DNA of 64,000 nucleotides from Levilactobacillus tangyuanensis (lineage in GTDB: Bacteria > Bacillota > Bacilli > Lactobacillales > Lactobacillaceae), in NCBI RefSeq assembly GCF_003946545.1, contig NZ_RHOA01000001.1:248001-312000 (forward strand). The letters are read 5' to 3'. How positions within the stretch are numbered: the first letter of the stretch is position 1; every line of letters starts with the position of its first letter. Position numbers and translations under genes: made by a program. The notes under the pieces were generated by a model. The model ran no database searches and was not told the origin of the DNA. It saw only the letters and a list, made by a program, of their open reading frames with translations. Below, piece after piece: positions 1 through 64,000 of the stretch.

Positions 1-188
1 ACAAGGCTTTGGGAACCGTGGCATCGTTGAGTGATCGTGATGGGGTTGGGGAAGTCTTTAGCACCAACCGTCCGGTCCGGGGGTACATGGCCTCGGCCTT
101 GAAGAAGGTTATTACCGACCGATCCTTACTTGAAAGTGCCAAGGTTAGCACGTTGTTAGCCAAAGGACGCTTCGACTTGTATCACTAA
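1..188 (+). CDS. C-terminal fragment of an unrecognised protein
   Basis: An open frame runs from the window edge (first full codon at base 3) to a TAA at 186-188 and encodes 61 residues ending KGRFDLYH. The codon use and the terminator that follows support a genuine gene end. The rest of the gene lies outside the window. I do not recognise the family from this piece, which is hydrophilic with several Lys/Arg and no membrane segment, so no function is assigned. Confidence 0.6.
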   Translation, partial: KALGTVASLSDRDGVGEVFSTNRPVRGYMASALKKVITDRSLLESAKVSTLLAKGRFDLYH

Positions 189-305
189 AATCGTTGCGAC
201 AATGGCCCGATCCACCTCACGGCCGGCGTCGTTTCTGGTGAACAGGGGAATCACAATAACTAAACCTTTGAAAACCAGCGAATAAAATAGGTGAAATCCA
301 TGAAA

Positions 306-339
306 ACGCGGGAGCGACAAGTGATCCCGTGTTTTTTTT
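306..339 (+). terminator. Rho-independent terminator
   Basis: Arms ACGCGGGA (306-313) and TCCCGTGT (325-332) pair with one G-U and run into a T tract at 332-339. It ends the transcript of the partial upstream gene. Confidence 0.8.
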
Positions 340-340
340 A

Positions 341-349
341 TGGTAGAAT
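341..349 (+). promoter_or_regulatory. Extended -10 promoter of ogt
   Basis: TGGTAGAAT matches the extended -10 form TGnTATAAT with one mismatch and lies 25 bases before the ogt start. No convincing -35 is visible because the preceding terminator occupies that position. Confidence 0.4.
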
Positions 350-373
350 AACTGATAAAAGGGATGAGCGCAG

Positions 374-898
374 ATGTTAAAGAAGGATCTCTCGACACCG
401 TTGGGCCCTGTCACGGTCATGACAGATGGCCGAGCCATCACGGGCTTGTGGTTTACCGATCAACAGCACTATGGGAGTACCTTGCCACGCCTGACGTTGG
501 TCGGGGACAGTCCACTGTTTAAGGAAACGCAAACCTGGTTGAATCAGTATTTCGCAGGCGACCAACCGGCAATGACCCTACCCGTGCGGCCGGAAGGGAC
601 CACCTTTCGCCAAACAGTCTGGCAGGTGTTACAGAGTATCCCATACGGACAGGTTAGGACCTATGGCGAAGTTGCCCAAGTGGTTAGTGATCAGGTTGGT
701 CACGACGTCGGTGCTCGGTCGATTGGTGGGGCAGTTGGCAACAATCCCATTAGCTTGTTGATTCCGTGTCACCGGGTTGTGGCCGGCACCGGCGATTTAA
801 CTGGCTATGCTGGCGGGCTGGACCGAAAGCGATCGTTGCTGGAACTGGAGGGGCAGCTCAAATCTGGTCAGGTACGGGTTGAACGAGTAACGGACTAG
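374..898 (+). CDS. ogt: Methylated-DNA--[protein]-cysteine S-methyltransferase
   Basis: Suicide DNA repair enzyme that moves the alkyl group from O6-alkylguanine (or O4-alkylthymine) to its own cysteine. The 174-residue length suits the single-domain Ogt/AGT type. The active-site signature PCHRVV is at residues 131-136 with acceptor Cys132, preceded by the DNA-binding helix region (GARSIGGAVGNNP, about 113-125) and the conserved IPYGQVRTYGEVA stretch (about 89-101). The start has GGGATG at 361-366 as Shine-Dalgarno sequence. It is monocistronic between a terminator and a regulatory palindrome. Family assignment is firm; substrate range is inferred. Confidence 0.95.
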   Translation: MLKKDLSTPLGPVTVMTDGRAITGLWFTDQQHYGSTLPRLTLVGDSPLFKETQTWLNQYFAGDQPAMTLPVRPEGTTFRQTVWQVLQSIPYGQVRTYGEVAQVVSDQVGHDVGARSIGGAVGNNPISLLIPCHRVVAGTGDLTGYAGGLDRKRSLLELEGQLKSGQVRVERVTD

Positions 899-922
899 AC
901 CCTTTTGAAAAAATTTTCATTT

Positions 923-977
923 TCTGTCCTATTGTGCACAAAAGTATCGTACAATAGGACAGAGGTTATGCTATAAT
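923..977 (+). promoter_or_regulatory. Promoter with a 13-bp-arm palindrome upstream of the TetR gene
   Basis: Arms TCTGTCCTATTGT (923-935) and ACAATAGGACAGA (951-963) are perfect inverted repeats separated by 15 bases. Just downstream is a perfect extended -10, TGCTATAAT (969-977), so the right arm covers the -35 position (about 949-954). No T tract follows either arm, which argues for an operator rather than a terminator. The transcript would carry a leader of about 210 nt before the TetR start. Autoregulation by the TetR protein is inferred. Confidence 0.6.
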
Positions 978-1193
978 CAATGAAGTTGAAATACATAGTC
1001 CCATGATTGTTGATAGGCATAATAAGTATGAGTTAGTTGAAATTATTTGCCCTGGGGGGTTCCTTCTCACCAGAAGACGCGTATAATTTTAGCTAGCTTA
1101 GGCGATTTGTTAGGATTACTGACTTCCGGGGGGGACGTCAGCCAACGACAAATATTAATTTTTAATGGTGTGTGAATGATTGGAGGTATCACG

Positions 1194-1760
1194 ATGGCTG
1201 CATCAGAAACTAAGGAGCGAATTGCGGAGGCCTTGGCTTCGTTGTTGAACCACAATACATTTGATAAGATCACGGTTCGGGAGATTGCGGATGAGGCGGA
1301 AGTCCACCGCAAAACGTTCTATTACTATTTCGCGGACAAGTACGAGCTGTTAGCGTTTGTGTATGAGCACTTCATCGTTGAAGCGCCCCGACATGAACAG
1401 CCGTTAACGCTGACCTTAGAGAATTGGCGGCCGGCAGTAATTCAGGTGCTTGAACGAATTGCCGATCACTCAAAAATATTCTTGAATGCTTACCCCTATG
1501 ATGATGGGGTATGGCGTCGGACTATGAATGAATTTGTGGCTTCACGACTGTCAATCTTGTTGCATGCAATGCCGGAATACCGGTATTTAAAAGAAGATGT
1601 GATTGACACCTCAGCGGAGTTTATTGCTGCGGGTTCTCTGGGTATCATTAACAAGTGGGCGGACGGTAGTTTCACGGCCAGCCCACGAACGGTCTTAGAC
1701 CAAATCACAACCGCTAACCGGTTGATGAATGGGATCCTTGATCGTTGGAAACTTAGTTAA
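1194..1760 (+). CDS. TetR/AcrR family transcriptional regulator
   Basis: Predicted 188-residue DNA-binding regulator. The N-terminal helix-turn-helix is typical of TetR: ITVREIADEAEVHRKTFYYYF at about residues 34-54, where the recognition helix ends in the family hallmark FYYYF. The C-terminal two thirds is the variable ligand and dimer domain, resembling the small TetR_C type seen beside DhaS-like regulators. I chose ATG 1194 over an upstream in-frame ATG at 1176 because GGAGG at 1182-1186 is ideally spaced for it. Ligand and targets are unknown; the palindrome at 923-963 is the best candidate operator. Confidence 0.88.
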   Translation: MAASETKERIAEALASLLNHNTFDKITVREIADEAEVHRKTFYYYFADKYELLAFVYEHFIVEAPRHEQPLTLTLENWRPAVIQVLERIADHSKIFLNAYPYDDGVWRRTMNEFVASRLSILLHAMPEYRYLKEDVIDTSAEFIAAGSLGIINKWADGSFTASPRTVLDQITTANRLMNGILDRWKLS

Positions 1761-1779
1761 TTAAGAAATCTATCTGTGG

Positions 1780-1809
1780 TCATCGACGTTATTTGTCGGT
1801 GATTTTTTT
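1780..1809 (+). terminator. Rho-independent terminator of the TetR gene
   Basis: TCATCGAC (1780-1787) pairs with GTCGGTGA (1795-1802, one wobble), followed by seven T. Confidence 0.8.
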
Positions 1810-1958
1810 GTGTCTAAACGAGCAAGACCAATTGGGACAAGGATCGCCAGCAACTTTCCCGGGAGTCGATCGGAAAGTATAAAATTCACAAACTTATTGA
1901 ACTTTTTATCACAATCAAATTGCTGGCATTCCAGTTTTAGGACGGGTATAGTTGCGCT

Positions 1959-1972
1959 TGTAAGGGGTTACA
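1959..1972. promoter_or_regulatory. Short palindrome upstream of the aldehyde dehydrogenase
   Basis: TGTAA (1959-1963) and TTACA (1968-1972) form a perfect inverted repeat 40 bases before the start codon. The flanking 1810-2011 stretch is AT-rich with no convincing gene. A regulator-binding role is only suggested by position. Confidence 0.3.
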
Positions 1973-2011
1973 TTGTGAAATGGCAATGGCCCTAAAAGGA
2001 GGAAAATAGAA

Positions 2012-3430
2012 ATGGCTTATCAAACAACCAATCCCTATACCAATGAAGTTGTCAAGACTTATGAAAATGCCACGCCTGAATATGTTGAAGCAAGTTTAGC
2101 AAAGGCGCAAAAACTCTATAAAGACTGGCGTAACGATCCAGTATCAACCCGGATTCCAGTCCTCCACAAGCTTGCACAAATTTTCCGTGATGAAACCGAC
2201 AGTCTGGCAAAGGTTCTGACCACCGAAATGGGGAAGCTGTATGTCGAAGCCCAAGGCGAAGTCGTCCTGTGTGCCATGATTGCGGATTACTATGCTGACC
2301 ATGCCGAAGAATTTCTGAAACCACGTCACATTGATTCCATTGCCGGCGATGCGCAACTCGAAAATCACCCACTGGGTGTGTTGATGGCCGTTGAACCTTG
2401 GAACTTCCCATACTACCAAATGATGCGGATCTTCGCGCCAAACTTTGCCGTTGGTGACCCAATCGTCTTCAAGCATGCGGCAATTACCCCAGGTTCTGCT
2501 GTGGCCTTTGAAGATGCCGTTAAGCGGGCCGGTGCGCCGGATGGTGCTTTGACCAATCTATTCTTATCTTACGACCAAGTGTCTGAAGTTGTGGCCGACA
2601 AGCGGGTTCAAGGAGTTGCCTTGACCGGTTCCGAACGCGGCGGTACCGCCGTTGCCGAAGTTGCCGGTAAATACTTGAAGAAGAGCACCATGGAACTTGG
2701 TGGGGTCGATGCCTTCATCGTCGCCCATGATGCCAACATGGCCGATGTGAATGCCATTGCCCCACGGGCCCGGCTGTACAATGCCGGCCAAGTCTGCACG
2801 TCATCGAAGCGGTTCATCGTGACGGCCAATCATTATGATGAATTCTTGGCTTCCCTGAAGGATGCCTTTGCCTCGGTTAAGCTGGGTGACCCAATGGATC
2901 CAAGCACGACGTTAGCCCCAATGAATTCCAAGAAGGCTAAGGACAAGTTGCAAGCTCAAGTTGATGAAGCGATTGCTGGCGGTGCCACGGCTTACTTTGT
3001 TCATGACGCCGTTGATAGCGATGGTCAATTCTTCCTGCCAACGATTCTGACCAATATCACCAAGGACAACCCGGCTTACGGGAAAGAAATGTTTGGCCCC
3101 GTTGCCCAAGTTTACAAGGTTGCTGACGATGACGAAGCCATTGAATTGGCTAACGATGCCGATTATGGCTTAGGTGGGATTGTCTTTGCCGGTAGCGCAG
3201 AATACGGTGCCGAATTGGCTTCCCGGATTGAAACGGGCATGGTTTACGTGAATACCTTCTTCAGTTCCTTACCTGAACTAGAATTTGGTGGGGTGAAGAA
3301 GTCTGGCTTTGGTCGTGAACTCGGTCAAAACGGGATTAGTAGCTTCGTGAACCAAGAATTGGTGGTAAAGCGTGACCATCCAAACGATGATGAAACGGGT
3401 GGCCTAATCCTGCCCCACAAATTTTCCTAA
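2012..3430 (+). CDS. NAD(P)-dependent aldehyde dehydrogenase, succinate-semialdehyde dehydrogenase-like
   Basis: Cytosolic oxidoreductase converting an aldehyde to the acid. At 472 residues it has the full ALDH length and all key residues: EPWNFP with the oxyanion Asn131, MELGG with general base Glu228, and the catalytic Cys262 in YNAGQVCTSS. The overall pattern (NPYTNE start, short linker, GFGRELG near the C-terminus) is that of the GabD/SSADH group of lactobacilli. A strong AAAGGAGG precedes the ATG. It is monocistronic, closed by a terminator. The neighbouring SDR also acts on carbonyl compounds but has its own promoter. The precise substrate cannot be read from sequence. Confidence 0.9.
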   Translation: MAYQTTNPYTNEVVKTYENATPEYVEASLAKAQKLYKDWRNDPVSTRIPVLHKLAQIFRDETDSLAKVLTTEMGKLYVEAQGEVVLCAMIADYYADHAEEFLKPRHIDSIAGDAQLENHPLGVLMAVEPWNFPYYQMMRIFAPNFAVGDPIVFKHAAITPGSAVAFEDAVKRAGAPDGALTNLFLSYDQVSEVVADKRVQGVALTGSERGGTAVAEVAGKYLKKSTMELGGVDAFIVAHDANMADVNAIAPRARLYNAGQVCTSSKRFIVTANHYDEFLASLKDAFASVKLGDPMDPSTTLAPMNSKKAKDKLQAQVDEAIAGGATAYFVHDAVDSDGQFFLPTILTNITKDNPAYGKEMFGPVAQVYKVADDDEAIELANDADYGLGGIVFAGSAEYGAELASRIETGMVYVNTFFSSLPELEFGGVKKSGFGRELGQNGISSFVNQELVVKRDHPNDDETGGLILPHKFS

Positions 3431-3452
3431 ATCGTTAAAGAGTTAACCACAG

Positions 3453-3483
3453 AGAGTTCGGACAACCGTCCGGACTCTTTTTT
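3453..3483 (+). terminator. Rho-independent terminator
   Basis: AGAGTTCGGAC (3453-3463) pairs with GTCCGGACTCT (3468-3478) and enters a T tract. Confidence 0.88.
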
Positions 3484-3524
3484 GGTTTGAAGATTTTGGG
3501 GTTTAAATAAATTATTGTGGTTCA

Positions 3525-3554
3525 CAAAGAAGGTGTGATATTCTGAACAAGAAG
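3525..3554 (+). promoter_or_regulatory. Promoter of the SDR gene
   Basis: TTGTGG (3525-3530), an 18-base spacer, and TGATATTCT (extended -10, hexamer 3549-3554), 25 bases before the start codon. Confidence 0.5.
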
Positions 3555-3579
3555 CAAAAGAAGAAAGGATGATTATAAA

Positions 3580-4329
3580 ATGAGTGATCGTTTAAAGGGA
3601 AAAGTTGCCATCATTACCGGCGGGGTTGCCGGAATCGGTTTGGGGGTTGCTGAATGCTACGTGCGTGAAGGGGCCAAGGTGGTTTTGACCGCCAACCATA
3701 ACGTGGATGGCGGCCATGCCGCCGTTGCCAAGTTCGGTGATGACGTCAGCCTGTTCGTTCAACAAGACGTTGCCAACGAAGACGATTGGAAGAAAGTTAT
3801 TGATGCCACGATTGCCAAGTTTGGCAAGCTCGACATCTTGGTTAACAATGCCGGGATCGGTGGCGTTAACGGTGCCCTTGAAGATCTATCGTTAGAAGAC
3901 TGGCAAAAGGTTATCGACATTAACCTGACCGCTAACTTCTTGGGTGAAAAGGCCGCGATCAACGCGATGAAGAAGACGAATGATGCTAAGGGTTCCATTG
4001 TCAACGTTTCCTCCGTTGCCGGCTTGGTTGGGTTGCCTATGGCCCCAGCTTACTCTGCCAGCAAGGGTGGGAGTCGCATGCTGACGCACGCCACGGCCTT
4101 GAGTCTGGCTTCACGTGGGATTGATATTCGGGTTAACTCCGTTCATCCAGGGTGGATTGACACGGCCATCATTCCCGAAGCGGCTCGCGAACAAATCGTG
4201 AAGACCATTCCAGTTGGCCACATGGGCGAACCTCATGATATCGGTGAAATCTGTGTCTACTTAGGTAGCGACGAATCCAAGTTCGCTAACGGGGCAGAAT
4301 TCACGGTTGACGGTGGTCAACGCGCCTAG
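3580..4329 (+). CDS. Short-chain dehydrogenase/reductase, R-specific alcohol dehydrogenase-like
   Basis: Soluble classical SDR of 249 residues. Visible motifs are the cofactor loop TGGVAGIG (13-20), NNAG (89-92), the catalytic Ser in NVSS (142-145) and YSASK with Tyr158 and Lys162. The overall layout, including the VHPGWIDT and [13 protein letters not shown] stretches and the VDGGQ end, follows the well-known R-specific NADP-dependent alcohol dehydrogenase of L. brevis, which reduces ketones. Cofactor preference is uncertain because the residues after strand 2 (TANHN) differ from the TGRHS of that enzyme. It stands between its own promoter and a hairpin. Confidence 0.88.
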
Positions 4330-4371
4330 TAAGAGTGTCAGACAGGGCGGTTAGCCGGCGAATATTAACAT

Positions 4372-4411
4372 CACTAGGAATTAATCCCGGGTTTGGATTA
4401 GTTTCCTAGTG
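4372..4411 (+). other. Long imperfect hairpin downstream of the SDR gene
   Basis: CACTAGGAA (4372-4380) pairs with TTCCTAGTG (4403-4411) and, inside it, TAATCC pairs with GGATTA. No T tract follows, so it may stabilise the SDR transcript rather than terminate it. Confidence 0.45.
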
Positions 4412-4476
4412 GGGTTAAACGGAGCTGATTGCACGTTTCGACAGCGTTAAATCAAAAAGCTAAAGAGATTAAAATA

Positions 4477-4515
4477 GGCGGTGTGATCCCAAACAAGGGG
4501 AGCGCACCGCCTTTA
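4477..4515. terminator. Probable bidirectional terminator hairpin
   Basis: GGCGGTG (4477-4483) and CACCGCC (4505-4511) are perfect arms with short T-rich tails on both strands (TTTAATT on +; TATTTTAAT on -). It sits between the convergent SDR and mntH genes. Confidence 0.55.
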
Positions 4516-4660
4516 ATTAGCTCTTAAAAAAGTCAATCTGAGGCCATTGCCGCAAACAATACCGCCTCCCGATAACCCCCATGGGTATCCGGTATCTGCT
4601 GATGCAATCGACCTTCCATCTGAATATGCCGGTGACCAGATCGCCAGACTAACCGACAGC

Positions 4661-4692
4661 AAAATAAAAAGCCCGACCAAGCCGGCCGGGCC
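4661..4692 (-). terminator. Terminator of mntH
   Basis: On the minus strand GGCCCGGCC and CGGGC arms precede TTTTTATTTT, 12 bases after the mntH stop codon. Confidence 0.75.
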
Positions 4693-4703
4693 ACTCATCA
4701 TGT

Positions 4704-6080
4704 TTAGGTGAGATGCAACGTATTTAAGATTAGGTAGACGTTTAAGATAATTAGGATGATCGCAATAATCCAACCGAGGATTCGGGTCCAAGTCTTGTTA
4801 ACGAACTCGCCCATGAGGTCCTTGCTACTGGTGAAGATCACCAGCGGAATCATCGCAAATGGTAACGCGATACTCAGGAAGACTTGCGAGAGGGTTAACA
4901 GGTTTTCAATCTTAGCTTCGTTACCATGGTAGATAACGGCGAAGATGATGACCGGGGTCACGGAAAGCAGACGTGTCAACAGCCGTTGTGCCCACAGGGG
5001 CATCTTCAGGTTGATGAAACCTTCCATGATGATTTGGCCAGCCAAGGTTCCCGTAATTGTTGAACTTTGACCGGATGCCAGCAGGGCAAGGGCAAAGAGC
5101 ATACTGAGAATTGGACTGGCGATGGCGCCAACAATTTGGCTGTTACTTAAGGCGTTGAACAGGTCCACGAAGCGACCGAGGTCACTGTTCGTCCCAAAGA
5201 AGAGGGCGGCCCCTAAGATTAACAGCAAACTGTTAACGACGAAGGCTAGAGTTAATTGAATGTTTGAGTCGATCGTTGTGAAGCGAATCGCTTGAGAAAC
5301 ACTCTTGCGGTCCTTGCGGTCAAAGTTCCGTGTTTGAGAAATTGATGAACCCAGGTATAAGTCATGGGGCATAACCGTTGCCCCGACAATCCCAAGGGAC
5401 AGGTAGAGCATCCCATGATTGGTCACCACGTGGCTTGAAGGCAAGTACCCCTTAAGGACTTCACCCATGTGTGGTTGCGCCAAGATAACTTCGTATAGGA
5501 AGACGAAGAGGATGACTGCGACCAACGTGGCCACGATAGCTTCAATTTTACGGAAGCCTAACTTCATGAGGACTAACAGAACCAGCACGTCGGCCGCCGT
5601 GATGAGAATCCCAACAATGAGTGGGAAACCGAATAATAGCTTCAACGCAATCCCGGAACCAATGATTTCGGCGATATCGGTGGCCATAATGGCGAGTTCG
5701 GTAATAATCCAGAGGACGATCCCGGTCTTCTTACCGGTTCGTTCCCGTGTCAATTGAGCCAGGTCCTTACCAGTCACAATCCCTAAGCGGGCGGACATGG
5801 CTTGTAGCAACATGGCAATCAGGCTTGAAATCAAGACGATGGTCAGCAGCGCGTACTTGTATTGAGCACCACCGGCGATAGACGTAATCCAATTACCAGG
5901 GTCCATATACCCGACGGCGATCAGGGCACCTGGCCCCGTGTATGCCATCAATGTTCGCCAGAAGCCGGCGCCTTGGGGAACTTCAACCGTTCCGTTGACT
6001 TCATTCAGGCTCTTTTGGTCGTTTCCGGTGGATTCTAACATATGGTGTTTGGACTTGTCGTTGGTTTCATGATTCTTCAT
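4704..6080 (-). CDS. mntH: Nramp family Mn2+/H+ symporter
   Basis: Inner-membrane divalent metal importer of 458 residues with about 11 hydrophobic helices. The metal-binding DPGNW is in helix 1 (about residue 61, in [11 protein letters not shown]) and the second metal-site motif [10 protein letters not shown] is in helix 6 (about 235-245); both are intact. A hydrophilic N-terminal tail of about 35 residues precedes helix 1. On the minus strand GAGGG precedes the ATG. In lactobacilli such proteins supply Mn2+, which supports oxidative-stress tolerance. A Fur-family-like box lies upstream at 6186-6200. The gene is monocistronic. Confidence 0.96.
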
Positions 6081-6185
6081 AAAATCCCTCTTTTCTATTG
6101 GCTTAGAAATTCAGGTAGTCAGGTGACTTTCTGTCTTTCTGGTTCCAATCCCGTTAAACTAAAATGTTGCGAATAAGTGCAAAAT

Positions 6186-6200
6186 TGAGAATGATTAACG
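6186..6200. promoter_or_regulatory. Fur-family-like box upstream of mntH
   Basis: TGAGAATGATTAACG matches 11 of 14 defined positions of the Fur-type consensus TGATAATNATTATCA. It lies about 105 bases before the mntH start, next to a possible minus-strand -35 (TTGCAC). The rest of 6081-6587 shows no gene or recognised riboswitch. Confidence 0.4.
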
Positions 6201-6587
6201 GGATTAGAGACTACGATTCCAACCGTAAGTATAGGCCTCTGAGCCCCGATGTCAACCATCGGAGCCAATTGTTTCGGGCAGCCAAAACTATTTTTATATC
6301 TGCTTTTATTTCTAAATTAATCACCGGAAAGTGTCCCTGGATAAAGGCACTTTTAAGTGTTTCCGGTTTCATGGTTGATATAGGACTGTGTGTGAAAAAG
6401 TCAGCAAGGTAATCCGTTTTACTAGACGTTAGTGGCTGGTTATTTAAAAATAAGTTATCGTTAATATTTCAACGATAGAAAAAATTATTTTAAACCGGGT
6501 CGTCTCCTCGCCAATAATCGGTTAACGTCTTGGTTGGAATGCAAATCAGCCGCTCGGTTTGGCCTGTTACGGAACTGACCACAGAAG

Positions 6588-6622
6588 ACCTAGTTTTCAA
6601 AACTAGGTAACTGAGTTATAAT
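6588..6622 (+). promoter_or_regulatory. Promoter with perfect 21-bp palindrome upstream of degV
   Basis: Arms ACCTAGTTTT and AAAACTAGGT flank a central C (6588-6608) and cover the -35 region (TTTTCA, 6594-6599) of a promoter with a perfect TATAAT at 6617-6622. The layout is that of a repressor operator. The TAGTTTT...AAAACTA core recalls FabT-type sites, which would fit a fatty-acid-binding product; that link is inference. Confidence 0.65.
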
Positions 6623-6666
6623 AACCTTTAAAGCGAAAGAACTCAGTAGAAATCGAGGTAATTCCT

Positions 6667-7521
6667 GTGCCAAGAGAAAAAATCGCAATTCTGGTGGACT
6701 CCTGCTCCGACGTTCCTGCCGAAGTGGTTGAAGCTGCCGATATGGCGTTAATGCCAATGAACGTTATTTTTAGGGATCGGGTCTATGAGGATCGGATTAC
6801 CATTACACCAACGGAATTCTATGAACGCCAGGCCAAGGAATCGGCCACAACGGCCAGCCCAACGGGAAAAAGGATTGTCGATGCCTTAGATCAAATTGAA
6901 CAATCGGGGTATACCCACGTGATTGCCATCTGCATTTCCGCCAAGCTGTCGGGAACCTATCAAGAGGCCCGACTTTTGGCGGAGGATTCGCCGTTAACGG
7001 TGCACGTGATTGACACGTGTAGTGTGGGAATTGGCAGTGGCTTTGCCGCCATTTATGCCGCACAGCTTAGGGCCGAGGGCAAGTCCTTCGACGATATTAT
7101 CAAGGAGGTTGAACGGGTAACCGCGCAGACCAAAGTGTTCTTCTACGTCCCCTCATTGAAGTACTTGCAGGCTGGAGGACGGATTGGCAAGGTCGCGGGC
7201 ATGGCGGGAACGCTACTGAACGTTAAGCCAATTATTTCTTGTGATCCTGAAGGGGTGTACTATCCGATTGCCAAGGTTCGGGGGGAAAAGCGGACACTAG
7301 CGAAGCTCTTACAATTGGTGGATGAGGCCATTGGGTCCGCCAAGCGGGTCAACGTGGCCGTTTGTGATGGTGTGAATCCAGACCTGCGGGCCGATGTCCT
7401 CAAACGACTGCAGGAGGCTCATCCGGGCGTCTTGCAGTGGTACTCCGGGGATGTTTCGCCTGCCTTGGGTGTGCATACCGGTCCTGGTTTGATTGGGGTC
7501 GGTGTCCAGGTCTTGGACTAG
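6667..7521 (+). CDS. DegV family protein (FakB-type fatty-acid-binding subunit)
   Basis: Cytosolic lipid-binding protein of 284 residues. In the FakA/FakB system such proteins hold a fatty acid while FakA phosphorylates it for phospholipid synthesis. Signature stretches are VDSCSDVP near residues 9-16, ICISAKLSGTYQ in the first domain, LQAGGRIGKVAGMAGTLLNVKPI in the second (given here as a single motif block about 163-185), and HTGPGLIGVGV at the C-terminus. Translation starts at GTG 6667 with GAGGTA at 6655-6660. No fakA gene is adjacent. Which fatty acid is bound cannot be told. Confidence 0.88.
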   Translation: MPREKIAILVDSCSDVPAEVVEAADMALMPMNVIFRDRVYEDRITITPTEFYERQAKESATTASPTGKRIVDALDQIEQSGYTHVIAICISAKLSGTYQEARLLAEDSPLTVHVIDTCSVGIGSGFAAIYAAQLRAEGKSFDDIIKEVERVTAQTKVFFYVPSLKYLQAGGRIGKVAGMAGTLLNVKPIISCDPEGVYYPIAKVRGEKRTLAKLLQLVDEAIGSAKRVNVAVCDGVNPDLRADVLKRLQEAHPGVLQWYSGDVSPALGVHTGPGLIGVGVQVLD

Positions 7522-7532
7522 CTTCTTAGGGC

Positions 7533-7683
7533 AAAAAAAAGCCACGATGGCAAGGCTATCGCGGCTTGAGGGGGGATACGAGCAGGAATAGAAACTTTGG
7601 GGGAGTGCTAATGGCTGCTCGTAAATAGTAGAGTAATAAGAACTTGGTGTAGATGCGCTAGCAACACTCGTTGTTACTAACTT
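7533..7683 (-). ncRNA. Candidate C-rich small RNA
   Basis: A minus-strand transcript of about 150 nt is predicted from a promoter (7690-7718) to an intrinsic terminator. Three stems occur in order: TAGTAACA/TGTTGCTA (7679-7672 with 7666-7659), TACGAGCAG/CTGCTCGTA (7623-7615 with 7585-7577, nine perfect pairs), and the terminator AAGCC...GGCTT (7567-7539) followed by eight U (7540-7533). The loop of the second stem holds CUCCCCC (7605-7599) and the link to the terminator holds CCCCCC (7575-7570), which could pair with Shine-Dalgarno sequences. No start codon with a usable frame is seen. Terminator polarity fixes the strand. Confidence 0.6.
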
Positions 7684-7689
7684 GACTGT

Positions 7690-7718
7690 AGTGTAACGCC
7701 TGTCTTCATGAGGTGCAA
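7690..7718 (-). promoter_or_regulatory. Promoter of the candidate small RNA
   Basis: On the minus strand TTGCAC (7718-7713), exactly 17 bases, then TACACT (7695-7690). Each hexamer has four of six consensus bases. Confidence 0.5.
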
Positions 7719-7751
7719 TCGATTGGTTTCACAAATTTAATAATAACGAAT

Positions 7752-7819
7752 TCGGTTGATTGACGACTCTTCGTGGCCCCTTGTATGGGTTATGAATGGA
7801 CCAATCAATCGATTTTTTT
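7752..7819 (+). terminator. Plus-strand terminator-like hairpin with a large loop
   Basis: TCGGTTGATTG (7752-7762) pairs with CAATCAATCGA (7802-7812, one wobble), followed by seven T (7813-7819). The loop is 39 bases. It would end a short plus-strand transcript from 7520-7750, where no coding frame is convincing. Confidence 0.5.
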
Positions 7820-8161
7820 ATAACGGGAAAGTGTTCACAAACCGATACTAAAGCGCCGGCCTGCTTGATTCATAGCCAATTGAAATTGTGAAAAATACTA
7901 GCCAACTTAAAATTTAATCGGCAGTCCCCTGGAATCCACGTATAATGGAAGCTAATCAACAGAATTGATGGTCACCGGCGACACTTTTTTAAATCTGAGA
8001 GATCGAGTCCAACGAATGATTAGGGGGATTCATGATCACTTTATAAATCAGTTAAAGCGAGCAATGATCGCAAATTCAGTCAATTAACACTTAAAAAATG
8101 AGAATTTCACCTGTTTATCGTTTATACTAGACGCAATTGGAAAAGCGCCGTTAATCACCAG

Positions 8162-8208
8162 TTTAGGCCCGTTACGGGTTGACGTAAATGGGGTGAGGGT
8201 GGCCTAAA
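8162..8208 (+). other. Inverted repeat in the dedA leader
   Basis: TTTAGGCC (8162-8169) and GGCCTAAA (8201-8208) are perfect arms, with CCCGT-T-ACGGG nested on the left. The wider 7820-8270 region has scattered -10-like hexamers (TATAAT 7941-7946, TATACT 8123-8128) but no gene. Confidence 0.4.
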
Positions 8209-8270
8209 TAATATGAATAAGCAATGGTTAATGGTCACACATACTTTAACCAGAAAAGGGGGCGACCAAC

Positions 8271-8906
8271 TTGGGACTCGTAACATTTTTTAGTAATGTG
8301 ATTTGGCATCCGCTGGATTTGTTAGTCAGCTTAACCAATCAACTCGGCGCAGGCACGTACTGGGTCCTGTTTTTCCTAGTTTTCTTGGAGTCTGGAATGT
8401 TGATTTTTTCCTTTATACCTGGGCAATCCTTACTATTTATGGGGGGATCGATTGCGGCCAGTCCGCACTCTGTTCTGAATATCTGGGGCCTGATTCTAAT
8501 GTTTACCGTGGCAGCAACAGCAGGGTCTGCGGTGAAGTATTGGACCTCAGTGCGATGGCAGAGTGTGCAAGACCGGTTGATCCGGCGTCTGCCCGATCAG
8601 AAGGTCGCGGAGGCCAATGCTGTCTTCAAAAAAAATCAGAAAGAAACGCTGATATTCGGTCGTTTTATCCCGTTTGTTGGGTTATTTCTACCTGTTTTGG
8701 CGGGCTCTACCGATATGGGATGGCGCCAGTTTCGCCTAGAGAATCTGTTGGGGAGCCTGGTCTGGGTTGTGAGTTGTTGTGCTGTGGGGTTCTTTTTTGG
8801 CAATTCCCCATTTATTCGGGCTAACTTCACCTGGTTGTTCCTGGCCATTCTGGTGTTACCGGTGGCGGCGCGACAGATTTGGACCGTTATTCGAAAAAAA
8901 GGGTAA
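8271..8906 (+). CDS. DedA/VTT family membrane protein, divergent
   Basis: Integral membrane protein of 211 residues with the VTT domain of DedA proteins, a family tied to lipid scrambling, proton-motive-force homeostasis and envelope stress. It starts at TTG 8271 with AAGGGGG at 8256-8262. The reentrant-loop motif reads FLESGMLIFSFIPGQSLLF (about 38-56): Glu40 is kept, but the usual Asp of LPGDSLLF is Gln52. The second motif, GRFIPFVGLFLPVLAG (130-145), keeps Arg131 but has Gly137 where family members usually carry a second Arg. The fold is clear; usual transport chemistry is doubtful. A 9-bp hairpin at 8915-8940 follows. Confidence 0.85.
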   Translation: MGLVTFFSNVIWHPLDLLVSLTNQLGAGTYWVLFFLVFLESGMLIFSFIPGQSLLFMGGSIAASPHSVLNIWGLILMFTVAATAGSAVKYWTSVRWQSVQDRLIRRLPDQKVAEANAVFKKNQKETLIFGRFIPFVGLFLPVLAGSTDMGWRQFRLENLLGSLVWVVSCCAVGFFFGNSPFIRANFTWLFLAILVLPVAARQIWTVIRKKG

Positions 8907-8914
8907 AGAAAGGC

Positions 8915-8940
8915 CCTGAGCAACATGCGGATTGCTCAGG
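8915..8940. terminator. Hairpin after dedA
   Basis: CCTGAGCAA (8915-8923) and TTGCTCAGG (8932-8940) pair perfectly. There is no T run on the plus strand, so termination strength is uncertain. Confidence 0.45.
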
Positions 8941-9247
8941 ACCATTATTAGGAATCTGTTAATAAATCACTTGTTTTGGGGGGGAGTGCATCTATAGACA
9001 GTGATTCCTATCATCTATCACAGTGCTTTAAGGTCAGAACGTATCACGAACTAACTGAGGATAATAATAGTCAGAACCTCGCTAGCCTGCAAGCGAAATG
9101 TGACGGAATCGAAGAAGTGGCTAAAGAATATTCGTGGGCACTGTGGCGAGCTGGTTTAAGTCAAAAACCTATGATGACGGGTTTTATTGGCATGCAAACT
9201 GATCGCGTCAGTTTTGGAGTAACCATTTGAGTGAACGAATGAATAAG

Positions 9248-9275
9248 TTAACCACTTGAATAAATTGGATATAAT
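9248..9275 (+). promoter_or_regulatory. Promoter candidate in the nox leader region
   Basis: TTAACC (9248-9253), a 16-base spacer and a perfect TATAAT (9270-9275). The 8941-9557 interval has no supported gene: the 84-codon frame at 8976 lacks a proper ribosome site. A transcript from here would have a leader of about 280 nt before the NADH oxidase. Confidence 0.4.
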
Positions 9276-9557
9276 ATTTACTATATTTGAAATTTTTCTC
9301 GTTATTTTGCGGTTGTCGATCGTGATTATGATAGGTTGTCGCGTGAATTCGAAAAGCTTGAGAAAGCGAACGACTTGGAAATAGTTAGGGCGTAACGGGC
9401 CCTAAATTATAGTGCGTTTTGCACTTGTTTTAACCACTTTCTGTGAAGTGTGAGGAATTACCGTTTGTGGCCAGGCTTTTTGAGAGCAAGTCATTTATCT
9501 TTTGCTAACTTTCTAGTATGCTAACTTTAGAATCGTTTTTCGTGTAGGAGGGTAAAC

Positions 9558-10961
9558 ATGAAAGTCATCATTGTTGGTAGTACACACGCTGGCACAAATG
9601 CCGCGCTTCAAATCTTGCGTGATCATCCAGACACAGATGTAACTATTTATGAACGTCATACGAACGTCTCATTTCTTTCTTGTGGAATCTCTTTGTTCTT
9701 AGACGGCCAAGTTAAGCATCTAGAAGATATGTTCTATTCTTCACCAAAACAGCTGGAAGAGGCTGGCGCCAAAGTTAAGACTCGGCGGAATGTCATCAAG
9801 ATTGATTCCGAAGCCAAGACGGTTGACGTTGTGGACATGGACTCTGGTGACTTGACGACGGACACCTACGACAAACTAATCATGGCCACTGGGTCTACGG
9901 TGACTGTTCCACCAATCTTTGGGATTGATGAAGAAAAGGTTATGTTGTGTAAGAATTATGAACAAGCGGTGGCGATCGATGCCGCAGCCAAGGACAACAA
10001 GCGGATTGCGATTATCGGTGCTGGTTATATTGGGACCGAGCTGGCAGAAAGCTATGCCCGGACTGGCCATGATGTTCAATTGTTCCAATCTCGAGATATC
10101 ATTTTGAATCATTATGTGGATAAGGGATTATCCGACCACATTGTTGGCTTACTAGAAGACAAGGGTGTTGCCGTTAACCTTAACCGGCGGGTAACGGCCT
10201 TTACTGGTAATGACAATGGGGAATTGGTTATCGAGACGACTAATGGCGAGTTCACGGCGGACCTTGCCGTGGTCTGCACGGGCTTTGTGCCTAACACCGA
10301 GTTGCTGCGGGGGCAAGTTGACATGGACCGGCACGGGGCCATTATCATTAATGACTATGTGCAAACGTCAAACCCAGACATCTTCGCCTGTGGTGATGCC
10401 AGTGTCGTAAACTTTAACCCAACCGGCAAGCCAGCCTACACGCCATTGGCGACTAACGCCGTTCGGCAAGGGATGCTAGCCGGGATTAACGTCTTCGGTA
10501 ACATTCAACAATACATGGGGACTCAAGCAACGTCCGCCATGAAGATCTTTGGCCACACGTTAGCTTCAACCGGATTGACCATCGACCATGCCTTGAGTGC
10601 TGGGATGGATGCCGACATGGTTACCTTTGAGGGAACCTGGCGGCCAGCTTATATGCCAAGCACGGATGACCTGACGATCAACCTGGTTTATAACCGGCAG
10701 AACCGTCGCATCTTAGGGGCACAATTCTTCAGTAAACATGAAGTGGCCCAATCGGCCAACGCCATCTCGATTGCGATTCAAAACCGTAATACGATCGATG
10801 ACCTGGCCTTCGTGGATATGTTGTTTAACCCGAACTTCGATGACCCATTCAACTACTTGAACCTTGTGGCTCAACAAGCGGTCGAGAAGGAAACCAAGCG
10901 TGGGAATAATCATCCCCGCTTAACGGCTGGAGTTGACCCAGATCCAGAATTAACCGACTAA
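9558..10961 (+). CDS. NADH oxidase / peroxidase family FAD flavoprotein
   Basis: Cytosolic FAD-dependent pyridine nucleotide-disulfide oxidoreductase of 467 residues. The N-terminal FAD-binding site is VIIVGSTHAG, with His10 in the place of the active-site His of enterococcal NADH peroxidase, and the redox Cys42 lies in SFLSCGIS. The NADH-binding GAGYIGTE is near 153-160, and the second FAD motif FACGDAS near 275. The TSAMKIFGHTLASTGLT stretch and C-terminal dimer domain fit water-forming NADH oxidases that reoxidise NADH with O2. A CoA-disulfide or persulfide reductase role is an alternative given the neighbouring Trx-CstR pair. A strong AGGAGGG precedes ATG. Confidence 0.9.
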   Translation: MKVIIVGSTHAGTNAALQILRDHPDTDVTIYERHTNVSFLSCGISLFLDGQVKHLEDMFYSSPKQLEEAGAKVKTRRNVIKIDSEAKTVDVVDMDSGDLTTDTYDKLIMATGSTVTVPPIFGIDEEKVMLCKNYEQAVAIDAAAKDNKRIAIIGAGYIGTELAESYARTGHDVQLFQSRDIILNHYVDKGLSDHIVGLLEDKGVAVNLNRRVTAFTGNDNGELVIETTNGEFTADLAVVCTGFVPNTELLRGQVDMDRHGAIIINDYVQTSNPDIFACGDASVVNFNPTGKPAYTPLATNAVRQGMLAGINVFGNIQQYMGTQATSAMKIFGHTLASTGLTIDHALSAGMDADMVTFEGTWRPAYMPSTDDLTINLVYNRQNRRILGAQFFSKHEVAQSANAISIAIQNRNTIDDLAFVDMLFNPNFDDPFNYLNLVAQQAVEKETKRGNNHPRLTAGVDPDPELTD

Positions 10962-10980
10962 ACATAACTGATTTTTTCCA

Positions 10981-11010
10981 GGGCATCGGAGCTAATCCGA
11001 TGCCCTTTTT
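10981..11010 (+). terminator. Rho-independent terminator of the NADH oxidase gene
   Basis: GGGCATCGGA (10981-10990) and TCCGATGCCC (10996-11005) pair perfectly and are followed by five T. Confidence 0.92.
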
Positions 11011-11030
11011 AACGGAAGCAAGCTAAATGC

Positions 11031-11059
11031 TGGTCAAAGCATACCCCTTGGGGTATACT
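11031..11059 (+). promoter_or_regulatory. Promoter with CstR-type G-tract operator
   Basis: ATACCCC-TT-GGGGTAT (11041-11056) is a perfect palindrome with a CCCC/GGGG core and AT flanks, the form of CsoR/CstR family operators. It overlaps the -10 TATACT (11054-11059), with TGGTCA (11031-11036) 17 bases upstream as -35. The downstream operon encodes a CstR-like repressor, so autoregulation is likely. Confidence 0.78.
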
Positions 11060-11095
11060 AGGCAACATTAAATCAGAGAGAACGGGGTATTGATG

Positions 11096-11422
11096 ATGCA
11101 AGCCATTACAACAAAGGATTTTGAACACATTGGTGACGACACGGCGGTAACGGTTGTGGACTTTTGGGCCGACTGGTGTGGTCCATGTAAGATGCAGACG
11201 CCAGTCCTCGAGTCTTTAGATGAAGAATATGGGGACAAGGTCAAGTTTGCCTCGCTCGATGTCGATAAGAATCAAGAATTGGCTCAGAGCTTGGGTATCA
11301 TGAGCATTCCTTCCATGGTGATCTTTAAGAACGGGATGCCAACGGAAAAGGTCGTTGGTTTCCATCCCAAGGCAGCCCTCAAGAAGTACCTGGATGGCAA
11401 GCTAACTGAAGTGGCCGGCTAA
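11096..11422 (+). CDS. trx: Thioredoxin
   Basis: Small cytosolic disulfide reductase of 108 residues with the intact active site WCGPC (Cys28 and Cys31) in VDFWADWCGPCKMQTP and the cis-Pro region SIPSMVIFKNG. Three candidate starts overlap (TTG 11090, ATG 11093, ATG 11096); 11096 leaves the best spacing from the CGGGG at 11083-11087. Its stop overlaps the next start (TAATG), so it is translationally coupled to cstR. The G-tract operator upstream suggests induction by persulfide or polysulfide stress, where thioredoxin can reduce protein persulfides. This makes it more likely a stress thioredoxin than the main housekeeping copy. Confidence 0.93.
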   Translation: MQAITTKDFEHIGDDTAVTVVDFWADWCGPCKMQTPVLESLDEEYGDKVKFASLDVDKNQELAQSLGIMSIPSMVIFKNGMPTEKVVGFHPKAALKKYLDGKLTEVAG

Positions 11423-11685
11423 TGGTACAGACAACGTCGACGCAACTCAAGAATCGTCTTCGACGCGCAGATGGCCAACTTCAAGGGATTTTAAAGATGG
11501 TTGAGGATGGTCGCGAATGCAGTGACATTCTGACACAACTCGCCGCGGTTCGTTCCGGCGTTGAACGGATGATGGGAGTCGTCGTTGCAGAGAATGTGAA
11601 ACAGTGTGTAACCGAGGACCAGTTGTCAGCCGAACAGCAGGCAAAGCTACAGGCCGCCCTGGATCTGGTGGTCAAGACCCACTAA
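11422..11685 (+). CDS. cstR: CsoR-family repressor of the CstR (persulfide-sensing) type
   Basis: All-helical DNA-binding repressor of 87 residues (DUF156). Copper-sensing CsoR proteins use Cys-His-Cys; here Cys33 (GRECSDILTQL) and Cys62 (VVAENVKQCV) are present, but the His position is Asn58. This matches S. aureus CstR, whose two cysteines sense sulfane sulfur and form polysulfide crosslinks. It starts inside the thioredoxin stop codon and ends at a terminator. The cognate operator is at 11041-11056. The CstR call rests on the Cys/Asn pattern; a metal or formaldehyde sensor is less likely. Confidence 0.85.
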   Translation: MVQTTSTQLKNRLRRADGQLQGILKMVEDGRECSDILTQLAAVRSGVERMMGVVVAENVKQCVTEDQLSAEQQAKLQAALDLVVKTH

Positions 11686-11695
11686 ATTTAACGGG

Positions 11696-11721
11696 AAGTC
11701 GCCGTTTTGGCGGCTTTTTTG
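11696..11721 (+). terminator. Rho-independent terminator of trx-cstR
   Basis: AAGTCGCC (11696-11703) pairs with GGCGGCTT (11709-11716), then a T tract. The overlapping GGTATAATG supplies a TATAAT at 11723-11728 for the crcB pair. Confidence 0.85.
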
Positions 11722-11757
11722 GTATAATGAAGAGATTATTTTCTGGAGGCGAGACGT

Positions 11758-12150
11758 ATGACAACGTGGTTTTCGATCGCCGGCTGGGCCTTCATTGGTG
11801 GCGTTCTGCGCTACTGGTTGGGCCTGCAATTGCCGACGAGTCCCAACTTTCCCTGGGCGACGATCATCGTTAATCTCCTCGGTAGTGGGTTCTTGGCCTG
11901 GTTATCCCATGCGAAAAAGCTGACTGCCGGCTGGCCGAGTGCATTAACGGTGGGCCTTGGCGTGGGCGGCGTCGGGGCATTCACAACCTTCTCGACCTTT
12001 AGTGTCGACAGTCTAAAGATGCTGATGACCCAGCAATGGGGGCTGGCCGCGATGTATATGGGCCTGACCGTTGTGGGCGGTTTTATCATGAGTGGGTTGG
12101 GCGTTTGGGTTGCTCGGCGCTGGTTCACGTTTCCGGTGGTTGAACGATGA
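11758..12150 (+). CDS. crcB: Fluoride channel subunit CrcB/FluC, first of pair
   Basis: Four-helix membrane protein of 130 residues that exports toxic fluoride as an antiparallel dimer. Family marks are GGVLRYWLG at the N-terminus, NLLGSGFLAW in helix 2 and the pore motif GAFTTFSTF (about 81-89), where the family usually has GxxTTFSTF. TGGAGG precedes ATG. It overlaps the next gene by ATGA, and two-gene crcB operons normally make heterodimers of opposite topology. The leader of about 25 nt is too short for a fluoride riboswitch. Confidence 0.93.
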   Translation: MTTWFSIAGWAFIGGVLRYWLGLQLPTSPNFPWATIIVNLLGSGFLAWLSHAKKLTAGWPSALTVGLGVGGVGAFTTFSTFSVDSLKMLMTQQWGLAAMYMGLTVVGGFIMSGLGVWVARRWFTFPVVER

Positions 12151-12503
12151 TGGCGGTCGGCGTTGGCCTAGGGGCGGCAGTTGGGGCCCTGGGTCGGTAT
12201 ACCATAACGCGATACTTACAGCCACATGTTTCGAATGGCTGGCCGTTGGCGACCCTCTTGATTAATTGGTTCGGCAGCCTGCTGTTGGGCGGCTTAACCG
12301 CCGTTGGCTGGGGGCATTGGCTAGTCGTTACTGTCGGAACCGGGGTGTTGGGTGGTTTTACCACGTATTCCACGTTTAGCCATGAAATGGTTATGCTGGC
12401 CGATCAACGGCGGTATGGTGCACTTATAAGTTATTTGATATTAAGCGTTGGCGGTGGCTTAGCCTTGGCGGCCTTGGGCTTCTGGGGAATGTTGCCTCGC
12501 TGA
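12147..12503 (+). CDS. crcB: Fluoride channel subunit CrcB/FluC, second of pair
   Basis: Partner of the preceding subunit: 118 residues, four hydrophobic helices, with GALGRYTITRY, NWFGSLLLGG and the pore motif GGFTTYSTF (about 73-81). The start codon overlaps the upstream stop, so the two are coupled. It is followed after 18 bases by a membrane protein gene, probably in the same operon. Confidence 0.93.
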   Translation: MMAVGVGLGAAVGALGRYTITRYLQPHVSNGWPLATLLINWFGSLLLGGLTAVGWGHWLVVTVGTGVLGGFTTYSTFSHEMVMLADQRRYGALISYLILSVGGGLALAALGFWGMLPR

Positions 12504-12521
12504 TTGAAGGGAGATCCAGTC

Positions 12522-13112
12522 GTGGCAAAGCAAACGAAGTCCCGGTGGAACTGGGATCTATTAGTACCATTACTCATCTTTACGTTGGGAACGATCTTGC
12601 CGACGGTGATTCTGCCGGCAATTCCCTTACAACTAGGATTGGTGGCCGTCCAATACGGTCTGTTCATTATTGCCATGTTACTAGGCTGGTGGCTGCATCG
12701 ACGAGTCTCATCAACACAGGGGCAACTGATTGGCTGGTTGGTCGTCATTTTGGGGTTGTTGGTCGCCATGTGGGTCGCCGCGCGAGTCATTCCGGCGGTT
12801 GGCCTGATCTTCTTGAATCGGGAAGTGGGGACCTTCGTCTGGCTCGGCTTTGCCATTCTGGTGTCGCTATTCACTTGGTGGCATCGTCGTCAGCAGCCAT
12901 TGTCCTGGTTCCCGGCGATCTTAGGCAGTCTTTGGATTACCACATTTCTGGCGGTGTTGGCTCGCGTGCCCGCGACGGCCGGACTCATGGTCACCTCGAC
13001 GGGGAATGTTCTGATTGCCTTTGGGACCATTTTAGGTGACGTCAGTATTCTGATTATCGGGTGGCGAATTTGGCAAGATCGGCAAGCTAACCATGATGAT
13101 CAGTCTAAATAA
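12522..13112 (+). CDS. Hypothetical polytopic membrane protein
   Basis: Protein of 196 residues with about six hydrophobic segments (roughly 10-30, 38-58, 72-95, 105-120, 128-150 and 160-180), a basic N-terminus (AKQTKSRWNWD) and a polar C-terminal tail. I do not recognise the family. GTG 12522 is preferred to the in-frame TTG at 12504 because AAGGGAG (12507-12513) lies eight bases before it. It follows the crcB pair closely, suggesting co-transcription but not proving a role in fluoride resistance. Confidence 0.75.
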   Translation: MAKQTKSRWNWDLLVPLLIFTLGTILPTVILPAIPLQLGLVAVQYGLFIIAMLLGWWLHRRVSSTQGQLIGWLVVILGLLVAMWVAARVIPAVGLIFLNREVGTFVWLGFAILVSLFTWWHRRQQPLSWFPAILGSLWITTFLAVLARVPATAGLMVTSTGNVLIAFGTILGDVSILIIGWRIWQDRQANHDDQSK

Positions 13113-13125
13113 TTTTAGAGATGTC

Positions 13126-13155
13126 AAAGGCACTTCATCGTGAAGTGCCTTTTTT
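13126..13155. terminator. Terminator between convergent genes
   Basis: AAAGGCACTTCA (13126-13137) and TGAAGTGCCTTT pair perfectly, with six T on the plus strand. It can serve the upstream operon and the converging LCP gene. Confidence 0.88.
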
Positions 13156-13167
13156 GAATGACCAATT

Positions 13168-14160
13168 TTAGTTGCCGGCCGGGCCCAATGGGTAGAGAGC
13201 GTCCGTTTGAAAGGCGCTGGCGGGCAGATCGAGGGCCCGTCGGAGATTGCGGCTGACCTGATTAATCGTGGTGGGTGAGGCCACCTGATAGTCGATACCG
13301 TTGATGGTTGCCGGTTGACCTTGTAGGGTTTGCGATTCAATGTGTCGGCTCGTGTGGCCATCCTTTGCTCGCAGCCACATGAGGTCGTCGAAGGTGAGAT
13401 TAGTCTCAAGGTTGTGGTCGAGCGAATCCAGGACGGTTTGGTAGCGGGCCAGTGAACCGATGCTGGCCTCCTTCAAAACGAGGGCCTTGATGATTTGTCG
13501 TTGGCGGGCCTGTCGACCGTAGTCGCCAAGGGGATCGGCGTCACGCATGCGTGAATAGGCCAGGGCACTCGCGCCGTTTAAGTGGATCTTGACGCCCTTG
13601 GTGACATTAGCCTGTTGATAGTGAAAGGTTAGTGGCGGCGTGACGGTCACGCCGTTGACGGCGTCGATCATTTTCTCCAGGCCGCCCATGTTCAGTAAGA
13701 CGTAGTAATTGATGGGAATGTTCAAGAGATGTTCTACGGTTTTGATCGTTGTGTTCGCACCGTATAACGGGTAGGCGGCGTTGATCTTTTCTTGGTCCTG
13801 TTGGCTTCCCCAGATGGTGACCAGGGTGTCGCGGGGGATGCTGGTTAATTTGGCTGTCTGCTTTTGTGGATTAATGGTGGCCACAATCATGGTGTCGGTC
13901 CGACCGACGGTATGACGGCCCAGGGCGCCGGTGTCGGTTCCCAATAACAGAATGGCGAACGGCTTGCCACTGGTTAAGGCGGTGTCATTGGGCTTGCCCA
14001 CCGCCTTGTAGGTCGCCGAGAAACTCTGTTGGGCGGTGTGCCAGGCATGCCAACCATAAAGTCCCAGGCCCAACACGATGCCCAAGGCGACGATCCCCCA
14101 ACGCCGCCAGTGGTGCTTCTTAGGTAATAGGTGTTCGTAGTGTTTAGCTTCTCGATGCAT
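13168..14160 (-). CDS. LytR-CpsA-Psr (LCP) family cell-wall polymer ligase
   Basis: Membrane-anchored enzyme of 330 residues that attaches teichoic acid or polysaccharide from undecaprenyl-pyrophosphate carriers to peptidoglycan. One transmembrane segment (about 20-38) follows a basic cytoplasmic tail. The extracellular LCP domain shows LLLGTDTG, GRTDTMIVATIN, the conserved SIPRDTLV, INAAYPLYG and the C-terminal SRMRDADPLGDYGRQARQR (motifs with Arg and Asp that bind the pyrophosphate head group). GGGAGGAA precedes ATG. It fits the wall-polymer theme of the window (tagF, YfhO). Confidence 0.93.
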   Translation of the reverse strand: MHREAKHYEHLLPKKHHWRRWGIVALGIVLGLGLYGWHAWHTAQQSFSATYKAVGKPNDTALTSGKPFAILLLGTDTGALGRHTVGRTDTMIVATINPQKQTAKLTSIPRDTLVTIWGSQQDQEKINAAYPLYGANTTIKTVEHLLNIPINYYVLLNMGGLEKMIDAVNGVTVTPPLTFHYQQANVTKGVKIHLNGASALAYSRMRDADPLGDYGRQARQRQIIKALVLKEASIGSLARYQTVLDSLDHNLETNLTFDDLMWLRAKDGHTSRHIESQTLQGQPATINGIDYQVASPTTINQVSRNLRRALDLPASAFQTDALYPLGPAGN

Positions 14161-14368
14161 GATTATTCCTCCCCAGTATCTCTAATGCCATGACCTAGTA
14201 TAGAGACTCGGTAAAAGTGCGTCGGGGATGATGGCTTGGTTTTAACGTTTTCTTTGTAGACTGTCAGTGATTCCTAAAGATTTCCAGAAAGGCATTGACG
14301 ATCTGCTTGCCTTGAGGTGTATGGTAGAGAGGGTCTCATGACTATATTAAAGAAGGAGCTGGCGAATT

Positions 14369-14842
14369 ATGGCAAAAGTCGAAAGTTTTACTTTGGATCA
14401 CACGGCGGTAAAGGCACCTTACGTTCGATTAATCACTCGTGAAACGGGTGCCAAGGGTGACGTTATCTCTAATTTTGATTTACGGTTGGTACAACCCAAC
14501 GAAAATGCTATTCCTACCGCGGGGTTACATACGATTGAGCACCTGTTGGCAGGGTATCTGCGGGATGAAATGTCCGGCGTGATTGACTGTTCGCCATTTG
14601 GCTGTCGAACCGGCTTCCATCTGATCACCTGGGGTGAACAATCTACGGAAGAAGTTGCCAAGGCCCTGAAGGCATCGCTTCACAAGATTGCCTTCGACAC
14701 CGAATGGAAAGACGTTCAAGGCACTGACAAGTACAGTTGTGGCAATTACCGCGACCATAGCTTGTTCTCCGCCAAGGAATGGTGCAAGGCCATTCTCGAC
14801 CAAGGCATTTCGAAGGATCCCTTCAAACGCGACCTTATTTAA
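14369..14842 (+). CDS. luxS: S-ribosylhomocysteine lyase (autoinducer-2 synthase)
   Basis: Cleaves S-ribosylhomocysteine to homocysteine and DPD, the AI-2 precursor, in the activated methyl cycle. The 157 residues show the metal-binding HTIEH (His54, His58), the catalytic Cys79 in FGCRTGF and the third metal ligand Cys in [11 protein letters not shown] near residue 123. GAAGGAG precedes ATG. A possible promoter is TTGACG (14295-14300) with TATGGT (14320-14325), spacing 19. It is monocistronic with a strong terminator. Confidence 0.97.
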
Positions 14843-14869
14843 CCATTAAAATAGATTCGTAACGACTGA

Positions 14870-14911
14870 TACAGCGGGTGCCCCTTATGGGGTTACCCGC
14901 TGTATTGTTTA
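14870..14911 (+). terminator. Rho-independent terminator of luxS
   Basis: TACAGCGGGT (14870-14879) and ACCCGCTGTA (14895-14904) are perfect arms, followed by TTGTTT. Confidence 0.85.
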
Positions 14912-14933
14912 TTTCACAAGTATGGGATACAAT
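14905..14933 (+). promoter_or_regulatory. Promoter of the first secreted propeller-like gene
   Basis: TTGTTT (14905-14910), a 17-base spacer and TACAAT (14928-14933), overlapping the tail of the luxS terminator. Confidence 0.5.
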
Positions 14934-14982
14934 GTATAGATACTTAATCATTTTAAGCAAAATTAAATAAGAAGTGATACAT

Positions 14983-16071
14983 ATGTTTCGAAAATTTACA
15001 GGTTGGCTAGTGGTTGTTGGTGTGGTCTTGGGGATGCTCCCCGATGTCTCGGCGCATGCGTTAACCACCTATCATCAAAAGGCATGGGGACTTAGCATTG
15101 GACGGACCCGCACGCTGAACGATTATCACGTCCACTTTGTGAAGAGCCCTAAGCGGTATAACCATGCGACGCGGTTGCATGGCAATAATACGATTAGAAG
15201 TGTTCAGGGCGCCCACGTCAATTTTGCCACGAAGATTTTATTCCCATACCCGGGGTACCATAATCAGGCGTGGGGTAATCCGCAAAGTACGACCACGAAT
15301 GGTCGATACTTGTATGTGCTTTACACGCCAACGGCTTGGCACAATCGTGGGCGGATTGTCCGCTATGACCTGAAAAAGCTGGATCAATTAGGAGCTAGTC
15401 CTCGTGAGATTCAGACGGCCTATACGGAATCGGGAACTATCCAGAAGGCTGTCCGCAAGGCGGTTAAGGTTGGTCCGGCGTTCACCACTGGTCACGGACA
15501 GTCACTTGCCTATAATTGGCATGATCACCAGCTTTATATGTGGTGTGACCGGGAAAAGTCTGCGGCGGTTCCAACTAGCATATATGGCTATATCCAACAG
15601 ATTAGCTCAAGCAAGTTGGTGCCGCATTATCGGACCCGCTTCCGGTTACGGAGCAACAAGGGTGACGTCAATGGTGGTCACGTCTTGGCCTTCGATAAGT
15701 ATGGCAATGCCTACTTCTGGTCACGACCAGGTGGCCAATCCGTCCGTATCTATAAGGGTCGGATCTCACGGCATCACATGCATTTCCGTTTAACCCATCA
15801 AATCTTGCGGCGTGGGCCAGGAACCCATGTCCAAAGTATGGGGTACAATCCGCATAATGGCCGGCTTTATCTGGTGGCCGATGATTCGATTGCCAGTCTG
15901 CCTGCTAAGAAGCTCAATGGTAATGGTCGTTTGACTAAGAACGATGTTAAATGGACCCAGTTCTCGCCGCGGCGGGAATTTGAGGGCCTGGCCTTTTTGC
16001 CTAATGGTCACGCACTATTATTGAGTAACCATAACCCAGAGGTCTTGATTAGCGATCGGACCAGTTGGTAA
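14983..16071 (+). CDS. Secreted protein of unknown function, propeller-like repeats (paralogue 1)
   Basis: Predicted 362-residue exported protein. The signal peptide is MFRKFTGWLVVVGVVLGMLP followed by a likely AHA cleavage site near residue 27. The mature part has spaced aromatic/Gly repeats: HNQAWGNPQ, TGHGQSLAYN, LYMWCDRE, GGHVLAFDKYGNAYFW, YNPHNGRLYLVADDSIASLP and EFEGLAFLPNGHALLLSNH, consistent with a beta-propeller. Spacing of these motifs loosely recalls the helveticin J family, but the match is too weak to call a bacteriocin. No membrane anchor or wall-binding domain is seen. ATG 14983 gives the signal peptide; the in-frame GTG 14974 is less likely. Confidence 0.75.
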   Translation: MFRKFTGWLVVVGVVLGMLPDVSAHALTTYHQKAWGLSIGRTRTLNDYHVHFVKSPKRYNHATRLHGNNTIRSVQGAHVNFATKILFPYPGYHNQAWGNPQSTTTNGRYLYVLYTPTAWHNRGRIVRYDLKKLDQLGASPREIQTAYTESGTIQKAVRKAVKVGPAFTTGHGQSLAYNWHDHQLYMWCDREKSAAVPTSIYGYIQQISSSKLVPHYRTRFRLRSNKGDVNGGHVLAFDKYGNAYFWSRPGGQSVRIYKGRISRHHMHFRLTHQILRRGPGTHVQSMGYNPHNGRLYLVADDSIASLPAKKLNGNGRLTKNDVKWTQFSPRREFEGLAFLPNGHALLLSNHNPEVLISDRTSW

Positions 16072-16149
16072 GTTGACAACGCGATAAAAGCTTTGTCCGC
16101 CCTCCTCTCGATTTAAACGTCTTATACTGGCGCAAAAGATTGAGGGGTG

Positions 16150-17268
16150 ATGGATTATGAAGAGAATTGGAAGAGAATTGGTTTAATCGGTATCGTAATC
16201 CTAGGTCTGGGGGCTGGCTTGTTTGGTGGTCCAACGGCTCAGGCGATGACGACAGTTGATCAATCGAGCGCGGCATTGGTAAATCCGGGGACCTTACGGA
16301 CTTTGGACGATGCCCAAGTGCATTTCACTCCGGTACCCAGGACGTATGCTACGGCGGCCAACTTAAATGGCATCAATAAAATTGTCAGTGATCGGGGGAA
16401 CCCGGTCACCTTCGCTACGACCTATTTGTTGCCAATTCCTGGTTATGACCATCAAGCTTGGGGTGACCCACAGAGTGAAATGGTGGTTGGCCGGTATCTC
16501 TACGTGATTTATTGCCCGACTGCCTGGCATAATCGTGGTCGGATCGTTCGTTTTGATATGGCCAAATTGGAAAATTTACAGGCCACACCGGTTGATATTC
16601 AACGGGTCTACAGCGCGGCGGCTGACAGCTCCGCTCATGAACGGGCCATTCGAACAGCCATCAAGGTGGGGCCGGCGTTTGTCACGGGGCATGGCCAATC
16701 GCTGGCCTTCGATTGGCGAACGCATAGCCTTTACATGTGGTGTGATCGGGAATCGGCTCCACGGGTTCCCGTGAACCAATTCGGTTATCTTCAACAGATT
16801 AGTCCAAAGAGTTTGCGACCAGTTCATAGGATTCGATTCCGCCTTAGGGCAGGTGAATTCGCGGTGCCTGGTGGCCATGTCTTAGCCTTCGATCGTAGCG
16901 GCCGAGCCTACTTTTGGACCCGACCAAACAATCACGAGGTCCGGCTGTACCAAGGCCGAGTGGGTCGGCGGCATGTGATCTTTCGTCTGACGAAGCAAGT
17001 TCTGGCACACGGGCCAGGCACGCGGGTTCAAAGCCTGGCGTTCAATCCGCATAACGGTCGGCTATATTTGGTTGCCGACGACTCGATTGCCAGCCTTCCG
17101 GTGGCCAAGTTAGCTGGGGATGGTCACCTGACGAGCGCCGATGTTCACTGGACGCATTTTGCCTCCAAACGTGAGTTTGAAGGACTGAGCTTTGCTGCCA
17201 ACGGGCGGGCGTACCTAATGAGCAATCACCAACCAGAAGTGTTGACGAGTGATTCGCTCAGCTGGTAA
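16150..17268 (+). CDS. Secreted protein of unknown function, propeller-like repeats (paralogue 2)
   Basis: A 372-residue paralogue of the upstream gene, sharing most motifs (DHQAWGDPQ, TGHGQSLAF, LYMWCDRE, GGHVLAFDRSGRAYFW, LYLVADDSIASLP, EFEGLSF). The first in-frame ATG, 16150, lies only two bases after GAGGGG (16142-16147). A better spaced ATG at 16157 is out of frame because AAGAGAATTGG is tandemly duplicated at 16160-16181; removing one copy restores MKRIGLIGIVILGLGAG as a classical signal peptide start. Translation as it stands would begin MDYEENWKRIGLIG, still compatible with export but probably weak. The tandem pair suggests a recent duplication with specialisation. Confidence 0.7.
   Translation: MDYEENWKRIGLIGIVILGLGAGLFGGPTAQAMTTVDQSSAALVNPGTLRTLDDAQVHFTPVPRTYATAANLNGINKIVSDRGNPVTFATTYLLPIPGYDHQAWGDPQSEMVVGRYLYVIYCPTAWHNRGRIVRFDMAKLENLQATPVDIQRVYSAAADSSAHERAIRTAIKVGPAFVTGHGQSLAFDWRTHSLYMWCDRESAPRVPVNQFGYLQQISPKSLRPVHRIRFRLRAGEFAVPGGHVLAFDRSGRAYFWTRPNNHEVRLYQGRVGRRHVIFRLTKQVLAHGPGTRVQSLAFNPHNGRLYLVADDSIASLPVAKLAGDGHLTSADVHWTHFASKREFEGLSFAANGRAYLMSNHQPEVLTSDSLSW
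16160..16181 (+). repeat. 11-bp tandem duplication at a signal-peptide start
   Basis: AAGAGAATTGG occurs twice in direct succession (16160-16170, 16171-16181) immediately after ATG 16157. It shifts the frame of the well-placed start. Confidence 0.9.
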
Positions 17269-17292
17269 TTCATTTATTTATAATTAGTTTGA

Positions 17293-17320
17293 GGGTGTGA
17301 CGATGGTCACACCCTTTTTT
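17293..17320 (+). terminator. Rho-independent terminator
   Basis: GGGTGTGAC (17293-17301) and GTCACACCC (17306-17314) are perfect arms followed by six T. Confidence 0.9.
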
Positions 17321-17427
17321 ATATAGGGTGGCAGCCATAATAAAACTTATGAGACGTTTAAGGCCCGTCCGCTTTCGAAGCTCGTATAATGAAATTATAA
17401 TATGGCTTGAACTGGGACTTGGACTGG

Positions 17428-17610
17428 GTCGCCTACGGTGGCCAGACGCCGCCCCATGAGGCAGACCTGAGGCCTGAAAGGCGGTCCTCAGGGCAACTTT
17501 GACCCTCACCAAAACCGTGAGTCCCAAAGATTGGCCAGTCCTCTAAACCGGGGAACCCACCCGGTTAAGACGACATCCACGGGGCTCTGTCTGGCCACCT
17601 TCGGCTGAGA
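17428..17610 (+). repeat. Structured repeat element, copy A
   Basis: First copy of a family of about 190 nt. Helices in order: closing stem GGTGGCCAGAC (17437-17447) with GTCTGGCCACC (17589-17599); P2 CCTGAGG (17466-17472) with CCTCAGG (17486-17492); P3 CTCAC/GTGAG around CAAAACC; P4 GTCCTCT (17538-17544) with AGACGAC (17568-17574, one mismatch) and an inner AACCGGG/CCCGGTT. Forms a direct tandem with copy B at 223-bp spacing. Confidence 0.85.
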
Positions 17611-17650
17611 ACTTTCGAGTCATTTGTTCTTGGCTGTGGGATGAGATTTG

Positions 17651-17833
17651 GTCGCCTACGGTGGCCAAACGCCGCCCCATGAGGCAGACCTGAGGCCTGA
17701 AGAGCGGTCCTCAGGGCACCTTTGACCCTCACCAGAACCGTGAGTCCCAAAGGTTGGCCAGTCCTCTAAACCGGGGAACCCACCCAGCTAAGAGGACATC
17801 CACGGGGCTCTGTCTGGCCACCTTCGGCTGAGA
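17651..17833 (+). repeat. Structured repeat element, copy B
   Basis: Near-identical to copy A. P4 is GTCCTCT (17761-17767) with AGAGGAC (17791-17797), now fully paired. After it, GGATGAGATT, the bases that precede the 5' end of copy B, recurs near 17862-17872, followed by a degenerate GGTCACTTACGATGGCTGG, a remnant of a third unit. The spacer 17900-18095 shows no gene. Confidence 0.85.
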
Positions 17834-18095
17834 ACTTTCGAGTCATTTGTTCTTGATCCTGGGATGAGATTGGGTCACTTACGATGGCTGGATTTTTTGG
17901 TTGGAAGTATCTGGCGGTTTTAAAGGGATTTATCAACTGAAACATTCAATGGCCAGATGCTGATTATTTAACTTGAAATAACGGTCTGATTTCGGAAAGA
18001 TATAAGGTTTCATGGAGACCAATGTCTCCTCTGGTCAGGAGCGTGCCAAGTGATTGGAAACGTAGGGAGCTGTTTTTGATTTTGGTTTTCCATGG

Positions 18096-18285
18096 GATCT
18101 TAGCCAAAGGTGGTTAGGGGCGGAGTCCTGTGACAGTGGTGTTGGTCGGGGCCTTGCCGACCTACAGCACGGGCCGTCCTTCGAGCCACACGGTCTTGGT
18201 ATGGCTTGAAGGCGAGCTTTCAGACCGCCTCTCAGGCTGGAAGCGGGCCCCATAGGACGGAGCCCCTAACCGCCGACGGCGGTCC
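18096..18285 (-). repeat. Structured repeat element, copy D (minus orientation)
   Basis: In plus-strand coordinates the closing stem is GGTTAGGGGC (18112-18121) with GCCCCTAACC (18262-18271), then GTCCT (18125-18129) with AGGAC (18254-18258), and P4 GGTCGG (18144-18149) with CCGACC (18157-18162). Read on the minus strand it aligns with copies A-C, including CCGCC..CGGCGG at the 5' end, ATGGGGC, GCCTGA.A..CGGTC, and CACCTTTGGCT at the 3' end. Confidence 0.8.
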
Positions 18286-18367
18286 AATATCAAGAAAAAA
18301 GTCAGAGACCGCCTTCGACGGTCAACATAAAAGAGACTAACTAGAGAAAAAGAGTAGGGGTGGTTTG

Positions 18368-19678
18368 ATGGGATTACAACGAGGATTGAAGGGACTGTGG
18401 CGTCTCAATCAACGGACGAGTCAGTGGCGGGCAGTATGGGCCATTAAGGAAGCTTTGCGGGTCGCTTATCCATTTATCTTGGTCATGACGATCATTGATT
18501 TTGTCGGGCAAAGTTTTTTGGCCGGAAGCGGGTTCTTTTTCCAGATTTATCATGTTGGGACTTGGCTGCCGGGCCTGGAAACCTGGCGGGAACTGTTTCA
18601 GGCGGTTAGCACGGTGGTGAATGGGGTCGTCGCCGTAATGATTGCCTTCATCACGGGTCATTATTTAGCGCGGACGTATCGGAGTGATGCGATCGCCGTC
18701 GGGGTGATGAGTGCCCTGGCCTTTTTGACACTGAATGTGAATTATCAGGCGCTCGGTCAAACCGACCGTGGGGGTGACCAATTAACCCAATTCGTCGAGG
18801 GCAACCTAGGCCCACAGGGGATTTTCCTGGCCATCGTTGTCGGGCTAACCGTTGGTTGGGCCGGTAGTCGACTGATGCAGGCCTTGCGTAAGCTTCAATT
18901 GCGGCACCCTAAGTGGCAGCTGTCGTGGACCGGTCGCGTGGCCTGGCCACTGGCGTTGGTCTTATTGATCACGACGGGTCTGGGCTACGGTTTAAGCTGG
19001 GTTTCGGCCGGTGGACTGAACGGCCTGGTTTATCAGGGATTGAGTGCCTTGGTCACCAATCCCGGTCACCGTGGCCTGATGATCCTGGGGGTCACCGCCT
19101 TGAATAACATTCTATGGTGGCTTGGCCTGATTGGGCCAGTCTCTCTAGCTGGCAATAGTTCGGTGACTAGCCTGCAAAATCTGGCCTATGCCGTCCAACA
19201 CGGTTCTGGATGGGGTGCACCCAATCCAATTACCTTACATACTTTGGGCGACGCCTACGCTAACTTTGGGGGTGCCGGGATGACGCTGGCCCTGATCATT
19301 GCGATTTGGATCGGTTCACGTCAAACCAGTTACCGCCGCGTGGCTAATCAGACATTTTTGCCTAATCTGGTCAATTTAAACGAACCGACACTCTTGGGAT
19401 TACCACTCTTATTCAACCCTATTTTACTAATTCCATTCGTCTTAGCACCGGCCGTGAACATTGTCGTAGCCTGGTTTGCCTTAACCTGGAAATTAGTGCC
19501 ACCGATCGTATATCCCGTGCCCCGCACGACGCCGGGCCCCTTGATTGCTTATCTGGGGACCGGTGGGGATTGGCGGGCCCTGGTTCTAAGCGTGATTTGC
19601 TTGATATTATCCGTCTTAATTTATTTGCCATTCGTGCGGTTACTGAATGACCAAGGGGGTGACCGCGATGCGGCGTAA
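18368..19678 (+). CDS. PTS system EIIC component, lactose/cellobiose-type, orphan
   Basis: Ten-helix sugar-transport membrane subunit of 436 residues. The EIIC signature NLVNLNEPTLLGLPLLFNP (about 340-358) corresponds to the substrate-binding FNINEPVxFGLPIxxNP loop of CelB/LacE-type permeases, with the key NEP intact. No EIIA or EIIB domain is fused or adjacent, so it must use partners encoded elsewhere or be regulatory. AGGGGTGG precedes ATG 18368. It overlaps the next gene by 11 bases, indicating one operon with a DUF915 hydrolase. Sugar specificity is not readable. Confidence 0.85.
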   Translation: MGLQRGLKGLWRLNQRTSQWRAVWAIKEALRVAYPFILVMTIIDFVGQSFLAGSGFFFQIYHVGTWLPGLETWRELFQAVSTVVNGVVAVMIAFITGHYLARTYRSDAIAVGVMSALAFLTLNVNYQALGQTDRGGDQLTQFVEGNLGPQGIFLAIVVGLTVGWAGSRLMQALRKLQLRHPKWQLSWTGRVAWPLALVLLITTGLGYGLSWVSAGGLNGLVYQGLSALVTNPGHRGLMILGVTALNNILWWLGLIGPVSLAGNSSVTSLQNLAYAVQHGSGWGAPNPITLHTLGDAYANFGGAGMTLALIIAIWIGSRQTSYRRVANQTFLPNLVNLNEPTLLGLPLLFNPILLIPFVLAPAVNIVVAWFALTWKLVPPIVYPVPRTTPGPLIAYLGTGGDWRALVLSVICLILSVLIYLPFVRLLNDQGGDRDAA

Positions 19679-20555
19679 TTGGTGGCGTTGGCTATTACTC
19701 ATGGTGATGATTGCCGTGATCTTCGTGCCCAGTGTGGCCTGGATGCATCGGCGGGTTGCCAAATACAAGACGGTCTATCGAACTCCGTTGAATCCAACTA
19801 TTTTAATTCCCGGGTCTAGTGCCAGTCAAAATCGGTTTGACGAGTTAATTACGGAGCTACGCAAGGAAACCAAAGTGGTGCACAGTGTCTTGAAGGTTAA
19901 GGTTGCCGAGAACGGGCAGCTTTCCTATACCGGTTCCATTCGCAAAGGGGACAATCAGCCCTTTATTGTGATCGCCTTTGATAATAATCATGATGGGTAC
20001 AGCAATATTAATAAGCAGGCTGCCTGGTTGAACATTGCCTTTAAGGACCTGGTGAAGACGTATCATTTTAATCATTTCTCCGCGTTGGGTCACTCGAATG
20101 GTGGACTCATTTGGACCCTGTTCCTGGAGAAATACTTTGCGCAAACGTCGCGGGTCGATATCGACCGATTAATGACGATTGCGACCCCGTATAACATGGA
20201 GTCCGCCAGCACCACTAAGCGAACGGATATGTTAAATGAGCTGGTTAAGTATCGTGAAAAGTTGCCGGCAAAACTGACGGTATACTCCGTGGCCGGAACG
20301 GAAAATTATTCCAGTGATGGTACGGTGCCTGCCAACAGTGTTAACCAAGGAAAATATGTCTTTCAAAACCACGTTGCCCACTATACCCAAATCACGGTTA
20401 CCGGCGATCAGACGACGCATTCGGACTTGCCGCAAAACAAACAGATTGTGCTCTTAATTCGGCAGTATCTGTTACAGGAAAGTATTCCGGCTAAGGATCG
20501 GGCGAAGCAGACCGTCAATCGCCGCGCGTTGAATGGCGATCCAGATTTGCCGTAA
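19668..20555 (+). CDS. Membrane-anchored alpha/beta hydrolase (DUF915 type)
   Basis: A 295-residue protein with an N-terminal signal anchor (WWRWLLLMVMIAVIFVPS, about 4-21) and an extracellular alpha/beta-hydrolase domain. ILIPGSSASQ forms the oxyanion loop, GHSNGG (about 140-145) carries the nucleophile Ser, SDGTVPANS supplies the acid Asp, and a His near TTHSDLPQN completes the triad. ATG 19668 is preferred, with AAGGGGGTG at 19653-19661. It is coupled to the EIIC gene. The family is annotated as cell-surface hydrolase with no proven substrate. Confidence 0.85.
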   Translation: MRRNWWRWLLLMVMIAVIFVPSVAWMHRRVAKYKTVYRTPLNPTILIPGSSASQNRFDELITELRKETKVVHSVLKVKVAENGQLSYTGSIRKGDNQPFIVIAFDNNHDGYSNINKQAAWLNIAFKDLVKTYHFNHFSALGHSNGGLIWTLFLEKYFAQTSRVDIDRLMTIATPYNMESASTTKRTDMLNELVKYREKLPAKLTVYSVAGTENYSSDGTVPANSVNQGKYVFQNHVAHYTQITVTGDQTTHSDLPQNKQIVLLIRQYLLQESIPAKDRAKQTVNRRALNGDPDLP

Positions 20556-20560
20556 GCATT

Positions 20561-20569
20561 TGGTATAAT
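20561..20569 (+). promoter_or_regulatory. Extended -10 promoter of the LysR gene
   Basis: TGGTATAAT is a perfect extended -10, 22 bases before the start codon. No -35 is evident. Confidence 0.6.
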
Positions 20570-20590
20570 GATTTTGAGGAGGTGACCGTC

Positions 20591-21448
20591 ATGAATTTTC
20601 GTCAATTAGACTATTTTTTAGCGGTTGCGAACGCGGGCCAAATTACGGCGGCTGCCCAACAGTTACACATGGCACAACCGCCGTTGAGTCATCAGCTGAA
20701 ACAATTGGAGGATGAACTGGGCGTTCAACTCCTGCGTCGCTCACCAAAGGGCGTGACGTTAACGCCGGCAGGAAAATTGCTCCGTGACTATGCCCAACAG
20801 TTGGTGGACTTACGAGAACGGGCGAACAGTCAGGTTCGGTCGTTGGGGCAGGGCTTAGCAGGTGTCCTGTCGGTGGGGGTGGCGTCTTCTTCGCTGGGCG
20901 CCACCCCCAACAGCAAGCTACAAACCCTAACTCGTCATTATCCTAAGGTACAAATTCGATTATTTGAGGACAATACCTATGGCCTGATTGACCGATTGGA
21001 TAAACACCTGATCGACATCGCCATCGTGCGGACACCATTTACCGCGCCAGGATTAACGGCCAAGGCCTTGACGACGGAGTCCATGGCGGCGGTGGTTCCG
21101 AAGAAGTATGACCATTTTTCCGGGGCAACCATTCGGGTTGAGGATCTGGCAGATGTTCCCCTAATCATCTATCGGCGCTTTACCCAACTCTTCCAAACGA
21201 CCTTCGACCAGAAGGGCATCGACCCGTTCATTGCCTGTACCTGTGACGATGCACGGACGGCGGTCCAGTGGGCCGAGGACCACATGGGGGTGGCGATTGT
21301 GCCCCAGTCGGTGGCCGAGGCCGGTAGTGGGTTAGCCACCAATATTCGGCCGATTCGCTATCAACCCTGGCGAACGACCCTGCAGTTGGTTTGGCCAGCT
21401 GCCGTAACGCCGAGTCCGTTGATGCAGCGGTTCATCGATAGTTATTGA
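20591..21448 (+). CDS. LysR family transcriptional regulator
   Basis: A 285-residue LTTR. The N-terminal winged helix MNFRQLDYFLAVANAGQITA leads into AAQQLHMAQPPLSHQLKQLE (about 22-41) and the wing LRRSPKGVTLTPAG. A periplasmic-binding-like effector domain spans about 90-285. The strong GAGGAGGTGA at 20577-20586 marks ATG 20591. LTTRs usually control a divergent gene, but here the upstream gene runs in the same direction; the closest candidate target is the TauE/SafE exporter downstream. Effector unknown. Confidence 0.92.
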   Translation: MNFRQLDYFLAVANAGQITAAAQQLHMAQPPLSHQLKQLEDELGVQLLRRSPKGVTLTPAGKLLRDYAQQLVDLRERANSQVRSLGQGLAGVLSVGVASSSLGATPNSKLQTLTRHYPKVQIRLFEDNTYGLIDRLDKHLIDIAIVRTPFTAPGLTAKALTTESMAAVVPKKYDHFSGATIRVEDLADVPLIIYRRFTQLFQTTFDQKGIDPFIACTCDDARTAVQWAEDHMGVAIVPQSVAEAGSGLATNIRPIRYQPWRTTLQLVWPAAVTPSPLMQRFIDSY

Positions 21449-21478
21449 CCAATTTTAAATATATGCTGAATACAAATT

Positions 21479-21522
21479 AAAGCCGCCATCCATATTTTTT
21501 AGATATGGATGGCGGCTTTGTT
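21479..21522. terminator. Terminator with 17-bp perfect stem
   Basis: Arms 21479-21495 and 21503-21519 (core AGCCGCCATCCATAT) are perfectly complementary, followed by TGTT. The tract 21523-21714 contains a short CTGGCG/CGCCAG hairpin but no gene. Confidence 0.75.
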
Positions 21523-21714
21523 ATGCGATCGATTCCAAGCCCGTTAAACGGGGATTGTGAGGCGGCTCTGGCGTAAGTGACGCCAGGAAAGTGACAAAGG
21601 GCCTTTCGTTCATCTATGAACATATAGGCTGTTGCAAAATGATCATCCCTGTTATAACAGCACCTTAGATTGTGATTAACGTTCAATCAGATGGTGCGAC
21701 AACGTTTGACTAGC

Positions 21715-21743
21715 TTGCACGGTGATCGGTAAAGACTCATAAT
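21715..21743 (+). promoter_or_regulatory. Promoter of the TauE/SafE operon
   Basis: TTGCAC (21715-21720), exactly 17 bases, and CATAAT (21738-21743), 33 bases before the start codon. Confidence 0.55.
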
Positions 21744-21776
21744 TACCCGTAGAATGAATTGAGAGGAAGTTGCCTT

Positions 21777-22622
21777 ATGATGCAAACAGCTTTACTCATG
21801 CTGGGAGTTGGGATCTTCGCTGGGATTGCGGGATCGATCCTGGGAATTGGTGGGGGTATGATCATCACGCCAATTCTAACTCTGGGGATGGGATTAAATA
21901 TTAAATACGCGATTGGTGCCAGTATCATTGCGGTTATCGCAACGAGTTCCGGCGCCACGATCGCCTACCTACGCGACAATGTTTTAAATCTACGCGTCGC
22001 CATGTTCTTGGAAATTGCCACCACGATTGGGGCCATTGTTGGGGCGCTCTTAACGGGTATCCTGGATCCAAAGTATCTCTATTTATTGTTCGGCTGCCTG
22101 CTGGTCTTCTCGGGCTGGAACATGGTTCGGAAGCTTCGGCGGGGTCAAGAGGTCCTACAACGAGTGGAACCGGATAAGATTGCGGCCAAGCTGAAATTAA
22201 ACGGAAGTTATTATGACAAGGCCGAAATGAAGGACATTGACTACCAAGTCGAGAATATTCCGGCCGGCTTCTCCGTGATGTTTGGTGCCGGCGTGGCCAG
22301 TGGTCTCTTGGGTATCGGTTCGGGGGCCTTCAAGGTGATGGCCATGGATACCTTCATGAAGATGCCTCTGAAGCCATCGAGCTCGACCTCGAACCTGATG
22401 ATGGGGGTTACGGCCGCGGCCAGTGCGACGGTCTACTTCTTTAACGGAGCCATTTTGCCTGGTATTGCAGTTCCCATGGCCTTGGGAATCCTAGGCGGTG
22501 CCGTGGTTGGGTCCCGGATCATGCAGGTCTTACCGGCTAAATGGATTCGAATTGTCTTCATTCCGGTGATTCTGTATATTGGTCTCCAGATGTTATTCAA
22601 AGGTTTGGGGGTGCACTTCTAA
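21777..22622 (+). CDS. TauE/SafE family (TSUP) sulfite/sulfonate exporter
   Basis: Membrane transporter of 281 residues with about eight helices in two homologous halves. The repeated glycine-rich motif is seen as GSILGIGGGMIITPILTLG (about 20-38) and again in GLLGIGSGAFKVMAMD. The family moves sulfite, sulfoacetate and related anions. GAGAGGAAG precedes adjacent ATGs at 21777 and 21780. It is coupled (TAATG) to a DUF1634 protein, its usual partner. Substrate is inferred from family only; the location near trx-cstR fits sulfur chemistry but is not proof. Confidence 0.9.
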   Translation: MMQTALLMLGVGIFAGIAGSILGIGGGMIITPILTLGMGLNIKYAIGASIIAVIATSSGATIAYLRDNVLNLRVAMFLEIATTIGAIVGALLTGILDPKYLYLLFGCLLVFSGWNMVRKLRRGQEVLQRVEPDKIAAKLKLNGSYYDKAEMKDIDYQVENIPAGFSVMFGAGVASGLLGIGSGAFKVMAMDTFMKMPLKPSSSTSNLMMGVTAAASATVYFFNGAILPGIAVPMALGILGGAVVGSRIMQVLPAKWIRIVFIPVILYIGLQMLFKGLGVHF

Positions 22623-22999
22623 TGGCAGATAAGCAAACGGCAACTTCAAAGGAAATGCTACAGGTAGAATCGGTTATCGGTCGGATTCTCCAAGTAGGGG
22701 TGATCTTCTCTGCGATTGTGATGGCCATTGGGTTGGGACTCTTTCTGATTACGGGCAAGTCCGGCTATCCCGGCACGATGGTTCCCCGGCAAATGGGGTT
22801 AATCCTGCAGGGAACGTGGCAGTTAAAACCCTATGCCATTATGATGCTGGGCGTCTACTGCCTGATCTTGACCCCCGTCTTACGGGTCGTTGTTTCCATC
22901 TACGCCTTCTATAAGGAACGGGATCACCTGTACGTAGCGATTACGACACTGGTTTTGTTCATCCTCATGGTGGCCCTGTTCATTGGGGTTCATGGGTAA
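22622..22999 (+). CDS. DUF1634 membrane protein, partner of the TSUP exporter
   Basis: A 125-residue protein with three hydrophobic segments (about 18-40, 65-85, 98-122) and a polar N-terminus (MADKQTATSKEML). DUF1634 genes habitually follow TauE/SafE genes; here the start codon overlaps the exporter stop. The gene ends before a clear terminator. Biochemical role is unknown. The longer frame beginning at 22541 lies inside the exporter and is not the real start. Confidence 0.85.
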   Translation: MADKQTATSKEMLQVESVIGRILQVGVIFSAIVMAIGLGLFLITGKSGYPGTMVPRQMGLILQGTWQLKPYAIMMLGVYCLILTPVLRVVVSIYAFYKERDHLYVAITTLVLFILMVALFIGVHG

Positions 23000-23018
23000 C
23001 TTTCAAAGATCATTAATT

Positions 23019-23056
23019 GGTCCAAAGACTGGTCTATTCAGTCTCTGGGCCTTTTT
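23019..23056 (+). terminator. Rho-independent terminator
   Basis: GGTCCAAAGACTG (23019-23031) pairs with CAGTCTCTGGGCC (23039-23051) with few mismatches, followed by five T. Confidence 0.8.
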
Positions 23057-23120
23057 GCGTTCTATGAGATTATCATGAGAAAATATGCTAAACTAACTGT
23101 AATTAGGTTGACGGAATAAG

Positions 23121-23301
23121 TCCGCCTACGGCGGCCGAACGCCGCCCCATGAGGCAGACCTGAAGCCTGAAAGGCGGTCTTCAGGGCAACTTTGGCTCTC
23201 ACAAGAGACGTGAGTCCCAAAGATTGGCCAGTCATCTAAACCGGGAGAACCCCCCAGCTAAGATGACAACCACGGGGCTCTGTTCGGCCGCCTCCGGCTC
23301 G
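23121..23301 (+). repeat. Structured repeat element, copy C
   Basis: Same fold as copies A and B with compensated changes: closing stem GGCGGCCGAAC (23130-23140) with GTTCGGCCGCC (23282-23292); P2 CCTGAAG (23159-23165) with CTTCAGG (23179-23185); P4 GTCATCT (23231-23237) with AGATGAC (23261-23267). The spacer to copy E (23302-23451) carries no gene. Confidence 0.85.
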
Positions 23302-23451
23302 AGATTTTCGACGACATTTTCGTTAGCGGGTATTCAACAAAAATAATGGTTAATTTAATTAACAGGAATACTCCTGTTCGGTGGTTACTTTGGAGATACC
23401 TGGCGACGGAAACCGTGGCAGTTAGTGGGTTCTTGACTGGTCTTTTCCTGG

Positions 23452-23641
23452 GATCTTAGCCAAAGGTGGTTAGGGGCGGAGTCCTGTGATAGTGGTGTTA
23501 GTCGGTGGGCTGCCGACTTACACCACGGGCCGACCTGCGAGCCGCACGGTTTTGGTGGGGCTTGCAGGCGAGCTTGCAGACCGTTTTTCAGGCTGGAAGC
23601 GGGCCCCATAGGACGGAGCCCCTAACCGCCGACGGCGGTCC
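23452..23641 (-). repeat. Structured repeat element, copy E (minus orientation)
   Basis: Closely similar to copy D. Closing stem GGTTAGGGGC (23468-23477) with GCCCCTAACC (23618-23627); P4 GTGGTGT (23492-23498) with ACACCAC (23520-23526) and AGTCGG (23500-23505) with CCGACT (23513-23518), where D has GGTCGG/CCGACC. It faces copy C tail to tail, as D faces A and B. Confidence 0.82.
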
Positions 23642-23715
23642 AATAGCCAGGATCAAATCTTGGCGAACAATCATGAAAATTAACCGACATAAAACTTGAG
23701 AAAGGCGATGACGTC

Positions 23716-24936
23716 GTGGGGACACGAAAGACAGAACAATGGCAACGGAATTTGGCAGTACTGTGGCTGGGAACCTTCATTGCGGGGATGGGCTTCAGTG
23801 AAATCATGCCGTTCTTGTCGCTGTACGTGGATGACCTAGGGACCTTTACTAAGGGACAGCTGACCATCTACAGTGGGATGACCTATGCCGTGACTTTCCT
23901 GGTGATCGCCTTAGTCTCACCACTCTGGGGGAAGCTGGCAGATCGCAAAGGGCGTAAATTAATGCTGTTGCGGTCTTCCATGGGTATGGCGATTGTCATT
24001 GGCCTGATGGGGTTTGTGACGAACATTTGGCAATTGATCGGCCTGCGGTTTTTGCAAGGCTTCTTCGCTGGTTATATCCCGAATGCCAGCGCGTTAATTG
24101 CCTCCGAAACACCGAAGAATAAGAGCGGCAATGCTTTAGGAATTTTAACCACGGGTTATGTCAGTGGGAACCTGATTGGCCCAGTGCTGGGTGGGATTCT
24201 AGCGCAGGTTTTCTCAATTCGCTGGACCTTTATTCTCACGGCTATTTTTCTGGGAATTGTCTTCGTGTTAAGTGCGACGTTAGTTCATGAACACTTCACG
24301 CCGGTTAGCGCCGCGAAACAGGCGCAGGCAGGGAGCTGGCTATCACAGCTTAAAAATCCCAAGTTGATTATTATTTTGTTGGTTTCAACGATGATTATTC
24401 AAATGGGAAATAACTCGATTACGCCAATTATTAGTCTATATGTTCGACAACTGATGCATGGGAGTGGGCCAATCACCCTGGTCGCCGGGATCATTGCGGC
24501 CTTGCCCGGGCTGTCAACGCTATTGGCGGCGCCTAAATTGGGGGAATATGGCGATCGTCACGGGACGCGCCGGGTATTGGTTTTTGGCTACGTCTTTGCG
24601 GTACTCATGTACTTTCCTCAGGGCTTCGTTAGCAGCGTTTGGTTGCTGGGAATTTTGCGCTTTATGATTGGCGTTTCCGATGGGGCATTGTTCCCCGCGG
24701 TCCAAACCTTGTTGACGAAGAACTCGCCGCAGTCGCTGACGGGAACCGTCTTTAGCTGGAACCAATCATTTCAAGCGTTAGGGAGTATGTTGGGGGCGAT
24801 GCTAGGTGGTTATATTGCCAATTGGTTCAACTACAGTGGCGTCTTTACTTTTACTGCGTTGTCGTTACTGGTAAACTTAGTCTTACTATGGTGGCTGGTG
24901 CCGACGGTCCGTCAATGGCACGTGAAAGCAGCCTAG
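23716..24936 (+). CDS. MFS transporter, drug:H+ antiporter type
   Basis: Twelve-helix major facilitator of 406 residues. Motif A between helices 2 and 3 reads GKLADRKGRKLML (about 75-87), and helix 5 has the antiporter-type TGYVSGNLIGPVLGG. Translation starts at GTG 23716 after AAAGGCG. It is followed 13 bases later by a small alarmone synthetase, so the two are probably co-transcribed. The drug-efflux label follows the motif pattern; the substrate is unknown. Confidence 0.88.
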   Translation: MGTRKTEQWQRNLAVLWLGTFIAGMGFSEIMPFLSLYVDDLGTFTKGQLTIYSGMTYAVTFLVIALVSPLWGKLADRKGRKLMLLRSSMGMAIVIGLMGFVTNIWQLIGLRFLQGFFAGYIPNASALIASETPKNKSGNALGILTTGYVSGNLIGPVLGGILAQVFSIRWTFILTAIFLGIVFVLSATLVHEHFTPVSAAKQAQAGSWLSQLKNPKLIIILLVSTMIIQMGNNSITPIISLYVRQLMHGSGPITLVAGIIAALPGLSTLLAAPKLGEYGDRHGTRRVLVFGYVFAVLMYFPQGFVSSVWLLGILRFMIGVSDGALFPAVQTLLTKNSPQSLTGTVFSWNQSFQALGSMLGAMLGGYIANWFNYSGVFTFTALSLLVNLVLLWWLVPTVRQWHVKAA

Positions 24937-24949
24937 TAAGGAGGCCAAT

Positions 24950-25609
24950 ATGGCGAACGAAAATTTACCCGTTCAAATTCCCACTGATCCCGCGGCATTA
25001 CAGGCGGTTGATCAGTTTCGACAGTTGATGCTGATGTATAACAGTGCCGTCGAGGTCGTGCAGACCAAGATTAAGTATCTGGATGAGGAATATCAGATTG
25101 AGCACGGCCATAGTCTGGTGGATAGTCAGCAGTCGCGAATTAAGTCGCCCGAGAGTATCTTGGAAAAGGCGCAGCGGAAACACCTAGATGTTAATCTGAC
25201 CACGTTACCGGCAGCCATGCATGACATTGCCGGAATTCGAATCATCGTCCGCTTTGAGGATGATATCGTCACGATGGAGCGCCGGTTGGCGCAACAGCCG
25301 GATATAAAAATTATCAAGCGTAAGGATTATGTCAATCATCCGAAGGACAACGGCTATCGGAGTCTGCACTTAATTTTGGCGGTGCCTGTGTATCTTGCCG
25401 CAGGGATGCAGCCGGTGACGGTTGAGGTGCAGATCCGCACGATTGCCATGAACTTTTGGGCCTCACTGGAGCATGAATTAAACTATAAAAAGCATATTCA
25501 GCATCAGGCCGAACTGCAAAATGAATTACGAGAAAAGGCCAAGTTGGTTAATCAACTCGATCGCGAAATGAACGAGATTAAAAATCAGATTCGGGCAGAA
25601 GAAAATTAA
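24950..25609 (+). CDS. Small alarmone synthetase (RelQ/RelP-type GTP pyrophosphokinase)
   Basis: Single-domain (p)ppGpp synthetase of 219 residues. The synthetase core shows MHDIAGIRIIVRFEDDI (about 89-105), the KDYVNHPKDNGYRSLHL nucleotide and Mg2+ stretch, and VEVQIRTIAMNFWASLEHEL (about 160-179). No hydrolase, TGS or ACT domain is present, which is the SAS arrangement. The C-terminal 35 residues are a charged helix of the type used for tetramerisation. AAGGAGG precedes ATG. Coupling to an MFS gene is unusual; relQ often precedes an NAD kinase gene, which is absent here. Confidence 0.93.
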   Translation: MANENLPVQIPTDPAALQAVDQFRQLMLMYNSAVEVVQTKIKYLDEEYQIEHGHSLVDSQQSRIKSPESILEKAQRKHLDVNLTTLPAAMHDIAGIRIIVRFEDDIVTMERRLAQQPDIKIIKRKDYVNHPKDNGYRSLHLILAVPVYLAAGMQPVTVEVQIRTIAMNFWASLEHELNYKKHIQHQAELQNELREKAKLVNQLDREMNEIKNQIRAEEN

Positions 25610-25650
25610 AAAAACAAGCCTAAACCGTGGCGGTTTAGGCTTGTTTTTTA
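25610..25650. terminator. Bidirectional terminator
   Basis: AACAAGCCTAAACCG and CGGTTTAGGCTTG arms with A and T tracts on the two sides serve the converging genes. Confidence 0.88.
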
Positions 25651-25765
25651 TGTAGTGCGACCAAAAAAGTGACTCGATCAGCGCCTTTTCGTAAGCGCTG
25701 CCATCTAGTCGCTAAAAGAAACGTTTGTGTGAGTTATTGGTTGAATAGAACAGTCTAGCGGGTGC

Positions 25766-25981
25766 CTATTTATCGCTGGCGACCGGCTGAGCTTGTTGCT
25801 TACTCTTGTCCCCAAGTAACTCGAAACCATTGATGGCAATAAAGCCGGCAACGGCAGAAACGATACCAACTGTTACCCAGTTGTAGTTCATCTGTGAAAG
25901 TGTCGAGGTAATGAAGCCAAGGACTTCACCGAAGATGAAGGCCCACACAACGACCACGATATTTCTTGCTAACCATTTCAT
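25766..25981 (-). CDS. DUF2929 family small membrane protein (YjzD-like)
   Basis: A 71-residue protein with two transmembrane helices (about 5-27 and 34-54) and a polar C-terminal tail. The pattern VVVWAFIFGEVLGFI followed by VTVGIVSAVAGFIAINGF is that of the Firmicutes DUF2929/YjzD family. ATG 25981 is chosen because GAGGTGA lies five bases before it; the GTG at 25990 overlaps that Shine-Dalgarno. Function is not established. Confidence 0.8.
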   Translation of the reverse strand: MKWLARNIVVVVWAFIFGEVLGFITSTLSQMNYNWVTVGIVSAVAGFIAINGFELLGDKSKQQAQPVASDK

Positions 25982-26082
25982 TTGTGTCACCTCACAATCG
26001 ATACTAGTTTAACACGATTAATAGGTTAGGAGTAGTTTTGATTTGCTGAATTTTCAAATTTTCAGGTGGCAGGGCGTAGCCA

Positions 26083-26111
26083 TTGCGCTTTTGAAGGCGC
26101 TACCGTATAAT
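26083..26111 (+). promoter_or_regulatory. Promoter of the Na+/H+ antiporter gene
   Basis: TTGCGC (26083-26088), 17 bases, and a perfect TATAAT (26106-26111). Confidence 0.65.
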
Positions 26112-26138
26112 ACTAGTTAAATAGTCGAACGTTGGTTG

Positions 26139-26207
26139 AAGCGATAGCTTTCAAGAATGGCGTCTTCCTTGGGTTGGGAGGGCCAATTTGGAGCGGTCGC
26201 TTTTTTT
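26139..26207 (+). promoter_or_regulatory. Candidate leader attenuator or riboswitch
   Basis: In the leader, AAGCGA (26139-26144) can pair with TCGCTT (26197-26202), closing about 52 bases that include TTGG/CCAA (26174-26177 with 26183-26186). A local hairpin AGCG-GT-CGCT runs into seven T at 26201-26207, just before the Shine-Dalgarno (AAGGAGGAC from 26215). A terminator-like element directly before the ribosome site suggests regulated read-through. Confidence 0.45.
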
Positions 26208-26226
26208 CTGCGTAAGGAGGACACTT

Positions 26227-27417
26227 GTGGAATTATTAAAGGATTTAACTTTAATCTTGTTGGTGACGACGATTGTTGGCCACTACTGTACCCGGATCGG
26301 GATTCCTGCCGTAATTGGTCAGTTATTGGTCGGGGTCATTATGGGACCAGCCATCTTAGGTTGGCTGCATTTAACGCATGAGCTGGATAGCTTTGCGGAG
26401 ATCGGCGTGATTATTCTGATGTTTATTGCCGGACTTGAGAGTGACTTACAATTATTGAAACGTTACCTGAAACCGAGTGTCCTGGTTGCGGCGCTGGGGG
26501 TCCTGGTACCGGTCGCCGGTAGTTACATCGTTGCCCGGGCCTATCAGCTACCCTTTGTCGAAAGTCTCTTCATCAGTGTGATTTTTGCGGCGACCTCCGT
26601 TTCAATTTCCGTCGAAGTCTTAAAGGAAATGAACGCCTTAAGCAGTCGTGAGGGAACGACCATCTTGGGTGCCGCGGTGGTTGATGACGTGTTGGCCGTG
26701 GTCATTTTGAGCGTGCTGGTCAGCACGACGGGGACGGCCGTTGGTGACACGGGGTCGTCGAACCTCTTGATCACCACGATTGAACAGATCATTTACTTCG
26801 CAGCGATTTACTTCGTGGTTCGCTGGGTGGCACCGTACATGGCCAAGATTGGTGAGAAGCTGATGATTCCGATGGGGTCAACTTTGATGGCTATTATCCT
26901 GTGTTTTGGGATGGCTTATGTGGCCGAACTGGTTGGCCTGAGCAACGTGGTTGGGGCGTTCTTTGCTGGAATTGCGATTTCGCAAACCTCTGCTAGGGAG
27001 ACCGTTGACCATCACATCGAGCCGATCGGGTATGCCTTATTCATTCCCGTGTTCTTTGTCAGCATTGGGCTCAATATGAGCTTCAAGGGTCTTGGTCATC
27101 AGGTGTGGTTCATCGTTATCTTGACGGTGGTTGCGGTCTTGACTAAGCAATTCGGGGCCGGAATAGGTGCCAAGATGGCGGGCTTCTCCTGGTCGAGCTC
27201 AATGGCCGTTGGCGCCGGGATGGTCTCACGAGGAGAAATGGCGTTAATCATTGCACAAATTGGTTTTCAGGCCAAGTTGATGTCCTCAATGCGTTACTCG
27301 GCCATTGTGGCGGCAATTATTCTGGCCACGTTGTTGGCCCCATTCCTCTTGCGGTGGACGATGAATCGCGTCGAGAAGGAATCGCAACGCGAAAAGGATG
27401 AAATGAAGAGCGCCTAG
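26227..27417 (+). CDS. CPA2 family Na+(K+)/H+ antiporter
   Basis: Membrane antiporter of 396 residues with about 12-13 helices. The paired ion-binding aspartates lie in GAAVVDDVLAVVILS (about 143-157), and the unwound-helix region is visible as FAATSVSISVEVLKEM. There is no RCK/TrkA domain, so it is NapA-like rather than KefB-like. GTG 26227 follows AAGGAGGAC; the longer frame from 26188 would read through the leader. It ends at a long terminator. Na+ specificity is inferred from the DD pair. Confidence 0.92.
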   Translation: MELLKDLTLILLVTTIVGHYCTRIGIPAVIGQLLVGVIMGPAILGWLHLTHELDSFAEIGVIILMFIAGLESDLQLLKRYLKPSVLVAALGVLVPVAGSYIVARAYQLPFVESLFISVIFAATSVSISVEVLKEMNALSSREGTTILGAAVVDDVLAVVILSVLVSTTGTAVGDTGSSNLLITTIEQIIYFAAIYFVVRWVAPYMAKIGEKLMIPMGSTLMAIILCFGMAYVAELVGLSNVVGAFFAGIAISQTSARETVDHHIEPIGYALFIPVFFVSIGLNMSFKGLGHQVWFIVILTVVAVLTKQFGAGIGAKMAGFSWSSSMAVGAGMVSRGEMALIIAQIGFQAKLMSSMRYSAIVAAIILATLLAPFLLRWTMNRVEKESQREKDEMKSA

Positions 27418-27481
27418 TAAATGGCGATCGATATCGCAACGTGGACTATCTTCCAGTTAAGCAAATTTAAATAGAGTAAAA

Positions 27482-27524
27482 GCGACGTGCCGATCTGAAA
27501 AAATCAGATTGGCACGTCGCCTTT
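27482..27524 (+). terminator. Rho-independent terminator with 17-bp stem
   Basis: Arms 27482-27498 and 27504-27520 pair with one wobble, followed by TTTT. Confidence 0.88.
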
Positions 27525-27564
27525 TGTTGGTTAGGTTATCGTATATTTTTAAATTAGAACCTGT

Positions 27565-27720
27565 GTAACCGCAGGCGGACAGGGATGGTGGCCGCTGTGT
27601 CGGCGGTGTTGGCTGGGGGGTCTTACCAGCCTACACCGCGGGGATTATAGTCGAACTGGAAGCCGATTAATCGGCTGAAAGTGACCCCATAGCGGGTGCC
27701 ATCCCTGGCCACCGGAAGTG
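27565..27720 (-). repeat. Structured repeat element, divergent copy F (minus orientation)
   Basis: Primary sequence differs from D and E but the helices remain: CAGGGATGG (27580-27588) with CCATCCCTG (27699-27707), CCGCT with AGCGG inside it, and P4 GCGGTGT (27603-27609) with ACACCGC (27633-27639) plus GGCTGG with CCAGCC. One hairpin is replaced by the palindrome GCCGATTAATCGGC. It lies directly 3' of the yfhO-like gene. Confidence 0.7.
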
Positions 27721-27737
27721 ACCAAACAAAGCCAAAC

Positions 27738-30455
27738 CTAGTATTTTCGTTCAGTCTTCACCAAGCTCTTGCGGGGGTGCCGCCATTCGGTAGCCAACCA
27801 GAGACCGGCGAAGATCAGGGCACTAACCACGCTGATCAAGGCCCCAGTCTTCAGGCCGGGAGCTTGGTAACTGAACGTCACATGATTCTTACCGGGACGT
27901 AGCCGCACGCCCATCATCCCCGGATAATTCTTTTGCAGGGGATAGGTGGTTTCGGCATGCATCATGCTGCGAATCTTGGCGGGCTGACCGTTAACGGTTG
28001 CGGTCCATCCTGGTGTATCGGGAATGGACAGGTAGAGCCATGGCCGTTCCTTAGAGCCAATGACGTTACCGCTAAGCCAACTGACGCCACTCTTTTTGGT
28101 GAAGTGCAATCGTTGCTGCTTAATCTTGTCCACGAGCTTAAGGTATTGGGCCTCATTCATCGAGACAAACTGATTACTGTAGCCGGCCGCCGGTTCCAAT
28201 GTGATGTAGCTGACCTTAATGGTGTCGCCCGCTTGATGTTGACCAAGCTTAACCATGTAACGACTGCCGTCGACATTGACAAAAGGTTTGGCAGAATGGC
28301 CATTTAAGTGAAGGCTAGAATAGATCATGGTATTGGAAGGGGAGTAGGCATGCAACATTCCGGTGGCGGTTGCCTTGAGGGTAAAGGTTTGAACGTAGCG
28401 TGGACCGGGCATCTGGGTATGGCTGGGAATGCCATCAAGGTCTTCGACCGTTGCCCGTCGCGTCTTGACGCCGACGACCTTGGCCGGTGATAGTGTCTGG
28501 GCGTTGCCACCAAGGGCACTCAGAATGTGTTGCTGATTGATGATTGGATTGCCGTCCGTCAGTTGGAGGTTGGCGAAGTCGTCGCCGACCGCAAAGCCAA
28601 GACCAGCGTACGTGTCGAGCTTGTTAACCGATTCCGGATGCGTTGCATACAGCCGGTATTTTAGGCCCAGTAAGGTATCACTCAAATGGGTGTAGCCTTG
28701 GGCACTGATCCGCCGAACGTTAGGACTCAGGTAGCCGAGATCCGCCTGGAACACCCGGGCCTGCTCGACTAACGTGGAACTATAAGAGCTGGTACCGGCA
28801 TAATTGAAGAGTACCGGATCGTTGTAGTGGGCATAGGCGCCCTGATAAGCCTGACCAATATCCGAATGGAGGAAGTCGACACGCGCTAGATTAGGCGTGG
28901 CCTTGGTGGCACCAATCTTGGCTAAGATCGTCGTCTCGCGGTTGAAGTCACTTTCAAACTTCGTCTGCGATCCGGTTTCCATCCCGTGGGTGGCAATCGC
29001 AAAGTTGGCCCCAAGTTCGCCGGCAATCACCAGTCCCATGAGGGCAATTCTGATGGGCCGCCATTCACTAATGAACAGTAGCATTGTGTTAAGGAGCAAT
29101 AGCCCCAAGGACACCCAGAATAGATGAAAGGCGGGTTGGCTGTGCAGGTATAGCTCACTGTTTAAGCTGGGTTGGGCATAGTGCCAAATCCGGGGAATGA
29201 TCTGAGCAGAAAGGTAGCCAATGGCATATAGACCGGCACCCCACACGAGGGCCAGGACCTTCTGGGGATCGTTCATGGTCTGGGCGGGGTGGGTCTGCCA
29301 GGCGCGGTAGGCCGTCACCAGCGCCAAGAACGTGAAGAAATAGACGTTTCGGAACGGGAATCCGGCAGGTTGTTGGAACATGTGCCAGATCGTATTGAAC
29401 AGCATGATTAATAATCCTAAACCCATGATGGCGAGGACCCACATGGCTCGGCGCTTCTCAATCGCGGCGACCTTTGGTGAGACAAAGAACACGATCAGTA
29501 AGAGAAACATCAGGGTGCCCATGAAGAGGCTTGGGGCATGGTAGAGGTGGGTGGCGTAAGTGCCACCACCTAGGCCCAATTGCGCCAAGACCTCAGTCCC
29601 AAAGGTGGGCGTTGGTAAGTAGTTGTTAATGAAAAAGTTGCTTTTACCCGTGAGTAGCATGCCCTGTGCCGTCGGAATTAAGATGACCATGCTCATCCCA
29701 CCAGCCAATATCGAGCCAATTAGGAATTGGCGGACGGCGGGCCAGTGAATCTTGCAGACGGTTTTGAAAGGCGTCTCATTGGGTTGTTGTTCGATAATTA
29801 AGTAAATAAAGTAGATGACCGAGAAGATGCAGGTCATATAACCCATGTAATAGTTTGAAAGAATGGTGGCCGTTAGGGTCACTGTATACAGGCCGTAATG
29901 GTGACGACTGACAATCCGGTGCATGCCCAAAACCACTAATGGCAACCAGATTAAGGCATCGAGCCACATCAGGTCGTAGAAGTACATGGCCACGAAGCCG
30001 CAGATGCTGAAGGCCGTTGAGAACAAGAGGAGTGACCAGCCACTCCGCGTGAAGGCATTACGTAGGAAGATGGCCATGGTTAGGCCGATCGTGCTGATCT
30101 TTAAGATGAGGATCCAGGTCACCGCCATTGGCAATTTAGCCGCGGAGAAGAGGAGCACGATCAGGTTAAAGGGACTGATCATGTAGTAGGCCATGAGCGG
30201 GATGAGTCCACTCCCGGTGCCTAATGAATATGAAAATAAGTGAAATTGGCCACTCGTCAGGGTCGTCCGCAGATTTTCCAGGATTGGAATGTACTGGGCC
30301 CCCATGTCACTGAAGAGTGGACTGTTTTTGCCAAACGGCGTAATTTTTAAGTGGAAAAAGACGGCACACATGATGATTAGCGGGATTAGGAATGCCCCCA
30401 AGTACACCCAACGACTCACCCGCGTGGGCCGCTGCTTTGGTTGATGCTGCTTCAT
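27738..30455 (-). CDS. YfhO family membrane protein (GT-C-type glycosyltransferase)
   Basis: Large polytopic protein of 905 residues with about 13 helices in the first 500 residues, a long extracellular domain (about 500-870) and a final helix (ALISVVSALIFAGLWL) before a basic tail. YfhO proteins work with CsbB/GtcA-type systems to glycosylate teichoic acids outside the membrane. Conserved marks are FSDMGAQYIP near residues 44-53 after helix 1 (an acidic motif typical of GT-C enzymes) and FPFRNVYFFTFLALVTAYRAW. On the minus strand GGAGGGG precedes ATG. Which polymer is modified is inferred, not shown. Confidence 0.88.
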   Translation of the reverse strand: MKQHQPKQRPTRVSRWVYLGAFLIPLIIMCAVFFHLKITPFGKNSPLFSDMGAQYIPILENLRTTLTSGQFHLFSYSLGTGSGLIPLMAYYMISPFNLIVLLFSAAKLPMAVTWILILKISTIGLTMAIFLRNAFTRSGWSLLLFSTAFSICGFVAMYFYDLMWLDALIWLPLVVLGMHRIVSRHHYGLYTVTLTATILSNYYMGYMTCIFSVIYFIYLIIEQQPNETPFKTVCKIHWPAVRQFLIGSILAGGMSMVILIPTAQGMLLTGKSNFFINNYLPTPTFGTEVLAQLGLGGGTYATHLYHAPSLFMGTLMFLLLIVFFVSPKVAAIEKRRAMWVLAIMGLGLLIMLFNTIWHMFQQPAGFPFRNVYFFTFLALVTAYRAWQTHPAQTMNDPQKVLALVWGAGLYAIGYLSAQIIPRIWHYAQPSLNSELYLHSQPAFHLFWVSLGLLLLNTMLLFISEWRPIRIALMGLVIAGELGANFAIATHGMETGSQTKFESDFNRETTILAKIGATKATPNLARVDFLHSDIGQAYQGAYAHYNDPVLFNYAGTSSYSSTLVEQARVFQADLGYLSPNVRRISAQGYTHLSDTLLGLKYRLYATHPESVNKLDTYAGLGFAVGDDFANLQLTDGNPIINQQHILSALGGNAQTLSPAKVVGVKTRRATVEDLDGIPSHTQMPGPRYVQTFTLKATATGMLHAYSPSNTMIYSSLHLNGHSAKPFVNVDGSRYMVKLGQHQAGDTIKVSYITLEPAAGYSNQFVSMNEAQYLKLVDKIKQQRLHFTKKSGVSWLSGNVIGSKERPWLYLSIPDTPGWTATVNGQPAKIRSMMHAETTYPLQKNYPGMMGVRLRPGKNHVTFSYQAPGLKTGALISVVSALIFAGLWLATEWRHPRKSLVKTERKY

Positions 30456-30611
30456 AAAACCCCTCCGTTGTTGACGAACAAGATGTCTGACCTTAATAGG
30501 ATAACATGCAGACGACTTTGATCAAAGTTTACCCCAATAATGGTGAAAACTTGGGGAGAAGCCTTCAATCTTCAAAAAAAGTTAGCGAATCGGTCATTAA
30601 ATGACTTAAGG

Positions 30612-30642
30612 TTGCGTTATCGTTAATGATTTAGACTATAAT
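30612..30642 (+). promoter_or_regulatory. Promoter of the two-component system
   Basis: TTGCGT (30612-30617), a 19-base spacer and TATAAT (30637-30642), 33 bases before the start. Confidence 0.45.
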
Positions 30643-30674
30643 TTTAGTTAACCATTATAAAGGAGGAATGCCCG

Positions 30675-31367
30675 TTGAGTGCCACAGCCAAAGTATTAGT
30701 CGTGGAGGATGAACGCGAATTATCCGCGGACATTGTCGAATTAATCAAGCCAATCAGTGAACCTACAACCGCCTTCGATGGCGAGCAGGGAGAATTTCTA
30801 GCGAGCCAGGGCGTCTTTGATGCCATCATTTTAGACTTAATGCTGCCCGGGGAGAGTGGGTTAGACCTGCTGCTTCACATCCGCAACAAGGGGATTAAGA
30901 CGCCCGTTTTAATCCTGACCGCTAAGGACACCATCGCCGACAAGTTGCGGGGGTTCAACGATGGGGCCGATGACTATGTCACGAAGCCCTTTCACCGTGA
31001 GGAATTACTTGCCCGGATGAAGGCCTTATTGAAGCGGACAGGCCATTTGAATAGCGCCGATGTCATCACACTCGGTCAATTGGAGATTAACACCAGCAAG
31101 CATTTAGCCAGCTTTGACGGCGAAGCATTGACCCTTAAGGGTCGTGAGTTCGACTTGTTAGCCTATCTCGTCGCCAATCCCGGGACGATTATCACGAAGG
31201 AACAGATCTTCAATCGTCTATGGGGATTTGATTCAGAGACTAGTCTATCCGTGGTCGAGGTTTATATGAGTAACCTACGAAAGGAGCTCAAGCACGTCGG
31301 TAGTGACCTTTCTCTGCGGACGATCCGCAACGCGGGATACATTGTGGAGGCCCCAAATGAGCAATAA
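30675..31367 (+). CDS. OmpR family response regulator
   Basis: DNA-binding response regulator of 230 residues. The receiver domain has the acidic pair VVEDE (9-13), the phosphoacceptor Asp in ILDLMLPGESG (about residue 54) and Lys in YVTKPFH (about 104). The C-terminal winged helix (about 130-228) includes LKGREFDLLAYL and SVVEVYMSNLRKEL. It starts at TTG 30675, eight bases after AGGAGG. It overlaps its histidine kinase gene. The regulon is unknown; the divergent yfhO-like gene could be one target. Confidence 0.94.
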   Translation: MSATAKVLVVEDERELSADIVELIKPISEPTTAFDGEQGEFLASQGVFDAIILDLMLPGESGLDLLLHIRNKGIKTPVLILTAKDTIADKLRGFNDGADDYVTKPFHREELLARMKALLKRTGHLNSADVITLGQLEINTSKHLASFDGEALTLKGREFDLLAYLVANPGTIITKEQIFNRLWGFDSETSLSVVEVYMSNLRKELKHVGSDLSLRTIRNAGYIVEAPNEQ

Positions 31368-32676
31368 AGTTAATCGGGCCCAGCAGTGGCGCCTGTTTTT
31401 CAATAATCTTATCGGGTTCTCGGTGATCTTCATGGTGCTAGGGGTCATCGTGTTTGTGTTGTTCCGGCGGGCCATGCTGACCAGTACCGATCAGGCGCTA
31501 CGAGTGGAGCGAGACGCCCGCTTGGCGGGACCGCCCCGCCAAGTTAAGCCGATGGTCGGCGGCCACGCCCTTCAGACGAGGGGCAAGTCGATTCATCCAT
31601 TTATGACCACCACCCTGATTTATAATACTGACGGTAAGGTCATGAATCGAGATCAGTTAGGGTCACGCTATGATACCTTAAAGAATATTGTGTTAGACAA
31701 GAGTGAGACGGGCCACCTCCACACGATTCAGGTTGGTGGCAAGTATAACTTCCGGACGCTCTTGGTAAAGGTGCCGAAGAGCAACGCGGACAAGTCGGTG
31801 GCCGGTCGGTATCTGTTAATCATGGAGAACATTGATCCGCAAAAGTCGGCAATGAAGAGTTTTAAGCGGGTTATTCTGATTACGATGGGGGTCTTCTGGC
31901 TGCTATCGATCTTGATGAGTGTCTGGATGTCACGGCTGACGATGCGCCCAATCTTGAAATCCTGGGGTCGCCAAACGGAATTCGTTGGGAACGCCGCCCA
32001 TGAGTTACGGACGCCATTAACCATTATTCAAAATAAATTGGAGCTACTGTTAACCAAGCCCAACGATCGGATTATCGATCAGGCCGAGAATATCGCGATT
32101 GCCAACAGTGAGAGCCAGCGGCTACAGACGCTGACACGCGACCTATTGGCGTTGGCGCGCTCAGATTCTAATACGGTGCAAACCAACTTTGAGAATACCG
32201 ATGTGCCAGCCTTTCTGGAACGAACCATCGAGCCATATACGGAGATTGCGGCCAGCCAAGGCAAGACCTTGAAGGTGGAGCAGGTAACATCGTTTAAGGC
32301 CACATTGGACCAAGACCTCATCCATCAATTGATGAATATCTTGATTGATAATGCGCTCAAGTACTCACCAACGGGGAGTACGATTACCGTGAGTGCCAAC
32401 AACCTAGGCCGTAAATGGCAGTTGTCGGTGGCCGATCAGGGTATTGGTATCAACGCAGCCGATCGGGAAAGAATCTTCGATCGCTTCTACCGGGTTGATT
32501 CATCGCGTAGTCGGCAAACTGGTGGCAATGGGTTGGGCCTGTCCATTGCCAGTTGGATTGTGACGTTGCATCACGGAACGATTGCGGTCCATGCCAATCA
32601 GCCAACGGGGAGTCAGTTTGTGACGACCTTGCCCGTTAATCCGGCGAGCGGCTTGAGCACGTATCACGAGAAGTAA
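31357..32676 (+). CDS. Sensor histidine kinase
   Basis: Membrane sensor of 439 residues. Two helices (about 15-38 and 165-188) flank an extracellular domain of about 125 residues. The HisKA box has the phosphorylated His in NAAHELRTPLTII (His about 213), followed by the N box HQLMNILIDNALKYS, the G1 box VADQGIGI and the G2 box GGNGLGLSIA. ATG 31357 lies 6 bases after GGAGG and overlaps the end of the regulator gene. Stimulus unknown; the extracellular domain is basic and has no recognised fold. Confidence 0.94.
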   Translation: MSNKVNRAQQWRLFFNNLIGFSVIFMVLGVIVFVLFRRAMLTSTDQALRVERDARLAGPPRQVKPMVGGHALQTRGKSIHPFMTTTLIYNTDGKVMNRDQLGSRYDTLKNIVLDKSETGHLHTIQVGGKYNFRTLLVKVPKSNADKSVAGRYLLIMENIDPQKSAMKSFKRVILITMGVFWLLSILMSVWMSRLTMRPILKSWGRQTEFVGNAAHELRTPLTIIQNKLELLLTKPNDRIIDQAENIAIANSESQRLQTLTRDLLALARSDSNTVQTNFENTDVPAFLERTIEPYTEIAASQGKTLKVEQVTSFKATLDQDLIHQLMNILIDNALKYSPTGSTITVSANNLGRKWQLSVADQGIGINAADRERIFDRFYRVDSSRSRQTGGNGLGLSIASWIVTLHHGTIAVHANQPTGSQFVTTLPVNPASGLSTYHEK

Positions 32677-32691
32677 TCTAACAGGATGATC

Positions 32692-32726
32692 ATGGATCTG
32701 TGACCGTTGTCGCAGGTCCATTTTTT
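32692..32726 (+). terminator. Rho-independent terminator
   Basis: ATGGA-CTG-GAC on the left pairs with GTC-CAG-TCCAT on the right with small bulges, then six T. Confidence 0.75.
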
Positions 32727-32742
32727 GGTGGTTGGTTAACCA

Positions 32743-32757
32743 ATAAAGCGTTTTCTA
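32743..32757. promoter_or_regulatory. Catabolite-responsive element (CRE) upstream of malR-like gene
   Basis: AATAAAGCGTTTTCT read on the minus strand gives AGAAAACGCTTTATT, close to the CcpA consensus WTGNAARCGNWWWCA. Confidence 0.55.
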
Positions 32758-32764
32758 TAAAAAT

Positions 32765-32793
32765 TTTCAAAGCAACCGTTTGTATGGTAAGAT
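32765..32793 (+). promoter_or_regulatory. Promoter and operator of the LacI-type regulator
   Basis: GCAACCGTTTGT (32772-32783) is a LacI-type operator half-palindrome pair lying between TTTCAA (32765-32770) and the extended -10 TGGTAAGAT (32785-32793). The same motif in mirror form precedes the MFS-mapA operon. Confidence 0.65.
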
Positions 32794-32836
32794 TTGTGTC
32801 AATAACGCCGTTTCAGTGCAGAAGGAGCCATTTAAG

Positions 32837-33802
32837 ATGTTAACAATCCGTGATATTGCGGCCAAGGCTGGTGTATCAGTCTCCACGGCCTCACGGGCTT
32901 TAAATAATAATCCCCGTATCAGTCAGGCAACTCGAGACCGAATTCAAAAGTTGGCTGCCGCCGAGGGCTATTTGCCCAATTATAATGCAAAAAATTTAAC
33001 GGCCGGCGAAGCCAATGCGGTCGGGGTTGTCTTTCCGAATGCTGAGTTAAGCCTGCCGGAAAATCCCTTCTTCATTGACCTCTTACGCGGTATTAATACC
33101 GAGTTGGTCCAACGCCACTACGTCTTGTCGGTGGCCATCAGCAAGACCGCTGAGGACCTGTTAACGAATGTGAAATCCATGGTGGCTCAGGGGAAAATCA
33201 AGCGCTTTGTGTTGTTTTATGCCCATCAGGACGACCCCATTGCGGCCTTTCTGCGGGAGAATCATTTGCGATTTGTCACGATTGGCCAGCCTGTCGATAA
33301 TCCCCAGGACATGTTTGTTGATAACGACAACCTGGAGGCGGGGATTGGTGGGGCCAGCTACCTGCTGGACCAATTGGCGGTCAAGCATCCCGTTTTTGTT
33401 GAATCGGCACACGAGTGGGCCTATGAGCGACAACGTCGTCAGGGGTATGAACGGGTGGCGGCCAATTTTAATGCGGCGCCGTTAACCTGTCGGCTCGGCG
33501 ACCTGGATCGGGTTCGCCGGTTTATTCGGCAACATTCGGAGATCGATGGGATTATGGCCACCGATGACTTTAATGGGATCGAATTTTACCGGTTATTCCG
33601 GGAAGAATATGCGGTCAGTCATTTTCCAATCGTTAGCTTTAACCAATCCTTGCCGGCAGGATTATCCGATGCCGATCTGCATTCGGTTAATTTATTTCCA
33701 GAAAAAATGGGGGCAGCCACCGTTAAATTGCTCTTCGCCGATCGGGAGCCGCTGAAGAGCGCCACGCCGGGACAGATTAGCATTCCCTATGAAATTAAAT
33801 AA
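32837..33802 (+). CDS. LacI family regulator, MalR-like
   Basis: Repressor of 321 residues. The N-terminal helix-turn-helix reads LTIRDIAAKAGVSVSTASRA (2-21), followed by the hinge-helix segment and a periplasmic-binding-like core (about 60-321). ATG 32837 has AAGGAG at 32822-32827; the longer frame from 32780 would begin inside the promoter. Operators at 32772-32783 and 33912-33923 suggest it represses itself and the maltose uptake and phosphorolysis genes next door, with maltose or a derivative as inducer. The CRE adds CcpA control. Target assignment is inference from adjacency. Confidence 0.9.
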   Translation: MLTIRDIAAKAGVSVSTASRALNNNPRISQATRDRIQKLAAAEGYLPNYNAKNLTAGEANAVGVVFPNAELSLPENPFFIDLLRGINTELVQRHYVLSVAISKTAEDLLTNVKSMVAQGKIKRFVLFYAHQDDPIAAFLRENHLRFVTIGQPVDNPQDMFVDNDNLEAGIGGASYLLDQLAVKHPVFVESAHEWAYERQRRQGYERVAANFNAAPLTCRLGDLDRVRRFIRQHSEIDGIMATDDFNGIEFYRLFREEYAVSHFPIVSFNQSLPAGLSDADLHSVNLFPEKMGAATVKLLFADREPLKSATPGQISIPYEIK

Positions 33803-33815
33803 ATAGTCTTCATTG

Positions 33816-33847
33816 ACGCCCGGTAGCCCTTTGGTACCGGGCGTTTT
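33816..33847 (+). terminator. Rho-independent terminator
   Basis: ACGCCCGGTA (33816-33825) and TACCGGGCGT (33835-33844) are perfect arms, followed by T. Confidence 0.88.
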
Positions 33848-33911
33848 ACGTCGAAAGGGCGGGCCAATCAGGGAGCCTAATTACGCCGACCGCAGAATTA
33901 AAAAAGTTTAC

Positions 33912-33948
33912 GCAAACGGTTGCATTAAAATGTAAGCGGTGTCATAAT
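33912..33948 (+). promoter_or_regulatory. Promoter and LacI-type operator of the maltose operon
   Basis: GCAAACGGTTGC (33912-33923) overlaps the -35 TTGCAT (33920-33925). A 17-base spacer leads to CATAAT (33943-33948). Repressor binding here would block RNA polymerase. Confidence 0.72.
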
Positions 33949-34007
33949 GACTTCAGGTCATCACGTGATTGCAATTATGATTAAATAGGATTGAGGAGGT
34001 TTTCGTT

Positions 34008-35369
34008 ATGGCAGAAGAGTCTTCTGCTGCAGCGGCCAAGGCCCATAATCGGTTACCGAAGCTACCTGCTAGCACAATTTGGATGATTAATTTTGGTTTC
34101 TTAGGGGTGCAAACCGCGTTCACCCTGCAAAGTTCACAAATGAGTCGGATCTTCCAAACCTTAGGGGCTGACCCGAATAGTTTGGGATGGTTCTTCATCT
34201 TGCCACCATTGGCCGGACTCGTGGTTCAACCAATTGTGGGGTATTATTCCGACCGGACCTGGGCACCGAAGCTTGGTGGTCGCCGGTTGCCATACCTCTT
34301 ACTTGGAACGATTATTGCCGTTATTGTCATGTTTCTCTTGCCAAACTCTGGGAGCTTTGGCTTCGGTTACGCCTCAGTGGCGGCGCTGTTGTTCGGGGCC
34401 ATTACCGTGGCGTTTCTGGACCTGTCCTCAAATGTTGCCATGCAACCCTTTAAGATGATGGTGGGGGACATGGTCAACGATGACCAAAAGAGTTATGCCT
34501 ACGGGATTCAAAGCTTCCTGTCTAACACGGGGGCCGTTGTGGCCGCCGTATTGCCATTCCTCTTCGCCTTAATGAGTATTCACAACACCGCCGCTCGAGG
34601 CGTGGTGCCCGATACCGTCAAGGTCGCCTTCTATGTTGGGGCCGCCTTACTGATTGTTACCAGTTTATTTACGATTTTCCGCGTTAAAGAATACGATCCC
34701 GATACCTATGCGCTCTATCATGGCATTGAAAAGGAAGATAACACGTCCGGTGGAAACTGGTGGACACTGTTGAAGTCTGCGCCTAAGGTCTTCTGGACGG
34801 TGACCCTGGTTCAATTCTTCTGCTGGGTGGCCTTTCAATACCTGTGGACTTACTCCGTCGGGGCCATTGGTTTAAACGTTTGGCACACCACCGACCCAGC
34901 TTCGCATGCCTACCAAACGGCCGCCAACTGGTACGGGGTCTTAGCCGCCGTGCAATCAATTGCCGCCGTGGTCTGGTCCTACGCGTTAGCTAAGTTGCCT
35001 AACCGATTACATAAGCTTGGTTATGCCGGCAGCCTGGGTTTAGGGGCCCTTGGATTCATTTCGGTCTTCTTCATCCACGACAAGAACCTGTTGATTCTGT
35101 CCTTTATCCTGGTTGGGATTGCCTGGGCAGCGATGAACACTTACCCATTAACGATGGTTACGAACGCCCTATCCGGGGCCCACATGGGGACTTACCTGGG
35201 CTTGTTCAACGGGTCCATCTGCTTGCCACAAATCGTGGCTTCATTGGCCAGCTTCTCGCTGTATCCACTATTGGGTGGGAAGCAAGTCAACATGTTCCTC
35301 TTGGCCGGGCTCATCATGGTCATCGGGGCAATCTCGGTGGGGTCGATTAAGGAAACGTATAAGGCCTAA
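34008..35369 (+). CDS. MFS sugar transporter (SLC45/GPH-like), probable maltose permease
   Basis: Twelve-helix symporter of 453 residues. After a polar N-terminus (about 22 residues), helix 1 begins at IWMINFGFLGVQTAF; the loop after helix 2 reads GYYSDRTWAPKLGGRRLPYL, the SLC45-type form of motif A. Such carriers are habitually paired with GH65 phosphorylases in lactobacilli. TTGAGGAGG precedes ATG. It is followed after about 104 bases by mapA with no terminator (only the GGCGGTGGT/ACCACTGCC hairpin at 35417-35441), so the pair is one operon. Maltose is inferred from that partner. Confidence 0.88.
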   Translation: MAEESSAAAAKAHNRLPKLPASTIWMINFGFLGVQTAFTLQSSQMSRIFQTLGADPNSLGWFFILPPLAGLVVQPIVGYYSDRTWAPKLGGRRLPYLLLGTIIAVIVMFLLPNSGSFGFGYASVAALLFGAITVAFLDLSSNVAMQPFKMMVGDMVNDDQKSYAYGIQSFLSNTGAVVAAVLPFLFALMSIHNTAARGVVPDTVKVAFYVGAALLIVTSLFTIFRVKEYDPDTYALYHGIEKEDNTSGGNWWTLLKSAPKVFWTVTLVQFFCWVAFQYLWTYSVGAIGLNVWHTTDPASHAYQTAANWYGVLAAVQSIAAVVWSYALAKLPNRLHKLGYAGSLGLGALGFISVFFIHDKNLLILSFILVGIAWAAMNTYPLTMVTNALSGAHMGTYLGLFNGSICLPQIVASLASFSLYPLLGGKQVNMFLLAGLIMVIGAISVGSIKETYKA

Positions 35370-35473
35370 CCGGTTAATTTAAAAATCAAATCACTAATGG
35401 AACGGAATTAGGACGGGGCGGTGGTTTCAGCGACCACTGCCAATCGTCTAGCAAGCGAAGGAGACTTACGACC

Positions 35474-37729
35474 ATGAAAAGAATTTTTGATGTTCAGCCT
35501 TGGAATGTCGTCACCCATACCTTTGACCCGAAGGATAAGCGGCTTCAAGAGTCAATGACCAGCCTCGGTAACGAATATATGGGGATGCGGGGCAACTTTG
35601 AGGAAGGTTATAGTGGCGACTCACTGCAAGGCATCTATTTAGGCGGGGTCTGGTATCCCGACAAGACCCGAGTGGGCTGGTGGAAGAACGGCTATCCGAA
35701 GTATTTCGGGAAAGTGGTCAACGCCGTTAACTTCATCAAGGAACCCATCGATGTTAATGGGACGCCCCTCGACCTAGCCAAGGATGACATTAGTGACTTT
35801 ACCCTTGACCTCGATATGAAACGAGGGGTGTTAACCCGGTCCTTTACGTTAGAACGGGGTGCTGTACGGGTCGCATTCAACTTTGAACGGTTCTTGAGCG
35901 TTAGCCAACGCCAATTGGCTGTCCAACGAGTCAGCGTGAAGAATCTGGGTGCCGAAGCGGTCGATGTGACCGTTAAGCCTAGCATCGATGCCGACGTGAA
36001 GAACGAGGAAGCCAACTACGATGAACGCTTCTGGGACGTGTTAGATACGGAACAAGGCCGAGATCACGGCAGTGTGGTTGCCAAGACAACGCCAAATCCT
36101 TTCGGCACGCCGCAATTTACCTCCGGCATGGAGATGCGGGTCGTCACGGACTTGACCAACGTGGCCGTCACGCAGCCTAACGCGAAGGAAGTCATGACGG
36201 CCTACACCGGTCATTTGGCGCCAGACGCTAGCGCAACACTGGAAAAACGTGTGATCGTGGTGACCTCCAGGGACTATGCCGACCAGGCCAAATTGACGGA
36301 TGCCATGCATGACCTGAGTGATCAGGTGGCCAAGGTGAGTTACGCCGATCTGTTGGCGGCCCACACAGCGATTTGGGCCCAACGGTGGGAAAAGTCCGAT
36401 GTGATTATTGAGGGTGATGATGAGTCGCAACAAGGGATTCGGTTCAACCTCTTCCAGTTATTCTCCACTTATTATGGTGAGGATTCACGACTGAACATTG
36501 GGCCTAAAGGGTTTACCGGTGAAAAGTACGGTGGCGCGACCTACTGGGATACCGAGGCCTTCGCCGTTCCCGTTTACCTGGGTATTACGAACCCCGAGGT
36601 CACCCGTAACCTGTTGATGTATCGCTACAAGCAATTGGATGGGGCCTACGTCAACGCCCAACAACAAGGTCTGAACGGGGCCCTCTTCCCGATGGTGACG
36701 TTCGACGGGATCGAATGTCACAATGAATGGGAAATTACCTTTGAAGAGATTCACCGTAATGGTGACATTGCCTTTGCCATTTACAATTACACCCGCTACA
36801 CCGGCGATACCAGCTATGTCCTGCATGAAGGGGCCAAGGTGCTGACCGAAATTTCGCGGTTCTGGGCCGACCGGGTTCACTTCAGCAAACGGAACCAGGC
36901 CTACATGATTCACGGGGTTACCGGTGCCGATGAGTACGAAAACAACGTGGATAACAACTGGGACACCAACATGCTGGCCCAATGGACATTGAAATACACA
37001 CTGTCCATTCTAGACCAAGTTGATTCGGCAACGGCCAAGACCTTAGCCGTCTCCGCCGATGAGCGCGCCCAATGGCGTGACATTGTTAAGCGGATGTATC
37101 TGCCATATGACAAGGATCTCAACATCTTCGTGCAACACGATGGCTTCCTGGATAAGGACATTGAACCGGTCAGCTCAATTCCAGCAGACCAACGGCCAAT
37201 CAATCAGCATTGGTCTTGGGACAAGATTCTCCGGTCACCTTACATCAAGCAAGGGGATGTTCTGCAAGGCATCTGGGACTTCATCGATGATTACACACCA
37301 GAACAGAAGAAGGCGAACTTCGACTTCTATGAACCATTGACGGTTCATGAATCCAGCCTGTCACCCGCCATTCATGCGGTATTGGCTGCCGATCTGCACT
37401 ATGAAGATAAGGCCGTGGAACTTTACTCACGGACGGCGCGGTTGGATCTCGACAACTACAACAATGACACGACGGATGGCCTGCATGTCACGGCCATGAC
37501 CGGTGGTTGGATTGCGGTTGTCCAAGGATTTGCCGGGATGCGGGTTCGCAATGGCCAATTACATTACGCGCCATTCTTACCCAAGACCTGGACGAGCTAC
37601 ACGTTCCGCCAGGTCTTCCGTGGGCGACTGATTGAGGTCAGTGTTCACGCGGATGGTCCGCACTTCAAGCTCATCAGTGGTGCTCCATTGACCATTGATG
37701 TTGCCGGTGAGGCTTTAGAACTCAAGTAA
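35474..37729 (+). CDS. mapA: Maltose phosphorylase (GH65)
   Basis: Cytosolic enzyme of 751 residues converting maltose and phosphate to glucose and beta-glucose 1-phosphate. The catalytic acid Glu487 lies in GVTGADEYENN, the same number as in the characterised L. brevis enzyme. Other GH65 features are the N-terminal beta-sandwich (1-270), the (alpha/alpha)6 barrel with YWDTEAF, HNEWEITFEEIHRNGD and the phosphate-binding HESSLSPAIHA stretch (about 627), and a small C-terminal sheet. GAAGGAG precedes ATG. The next step needs beta-phosphoglucomutase, which is not in the window. Confidence 0.96.
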   Translation: MKRIFDVQPWNVVTHTFDPKDKRLQESMTSLGNEYMGMRGNFEEGYSGDSLQGIYLGGVWYPDKTRVGWWKNGYPKYFGKVVNAVNFIKEPIDVNGTPLDLAKDDISDFTLDLDMKRGVLTRSFTLERGAVRVAFNFERFLSVSQRQLAVQRVSVKNLGAEAVDVTVKPSIDADVKNEEANYDERFWDVLDTEQGRDHGSVVAKTTPNPFGTPQFTSGMEMRVVTDLTNVAVTQPNAKEVMTAYTGHLAPDASATLEKRVIVVTSRDYADQAKLTDAMHDLSDQVAKVSYADLLAAHTAIWAQRWEKSDVIIEGDDESQQGIRFNLFQLFSTYYGEDSRLNIGPKGFTGEKYGGATYWDTEAFAVPVYLGITNPEVTRNLLMYRYKQLDGAYVNAQQQGLNGALFPMVTFDGIECHNEWEITFEEIHRNGDIAFAIYNYTRYTGDTSYVLHEGAKVLTEISRFWADRVHFSKRNQAYMIHGVTGADEYENNVDNNWDTNMLAQWTLKYTLSILDQVDSATAKTLAVSADERAQWRDIVKRMYLPYDKDLNIFVQHDGFLDKDIEPVSSIPADQRPINQHWSWDKILRSPYIKQGDVLQGIWDFIDDYTPEQKKANFDFYEPLTVHESSLSPAIHAVLAADLHYEDKAVELYSRTARLDLDNYNNDTTDGLHVTAMTGGWIAVVQGFAGMRVRNGQLHYAPFLPKTWTSYTFRQVFRGRLIEVSVHADGPHFKLISGAPLTIDVAGEALELK

Positions 37730-37733
37730 AGCA

Positions 37734-37772
37734 AAAGGCCACCACGAGAAATTTCTCGTGGTGACCTTTTTT
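37734..37772. terminator. Bidirectional terminator
   Basis: AAAGGCCACCACGAGAAAT and its near-perfect complement end in a T run; it lies between converging genes. Confidence 0.88.
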
Positions 37773-37785
37773 GCTGGAAACGGTC

Positions 37786-38220
37786 TTAGAACATTTGTGA
37801 CCGTTGTTGTTCATTCTTAAGTTGAACTAGCTTGGAGTCATTCCGCCAGTAGGTTACCCATTCACCGGTGGTGGTCAAGCTTGAAAGGTCCAAGTTATCG
37901 GAAGTCGTGATTTCCTTTTCGATCCGGTCACGGAAAGTCGTGATGAGATCGCCAAAGGTCTTGAGGTTTTCTTCCAAGTCGGCGCCGCCTAATTTGATGA
38001 GGCGTTCGCGGAATTCTTCCCGAACTTCTTTTTCAATGTTGCGCAACTTGCGTTCGTTGTTGCGGGCCAGCTTAGGCTGGTTATCAATGTCGAATGACAT
38101 TTCTGGGGTGTAACCAACGAATTGGGCGTTTAACTTGGGGGTGTTGGCTCCTGCATAAGGGGAGTTAGCACTCTGACCGAAAACGTCAAAGACATTGATT
38201 GCGGTTAAAACTTCTGCCAA
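37786..38220 (-). CDS. Hypothetical charged protein
   Basis: A 144-residue soluble protein starting at TTG 38220, five bases after AAGGAGTG. The N-terminal 45 residues contain NVFDVFGQSANSPYAGAN and a YTPEMSFDID stretch; the middle (about 48-105) is highly charged and probably a coiled coil (NNERKLRNIEKEVREEF), and the end reads WVTYWRNDSKLVQLKNE. I do not recognise the family. The upstream in-frame extension to 38286 would cross the rpsN terminator and is rejected. Its short promoter region follows directly on rpsN. Confidence 0.72.
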   Translation of the reverse strand: MAEVLTAINVFDVFGQSANSPYAGANTPKLNAQFVGYTPEMSFDIDNQPKLARNNERKLRNIEKEVREEFRERLIKLGGADLEENLKTFGDLITTFRDRIEKEITTSDNLDLSSLTTTGEWVTYWRNDSKLVQLKNEQQRSQMF

Positions 38221-38262
38221 TTTAAGCACTCCTTTTAAGTGTGATAAATTCAGTGTAAGCCA

Positions 38263-38305
38263 CAAAAAAACCCACGTCAAACGCAAATGATAACGTTTCC
38301 GTGGG
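38263..38305 (-). terminator. Terminator of rpsN
   Basis: On the minus strand CCCACG...CGTGGG with nested AAACG...CGTTT, followed by eight T. Confidence 0.8.
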
Positions 38306-38318
38306 ATTTGTTTTAGGG

Positions 38319-38588
38319 CTACCAGCTGGCCTTAGTCACACCAGGGATTTGGCCCGCGTGGGCGAGTTCCCGGAAGTTTAGCCGGGAGAGCCCGAACTTC
38401 CGCATGTAGGCGTGTGGCCGACCATCTAGATGGTCACGGCGGTGAATTCGAGTCGGTGAAGCATCCCGTGGTAACAGGGCAAGGGCGGCATAGTCACCGG
38501 CAGCCTTTAGTGCAGCTCGTTGATCAGCGTACTTCGCAACAGTGGCCTCAATCTTTCGGGCCTTAGCAATTTTTGATTTCTTAGCCAT
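38319..38588 (-). CDS. rpsN: 30S ribosomal protein S14, zinc-independent type
   Basis: An 89-residue ribosomal protein of the long C- form: it has no cysteine at all and so cannot hold the zinc ribbon of the short C+ form. The conserved C-terminal core is [20 protein letters not shown] followed by [16 protein letters not shown]. The start MAKKSKIAK at 38588 has AGGAGCG upstream. Such paralogues replace zinc S14 when zinc is scarce, and a good Zur-type box lies just upstream, which supports that role. Confidence 0.96.
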
Positions 38589-38604
38589 CTTGACGCTCCT
38601 TTTT

Positions 38605-38625
38605 AAATGATAATGATTACGTTTT
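38605..38625. promoter_or_regulatory. Zur-type operator upstream of rpsN
   Basis: The tract holds TGATAATGATTACGT (38608-38622), matching 11 of 14 defined positions of the Bacillus Zur consensus TCGTAATNATTACGA, flanked by A and T runs. It is 20 bases from the rpsN start codon. Confidence 0.7.
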
Positions 38626-38696
38626 ACCAATGTATCATAGGGCAATTGGCACGTCAACGACAATGACTCGACCAGCTAAATCGTTTGAAGATGGAT

Positions 38697-38725
38697 CAAA
38701 AAACCCATCACCTGATGTGATGGGT
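38697..38725 (-). terminator. Terminator of galM
   Basis: On the minus strand ACCCATCAC and GTGATGGGT arms are followed by TTTTTT. Confidence 0.85.
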
Positions 38726-38739
38726 CAGCGGATCGAGGG

Positions 38740-39771
38740 TTAATAGGTTAACTCGTAGCTGATTTGGTAGCAACGTGTTTCGCCAGCCGGCAGGCTAACG
38801 TCGCCGAATTCCGGATGGTTAGGCGAATCCGGTAAGCTTTGCGCTTCAAGCGCAATCCCCATGTAGGGTTGGCCAGGGCCCCCGGCGAGCTTCATGGTGG
38901 AATTGAAGGAATTCCCCGTGAAGACGACCAAGGCGTTTCGGTCGGACTTAATCGTGATGCTGCGATGAGTCAGGGGGTCACTGAGCTTAGCGATGGCGAG
39001 ATCGTCGGCCGGCGTGACGTGATAGACATCGTCGAGGCCTTGCTCGGGGATGCCTTGCAGTGCCCGCAACGACTCGCCTAGGTTTTGACCGTTGGCAAAG
39101 TCGTAGGCCGTGCCAGCATTGGGCAACATATTCCCGGTCGGCAACTTTTCATCGTCCAGTTCTAGTCGTTCCGTACTATTAACCTGGAGTGTTTGCCCAG
39201 CAATCAGGTCATCGTCGCTCAGGTTAAAGTAGAGGTGGGCGGTTGGGTTGAACAGGGTCAAGGCCGTGCTATTTCCAACAAATTCTAAGTGAACGTGATC
39301 CTCGTTATCGAGGGAGTAAATCATCTGCGCGGTTAGGTCGCCAGGATAGGAGTCGTCGGTGGACTTGAAGGTGTGGGTGAGAATAATCCGAGGCTCGTTG
39401 GGATTGGTTGTATCAATTTGACCGACCCAGTTAACGGTATTAAAGCCGTTGGGTCCCCCATGTAACGTGTTTTGCCCTTCATTTGTGGCAACGTGATAGG
39501 TTTGATCACCTAGCGAAAAGGTTCCGCGACTAATTCGTCCGCCGGTTCGACCAATTCCCATGCAAACATAGAACGGATTATCTAGGTAGTGGGCCATCTT
39601 GTGGTAAGATAGCACCAAATTCCGGTCGCCCTTGTCGGTTGGGACGGATAGCGTGTGTAGCGTGGCGCCCCAGCTCAGGACAGCTAACTTGACCCCATGG
39701 TCGTTTTCGATTGAATATTCAGTGACGGCCTCATCTTCATAGGTATCCCAGTGCTTCGTAGCAGTTTGCAT
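38740..39771 (-). CDS. galM: Aldose 1-epimerase
   Basis: Cytosolic mutarotase of 343 residues interconverting alpha and beta anomers of glucose or galactose. Typical marks are GRTGGRISRGTF (about 77-88), the GGPNGFNTVNW active-site loop, NPTAHLYFNLSDDD with the catalytic His (about 176), and the C-terminal catalytic Glu in MGIALEAQSLPDSPNHP. In lactobacilli it can convert the sugar anomers released by maltose phosphorylase. A CRE lies 25 bases upstream, so carbon catabolite control is likely. Confidence 0.95.
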   Translation of the reverse strand: MQTATKHWDTYEDEAVTEYSIENDHGVKLAVLSWGATLHTLSVPTDKGDRNLVLSYHKMAHYLDNPFYVCMGIGRTGGRISRGTFSLGDQTYHVATNEGQNTLHGGPNGFNTVNWVGQIDTTNPNEPRIILTHTFKSTDDSYPGDLTAQMIYSLDNEDHVHLEFVGNSTALTLFNPTAHLYFNLSDDDLIAGQTLQVNSTERLELDDEKLPTGNMLPNAGTAYDFANGQNLGESLRALQGIPEQGLDDVYHVTPADDLAIAKLSDPLTHRSITIKSDRNALVVFTGNSFNSTMKLAGGPGQPYMGIALEAQSLPDSPNHPEFGDVSLPAGETRCYQISYELTY

Positions 39772-39795
39772 AGCAGCTCCTCGATTCCGAATATT

Positions 39796-39810
39796 TTAAA
39801 GCGTTTTCAT
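39796..39810. promoter_or_regulatory. CRE upstream of galM
   Basis: Read on the minus strand, ATGAAAACGCTTTAA matches the CcpA consensus WTGNAARCGNWWWCA at all but one defined position in the core. Confidence 0.7.
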
Positions 39811-39999
39811 TACATTTCATTATATTTTTTCTGATAGGCCAATGTCAAATGGAGAATGTTGTTCTGGTCAGAAAGTTTCTGAGGCAGCGGGTTTGCCGGA
39901 TAGTTGCGACTTGAAAACCAATTTATTTCGTAACCAGAACTTAACTTGTGCACAACTTAAAAAGCTGGCATAATGGTTTAATTATGAGGGGGAACATCT

Positions 40000-40821
40000 A
40001 TGAACCGCAAGCAATATTGGCGGGTAGGATTGTTTGCCGGAAGCTGGTTGATCGGGATGGGTCACCGTCATCGGGGCAGTCGCCCGGTGGCCTTGGGTGA
40101 ACGTCGTTCCGATTGCCACTATGCGGCTCGACCCACCTTATTAATCCCTGGTTGGGGCGGTCAAGCGGGCACCTACCGGGGATTCATTCGCTGGTCGACA
40201 CACCAACGGTTGGCCCATCCGGCGTTAGTGGTTCACGTGGACCATTTTGGTCGCCGGCACTGGCGTGGTGAGTGGGACGGTCAGGCGACCAATCCCTTAG
40301 TTCAGGTCCTGTTTGACCATGCCTGGACGCGAACCTATGAGCCACAGATTCGTTGGTTGACCGGGGTGCTTAGTGACCTGTCCCAGCTATATGGTGTGAC
40401 CAGCTTCAATGCGGTTGCCCACTCTTGGGGTGGGAGCGCCCTGATCCACAGTGTCTTTGCGGCTCAGTCAACCGGCCAGCTACCACAGCTTCATCAGTTG
40501 TTGCTATTGGGAGCGCCGGTAGATGAATCCCCCAGAGACGCCCCACCAGATGCAGCCTTTCGACGCCTAGCCGCGTTGAAAACCGATCTGGACCATTTGC
40601 GCGGTGGACGAGTGTTGAACGTCTACGGGACATTAGGAGGCCGTCTAACGGATGGTGCCGTCCCGGTCAGTCAGATTACGCCGCTGCGGCGAGTGGTTGC
40701 ACAGAGTCCCTTGGTCTATCGGGAACACGAGGTCGTTGGGATTGGCCACAGTCGGTTACACTCTGCTCGTCAAATGTGGGTACTCATCAGTCAGTGGCTC
40801 TGGCTCTCAACGGGTGATTAA
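40000..40821 (+). CDS. Alpha/beta hydrolase (DUF915-like)
   Basis: A 273-residue hydrolase with TLLIPGWGGQ as oxyanion loop (about 46-55), the nucleophile Ser in AHSWGGS (about 146-152), an acid in TDGAVPVSQ and His in GIGHSRLHS. The short N-terminus (RVGLFAGSWLIGMG) is weakly hydrophobic and may act as an export signal or anchor. TGAGGGGGA precedes ATG. Related in plan to the DUF915 protein at 19668 but clearly diverged. Substrate unknown. Confidence 0.82.
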   Translation: MNRKQYWRVGLFAGSWLIGMGHRHRGSRPVALGERRSDCHYAARPTLLIPGWGGQAGTYRGFIRWSTHQRLAHPALVVHVDHFGRRHWRGEWDGQATNPLVQVLFDHAWTRTYEPQIRWLTGVLSDLSQLYGVTSFNAVAHSWGGSALIHSVFAAQSTGQLPQLHQLLLLGAPVDESPRDAPPDAAFRRLAALKTDLDHLRGGRVLNVYGTLGGRLTDGAVPVSQITPLRRVVAQSPLVYREHEVVGIGHSRLHSARQMWVLISQWLWLSTGD

Positions 40822-40824
40822 CGT

Positions 40825-40854
40825 CAAAAAAGCCTGGAATTTATATTCCAGGCT
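40825..40854. terminator. Terminator between convergent genes
   Basis: AGCCTGGAAT (40831-40840) and ATTCCAGGCT (40845-40854) are perfect arms. The T tract is on the minus strand, so it mainly serves the HAD gene. Confidence 0.82.
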
Positions 40855-40873
40855 CTAAATAATTTAGCTGACG

Positions 40874-41692
40874 TTAAAGTTGATCGGTTAGAATACGGTC
40901 TATCACATCCAGGACGCCATCATGGTCGTTATCGGTTGGTGTAATCAACTGAGCGACGTCCTTGACCGATTGGGTACCATTCTTCATGGCCACTCCCAGA
41001 CCAACGTGAGCGAGCATTTCACGGTCGTTATCGTTGTCGCCAAATGCCGCGATCTCGTTGGGTGTAATCCCCCAGGATTCGGCTAATTGGGCAAGTCCCG
41101 TGGCCTTGTTCATGTGAGGGGCGATGATATCGATACTGCCAAAGCCGCTAGCGGTGGCGTGAATCTTACCGGGAAACTGCTGATTCAGGCGGGCGGCAAT
41201 GTCTTGAATGGCGCCGTTCGGCCACTCACCGTTGACCTTGTAGATGGTGTCGTCGACCTTTAGCAGATCGTCTACGGGGACCAGATTGTTGAAAAAGTAT
41301 TTTTGGCCGACGGCGTCATGGGGTCGGTCATGCCGGTTGATGTAAGTGCCGTGAGCGCCCGAAAGTCGCAAGACGTTGGGCCGAACGGCATCGTCGGTCA
41401 GCAGGGTGGTCACGACATCGTGAACCACCGGCATGGGTAGACTCGTCTCGAAGAGGGTCTTGCCGTGGTCAACGATTAGGCTACCATTTTCGGCAACGAA
41501 TGTTTGGACCGCGGGGGTTGCTGCAAAGACATCCTTCAGATGGCCTAAGTGATTTCCGCTGGCTACCACAAAGTGAATGTTCTGTGCGGCCAGTTGGTTA
41601 AGTTGCTGGGCAAACCGAGTGTTGTTGTATGTTCGCTGTTGCGTTAAGAATGTCCCATCAACGTCGGTTGCAATCATTTTAATTGATGTCAT
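40874..41692 (-). CDS. Cof-type HAD-IIB family phosphatase
   Basis: A 272-residue cytosolic sugar-phosphate phosphatase of the haloacid dehalogenase superfamily. Motif I is ATDVDGTFL with nucleophile Asp10 and Asp12; motif IV is AFGDNDNDREML (about 213-224). The cap domain in between is of the C2B (Cof) type. GGAGGAGAAC precedes ATG on the minus strand. It lacks the features of beta-phosphoglucomutase, so it does not fill the missing step after MapA. Confidence 0.92.
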   Translation of the reverse strand: MTSIKMIATDVDGTFLTQQRTYNNTRFAQQLNQLAAQNIHFVVASGNHLGHLKDVFAATPAVQTFVAENGSLIVDHGKTLFETSLPMPVVHDVVTTLLTDDAVRPNVLRLSGAHGTYINRHDRPHDAVGQKYFFNNLVPVDDLLKVDDTIYKVNGEWPNGAIQDIAARLNQQFPGKIHATASGFGSIDIIAPHMNKATGLAQLAESWGITPNEIAAFGDNDNDREMLAHVGLGVAMKNGTQSVKDVAQLITPTDNDHDGVLDVIDRILTDQL

Positions 41693-41939
41693 AACGTTCT
41701 CCTCCGTGTTTAGAATTTCTTAATCTTAATGATAAAGGCTTTATTTAGGGAATTCAATGCACCCGTTTACAGAAAATATGACAAAAAGGTGTCTGATCAC
41801 TAGTTTTTTCATTTACAATGCTATAAACTATTAATGAATCGGTAACATAAAGACTGAAAATAAGGGCTATAATAAATGGTTAGCGGCTAAGAATAGTAAC
41901 AGTTTCGCCGAAGCATAAGTAGAAAGGAAGAAAGATTAA

Positions 41940-42323
41940 ATGACGCAAACGAACGATTTGAACCAATCCTTGGAATGGTTCTCCCAACTACAGAAAATCA
42001 TGCGGCCGGTAACGACCATTAAAACGGAGGACATTACGATCTCCTTGGAACAATTCAATTTACTGCACGCCATCACGGACCAACGTGAAGATTTTACACC
42101 GACCAAGTTTGCTGGCCAAATCGGAGTTTCCAAGTCAATGATCTCCGGGCAAATCTCCCGGTTGTTACGGGCTGGCTTGATTGAAAGCATTGCCTCACAA
42201 GTTGACCGTCGTCAACACAACCTGAAGTTAACGCCAGATGGTGTTAAGGTTTATACCCAAGTTCGCGGCCAAGTGGTGGACCGGTTACAAGGCCTTCACG
42301 ATGACATCGCGAAGTTAATGTAG
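41940..42323 (+). CDS. MarR family transcriptional regulator
   Basis: A 127-residue winged-helix regulator: FTPTKFAGQIGVSKSMISGQ (about 51-70) is the recognition region and DRRQHNLKLTPDG (about 90-102) is the wing with the conserved DRR. GAAAGGAAGAAAG precedes ATG. A TATAAT at 41868-41873 is the probable -10. Neighbouring genes give no clear target. Confidence 0.9.
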   Translation: MTQTNDLNQSLEWFSQLQKIMRPVTTIKTEDITISLEQFNLLHAITDQREDFTPTKFAGQIGVSKSMISGQISRLLRAGLIESIASQVDRRQHNLKLTPDGVKVYTQVRGQVVDRLQGLHDDIAKLM

Positions 42324-42474
42324 AAAAGTAAAGTTAATTGACAATTTAAAAAGGGATCCCGTTTACGACCGGAATCTTTCAATCGTGTGACAATTAGATT
42401 AAGATGACCCAACGTTTCAAAGTCTTAGTTTATAATGAAACTGATGAAAGATTTAGGAAGTGGAGGGGATTTTT

Positions 42475-44289
42475 TTGCGTTTGAGAGTAAAGATGGGTTT
42501 GATAGCGTTGGTGGCAATGGGGATTGCCGTATTGGGACTAAATACAGTTTCAGTAACACCACACCAAGCCAGCAATTCGGTGGCTTATGCCGCGACGGTC
42601 ATTAATGCCAAGCATCAAGGGATGGTTGGCAATGCCAAAAAGGTTAACAATGGTGCCTTGCAAAAAATAATTAACAAGTGGGATGGTGCGGTCACGATTC
42701 ACGTGCCTAAGGGGACCTACCTGTTTGATACCGGGAACATTAAGCTACATTCGAACATCACCTTTAAGTTCGATAAAGGGGCCGTGTTCCGGATTACCGC
42801 GGGGCATCGGGTGAACTTCTTCTATCCGAGTCCCGAGGCCGGTTACAACGGTGGGATTAGCAATGTCAAGTGGGAAGGTGCCACGTTCCAAGGGGACCAT
42901 ACCGCAAAGGGCCAAAGTGTCTTCACCCAAAGCATCCATCACGCCAAGGATGTCAGCTTTAACAAGTGTGTCTTCGACAATGCCGAGTCACCAACTGGGC
43001 ATTACATCGATATCGATGGGAGTCATGATATTACGGTCACGAACTCTGTCTTTACGGGGTTCAACGGGTCGGTCGATTACAAGGAAGCCATTCAGGTGGA
43101 CTACTCGAACTACAAGGCCATGTCATATAAGCATCCAGGTGATCAATACGATAACTTACCAAGTTATAACGTCCGGGTACATAAGAACCAATTCCTGCCG
43201 GTTTCACGTAAGTCCGGCCAGGTCCAATCCTATGCGCCGAATCCAATTGGCCAACACGCCGTCTATGATCACGGCAAGGCGGGGATCATCCACAATGTTT
43301 ACTTCACCAATAACACCGTGGTTGACCCCAAGCCTTTGATGGCCAAGACGGGTGTCGCAACGATTCACTTCAAGGATGTTTCGAATCTGTGGATTACGGG
43401 CAATAAATTTATCAATGAACACGTCTTGGGGTCGGGAAACTATATTTATCTGTTAAATACTGAACCCGATTACCACATGACCAACTTAAACATTCAAAAC
43501 AACACCTTTACCAATGTGCGGCCGACACAGCAATACATCTTCTTAGATAGCAGTGCCGCTACGGACCCGATGGACCATGTCAATATTACCGGGAACAAGG
43601 CCACGACGACTAAGAAAAAGAAGGCGGCCTTCATCAAGGCCAACTTTGCCTTAACCGGCGATACGATTAATATCGCACGGAACTCGGTCAAGACCACCAA
43701 GGCGAAGAAGACCAACGTGAAGCCGCAACAGACCATTACGCATACGTCTGTGGCCCAGAAGTTGAAGAAGCGTAAGCAGACCAACAAACATGAGACGTAT
43801 GTCAGTGGTTTGGCGTCACAACATGCCCAATTCACCAAGAACTATAAGAAGTATGCGGTCTACAATCATATCCGTGGGCATAAAAACTGGAATGTCTTAA
43901 ACCTTAACTTGAAGAAGTATAAGGGTAAGCGGGTCTACATGGACATGCGGGCGAAGGCCGATACCGGCTTATGGTACCGGATTCGTTTCAGCAAGAAGAC
44001 TTCTGCTAAGCGTTACTGGATTCGCAAGGGCGCTTTGACCTTCGATAAATTCAAGAGCGAGTCCTTTAACCGGAAATTTAACTTGATGAAGATCTACCCA
44101 CTCTTTACGCATCCATTCAACGATCCAGCCTTGGCGAAACAAAAGGGCACGACCGCTGATTTGAACAATCAACGGGTAACCATTACCCATCGCGTACGGC
44201 GGACGGATTCCAATGGCAAGGTGACGACCTATTACCAATTAACGAATGGTTTATGGACGCGAGCGCTGGCCTTCGACACCAAGTCATAA
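42475..44289 (+). CDS. Secreted right-handed beta-helix protein with C-terminal SH3/GW-like region
   Basis: Exported protein of 604 residues. A signal peptide (MGLIALVAMGIAVLGL region) ends near VAYAA. Residues about 50-390 repeat short strand motifs with NNTF/GNKF-like turns (GSHDITVTNSVF, VYFTNNTVV, LNIQNNTFTNV), the signature of pectate-lyase-like parallel beta-helices that bind or cleave polysaccharide. A Lys/Thr-rich linker (about 390-435) leads to a C-terminal region with GLWYRIRFSKKTSAKRYWIR, resembling wall-binding GW/SH3 modules. It starts at TTG 42475 after TGGAGGGGA; TATAAT lies at 42431-42436. No sortase motif. A polysaccharide target is inferred. Confidence 0.8.
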   Translation: MRLRVKMGLIALVAMGIAVLGLNTVSVTPHQASNSVAYAATVINAKHQGMVGNAKKVNNGALQKIINKWDGAVTIHVPKGTYLFDTGNIKLHSNITFKFDKGAVFRITAGHRVNFFYPSPEAGYNGGISNVKWEGATFQGDHTAKGQSVFTQSIHHAKDVSFNKCVFDNAESPTGHYIDIDGSHDITVTNSVFTGFNGSVDYKEAIQVDYSNYKAMSYKHPGDQYDNLPSYNVRVHKNQFLPVSRKSGQVQSYAPNPIGQHAVYDHGKAGIIHNVYFTNNTVVDPKPLMAKTGVATIHFKDVSNLWITGNKFINEHVLGSGNYIYLLNTEPDYHMTNLNIQNNTFTNVRPTQQYIFLDSSAATDPMDHVNITGNKATTTKKKKAAFIKANFALTGDTINIARNSVKTTKAKKTNVKPQQTITHTSVAQKLKKRKQTNKHETYVSGLASQHAQFTKNYKKYAVYNHIRGHKNWNVLNLNLKKYKGKRVYMDMRAKADTGLWYRIRFSKKTSAKRYWIRKGALTFDKFKSESFNRKFNLMKIYPLFTHPFNDPALAKQKGTTADLNNQRVTITHRVRRTDSNGKVTTYYQLTNGLWTRALAFDTKS

Positions 44290-44307
44290 TAGTCATTATA
44301 TGGAGAA

Positions 44308-44341
44308 GACATCACCGATGGTCAATGGTGATGCCTTTTTT
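44308..44341 (+). terminator. Rho-independent terminator
   Basis: CATCACC (44310-44316) and GGTGATG (44327-44333) arms precede a T tract. Confidence 0.82.
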
Positions 44342-44743
44342 AGTGGTCGCAGATTAATCGTACAGGGGTTATTTAATTAGCCATTAAAATGCTATTGATC
44401 ATTAATCAAATGACGCCTATTCTAAAGGCATAGACCTGACCATGACCCAGGGCACTAACCGATGCTGGGTAGTCAACCGCGCTAACTTGACTTGCCTCAA
44501 GGACGTGAGCACGCACCTGTGTTAATCTGAAAATACCTGGATGAGGGGATCTTCAAGAAAAATTCAACTTTCAGGCGTAAAACGTTTGCATTCGCCTGTT
44601 AGAGTTAATTGTAGGCCCGGCGGATAGGCTTTCTGGTAGCTTAAGAAAGCCTGGAGAACCTGAAGAAATTGTTAAATGGTGGCCTAGACCGAGAGTAATG
44701 GGTTTCATCATTTTCCGTTGTGGTGTACAATGAAAAGCATAAA
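44342..44743. other. Intergenic region with hairpin and LacI/CRE-like site
   Basis: No gene is supported. TAAAACGTTTGCATT (44578-44592) resembles a LacI-family or CRE half-site pair. AGGCTTTCT (44626-44634) pairs perfectly with AGAAAGCCT (44644-44652) without a T tract. TACAAT at 44726-44731 with TTTCAT 17 bases upstream is a probable promoter for the Spx-like gene. Confidence 0.5.
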
Positions 44744-44769
44744 TTAGCACTCGTGTTAAAGAGTGCTAA
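44744..44769. promoter_or_regulatory. CIRCE element (HrcA operator) with 8-bp spacer
   Basis: TTAGCACTC (44744-44752) and GAGTGCTAA (44761-44769) are the exact CIRCE arms. The spacer is 8 bases instead of the standard 9. It lies just downstream of a TACAAT -10, as expected for a HrcA block of the Spx-like gene. Confidence 0.85.
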
Positions 44770-44811
44770 CGTCTAGTACCTCATCGAAGGCAGACATTGG
44801 AGGGCGATTTT

Positions 44812-45243
44812 ATGATTAAAATGTATTTCCATGCAAAAACGACGGCGGTAACCAAGGCAATGAAATGGTTAGCCAACCATGACGCCATCTTTACGGCCCG
44901 CGATATTAAAAAACAACCCTTAACTCGGGATGAAATTTTATACATGTTATCCTTAACTGAATCCGGAACGGACGATTTGATTTCCACCCGTTCCAAGGCT
45001 TACAAGTCACTCCCAGCCAACGTGCAAGATATGGGGATGAACGAATTAGTTGATTTACTCCAGACTAATCCGGGCATTCTTAAGAATCCGATCGTGGTTG
45101 ACCGCAACAAATTAGCCACTGGGTTTGACCTTGAAACCATCCGTGAGTTCGTACCCGCGGCATACCGGAAGCGTGAGTTAGCTAGCTTCTTCAAGATTTT
45201 AAATGGCGGGAACAAGAATACCCTCGGCGTATCACCAGCATAA
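44812..45243 (+). CDS. ArsC/Spx family protein lacking the redox CXXC
   Basis: A 143-residue member of the ArsC/Spx/MgsR family, whose typical members bind the RNA polymerase alpha subunit and redirect transcription under stress. The N-terminus reads MIKMYFHAKTTAVTKAMKWL: the CXXC that serves as redox switch in Spx is replaced by a cysteine-free stretch, and the whole protein has no Cys. The RNAP-facing part is present (TARDIKKQPLTRDEI, IVVDRNKLATGFD). GGAGGG precedes ATG 44812. Control by CIRCE suggests heat-shock rather than redox control. Confidence 0.85.
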   Translation: MIKMYFHAKTTAVTKAMKWLANHDAIFTARDIKKQPLTRDEILYMLSLTESGTDDLISTRSKAYKSLPANVQDMGMNELVDLLQTNPGILKNPIVVDRNKLATGFDLETIREFVPAAYRKRELASFFKILNGGNKNTLGVSPA

Positions 45244-45256
45244 TAGAAGACAAAAT

Positions 45257-45290
45257 AACCCCGCAGCCGATTGGCTGCGGGGTTTTGTTT
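45257..45290. terminator. Bidirectional terminator
   Basis: AACCCCGCAGCC (45257-45268) and GGCTGCGGGGTT (45273-45284) are perfect arms with T on both sides, between converging genes. Confidence 0.88.
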
Positions 45291-45301
45291 ATCCTGGCGA
45301 G

Positions 45302-46069
45302 TTAACTTAAAGTGGCGGGACGGGAGTAACCGACCGTGTGCCACCAGGAAACATTGGTGGCCTCGGTGATGACCCCGTTTAATTGGGCATCGATCATCTG
45401 GTTGTTGCCCAGGTAAATCCCACAGTGGGTAATGTTGCTGGCACTGGTGCCGAAGAAAATCAGGTCGCCGGCCTTGGCATTCTTCGCACTGACGTGTTGG
45501 TAACTGTTGTATTGCTCCTGAGCGGTGCGGGGTAAGGTCTGGCCGATGGCCTTGTTGAAGACGTATTTTGTGAAGCCTGAGCAGTCAAAGGAGCTAGGGC
45601 CATTGCCACCGTAAGCGTAAGGTTTTCCAAGCTCAGACTTGGCGACCTTTAGGAGTGACGCATAGTTACCGTTACCGGTTGTGGCGGTGCTGGTGTGGGC
45701 ATAGTTTTTCTTTTGCAGGTAACCATGCCAGATCCAGCCGGAAGCGGTCTTACGGCCATTGGTGACGTAATAATAGAGGTATTTCACGCCATTCTTTTTA
45801 ATGATGTACCGCTTCTTGGTGGCATGCCAAGTCGTGTTGGGGTAGTTCTTGAGATAATGGGTCTTCTTGCCAAAGGTCATGTTAGTGGCCGAGCCACCCA
45901 GGTTGTAGGTCCACCCGGTGGCGCTCTTACGAACGTAGGCGGTATCGGTCATGTTGCTCGTGCTAACGATGGTGTTGGTGCTGTTGGCATGGGCGGTGGT
46001 GCTGTTAAATACGGGTATTACTGCGGCGGCAAAGGCGACCGCTAGGCTAATCTGTTTGAGCGTTGTCAT
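45302..46069 (-). CDS. Secreted NlpC/P60 peptidoglycan endopeptidase
   Basis: A 255-residue exported gamma-D-glutamyl-diamino acid endopeptidase-type hydrolase. The signal peptide ends near AHA (about residue 28). A small SH3/GW-like domain follows (about 40-125, with YYYVTNGRKTASGWIWHGYL). The NlpC/P60 domain (about 137-250) has catalytic Cys in FDCSGFTKYVF, His in ITHCGIYLG and a third polar residue in the NNQMIDAQLNG region. It is suited to cell separation or wall turnover. Anchoring would be through the SH3-like domain. Confidence 0.92.
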   Translation of the reverse strand: MTTLKQISLAVAFAAAVIPVFNSTTAHANSTNTIVSTSNMTDTAYVRKSATGWTYNLGGSATNMTFGKKTHYLKNYPNTTWHATKKRYIIKKNGVKYLYYYVTNGRKTASGWIWHGYLQKKNYAHTSTATTGNGNYASLLKVAKSELGKPYAYGGNGPSSFDCSGFTKYVFNKAIGQTLPRTAQEQYNSYQHVSAKNAKAGDLIFFGTSASNITHCGIYLGNNQMIDAQLNGVITEATNVSWWHTVGYSRPATLS

Positions 46070-46231
46070 ATCTATCCATCCCTCATATGTAGAATCCGTT
46101 TAAGTACAACTCCTAAGATAGTCTACTTAGTTTACAAACGAATTGCGGATAAATATCATTGTGATGACGCTTTCAGCCCGGGACGTAATAATTCAAGGAT
46201 TGGAACAATAGTTTAAGATAAGACTATGATT

Positions 46232-46251
46232 TGTAAGCGCATCCATATAAT
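46232..46251 (+). promoter_or_regulatory. CRE overlapping the promoter of the aquaglyceroporin gene
   Basis: TGTAAGCGCATCCA (46232-46245) matches 12 of 14 positions of TGWAANCGNTNWCA and abuts TATAAT (46246-46251). CcpA binding here would repress. Confidence 0.5.
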
Positions 46252-46343
46252 TTCACCCATTCGTGGTGGGCTGTGGTAGACTGTTAATGGCTCAAATGAT
46301 TGTTTATTTCATACATAATAATGACGAGGTGGGTGTAACAGTT

Positions 46344-47051
46344 ATGAATGGTTTTATTGGTGAGTTCTTTGGCACGATGATTTTGATTATCTTGGGTGCC
46401 GGAACTGGCGCTAGTATTAATCTAAATAAGACTTACGCAAAGGGGTCCAACTGGACGTATGTCAGCGTCGCCTGGGGTATGGCCGTGACAATGGGGGTCT
46501 ATGTTGCCGGCATGTTAGGTTCCGATGGCCACCTGAATCCGGCCGTTACCATTGGCTTTGCGGCTTTTGGCTTCTTCCCATGGGCCAATGTTGTCCCATA
46601 CTTACTGGGGCAATTCTTAGGCGCCTTCGTTGGGGCGGCGATTGTGATCCTGCAATTCTACCCACACTTCAAGGCGACGCCCGATGAGGCCTCTGGCAAT
46701 TCCGTTGGGATCTTCGCGACCCGGCCCGCGATTAAGAATCCCACGTTTAACTTTCTCTCTGAAGTGATTGCCACCTGGGCATTCATCTTCATCCTGCTGA
46801 ATCTGGGCGACTTCACGGATGGCCTGAAGCCATTCATCGTGGGGATGCTCATCATGATTATTGGGATGGGTCTAGGGACAACCACTGGGTTTGCCCTGAA
46901 CCCAGCCCGGGACTGGGGGCCACGTTTGGCCTACTCAATCCTGCCAGTGCCGCATCGTGGTTCGGCCGAGTGGAACTATGCTTGGGTGCCAATGTGTGGG
47001 CCAATCGTTGGGGGCTTGTTAGCCGCCGGACTTCAGGCAGTGATCAAATAA
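46344..47051 (+). CDS. MIP family glycerol facilitator / aquaporin
   Basis: Six-helix channel of 235 residues with both half-helix motifs intact: HLNPAVT (about 67-73) and FALNPARDWGPR (about 185-196). The Asp after the second NPAR is the usual mark of glycerol-conducting GlpF members. ATG 46344 follows GAGGTGGGTG; longer frames from 46263 run through the promoter. It stands alone; no glycerol kinase or dehydratase is adjacent. Lactobacillus members may also pass dihydroxyacetone, lactic acid or H2O2. Confidence 0.93.
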   Translation: MNGFIGEFFGTMILIILGAGTGASINLNKTYAKGSNWTYVSVAWGMAVTMGVYVAGMLGSDGHLNPAVTIGFAAFGFFPWANVVPYLLGQFLGAFVGAAIVILQFYPHFKATPDEASGNSVGIFATRPAIKNPTFNFLSEVIATWAFIFILLNLGDFTDGLKPFIVGMLIMIIGMGLGTTTGFALNPARDWGPRLAYSILPVPHRGSAEWNYAWVPMCGPIVGGLLAAGLQAVIK

Positions 47052-47070
47052 ATTAATGACCCATTTTTGG

Positions 47071-47100
47071 AAACGGTTAGCTGCGGCTGACCGTTTTTTT
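47071..47100 (+). terminator. Rho-independent terminator
   Basis: AACGGTTAGC and GCTGACCGTT arms enclose TGCG and run into seven T. Confidence 0.85.
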
Positions 47101-47418
47101 ATTGGCCGAATTAGTTAAATTTATTTATTTATTTTTTTGAGATGAGTTTACCGAATATAAACATTGAAAATGGATTGGTCAGGACAACGATAACGAAAAC
47201 GGGCCAACTAGCCGACGGCGGTGGCGGTTTTCTTATCAAATTGGTGTACCATAAGTCTTTTCACGTAGAGCATACTGTGAACTATTAATAGGAACTTAGA
47301 CAAACAAAAGGCATGACGCTATGATAAAACTGTCAGAAGGACTGGCGCATTATTGATTTCATAATACCTAAGAACAACAATCGATTGATGATTTTTTTTT
47401 TTTAGAGGAGGAGCTCTA
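47101..47418 (+). other. Leader region of the first surface-protein gene
   Basis: AT-rich tract without a gene. It contains the short palindrome CAATCGATTG (47379-47388) followed by a long T run (about 47392-47403) just before the Shine-Dalgarno GAGGAGGAG. No confident -35/-10 pair was found. Confidence 0.4.
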
Positions 47419-49518
47419 TTGAGACGGACAGATGTGACTGGGACATATGGCAAGTTGTATAAACACGGTAAAGCTGCGATTCTAACGGGGATTATCACGA
47501 CTTCCTTGGCGGTGGGGGTAACCAACGTTTCCGCCAAGGCGGATGAGTTCGATGGCGATTCCGTGGTGACGGAACAGGAAAAAACGGGCACGATAGTTGA
47601 TGAGCAAGAACAGAGCACGCCAAACCCAGAGACAAGCCTTGCGCCACTCGATGAGACAGCGTCAGTCACGGAAACGATTACTGGTAAGACACCAGAACTC
47701 GGGGGGGATGAAGCTGCTTCGCCAGCGCCGGTAGAAAAACCAGCTGAGGAGTCGAGTCTAGACCGGCCGGTACCGACCAGCTTGGTTTCGGGCATTGATG
47801 GACAGACTAAACAGGCCGCAGGTACGGAACGGAGGGGTGGCCAGGCAAGAGTCAGGGCCAGGTCCATCCCAGCGGTATCGACGCCGACGCCAAGATCTAC
47901 GGCGCGAGCGACAACCAGTATTGATGAATGGATGCCCGATAAAAATTTACAACAGTTAGTGTTGTGGCAATTGCGGCGAGGGCTGGACTATGGTCAGGCC
48001 ACTTATCCTCAGCTTCATGGATTGGACATAAAAACGGTCGATGAGATTACCCCGGAAATGTTGCGAGATAATCTTTACCGTTTGGATGCAGATATTAATC
48101 AACAATATGCCGACCGGGACTTTTTCAACATGTCATTGTCGATTAATTCACTTAAGGGATTAGAGTATGCCACCAATTTGGGAGCAATTTCAATCTTTCC
48201 AGACCTATACTCGGTCGAAAAGTGGGATGGCATCGTGGGTATTGAGTATGGACAAGTTGAAGATATTAGTGCGCTCAAGGATCTTAAACATTTGACCAGT
48301 GTCATCTTTCACTTGAACCAGATTACTGATATCTCTGCGCTTGCTAACAAATCACTAAAGGAAGTTGACCTGACCGAGAACAATATTACTGATCTTTCAC
48401 CTTTGAAAAGCTCAATTAGGCCAGATACTCAGTTGACTGCGAGTCGTCAGGCTATTTATCTCTCAGGAATCACGCTTGGCAAGGATGATAATTTTGTGTT
48501 TGACCAAATTACAATTAAAGATGTAGATGGAACTATTATTCCGCTAGAGGGACGTTTACATGCAACTGGCGGTTACTGGACCAGTGATGGGACGCCAAAT
48601 AATGTGAGTCCAAATAAAATTATTTGGTCAGGGTTTCCGGAAGCTGACGGTTCTGACAAATATCTGTTTATGGATTGGGATGTCCCTGAGGGATCTGGTC
48701 AATCCTTTTCCGGCGAAATTACGCAGGAGTTCACGATCGACCCGAACATCGGTCGCGAGGAAACGGCTACCATTCACTATAACTATGCCGATGGGAAAAA
48801 GGCAGCCCCAGACAAAACCGTTACGGGTAAATATGGCCAATCGATTAATTTCCCGGCGTCACCAATTATATCGGGATATACTGCGAGTCAGTTACCCGTT
48901 GCCAAGTATGGCGCTACCAAGAATGAATTTACGGTGACGTACACCAAGGCCAAGACGCCCGCGGTGGTGAGGCCTGAACCGATCACAACGGTGACGGTTC
49001 ACTATCAGACGTTGGCAGGACAGCCATTGGCGGATGACCAAACATTGACGGGACATCCGGGTGAGTCGTACACGACAACGGCGGTGTCGGTGCCAGGGTA
49101 TACACTGATCGCCACACCGGCAAATGCTACCGGGACCTTTGGTAACGCTGATGCGGTGGTTAACTATTATTATGAGGTGACCCAGCAGCCTTCAACGAAT
49201 GAACCAGGCAACGGGGCCGGCGACCATGGGGTTGAGCAACCCGAGATGCCTGCCGTGGTCACCCCCGATCCGATACCGGGAAATGGCGGTGCGGGGGCCA
49301 ATATTGTGGATGAAATGGCCACTGGTGGTAACACTATTCAGTTCGGCCAGCCTGACAAGCGGCCGAATAAACCAACCAAGGGTCAGGGGACCCTTGCTAC
49401 CACTCAGCAGGTGTTGCCTAAGACGGGCGAGGCTAAGAGTTCTCCGATCCTAGGGCTGGCCATCGTCAGTGGCCTAATTGGACTCATAGGATGGCGGGCG
49501 TCCTCAAGGAAAAATTAA
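47419..49518 (+). CDS. LPxTG-anchored surface protein with LRR and MucBP-like domains (1)
   Basis: Wall-anchored adhesin-like protein of 699 residues starting at TTG. The signal region KLYKHGKAAILTGIITTSLA matches the KxYKxGKxW type except that the Trp is Ala. After a low-complexity linker (43-165), an internalin-like cap begins at SIDEWMPDKNLQQLVL (about 167) and leads to leucine-rich repeats (about 235-335). Two MucBP-type repeats follow (about 449-512 and 526-592: TVHYQTLAGQPLADD, GYTLIATPANATGTFG). The sorting signal LPKTGEA is at 666-672 with a hydrophobic segment and basic tail. Adhesion to mucin or host glycans is inferred. Confidence 0.9.
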   Translation: MRRTDVTGTYGKLYKHGKAAILTGIITTSLAVGVTNVSAKADEFDGDSVVTEQEKTGTIVDEQEQSTPNPETSLAPLDETASVTETITGKTPELGGDEAASPAPVEKPAEESSLDRPVPTSLVSGIDGQTKQAAGTERRGGQARVRARSIPAVSTPTPRSTARATTSIDEWMPDKNLQQLVLWQLRRGLDYGQATYPQLHGLDIKTVDEITPEMLRDNLYRLDADINQQYADRDFFNMSLSINSLKGLEYATNLGAISIFPDLYSVEKWDGIVGIEYGQVEDISALKDLKHLTSVIFHLNQITDISALANKSLKEVDLTENNITDLSPLKSSIRPDTQLTASRQAIYLSGITLGKDDNFVFDQITIKDVDGTIIPLEGRLHATGGYWTSDGTPNNVSPNKIIWSGFPEADGSDKYLFMDWDVPEGSGQSFSGEITQEFTIDPNIGREETATIHYNYADGKKAAPDKTVTGKYGQSINFPASPIISGYTASQLPVAKYGATKNEFTVTYTKAKTPAVVRPEPITTVTVHYQTLAGQPLADDQTLTGHPGESYTTTAVSVPGYTLIATPANATGTFGNADAVVNYYYEVTQQPSTNEPGNGAGDHGVEQPEMPAVVTPDPIPGNGGAGANIVDEMATGGNTIQFGQPDKRPNKPTKGQGTLATTQQVLPKTGEAKSSPILGLAIVSGLIGLIGWRASSRKN

Positions 49519-49551
49519 ATCATTATTTGAAAAGGTCATTGTACTATAGTT

Positions 49552-49610
49552 CCCCTTAAAGTTAACAGATGAAAGACTACTATTCATCTGTTAACTTTGA
49601 GGGGACTTTT
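49552..49610 (+). terminator. Long terminator hairpin (22-bp stem)
   Basis: Arms 49552-49573 and 49583-49604 pair with a single wobble and lead to CTTTTATT. Bases 49611-49797 carry nothing convincing. Confidence 0.8.
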
Positions 49611-49797
49611 ATTAGCGAATAGGCTCAATAGTTTTCTGCATACCAAGTGGTTGTGCGAATACCATATCGTATTCATTCCAAGCTATAGGAAAAAATAACT
49701 GATAATCATATCGATGTGATTTAAAGAACGATATTTGTTTGTGGCGTTAGTATAAAAGAGTTCAGATTTTGGAAGGGAGTATGATGCCAGATCATGT

Positions 49798-50178
49798 TCA
49801 TCTGTGTTGGGACACGGTTGCTTTATTATAAAAGATTGTAGAACTAACTTTCAAAACGCTTCCAACGAATAGAAACAGAATGTAAAATATCGTCTCCATA
49901 TCAAAGTACGATCCAATTAGCGCACTGTATGTGAACATCCCAATAGCGCCAACTAGTGCAGCAGTAATGGTTATCGTTGTCAATCTATTAAAGAAGCAGC
50001 CAATTGAAAAAACGAATATACCAAAAGTGCCAATGGCCCAGACATAATTTGTGCTTGCTGGTAGATCACCTGTTTCAACAGCGCCAGTATTAATTAAATA
50101 TCCCAAGGCTAGAAATGCGGTAAGTAAAATGCCTAAAACGCCAATGAAGATGAGAAAAGCCTTAATAGTTCTTTTCAA
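49798..50178 (-). CDS. Hypothetical four-helix membrane protein
   Basis: A 126-residue protein with four hydrophobic segments (about 7-29, 45-64, 68-90, 95-115) and a basic N-terminus and tail. It starts at TTG 50178, with GAGGTGA seven bases upstream. Codon use and composition look more AT-rich than in the flanking surface genes, and it lies beside a transposase remnant, suggesting acquired DNA. I do not recognise the family. Confidence 0.65.
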   Translation of the reverse strand: MKRTIKAFLIFIGVLGILLTAFLALGYLINTGAVETGDLPASTNYVWAIGTFGIFVFSIGCFFNRLTTITITAALVGAIGMFTYSALIGSYFDMETIFYILFLFVGSVLKVSSTIFYNKATVSQHR

Positions 50179-50225
50179 ATTAAGTCACCTCTAAAAAATT
50201 GTGAATGCTCTTAGAACGATATGAG

Positions 50226-50604
50226 CTATGAGTTGTTTGTTTTATGCTTACTCGATTTATCTGGCATTTCTGAGGACCGTCCTTTGAATGGCTTCAACTG
50301 TTCCTCCACCAAATTACGCTCCCAATCCCAAATTGTGACTGGATTCTTGGTACGAAAATGTTCCGTAGTCGCAGGATAAGAGGTGTGATGAACTTGGTCT
50401 CATTTGATAACTTCAATTTTAAAGGAATAGTCATAGAAAGTCTTCTCAGAATAATTCTGAAGGCCTTGAACTCCGAATAACTTACAGCTCATTAGTCATT
50501 GATACATGGCCGCATTACCCTTGATGCCATACGGTCTCATGAGTGAAAGGGCTACGCATTTTGAAGCTGTTTTTTTAGATTTGTTGTTTAATCTTAGCCG
50601 TTAA
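50226..50604 (-). pseudogene. Decayed IS3-family transposase OrfA
   Basis: Minus-strand reading gives MRPYGIKGNAAMYQ, then a stop, LMSCKLFGVQGLQNYSEKTF, YDYSFKIEVIK, a stop, then DQVHHTSYPATTEHF, RTKNPVTIWDWERNLVEEQL and KPFKGRSSEMPDKSSKHK. This is the helix-turn-helix OrfA pattern of IS3/IS150-type elements. Both internal TGA codons (50496-50498 and 50400-50402) sit where the family has Trp, so TGG to TGA changes are likely; the N-terminal end is also frameshifted near 50575. No OrfB follows. It marks a past insertion in this accessory block. Confidence 0.75.
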
Positions 50605-50611
50605 TATAATG

Positions 50612-50650
50612 GAGCCCCCAAAATTGGAAAAAATCCAGTTCTGGGGGCTC
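50612..50650. repeat. Hairpin at the end of the IS remnant
   Basis: GAGCCCCC (50612-50619) and GGGGGCTC (50643-50650) are perfect arms with inner AATTGGA/TCCAGTT. Its place upstream of the orfA remnant suits an IS terminal inverted repeat or leader hairpin. Confidence 0.5.
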
Positions 50651-51150
50651 ACTGTCGCTCTAGGTAAATGAGTTTTGTTACTTGTTTGTCTACCGAGAGA
50701 GGCGTATAGCCTGGGACACGGTCCGGTGACTATTTTGAGTTGGCAGCTAAAGATGAGAATAGGTTAAATATCTTTAGAACGTCCTGTCTGACTATCAAAT
50801 CATTCATAGAAATATGGTTAGTTGGACTGACCATCTAAAATGAGTGTGTTATATATCTGAAATTGTGTAACGTCACTTATGGGCCATTGATTTGCCGATT
50901 CATGTGAAAGAGTTAAACCGATATACCTTCTATAACCGGCGTAACAACGGCAATTATTCACAAGTGTTCATGACTCATCCAATAATCTTTTAAACATAAA
51001 AACGCAAAAATCTTTGCGGGTATGGACTAGATTTTAACCAACTGATTAGCTATAATTGATATTATAAAGGGCTTACATTTTTGAGGCTAACAATCGGGTG
51101 GCCGCCACACGACAGACCATTCTGTAACGACCATAACCTGTTTTGGAGGG
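50651..51150 (+). other. AT-rich intergenic region with promoter of surface gene 2
   Basis: No gene is supported. CGCAAA-AATC-TTTGCG (51003-51018) is a small hairpin. TATAATTGATATTATAAA (51051-51068) closely matches TATAATTGGCATTGTAAA (53431-53448) upstream of surface gene 3, so the -10 region is shared between paralogues. Confidence 0.5.
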
Positions 51151-51159
51151 GTGTTATTT

Positions 51160-53289
51160 ATGTTTAATTCGATGAATACCAGGGAACATTATAAGATGTA
51201 CAAGAAGGGAAAAACCTGGATTTTTGCTGGCATCGTGACGGCTTCCTTGGCGTTGGGCGTGGTTGGTGGTCAAACGGCCCATGCGGATACGTTGGCACCG
51301 GATTCCACGGGAGAACAGGACCAATCAACAGTTTCGGATAAATCGGCGGCACCAGATAAGCAGGTGGTGTTAGATACAACGAAGACCGCTGGCAACGTTG
51401 ATGACCAGAAGTCCGATGGGGATAATCCAGATGCGACCGAGTCAGCTGGCGATAAGACCGGCGATCCGGCACCGGTTGATAAGCCGGCAGGTGATGCTGA
51501 CAAAAAAATTGCTGACAATACGACTGATACAGGGGCGGTCGTTAACAATGACGACTCCTCAAAAGTAGTCAACAACCTCAGTCGCAAGGCGCCGGCCGCA
51601 CCGGCCGCACCGGCTGCACCAACTGCTCGTATGGCAGCGCCAGTGGTTAAGGCCGATGAGTCGATTGATGCTTGGATGCCTAACAAGACGTTGCAAGCAG
51701 ATATGTTATCGTACTTTCAAGGGGCGTACATTGCTGACAACCCTTCGATTGCGGCATCGGGTAAGACATGGTCAACGGCCGCAGATATTACTCAGGCCGA
51801 CATGTTGCTTCTGAACTACGTCTTCTTCAAGGATACCTACATTGATGGCAAGAGCTCGTTCTCGCTAAAGGGGTTAGAGTACGCGAAAAACTTAACGCAC
51901 CTGATTATCTCTGATGAATTGAATTACGCACCGTACATGATTCGCGCGGATGTTACGGACCTCACGCCATTACAGGGTTTGACGAAATTAACCTCGTTGG
52001 AAGTCGTGGGCCAACGGTTGACCGACATTACGCCGATCGCTGGACTGAAGAACATTACTAGCCTGTCAATTGCCCAGAATTGTATCGCAGACTTCTCTTC
52101 GCTAAATGCCGCCCAATATTCAGACTTGAGACTGGATCAACAACTCATTGAGAACAAAGTTATGTATATCCCTAAGACAAATGAATATGTCTTAGTTAGC
52201 CCAGTCAAGGCGCCACAAGGATTAACTTTTACGCTAGATGACATTCCAACAGCAATCGGTGTCCCAATTACCGCGCCATCACACCCTGAGTCCACCGTCC
52301 GTATCTTTTGGAACGGCGCTACCGGTTATTCACTGGATGGCGAAAAGATTTCTTTCACAGGGATTAAAGATCAAATTATGCCGGGACAGACGGAAAATCC
52401 TTGGACGCAAATGTATCCAAACCTGGTTGCTGAAGATTACACTTACTTCTTGGACGTTCTTTATACCACGACGATTAATGGCAATAAGGTGACGGCTGTT
52501 CAAATGGTGACGCCATACATCAAGGCCGATCAAGCAGCCGACGTCACCGTAAATTACGTCGATGACAGTGGCAATCAGGTGGCCGATCCCGATACCTTGA
52601 CCGGGTTTATCGGTGAAGACTACACGGCGGTGGCCAAGACCATCGATGGCTATGAATTAACCAAGACGCCAGACAATGCTACGGGGGCCTTCTCCGATAC
52701 GGCCCAAACCGTAACCTTCGTCTACAAGAAGGTTGGTGGCACGGTAACGCCACCGGTTAACCCTAGTCAAACGGTGACGATGACGGTCCACTATGAAACG
52801 TCTAATGGGACTAAAGTGGCACCGGACGTGATCTTGACGGGTAAGGCGGGGGACAGTTACACGTCCAGCCCGGCTACGGTTGATGGCTACAAATTGGTCA
52901 CGACGCCGGCCAACGCCAACGGCACTTTTGGCAACGCAGATGGGTCAATCACCTACGTTTACGCCAAGACCGGCGGCGATGGCGACCTGGTTACCGATGG
53001 TAATGGCGGCGACAAGCCAAGTACCAACAAGCCTGGCAAGCCCGCAACCAAGCCAGGTAGCGGCAAGACCCCAACGACTAACAATGGCGGTCAAGCGGCG
53101 ACGGTAACCAGTAATCTGAGCGCTAAGCCGGGTGCTGTTCACGCGGCCAGCCTGGCCAACACGGTTGATGCCGACAAGACGACCTTGCCACAAACCAATG
53201 ATGAAACAACGTCACCACTTTGGGGATTGGCTGTTCTGGGGTCACTCCTTGGATTAGTGGGTTTTAAGCGGCGTAAGCACAACAACTAA
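51160..53289 (+). CDS. LPxTG-anchored surface protein with LRR and MucBP domains (2)
   Basis: Paralogue of the first surface protein, 709 residues. The signal region has a full KxYKxGKxW motif (KMYKKGKTW) and a cleavage site near AHA. A Pro/Ala/Asp-rich stalk (about 45-165, with PAAPAAPAAPTA) leads to the cap SIDAWMPNKTLQADML and LRRs (LTDITPIAGLKNITSL). Two MucBP repeats (VNYVDDSGNQVADPDTLTG; VHYETSNGTKVAPDVILTG) precede a Gly/Lys/Pro linker. The sorting signal is LPQTNDE at 676-682, the LPQTxE-like form of lactobacilli. ATG 51160 follows GGAGGGG. Adhesin role inferred. Confidence 0.92.
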   Translation: MFNSMNTREHYKMYKKGKTWIFAGIVTASLALGVVGGQTAHADTLAPDSTGEQDQSTVSDKSAAPDKQVVLDTTKTAGNVDDQKSDGDNPDATESAGDKTGDPAPVDKPAGDADKKIADNTTDTGAVVNNDDSSKVVNNLSRKAPAAPAAPAAPTARMAAPVVKADESIDAWMPNKTLQADMLSYFQGAYIADNPSIAASGKTWSTAADITQADMLLLNYVFFKDTYIDGKSSFSLKGLEYAKNLTHLIISDELNYAPYMIRADVTDLTPLQGLTKLTSLEVVGQRLTDITPIAGLKNITSLSIAQNCIADFSSLNAAQYSDLRLDQQLIENKVMYIPKTNEYVLVSPVKAPQGLTFTLDDIPTAIGVPITAPSHPESTVRIFWNGATGYSLDGEKISFTGIKDQIMPGQTENPWTQMYPNLVAEDYTYFLDVLYTTTINGNKVTAVQMVTPYIKADQAADVTVNYVDDSGNQVADPDTLTGFIGEDYTAVAKTIDGYELTKTPDNATGAFSDTAQTVTFVYKKVGGTVTPPVNPSQTVTMTVHYETSNGTKVAPDVILTGKAGDSYTSSPATVDGYKLVTTPANANGTFGNADGSITYVYAKTGGDGDLVTDGNGGDKPSTNKPGKPATKPGSGKTPTTNNGGQAATVTSNLSAKPGAVHAASLANTVDADKTTLPQTNDETTSPLWGLAVLGSLLGLVGFKRRKHNN

Positions 53290-53304
53290 AAAGTGATTTG
53301 ATGG

Positions 53305-53335
53305 GGTCCGATTCCGTTGGGAATCGGACCTTTTT
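53305..53335 (+). terminator. Rho-independent terminator
   Basis: GGTCCGATTCC (53305-53315) and GGAATCGGACC (53320-53330) are perfect arms, followed by five T. Confidence 0.9.
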
Positions 53336-53430
53336 GGCGTTCTGAAATTGGATGTTACCGTAATACATGGTACATATTAACTACTATAAGAATAGTTTAA
53401 TCTATACTAGCTTTTTAAGAGGTAACCCGA

Positions 53431-53448
53431 TATAATTGGCATTGTAAA
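53431..53448 (+). promoter_or_regulatory. -10 region of surface gene 3, shared with surface gene 2
   Basis: TATAATTGGCATTGTAAA differs from the 51051-51068 tract at only three positions. Confidence 0.5.
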
Positions 53449-53528
53449 AAGACATTAATGACTTCACACCAATTTAGTTATGGATCACTATTGTTGGCCC
53501 TGATAGGAACTATTTGAGGAGGATAATT

Positions 53529-55580
53529 GTGCTGAAGAGAACGGAAACCCACCAACACTTTAAGATGTATAAGCAAGGCAAGCACTGGCTGTTTGCGAGC
53601 ATCACCACGGGAATTTTAGCAGTAGGATTCGGGGGCGTGACCGCCCAGGCGGATGATCAGCTGACCACCGATCAATCAGTGGTTACCACGAGCGCCGAGG
53701 AGACGAAAAACGAGGAATCGACTGTCACCCTGATGCCACCGGCTACCGCAGATGTGGACAACAATGTGGTGGTCGATCAGGACCTGACGCCCCCGGTCAC
53801 GGCCGATCCTGCGCCTGAACGAGAGGCTGCAAATGAAAGCGTTCACAAAAGTAGTGATACGAAACCGACCCCAACCACCACGGCCGTGGCCACTGAAGAG
53901 ACGGTCACACCTTTACCAGCACCGACCGACACCGAACTAGGTGCAACGCCGAAGATCAAGGCGGTGAAGCTGGTTCACGCTGAGTTGACCCGCCTGAGTA
54001 AGGCCGACCAAACGATTGACGATTGGATGCCCAATCAGCGCCTTCAAGAGGTGGTTCTTGCGGCCTTACGGAAACAGAATCCCGGGCAGTCGTGGGCTAA
54101 CGCTCAGGCGATTACCCAGGCGGATATGTTGTTACTGACCAGTATCTATGCGGACGGCCGTAACGGCATGGGGACCTATATTGACGGGGAAACCGAGTAC
54201 TCCTTGGAAGGCCTACAATACGCGACGAACCTGACATCATTAACGTTGACCAATAGTTTTAATTATGCTCCAGGCGCTTACTACGGTGACATTGTCGATG
54301 TGAGTCCACTGAAGAATCTACAGAAGCTCACCAAGGTTGACTTGCAACATAATCGGATTGAAGATGCCACGGACCTGGCTAATCTGGAGAATGTGACGAC
54401 GATGCTGGTCAATTACAACCATATCCGAGATCTATCGCCATTTGGTAAGCGTGACTACAAGGAATACGGCGATAGCTCACAGGTGATCTATCTCGATCCG
54501 ATTGTGATTAATGATGCCACGCGAGAGGGGCATCTGAAGGTGCAATGTATCCGGCGCGATGGCACCGTGGTGCAACTCGAGTGGTCGGAACGCGTCTTGG
54601 TTCCAGTATTCTTCTATAACAGTTTCACCTACATGTTCCATTACAGTGCGGGTGAGGCGGTTTCTGACGGCGAAGGTGGGCTGTACTATAGTCATATTCC
54701 CGACCAGAAGCCGGGGCTGACGACCTATCCCAATGTCACGGTGAAGCCCCTTAAGGACTATTATTTCCTGACCGGGAAATATTCATCGGTTAATCCATCC
54801 GGGACCCAAGACTTTGCGGTGATCCAACCCTATACCATCGCGGCCGCCGCGGAGAGTGTCACCGTGCACTACCAAGATGAGCAGGGCAAGCAGGTTGCGC
54901 CAGATACGGTGTTACCAGCCGGAGCGGTTGGTGAGGATTACAGCACGGAACCCCTGAAGATTTCCGGGTACACGTTGGTTAAGACGCCGGACAACGCCAC
55001 CGGTCAATACGGGACGGACCCCATCGAGGTCACCTATGTGTACCGTAAGGATGCGGGAACGGTGACCCCGCCGGTCGTGACGCCGACCGAGGAAACGACG
55101 GTGACGGTGCATCATCAGCTGGCCGATGGGACGGCGATTGCGGCTAACCAGGTCTTGAAGGGCCAGGTTGGGAGTGCCTATCAGAGTCAGCCCGTTCAGA
55201 TCGCCGGGTACAAGTTGGTCAAGACGCCTAGCAACGCCAGTGGGGTCTTTGGCGAAGTTGACACCGAGGTGACCTATGTCTACGAAAAGGTGGAGACCGG
55301 CGGCGGTGGTGACCTGATTACCGATGGCGGCGGGGACGACAATGACGGGGATTCCGGAACTGGTGGTCAGCCGGGCGGGATTACCACGACGGCGCCTTCC
55401 GATGATAATGGATCGACCCCGCTTTCCACGGGTAATGCTGGCGATCAAGGAGTGGCGGCAACCACTCTGCCACAGACCGATGAGGAACAAGTCTCCGGAT
55501 GGTGGGGCATTGGCGGCCTGATCCTAGTTCTGACGGGAAGCTGGTGGTTACGGCGCCGGCGGACGTCACGTCGGGAGTAA
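53529..55580 (+). CDS. LPxTG-anchored surface protein with LRR and MucBP domains (3)
   Basis: Third paralogue, 683 residues, starting at GTG 53529, six bases after GAGGAGG. The KxYKxGKxW signal is complete (KMYKQGKHW). After a Thr/Pro/Glu-rich stalk comes the cap TIDDWMPNQRLQEVVL and LRRs (VSPLKNLQKLTKVDLQHNRI), then a 100-residue region ending near residue 440, two MucBP repeats (VHYQDEQGKQVAPDTVL; VHHQLADGTAIAANQVL) and an acidic glycine-rich linker. The sorting signal is LPQTDEE at 647-653. Probable adhesin. Confidence 0.92.
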   Translation: MLKRTETHQHFKMYKQGKHWLFASITTGILAVGFGGVTAQADDQLTTDQSVVTTSAEETKNEESTVTLMPPATADVDNNVVVDQDLTPPVTADPAPEREAANESVHKSSDTKPTPTTTAVATEETVTPLPAPTDTELGATPKIKAVKLVHAELTRLSKADQTIDDWMPNQRLQEVVLAALRKQNPGQSWANAQAITQADMLLLTSIYADGRNGMGTYIDGETEYSLEGLQYATNLTSLTLTNSFNYAPGAYYGDIVDVSPLKNLQKLTKVDLQHNRIEDATDLANLENVTTMLVNYNHIRDLSPFGKRDYKEYGDSSQVIYLDPIVINDATREGHLKVQCIRRDGTVVQLEWSERVLVPVFFYNSFTYMFHYSAGEAVSDGEGGLYYSHIPDQKPGLTTYPNVTVKPLKDYYFLTGKYSSVNPSGTQDFAVIQPYTIAAAAESVTVHYQDEQGKQVAPDTVLPAGAVGEDYSTEPLKISGYTLVKTPDNATGQYGTDPIEVTYVYRKDAGTVTPPVVTPTEETTVTVHHQLADGTAIAANQVLKGQVGSAYQSQPVQIAGYKLVKTPSNASGVFGEVDTEVTYVYEKVETGGGGDLITDGGGDDNDGDSGTGGQPGGITTTAPSDDNGSTPLSTGNAGDQGVAATTLPQTDEEQVSGWWGIGGLILVLTGSWWLRRRRTSRRE

Positions 55581-55636
55581 GTATGACTGGCAAGATTGAT
55601 TGGTAATTGAACGGTAGAACGATCAAGCGACGACTG

Positions 55637-55664
55637 AGCCCGTGGACCACTCACGGGCTTTTTT
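55637..55664 (+). terminator. Rho-independent terminator
   Basis: AGCCCGTG (55637-55644) and CACGGGCT (55652-55659) arms with a T tract. The rest of 55665-55970 holds no gene. Confidence 0.88.
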
Positions 55665-55970
55665 GGTGCCAGCAACCAGTGGCTTTTGGATAATTGGTCT
55701 AGGTACAATCGTTCATCGTTATTATAGAATTGTTCATGCACAAATTAGCTGGATGAAACTTTGTACAGTCACCGATTTAGGGCCTCAATTCCCTTGTAAA
55801 GCGTGGAAAATATGAGACAATGACCTTGAAAAGAGAATCGTACACAGTGTTTAAAGTATGAGTGTTCCATGGCAATGGTGATAAGATTCTCAGAATTATG
55901 ACGAACACTTATTAAGTGAATCTGATCTAGTAGGGGTTCTGAGGAGGACCCGCACGAGGAGGAAGCTATC

Positions 55971-56312
55971 ATGACAAGAGCAGTTTTAAATGGAACTAAG
56001 TGTATTTATGCTACCCTAACCGTTTTGGCAGTGAGCATGGGACTAACTGGTATTGGTGTTTCCGCAAAGGCCGACAGCACACCAGCAAGTCATGTTTCAA
56101 TTACCGCCGTCAAGACCAGCAACAAGGCAAGCCATGTGACCAATCTCGATGCTAAGCCAGCAACGGATGTTAAGCTAGCTTCAGCACATAAGGCAAACCT
56201 GGCACAAGACAATTCGACTCGTTCACAACCAGCCGACTGGTTAACGGCCGGAATCGCTGTGGCAATGGCCGTGTTAGCTCCTGCCGGTTTGATTACCAAG
56301 CGTCAACATTAA
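55971..56312 (+). CDS. Small secreted or membrane-anchored surface protein
   Basis: A 113-residue protein with an N-terminal signal peptide (CIYATLTVLAVSMGLTGIG, cleavage near AKA), a Lys/Ala/Ser-rich middle of about 55 residues, and a C-terminal hydrophobic helix (WLTAGIAVAMAVLAPAGLI) with basic end TKRQH. The C-terminus has the shape of a sorting signal without an LPxTG motif (SQPADW stands in its place), so it is either membrane-anchored or a degenerate sortase substrate. GAGGAGGAAG precedes ATG. Unrecognised family; it lies between large surface genes. Confidence 0.75.
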   Translation: MTRAVLNGTKCIYATLTVLAVSMGLTGIGVSAKADSTPASHVSITAVKTSNKASHVTNLDAKPATDVKLASAHKANLAQDNSTRSQPADWLTAGIAVAMAVLAPAGLITKRQH

Positions 56313-56325
56313 TTGCTATTATTCC

Positions 56326-56359
56326 AGCACTCCCGATGATTGTCGGGGGTGCTTTTTTT
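56326..56359 (+). terminator. Rho-independent terminator
   Basis: AGCACTCCCGA (56326-56336) pairs with TCGGGGGTGCT (56343-56353), then seven T. Confidence 0.88.
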
Positions 56360-56520
56360 GTTGGTCCGGCTATTTTCACCCCAGATTGGTCAAAGTGGTA
56401 AATTAACCCGTCATAAACTAGTTTGTTACTAAAATAATTTTACAAACGTTATTGATTGTTGGGTGAGATAGGGCGAAAATAAAGGTGGAGTTTTAATTGG
56501 AAAGGTAGGGACCAATTGAT

Positions 56521-58563
56521 ATGGAAACTAAACGGACGCATTACAGGATGTACAAGGCTGGCCGTCGCTGGGTATTTGCCTGTGCCATTGTTTTGGCTTT
56601 AGGTGGTGGTGCGGTGACCGCCCACGCCGATGCTAGTGATGCTGGGATCGACAATAATACTGATAGTTCGCTAGTTAAGTCGGGGAGCGACTCGGATGGA
56701 ACTGGCAGTGGTGCCAGCGATGCTGATAAAGACAATGAATTGACTAAAACCGACGTCAAGTCTACTGGTGACTTGACTAATAAAGACAGCAATACCGGCA
56801 CGAATTTGACTGGTGGTACCAAGGTTGTCACCAATGTTAAGACGGCCGTTGGTTCAAGAAAAATGTTGGCTTTACAACGGCCTCAAGGCCGGATGGGGGC
56901 CGTTGCGGCAACGGATAAAGGCACAACCACGCCATCCAGTAACCCTGTGACGACACCAACGACATCAACGGTAACGCCAACCGCTACCAAGACTTCGGCG
57001 ACCGTTAAAGCAGCATTGGCTCGATTAGCTGCTGCCGCCAAGAAAACCACGGTTACCACGGCCTTAACGCCATATGCCGAATCTGGTATTCAAGCCGGTG
57101 GAAGTGTCTACGATGACTATCCCGACTTGGATAATATCTTAGGGGTCTCTTCCGTCTTCCATATCTTTGCTCGTGAAGCTGAATTGAACGCCCATACGAA
57201 TGGGAACGTGGCGGTTCAAAACTTGATTGGGAACGTTAACTTCGGGACCAACATCATCGAAGAACTGCTGGACAAGGATATTTCTTACATTCAAAACATA
57301 ACGAACATCGCCGGAAGTTCCTTCGTTTCCGGTGGGGACACCCGGGAAAACAAGGTCGTCTTTGGGGATGGTATCGACATTGACATCAGTAACCCTAACC
57401 GGCCAATGGTCAACGGGGTCTACATCGACCACTTATTAGCACAAGAAGTTTACCAGGACCAAATAGGTCAAACCTACATAGATTTCGATGCCGAATTTGC
57501 CCGTCTGAAGAAGGTTAACCAACAGTTGGCCGAAAGCTCAAGCACGGCGTCCTACGACGTTAGTGACTTCCCTGATCAAAACAATCGGGTCATCGATGTT
57601 AGTGATTTGAAGCCTAATGCGGACAACAAGATTATCATCAATATCACCGCGGACATGTTGACGGGGAACACCCCATTGACCATCGCCGGGCTGTCGCCAG
57701 AAGAATCTGGGACAACGGTGATCATTAACGTCGATACACAAGGTCAATCGGACCTCGATTTGAAGTCACAAATCAAGATTAAGTACAGTGATGGTAGCGA
57801 TCGGGACAACCAGGAAACCGAGGACTTCGGGGACAACCATCTGTTGTGGAACTTCTACGACAGTACGGCCAGCGACAAACAATATGGTGGAACCATCACC
57901 ATTGACGCCCCATTCCAAGGGAGTATTCTGGCCCCATCTGCCGAAATTGTCGCCAACCAAAACCTTGACGGAAACATCATTGCCGACAAGGTCATTATCA
58001 ATGCCGAATCTCACCGGTGGGACCTACAAGATCACACCGATGAAGAGGAAGATGGCAATGAAAATGAGTTTGAAATTGGCGTGCCACTTCCCGGAATTGA
58101 TGTTCAATTCCCTGAAGAACCCGAAGGCCCAGATACCGAAACACCCGGGACGGAGAATCCTGACACGGAGAAGCCTGGGACCGAAATTCCTGGGGAACCA
58201 AACGAAGGCACGGATGAAGGTGACGAGGATCTCTATGAACACGAACGGCCTGATTACGAAGATAACTTCGAAGACGATCTGATCGACTTCGAAAGTGAAA
58301 GTCCTAGTGAGGCTCACGCGGATGAAGAGGCCCTATTGAATCGCGTCGATGCGGCGATTGCCCAAGCACGGGCGGACGGCAATTCTGCGCTAGTGGCCCG
58401 GTTAGAAGCCATCCGTGGGGACATTCTGGCGGCCTTAGGTCTATCGGACGGGTTACCACAAACGGGTGAAGCTTCAGACAATTGGCTACGAGTTGTTGGC
58501 TTGGCCTTGGCCGGTGGCGTCTTAAGCACCTTGGGCATTGCCCGTCGGCGGCGTCATAATTAG
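56521..58563 (+). CDS. LPxTG-anchored surface protein with choice-of-anchor A domain
   Basis: Wall-anchored protein of 680 residues. The signal has the KxYKxGKxW-like RMYKAGRRW. After a Ser/Asp/Thr-rich stalk, residues about 200-510 form a choice-of-anchor A-type domain: YDDYPDLDNILGVSSVFHIF, then LIGNVNFGTN and the late FQGSILAPSAEIVANQNLDG followed by NIIADKVIINAESHRW. An acidic Glu/Pro-rich linker (about 515-600) and a charged helix precede LPQTGEA at 645-651. Unlike its three neighbours it has no LRR or MucBP. Role in attachment is inferred from the domain and anchor. Confidence 0.88.
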   Translation: METKRTHYRMYKAGRRWVFACAIVLALGGGAVTAHADASDAGIDNNTDSSLVKSGSDSDGTGSGASDADKDNELTKTDVKSTGDLTNKDSNTGTNLTGGTKVVTNVKTAVGSRKMLALQRPQGRMGAVAATDKGTTTPSSNPVTTPTTSTVTPTATKTSATVKAALARLAAAAKKTTVTTALTPYAESGIQAGGSVYDDYPDLDNILGVSSVFHIFAREAELNAHTNGNVAVQNLIGNVNFGTNIIEELLDKDISYIQNITNIAGSSFVSGGDTRENKVVFGDGIDIDISNPNRPMVNGVYIDHLLAQEVYQDQIGQTYIDFDAEFARLKKVNQQLAESSSTASYDVSDFPDQNNRVIDVSDLKPNADNKIIINITADMLTGNTPLTIAGLSPEESGTTVIINVDTQGQSDLDLKSQIKIKYSDGSDRDNQETEDFGDNHLLWNFYDSTASDKQYGGTITIDAPFQGSILAPSAEIVANQNLDGNIIADKVIINAESHRWDLQDHTDEEEDGNENEFEIGVPLPGIDVQFPEEPEGPDTETPGTENPDTEKPGTEIPGEPNEGTDEGDEDLYEHERPDYEDNFEDDLIDFESESPSEAHADEEALLNRVDAAIAQARADGNSALVARLEAIRGDILAALGLSDGLPQTGEASDNWLRVVGLALAGGVLSTLGIARRRRHN

Positions 58564-58592
58564 CCTCACCTTAGCTTTAACTGAATGAGAAT

Positions 58593-58635
58593 GACAGGTA
58601 TCGTCAGCCTTCTGGTTGGGGATGCCTGTTTTTTT
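58593..58635 (+). terminator. Rho-independent terminator
   Basis: ACAGGTATC and GATGCCTGT arms surround a 19-base loop, followed by seven T. Confidence 0.78.
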
Positions 58636-58746
58636 GTGATCAACATGGTCACACATGATGTTTAAGAAATTTGGGCTATTCGCTGGCTTTAAATGAGCGA
58701 ATGGTGTAACTTATAAAGTAACATCAAATGAACGGGAGTGGATGAT

Positions 58747-59601
58747 ATGAAAATTGTTGTAACTGGAGCGACGGGCCACTTAGGCCAACAGATTGTTGAG
58801 GCAATGGCCAAGTTGGTTTCACCTGATCAGATGACCTTAGGGGTGCATACGCCGGCCAAGGCTGCCAAGTTTGCGGCACGGGGAATGGGCGTCGAAGCGT
58901 TAGACTATCAGGATCCGACAAGCGTCGCGGCCGTCTTGAACGGCGCCGACGTGGTGGTCTATGTCCCTAGCAAGAGTCATGACAGTTTCAGTCGGGTGAC
59001 GGAGTTTGAACATATTATTCAGGCGGCCGAAACCGCAAAAATCGGTCATTTAGTGGTCATGGGATTCATTGCCGACCAAGCGACTAATCCGTTCGACCTG
59101 TCCGCCTTCTATGGTTACGTGCCCCGGCGCTTGGCGGCTAGTGACCTGTCCTACACGATCCTGAGAAACGCGCTGTATGCGGATCCGTTGGTGCCTTACT
59201 TGCCAGAGTTGATTGAACGTCGGAACGTGATTTACCCAATGGGCGATGCGTCCCTAAGCTTTATTAGCCTGGCCGATAGTGCTGCGGCCTTCGCTAAGGT
59301 TGCGGTTACCCCGGCCCTGTGGACACAAACGATGTACACGTTAACTCAGGAACGGTCCTACACGATGCCAGCCTTGGCGGCGGTCCTGAGCGAGGCGGCG
59401 GGTGCACCAATTGGGTATGCGCCGGTGACGTTGAAACAATTTGGCGAGCTCTATAACGAAGGCAATGAAGGGCACATGCTGTCATCGATGTATGCTGGTG
59501 GTGCGCAAGGACTCTTGGCGACGGTCACCGATGACTTCGAAAAAATCATGGGTCGGCCGGCACAGAGCCTGCCAGACTTCTTACGGCAGTCGCTTAAATA
59601 G
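58747..59601 (+). CDS. NmrA-like NAD(P)H-binding reductase (quinone reductase 2 type)
   Basis: A 284-residue atypical SDR. The cofactor motif VVTGATGHLGQQIVEAM lies at residues 4-20. The YxxxK catalytic pair of classical SDRs is absent, and the VVMGFIADQATNPFDLSAFYG and PMGDASLSFISLADSA stretches match QorB/NmrA proteins that reduce quinones or sense NADP(H). ATG 58747 is preferred to GTG 58738, which lies within the GGGAG ribosome site. It is followed 37 bases later by an Rrf2 regulator, probably co-transcribed. Confidence 0.87.
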   Translation: MKIVVTGATGHLGQQIVEAMAKLVSPDQMTLGVHTPAKAAKFAARGMGVEALDYQDPTSVAAVLNGADVVVYVPSKSHDSFSRVTEFEHIIQAAETAKIGHLVVMGFIADQATNPFDLSAFYGYVPRRLAASDLSYTILRNALYADPLVPYLPELIERRNVIYPMGDASLSFISLADSAAAFAKVAVTPALWTQTMYTLTQERSYTMPALAAVLSEAAGAPIGYAPVTLKQFGELYNEGNEGHMLSSMYAGGAQGLLATVTDDFEKIMGRPAQSLPDFLRQSLK

Positions 59602-59638
59602 TCGCGGGCCTGAGCTTAACTGGTAAAGGAGGGGCAAC

Positions 59639-60076
59639 TTGCGATATTCACATAAATTGAGTGATGCTGTGCATATCTTGGCATATGTGGCTATTTATCA
59701 CGATGATGATTTATCGAGTGCGGCCATTGCTGCAAGTATCGAATCCAATCCGGCATTGGTTCGGCGCCTGATGGGGGCACTGCGCCGGGCGGAACTCCTG
59801 ACAACCCAACAAGGATCGGCGACACCCCAGCTGGCACGCCCGGCAGATCGGATTTCTCTGCTAGACGTTTATCACGCGGTAGAGGCGGACACGCCGTTGC
59901 TTCACGTGGATGATAAGACGAATCCGGCCTGCATCGTGGGTGGCAACATTCAAGCAACTTTGCGGGGCGCGTATGCCGAGGTTCAGGATGCCGCCGAACG
60001 GCAGATGGCGGCGATTACTCTGGCGAGTCTTATCGTCGATATCCGCCAACGGGAGCAGCAAAGAAATCACGCATAA
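59639..60076 (+). CDS. Rrf2 family transcriptional regulator
   Basis: A 145-residue winged-helix regulator starting at TTG 59639 after AAAGGAGGGG. The helix-turn-helix is LSSAAIAASIESNPALVRRL (about 24-43), followed by the wing region. Iron-sulfur Rrf2 members have three clustered Cys; here only one is seen (NPACIVGG, about residue 98), which places it with the non-cluster, redox- or quinone-responsive type. The adjacent NmrA-like reductase is the most likely target. Confidence 0.88.
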   Translation: MRYSHKLSDAVHILAYVAIYHDDDLSSAAIAASIESNPALVRRLMGALRRAELLTTQQGSATPQLARPADRISLLDVYHAVEADTPLLHVDDKTNPACIVGGNIQATLRGAYAEVQDAAERQMAAITLASLIVDIRQREQQRNHA

Positions 60077-60080
60077 GCAA

Positions 60081-60124
60081 ATAGGCTTTACCACGAATTT
60101 ATCCGTGGTAAAGCCTATTTTTAG
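60081..60124. terminator. Bidirectional terminator with 16-bp perfect stem
   Basis: Arms 60081-60096 and 60105-60120 (core AGGCTTTACCACG) pair perfectly, flanked by T on both strands between converging genes. Confidence 0.88.
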
Positions 60125-62427
60125 TTGGTTAAATCTTCATCGAAGAAGGCGTCAACCACGCGTTGCGTGGCATGGCCATCTTCCCAATTGTTGAAGCGTT
60201 CGCTGAAACGCTGGTAGGCCGCCGCATAGTCCTTGGTAACCGCGGGTAGGTCATGGAGCGCTGCGAGTACGTCATCATTGGTCTTTAACAGGGGACCAGG
60301 TAAGTCCTTTTCCATATTGAGATAGAAGCCCCGTAGGACACTCCCATACTTTTCGTAGTCATACACGAAGTATAGGATCGGCCGCTTGAGGATGGCATAG
60401 TCGAAGAAAACACTGGAGTAGTCAGTGATGAGCACATCGGCAATCAGATATAATTCACTGATATCATCGTAACTCGATTCATTGTAAACGAAATCGCCGA
60501 AGCCGGTCGTATCCAAATGCTCCGTGATGAAGTAGTGGGTCCGTAAGACTAACACATACTCGTCACCGAGTTCGCGACGTAACCGGTCGATGTCTAGCTT
60601 CAGGGTGAACTTGTAGTCTCCCACGCCATAGTAATCATCGTCACGCCAGGTTGGTGCATACAGGATGATCTTTTTATCTAATGGAATGCCCAGCTTGATC
60701 TTAATCTGCTTGGCCTGTTCATCCCGGTCGGGCGCGCTCAGGATATCGTTGCGGGGGTAGCCCGACGGTAACATTTGTTTCACGGGATACATGAAGGCAT
60801 GTTCGAAGACGTCGACCGAAAATTGGTTCGCGGTAACCAGATAGTCCCACTGACGAGATTGTTCGTAGAAGATCTCCTTGTATAGCGGATTGGCACTGGC
60901 CACGTTATCCATATCGAACACCAGGTGCTTCAGTGGCGTCCCGTGCCAAGTCGCCAAGAACTTGGTGCCTGGGCGCTTGACGAACCATTTTGGTTGGCGC
61001 ATGTTGATGACCTGGAACTTGGCGGTTGCCAAATAATACATGTAACGCCAACCAAATCGTTTGACGACAATGGTATTGGGTTGGCCGGCGGGCGTTTCTT
61101 CCACGCCAGGATTCATGATCCAGACGTGTTTGAACCGCCCCGGATAATTAGCCTGCAGGTAGTTGTAGATGGCCTTAGGACTATCGGAGAAGTTCCGACC
61201 TAGGAAGGATTCGTATAGAATCGTCCGGGGCTTTACGGGCATCTTGGTAAACCACCACCCATAGGCCAAACGGGTGACACCGCGGCCGTGGTGATGAATG
61301 ACCCGGTTCAATTGCCGGAGGCGCACGATGACGTTAATTGCGGTTTGCGGAACCTGGGCCTGACGGCGCAGCTTGTGTAGGATGCGACGGCTAAAGTGCG
61401 GCACGGTCTTGAAGGCAGCCGGTTCGACCATTTGTAAGTAGTCGTGGAGTTGCTCAATTAGGGCGGGGACATCATCGACCTCGGTCGGCGTGCTGGTTGC
61501 CAATGCCTGATAAAAGAAGCGATGCAGTCGTTGCAGGGTGTAGGCACTAAAGGCAAGGTGTAAGGAAGGGTCCTTCAGGTCGGCTAAAGCCTCTTGCCAG
61601 GCAGCGATTCGTTGTTGCCATCGGTCGGGAACCGTTAATTGGTGAACGGCTGGTTGGTTGATGGGGTCGTTATGTTTAACCCGAATATAGCTGGGTTCGC
61701 TGAGTCTTAGGTAGCCGGTGGTCAGGCCCATGGCCTGCGTCATGAAGTGAAAGTCAGGGTATAACTCGCGGTCTTCGGCAAATTGGAGATGATGTTCCTC
61801 TACCAAGCGCCGATCGATGACCTTACCGGCAATCTTCAATTGACGGTTAAAGAGATCCCAGCGCTGGTCGCCATCGATATAGAAGTAACGGTGGCTCAAC
61901 CAGTTGGCCGTTTCGGGGTCGACATCAATCTGAGCCGGAAGCTGATCGAGTAGTTCTGGTGGCAAGTTCAACGACCGATTCTTCGGTTCCCGTTTCTTGG
62001 GCCCGCCCCACTTGGGGAGACTGTCATGAACGGTGGTTTGTTCCAGACTATTGGTAAATGATGAATGTGGTTCATATGTAGGGAATTGATTGAGATCGCC
62101 CATGATATTGGGCTGTAGCCGATCGATGGCGTCCATGTCGGCCAGCGCATTCGGCAACAGATAGTCGTCGCTATCGACGAAGACTAGCCACTCACCGGTA
62201 GCCAGGGTCATGGCCGCATTACGGGCAGCACCCAATGTTTCCGGGGTATGTTCGACCTGCTGAATGGTGTAATCGGCCTGCCACTCCGGTTGGGAAAAAT
62301 CAATCTGGCCATTTAGTGCAATAATCCATTCGAAATCATGGCTGGTTTGGCGATCTAAGTTCTTCTTTAAGCTGAGTAATTGGGGGAACTCGGCTGGTTT
62401 ACAAGGGGTAATGAGAGAGTATTTCAA
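60121..62427 (-). CDS. tagF: Two-domain glycosyltransferase family 2 / CDP-glycerol glycerophosphotransferase
   Basis: A 768-residue teichoic-acid enzyme. The N-terminal GT2 domain (about 1-330) has SLITPCKPAE and the nucleotide-sugar DxD in VFVDSDDYLLPNAL (about 87-100). The C-terminal TagF/TagB-like domain (about 390-765) shows FLATWHGTPLKHL, SGYPRNDIL, LYAPTWRDDDYYG and the donor-site VLITDYSSVFFDYAI (about 676-690). It would polymerise or prime poly(glycerol-phosphate) and add a sugar. It starts at TTG 62427 after AGGAGGACC, ten bases after the upstream gene, which is probably a partner. Confidence 0.9.
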   Translation of the reverse strand: MKYSLITPCKPAEFPQLLSLKKNLDRQTSHDFEWIIALNGQIDFSQPEWQADYTIQQVEHTPETLGAARNAAMTLATGEWLVFVDSDDYLLPNALADMDAIDRLQPNIMGDLNQFPTYEPHSSFTNSLEQTTVHDSLPKWGGPKKREPKNRSLNLPPELLDQLPAQIDVDPETANWLSHRYFYIDGDQRWDLFNRQLKIAGKVIDRRLVEEHHLQFAEDRELYPDFHFMTQAMGLTTGYLRLSEPSYIRVKHNDPINQPAVHQLTVPDRWQQRIAAWQEALADLKDPSLHLAFSAYTLQRLHRFFYQALATSTPTEVDDVPALIEQLHDYLQMVEPAAFKTVPHFSRRILHKLRRQAQVPQTAINVIVRLRQLNRVIHHHGRGVTRLAYGWWFTKMPVKPRTILYESFLGRNFSDSPKAIYNYLQANYPGRFKHVWIMNPGVEETPAGQPNTIVVKRFGWRYMYYLATAKFQVINMRQPKWFVKRPGTKFLATWHGTPLKHLVFDMDNVASANPLYKEIFYEQSRQWDYLVTANQFSVDVFEHAFMYPVKQMLPSGYPRNDILSAPDRDEQAKQIKIKLGIPLDKKIILYAPTWRDDDYYGVGDYKFTLKLDIDRLRRELGDEYVLVLRTHYFITEHLDTTGFGDFVYNESSYDDISELYLIADVLITDYSSVFFDYAILKRPILYFVYDYEKYGSVLRGFYLNMEKDLPGPLLKTNDDVLAALHDLPAVTKDYAAAYQRFSERFNNWEDGHATQRVVDAFFDEDLTN

Positions 62428-62437
62428 GATGGTCCTC

Positions 62438-63352
62438 CTAATAGAACAGCTGGTGAGCCATTTGTGGCGACAACAACTGGAGTAGGCCTAAGCGAGTCCA
62501 CCAATGAGTGGGGTCGGTGTTCAGGTCTTTAATCCGGGTTAACAGCTGGCGATGATGGCTAGCAGAGACGTGCCGACGACCGGCCACACCTAAGAGTGTG
62601 TTGAGTTGGTTAGACATGAAGTCGGCGTAGATTGGGGCCCATTGAACGTCCAGCGTTGAGGTGTCCACGGCTTCCAATTCATCTAACCAGGCTAACGGCG
62701 TCACCTCCGGCCAGTCGCGAGTTTGGACCGTTGGGACGTGGAGTCGAATCACGTCATTTTCCTTTTGTAGGCCAGATAGAATCTGACTCAGACTAGCCAA
62801 AGGCCACTGCGCATCGTATAGGGCAGCGGGAATGAGGATTCCCGTTGGGCGAAGTCGCTGGGCCAATTGTGCCTGACTCTGGAGATTCGACTGTACGCTG
62901 TAGCTTTGGAGGCCCCACAGGGCGATCCACCGTTCATCGGCTGTTTTTGGCTGTGTATTAAGGGGTGTCCCTTCTGCCGGGTAGTTGGCAAGGTAGGTCG
63001 TTATCTGATCGTCTAAGGGGGTCCTGTCGGCAAAGGTTGCCAGGCTGATGAGGCTGTCTGGATGACGCTTGCTGACCTGTTCCCATTGCAGAAAGGCACC
63101 GGGTAACACGTGATCGGTTTCCCGCAATGTCAGATAATAGCTTTCAGTGGTGCTTGGGAGCTCAGATTGATTGATCATTAAAGACCAGGTTGCGGCTGTG
63201 CTGGCCTGGTCGACAGACAATGTTTGGTCCGAGGGTAATTGTAAATTAAGTTGTGTTGATGCAAACCCTTGGGAATTAATTTCGCCAATGAGGGTGGTTA
63301 ATGCCGCCCAATTCAGGTGGGTTTGAGGCACTATGTTGATAAATAACTGCAT
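62438..63352 (-). CDS. Hypothetical protein, possible degenerate GT-A glycosyltransferase
   Basis: A 304-residue soluble protein. I place the start at ATG 63352, after GGAAGGACAA; longer frames to 63460 add a hydrophobic stretch without a ribosome site. The opening MQLFINIVPQTHLNWAALTT and SYYLTLRETDHVLPGAFLQW (about 106-125) align in layout with the GT2 start and VDSDDYLLPNAL of the neighbouring TagF, but the DxD is replaced by RETD. The rest is unrecognised. The position ten bases before tagF suggests a partner or modulatory subunit in teichoic-acid synthesis. Confidence 0.65.
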   Translation of the reverse strand: MQLFINIVPQTHLNWAALTTLIGEINSQGFASTQLNLQLPSDQTLSVDQASTAATWSLMINQSELPSTTESYYLTLRETDHVLPGAFLQWEQVSKRHPDSLISLATFADRTPLDDQITTYLANYPAEGTPLNTQPKTADERWIALWGLQSYSVQSNLQSQAQLAQRLRPTGILIPAALYDAQWPLASLSQILSGLQKENDVIRLHVPTVQTRDWPEVTPLAWLDELEAVDTSTLDVQWAPIYADFMSNQLNTLLGVAGRRHVSASHHRQLLTRIKDLNTDPTHWWTRLGLLQLLSPQMAHQLFY

Positions 63353-63513
63353 AAGTTGTCCTTCCCGATAAGCTCGTAAGATTAATAAGCCTATTAATAC
63401 GTAACCCATTTTACTAACAACAGCTATTATACCTGTTTCCGTAGCCCTTGTCAGATTCATTCTAGCTGGTGTTCAAGAAGCTTAAGCTTTGATAATCATA
63501 TTAATTTCTGTGG

Positions 63514-63876
63514 TTAAACGTCGTCACGACTCAACAAGGTAATCTTTTCACCCTCTGCCTGCCGGCGGTCGATGTTGTCTTCACCCCAGACACACAGCTG
63601 ATGCAGGATGGTGGAAAGGGTCTCGCCATAGTCGGTGAGTGAGTAATCGACCTTGGGGGGGACTTATTTGTAGACATGGCGGGCGATGATGCCCGCGGAT
63701 TCTAGCTCACGCAACTGTTGCGTGAGCATTTTTTGCGAGATTTGGGGAATGGCCCGGGAAAGTTCACCGGTCCGCATGGTCCGGTGACGCAGATGACAAA
63801 GAATGATGGATTTCCACTTGCCACCGATGATTTCCATCGTGGCCTCGACGCCAATATGATAAGTTTTTTCGGGCAT
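63514..63876 (-). pseudogene. HxlR family regulator interrupted by one nonsense codon
   Basis: Reading from ATG 63876 gives a standard HxlR winged helix: GGKWKSIILCHL, MRTGELSRAIPQISQKMLTQ, QLRELESAGIIARHVYK, then TAA at 63664-63666. The same frame continues VPPKVDYSLTDYGETLSTIL, HQLCVWGEDNIDRRQAEGEK to a stop at 63514-63516, completing a normal 120-residue HxlR protein. The stop replaces the usual HVYxxVPPKVxYxLT residue, consistent with a CAA to TAA change. The truncated product would lack the dimerisation helix. A sequencing error cannot be excluded. Confidence 0.85.
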
Positions 63877-63936
63877 AAAAACCGCATCCTATTCAATTAT
63901 TACCTTTTGGTGGGTATCGCACTTTAAAGTGGGTTC

Positions 63937-63972
63937 TTGTTTGCAGGTTCCTTGCAAGTATAATCATTACTT
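63937..63972 (+). promoter_or_regulatory. Divergent promoter with HxlR-type operator
   Basis: TTGTTT (63937-63942), 16 bases and TATAAT (63959-63964) form a plus-strand promoter for a gene beyond the window, whose Shine-Dalgarno AAGGAGGGA is at 63987-63995. AAGTA (63956-63960) and TACTT (63968-63972) form a perfect inverted repeat over the -10, a layout seen with HxlR-family sites. Confidence 0.6.
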
Positions 63973-64000
63973 ATCACGTTAGCAAACAAGGAGGGACATC

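Follow-up and report, generated by a model that had tools for sequence, protein, structure and literature searches.

Facing pairs of a cloverleaf-like intergenic repeat in Levilactobacillus tangyuanensis and its relatives, probably selected as folded DNA

The genome of Levilactobacillus tangyuanensis carries a dispersed intergenic repeat, the arms of which share a conserved secondary structure and mostly lie in inward-facing pairs. Intermediates of the G·T and A·C kinds occurred in the stems at about equal frequency, whether counted by strand or by the direction of transcription. RNase P RNAs from the same bacterial family had 92% G·U, so the fold is probably selected in DNA. The reading we favour, with about even confidence, is a non-coding composite DNA repeat of REPIN/MITE-like character, with folded arms that would be bound as DNA by a putative protein.

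Arms, sub-families and arrangement

The first-pass annotation had described six copies of a ~190-nt element on both strands of the window (the whole 64,000-nt stretch of L. tangyuanensis DNA analysed). All six (A–F) were recovered with the covariance models (CM) R1 and R2, which also set their limits. When aligned by MAFFT with 20-nt flanks, the six copies had 55 invariant columns out of 235. Beyond that annotation, we recognized two sub-families, T1 and T2, and two composites, with A and B opposite D, and C opposite E.

17426..17608, plus strand: arm A, sub-family T1, left arm of composite 1 (CM R1, 201.2 bits)
17649..17831, plus strand: arm B, sub-family T1, tandem duplicate of A with 95% identity to it (CM R1, 180.6 bits)
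18096..18288, minus strand: arm D, sub-family T2, facing arm of composite 1 (CM R2, 187.9 bits)
17426..18288, no strand: composite 1, two T1 arms facing one T2 arm across a variable spacer, an arrangement that recurs in the genome and the genus
23119..23301, plus strand: arm C, sub-family T1, left arm of composite 2 (CM R1, 191.3 bits)
23452..23644, minus strand: arm E, sub-family T2, facing arm of composite 2 (CM R2, 187 bits)
23119..23644, no strand: composite 2, T1 facing T2 across a 150-nt spacer, based on the R1/R2 matches
27561..27727, minus strand: arm F, lone, divergent and T2-like (CM R2, 70.7 bits)

Such pairs recurred across the window's genome, and lone arms such as F also occurred. 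Neighbouring arms less than 600 nt apart were convergent in 72 cases, tandem in 18 and divergent in none (from 70 segments, with some fetched loci left out and orthologues in related species counted separately). This is the layout of a REPIN, with two inverted homologous arms and a variable spacer, and we propose the two ~190-bp arms, T1 and T2, facing each other as the likely unit. The shortest spacer was 22 nt by the model ends, which leaves no room for two promoters. A terminator role is not favoured, because 21 of the 133 placed arms sat between divergent genes. Model R1 matched 58 of the 301 sampled genomes of the bacterial family, in nine of 40 genera. A search of open-access PMC found no paper on this repeat family.

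Syntenic sites, constraint and mobility

At syntenic sites, entire pairs were present in one genome and absent in another. One clean empty site had 468 nt between the aligned flanks in L. humaensis and none in the window's genome; its flank alignments overlapped by 6 nt, the other sites were too diverged to read a target-site duplication, and none was established. One arm difference was most simply a deletion of ~200 nt between short direct repeats. A simple invertible switch was rejected at one of three flipped-looking sites (L. humaensis L039/L. paucivorans L063), which proved to be a replacement that had left an arm end behind and not a clean inversion.

Between L. lindianensis and L. humaensis, the arms diverged by 9.3% (90.7% identity), compared with 24.6% for the inner spacer (75.4% identity) and 23.2% for codon third positions; other intergenic DNA was conserved about as well as the arms (89.8%). 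The pair L. lindianensis and L. paucivorans was useless as a rate test, being nearly identical over 31–70 kb. The model score of 11 syntenic L. humaensis arms changed by a mean of +2.8 bits, against about −34 in neutral simulations. It rose in eight arms and fell in three, by at most 7.2 bits, and all 11 scored above the means of the simulations. This set left out a partial arm at L. lindianensis 45284, weak matches at L. lindianensis 84 kb, the arms at L. lindianensis 56313/56694 (lost in L. humaensis with a 2.7-kb stretch) and the L. humaensis arm 14116, absent from L. lindianensis. The tested arms decay little and are under constraint.

The composites had no general outer inverted repeat: 48 of them scored 13.6 versus 14.0 for mismatched ones, and p was 0.60 for 33 T1/T2 composites. 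In one genome (G003) the two outer ends of 18 composites matched in a copy-specific manner (permutation p 0.0002, the smallest attainable), with 10 of the 18 scoring at least 20 versus 27% of mismatched ends. Outer-end matching was also seen at L. paucivorans L063. Among the matches listed, none was evident by eye as an autonomous relative carrying the end sequence of G003. A search for PF01797 (IS200/RAYT-type transposase) in the window's genome (G000) and in G034, both arm-bearing, gave zero matches, and neither a transposase nor a binding protein was found; genome G031 had PF01797 and no R2 match, and no match was obtained in G016 either. We rejected a RAYT partner on the lack of a match in the window's genome, and for this reason we did not file the repeat as a REPIN. 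Composite 2 gave no blastn match to plasmids or phages, and two arm patterns gave none to viral contigs, and we rejected carriage by phage or plasmid on this ground.

Alternatively, the arms could be host-owned, BIME-like chromosomal sites that were never really mobile. They would bind a nucleoid, topoisomerase or repair protein, be inherited vertically and differ between genomes by deletion. We consider this unlikely, even though it agrees with the conservation of the tested arms at single syntenic sites, the lack of matches on plasmids, phages and viral contigs, the ~200-nt deletion, and the partial L. humaensis counterpart of lone arm F (a T2-like match of 87 nt on the same strand in the syntenic interval). 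The clean empty site speaks against it, as do the R2 matches, zero in two congeners and 147 in another; these tallies are not arm counts, since one arm may also be counted through its shadow on the opposite strand and scoring covered no more than 150 candidates in each genome. For the composite repeat that we favour, the putative binding protein would once have spread the pair as one unit, in a REPIN/MITE-like manner. Today, protein binding or a host use (e.g., marking or insulating intergenic DNA) may keep the arms under selection.

Fold, covariation and the strand test

The arms had a cloverleaf-like architecture, with a closing stem, an inner stem and three hairpins, and with a bulged T and an A·A mismatch largely conserved in the alignments. 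For T1 (MAFFT, 34 sequences, 52 pairs), 96.3% of the cells were paired versus 87.4% after shuffling, and 177 cells were changed on both sides versus 45.9, a value that none of 500 shuffles reached. The number of "further pair types" was 54 versus 50.5, and 41 of 500 shuffles reached 54. For T2 (MAFFT, 31 sequences, 54 pairs), 242 cells were changed on both sides versus 64.6, and on all five measures none of 500 shuffles was as high. Sliding the partner by 1–3 columns left only 29–48% pairing, a comparison that favours the structures used, since RNAalifold had predicted them on those same alignments. In a set of 16 arms with orthologues, both partners had changed in 46 of 827 pairs, with 7.8 expected. 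A further 68 pairs were changed on one side; against a Watson-Crick partner, G·T accounted for 23 of these, A·C for 25 and other mismatches for 15. In DNA fold predictions for each strand, the six window copies came out 3.2 to 7.8 SD lower than dinucleotide shuffles.

The paired changes named in the first-pass annotation were seen in the copies. Its claim of a compensated structure in a repeat family gained support from the T1 and T2 covariation, which was strong with these additional homologues, and from the pair changes in orthologous arms. Comparison with Rfam matched no family: there were zero matches in the window at the gathering score, and a single match from five loci, at E 3.2, was below that score.

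Genuine RNA tolerates G-U pairs and not A-C pairs. As strand test we used G·T/(G·T+A·C) in the stems, with 30 RNase P RNAs as control, for which the value was 0.92 (0.81–1.0). T1 arms had 0.31 (0.18–0.48), or 0.69 on the other strand, the interval of which (0.52–0.82) just touches that of RNase P. T2 arms had 0.41 (0.28–0.58), or 0.59 on the other strand. With arms oriented by the transcription of co-directional flanking genes, there were 86 G·U versus 88 A·C. A T-box control, with few non-Watson-Crick cells, gave 13 G·T versus 3 A·C over all 30, and groups of seven gave ratios of 7:3, 6:1 and 6:7, at small cell numbers. A mild G·T excess was left on the complement strand of the arms, so the two strands may not be of equal importance.

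The main proposal of the earlier annotation had been a family of structured RNAs, which would act in trans or belong to UTRs, and we find it improbable. It would explain the strong covariation, the conserved loops and the intergenic location. It would also suit the complement of the T orientation, with its mild G·T excess and its better fold in all six window copies, and some T2 pairs rich in U·G (two pairs with nine such cells each). The strand test does not support it, as both sub-families were under RNase P on both strands, T1 just touching on its complement, and the sense strand showed no greater tolerance of G-U than of A-C. The facing pairs with their short spacers and the arms between divergent genes also speak against RNA. 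Of the wording "RNA, or to cruciform DNA under selection", the cruciform was the better half.

Still less probable is a decaying MITE without function, its palindromes kept complementary by mutation alone (template switching corrects quasi-palindromes): it predicts the strand-neutral paired changes observed, but unpaired arm positions are slow too (14.8% changed versus 23–25% for third positions and spacer), the 11 tested arms hold their consensus score, and the bulged T and the A·A mismatch persist where correction should erase them. We favour arms that would act as folded DNA and not as RNA, either as a cruciform or as hairpins formed while the DNA is single-stranded in replication or repair, and that the putative protein would most likely bind in trans.

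Known folded repeats and implications

A known enzyme accompanies large folded-DNA families, for example attC sites, REPINs and viral terminal repeats. Integron attC sites lie in a direct array; their DNA folds, and their extrahelical bases are conserved. The arms here share the folding and such bases, and differ in that they face each other and form no direct array.

REPINs of Pseudomonas fluorescens are REP doublets that form a hairpin, with a RAYT transposase (PMC3116915). As far as the sections drawn on here describe them, they resemble our repeat in the inverted pair as unit, the less conserved spacer, the compensatory changes, the many intergenic copies and the presumed ssDNA fold (PMC3116915). 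Unlike REPINs, which use short REPs, the arms here are ~190 bp with several hairpins, and the window's genome has no Y1/RAYT match. The bcr repeats of the Bacillus cereus group are likewise intergenic repeats of a Firmicute, 100–400 bp long, some families having a conserved secondary structure. The MITE-like bcr1 reaches up to 130 copies; about half of the bcr copies are expressed, and for some a role as RNA is suggested (PMC6542083, PMC3446304). The parts of these sources used here describe no facing two-arm composite for bcr, and tie a TTTAT motif to bcr mobility, whereas none is established for our arms (PMC6542083, PMC3446304). BIMEs are also composite repeats of alternating orientation and serve as protein binding sites, at least in the part of the source consulted (PMC2817692); the unit here is much longer, and its binding protein only putative.

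More tentatively, the arms could be large cloverleaf-like DNA sites, selected one by one as folded DNA across the bacterial family and typically in facing pairs, so that either replication direction would expose a foldable arm. Such sites would number dozens, perhaps over a hundred, per genome, and would imply a protein that reads DNA structure and has a chromosome-wide role. Counting G·T against A·C, with RNase P as the control, offers a cheap separator of DNA- from RNA-level covariation in "candidate structured RNA" repeats elsewhere. If our reading is true, lactobacilli hold numerous intergenic sites at which the fold of the DNA is selected at single loci, and the enzyme for the folded arms, still missing here and in hand for the other large folded-DNA families, could be fished out.

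Facing arms in the window and beyond

The first-pass annotation had claimed six copies of a ~190-nt repeat in the window, and all six were found where it had placed them. These arms form two related sub-families, T1 and T2:

17426–17608, plus strand: arm A, T1
17649–17831, plus strand: arm B, T1
23119–23301, plus strand: arm C, T1
18096–18288, minus strand: arm D, T2
23452–23644, minus strand: arm E, T2
27561–27727, minus strand: arm F, divergent, T2-like

Single-arm BLASTN of the whole genome (2.19 Mb, 35 contigs) gave 15 T1-like, 18 T2-like and 2 F-like places, in part coinciding. After arm B and before the spacer there was the truncated start of a third T1 tandem unit (17872–17892, GGGTCACTTACGATGGCTGGA). 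Immediately outside arm D, a short inverted repeat (18307–18323, GACCGCCTTCGACGGTC) may be the remnant of an outer end. The window gave no Rfam family at the gathering score; when five loci were scanned permissively, there was a single match (E 3.2), under that score.

Most neighbouring arms faced each other. In 229 arm matches from 70 non-overlapping segments, a subset of the fetched loci with orthologues from related species counted separately, neighbours <600 nt apart were convergent in 72 cases, tandem in 18 and divergent in none. An earlier count, with a 900-nt limit and overlapping loci, gave 104, 24 and 1, respectively. Arms without a partner also exist. The spacers between facing arms ranged from 22 to 842 nt and, compared by eye, had no recognisable homology. 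The neighbouring genes varied between copies (16 sites listed).

The T1 covariance model, with filters that drop weak matches, had matches in 58 of 301 genomes sampled from the bacterial family, in 9 of 40 genera; in this survey, two of the 15 same-genus genomes (G016 and G031) had none. When named genomes were scanned with a T1 pattern, 65 stretches were recognized, 60 in Levilactobacillus and five in Lactiplantibacillus. Matches to the T2 model ranged from 0 to 147 per genome (13 chosen genomes, ≤150 candidates scored in each), counts perhaps too high due to opposite-strand shadows. A 150-kb stretch of L. lindianensis had 28 arm matches, partial ones included. No match was found in plasmids and phages by BLASTN with one composite (composite 2: facing arms plus spacer), nor in viral contigs by a two-pattern scan.

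Arm fold and the selected molecule

The arm fold comprises two stems, a closing one with a 3x3 internal loop and an inner one, and three hairpins, P2, P3 and P4. In the alignments, a bulged T in P2 and an A·A mismatch in P4 were mostly kept in both sub-families. The paired changes proposed to keep the helices were borne out: in T1, 32 of the 52 pairs had two-sided changes, and in T2, 39 of the 54, numbers equalled by none of 500 shuffles. The T1 count of further pair types was equalled by 41 of 500. T1 had few one-sided changes, and two T2 pairs had nine U·G cells each.

The first-pass annotation had left the selected molecule as RNA or cruciform DNA. We counted G·T and A·C cells in pairs predicted on both strands. 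The control, a set of RNase P RNAs of this bacterial family (n = 30), had 66 G·T cells versus 6 A·C cells (ratio 0.92, interval 0.81–1.0); a T-box control was too sparse for the strand comparison. In the T orientation, T1 gave 21 and 46 (0.31, 0.18–0.48) and T2 gave 26 and 37 (0.41, 0.28–0.58). The opposite-strand ratios, 0.69 for T1 and 0.59 for T2, were also lower than for RNA, the T1 interval barely touching that of the RNA. With 79 arms turned to the transcription direction of co-directional flanking genes, the count was 86 versus 88. The complement strand was the better folding strand in all six window copies. Because the ratios lie under those of RNase P and transcription direction gives 86 versus 88, our reading is that selection acts on the pairing of DNA and leans mildly to the complement strand. 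The DNA half of the earlier alternative is probably the better one, and the ratios spoke against RNA.

Constraint, gain and loss between species

Between L. lindianensis and L. humaensis, identity was 90.7% in arms, 75.4% in inner spacers, 76.8% at codon third positions, 97.7% at other codon positions and 89.8% in other intergenic DNA. The arms had been picked by model in one species, so ascertainment could explain their value; therefore, we scored humaensis arms with models built from the window's genome alone. Eleven syntenic arms, a set excluding arms wholly lost in one species, changed by a mean of +2.8 bits (eight up, three down by ≤7.2), versus −29 to −40 bits in neutral simulations with 10–14% change. 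In 16 orthologous arm pairs, two-sided change affected 46 of 827 base pairs, versus 7.8 expected, and 38 of the 46 were Watson-Crick in both species. Arms 4, 8 and 13 (indices), which may be replaced copies, account for 28, leaving 18 without them. Elsewhere, L. lindianensis and L. paucivorans were near-identical for ~39 kb (L135–L136, G009:C1:31000-70000, vs L143–L145) and differed by about 10–19% past it; this step in sequence identity points to a recent exchange, sharply bounded at about 70 kb.

At syntenic sites, pairs were present in some species and absent in others. The cleanest case was 468 nt with T1 and T2 between aligned L. humaensis flanks, where the window's genome is continuous; in this copy, the outer inverted repeat spanned 15 bp and contained two mismatches. 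In genome G003, outer ends agreed copy by copy in 18 composites (p 0.0002), and outside G003 there was no general agreement among composites. G003 is a Levilactobacillus rich in composites (L235–L254), and its 19-nt end motif occurred 157 times at ≤3 mismatches, versus 14 for the reversed pattern. The insertion of the cleanest case (L036, 3000–3500) has a promoter-like TATACT on one side and a ribosome-binding-like GAAAGGAAG on the other, and so is probably within a 5' leader.

One arm of L. mulengensis (L111, 6427–6627) was absent from L. wangkuiensis (vs L056). The simplest explanation is that ~200 nt were deleted between direct repeats of ~17 nt formed by the arm ends; short deletion is apparently another route of arm loss. 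Between L. paucivorans (L063, 404–803) and L. humaensis (L039, 2768–3164), the flanks were ~93% identical and the composite orientation differed. The pair was apparently replaced and not cleanly inverted, because a T1 arm end of ~26 nt was left behind.

Relation to known repeats

No description of these paired repeats was found in searches of open-access literature. The passages of a survey of bacterial stem-loop families name L. johnsonii as the sole Lactobacillus, with a different, genic family (PMC2267715). The composite recalls bcr1, as far as the excerpts of PMC6542083 and PMC3446304 describe it. REPINs, in the excerpted text of PMC3116915, are inverted doublets whose spacer is weakly conserved and which show compensatory changes, and the composite is likewise such a doublet, with both of these features. 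The domain of the REPIN transposase RAYT (PF01797) had no match in the window's genome and G034, both arm carriers; G031 had a PF01797 match and no T2-model match. As REPIN-type features are present and this RAYT domain had no match in these two arm carriers, we would call the composite a giant, RAYT-less, REPIN-like DNA repeat, whose arm fold would have a trans-acting reader.
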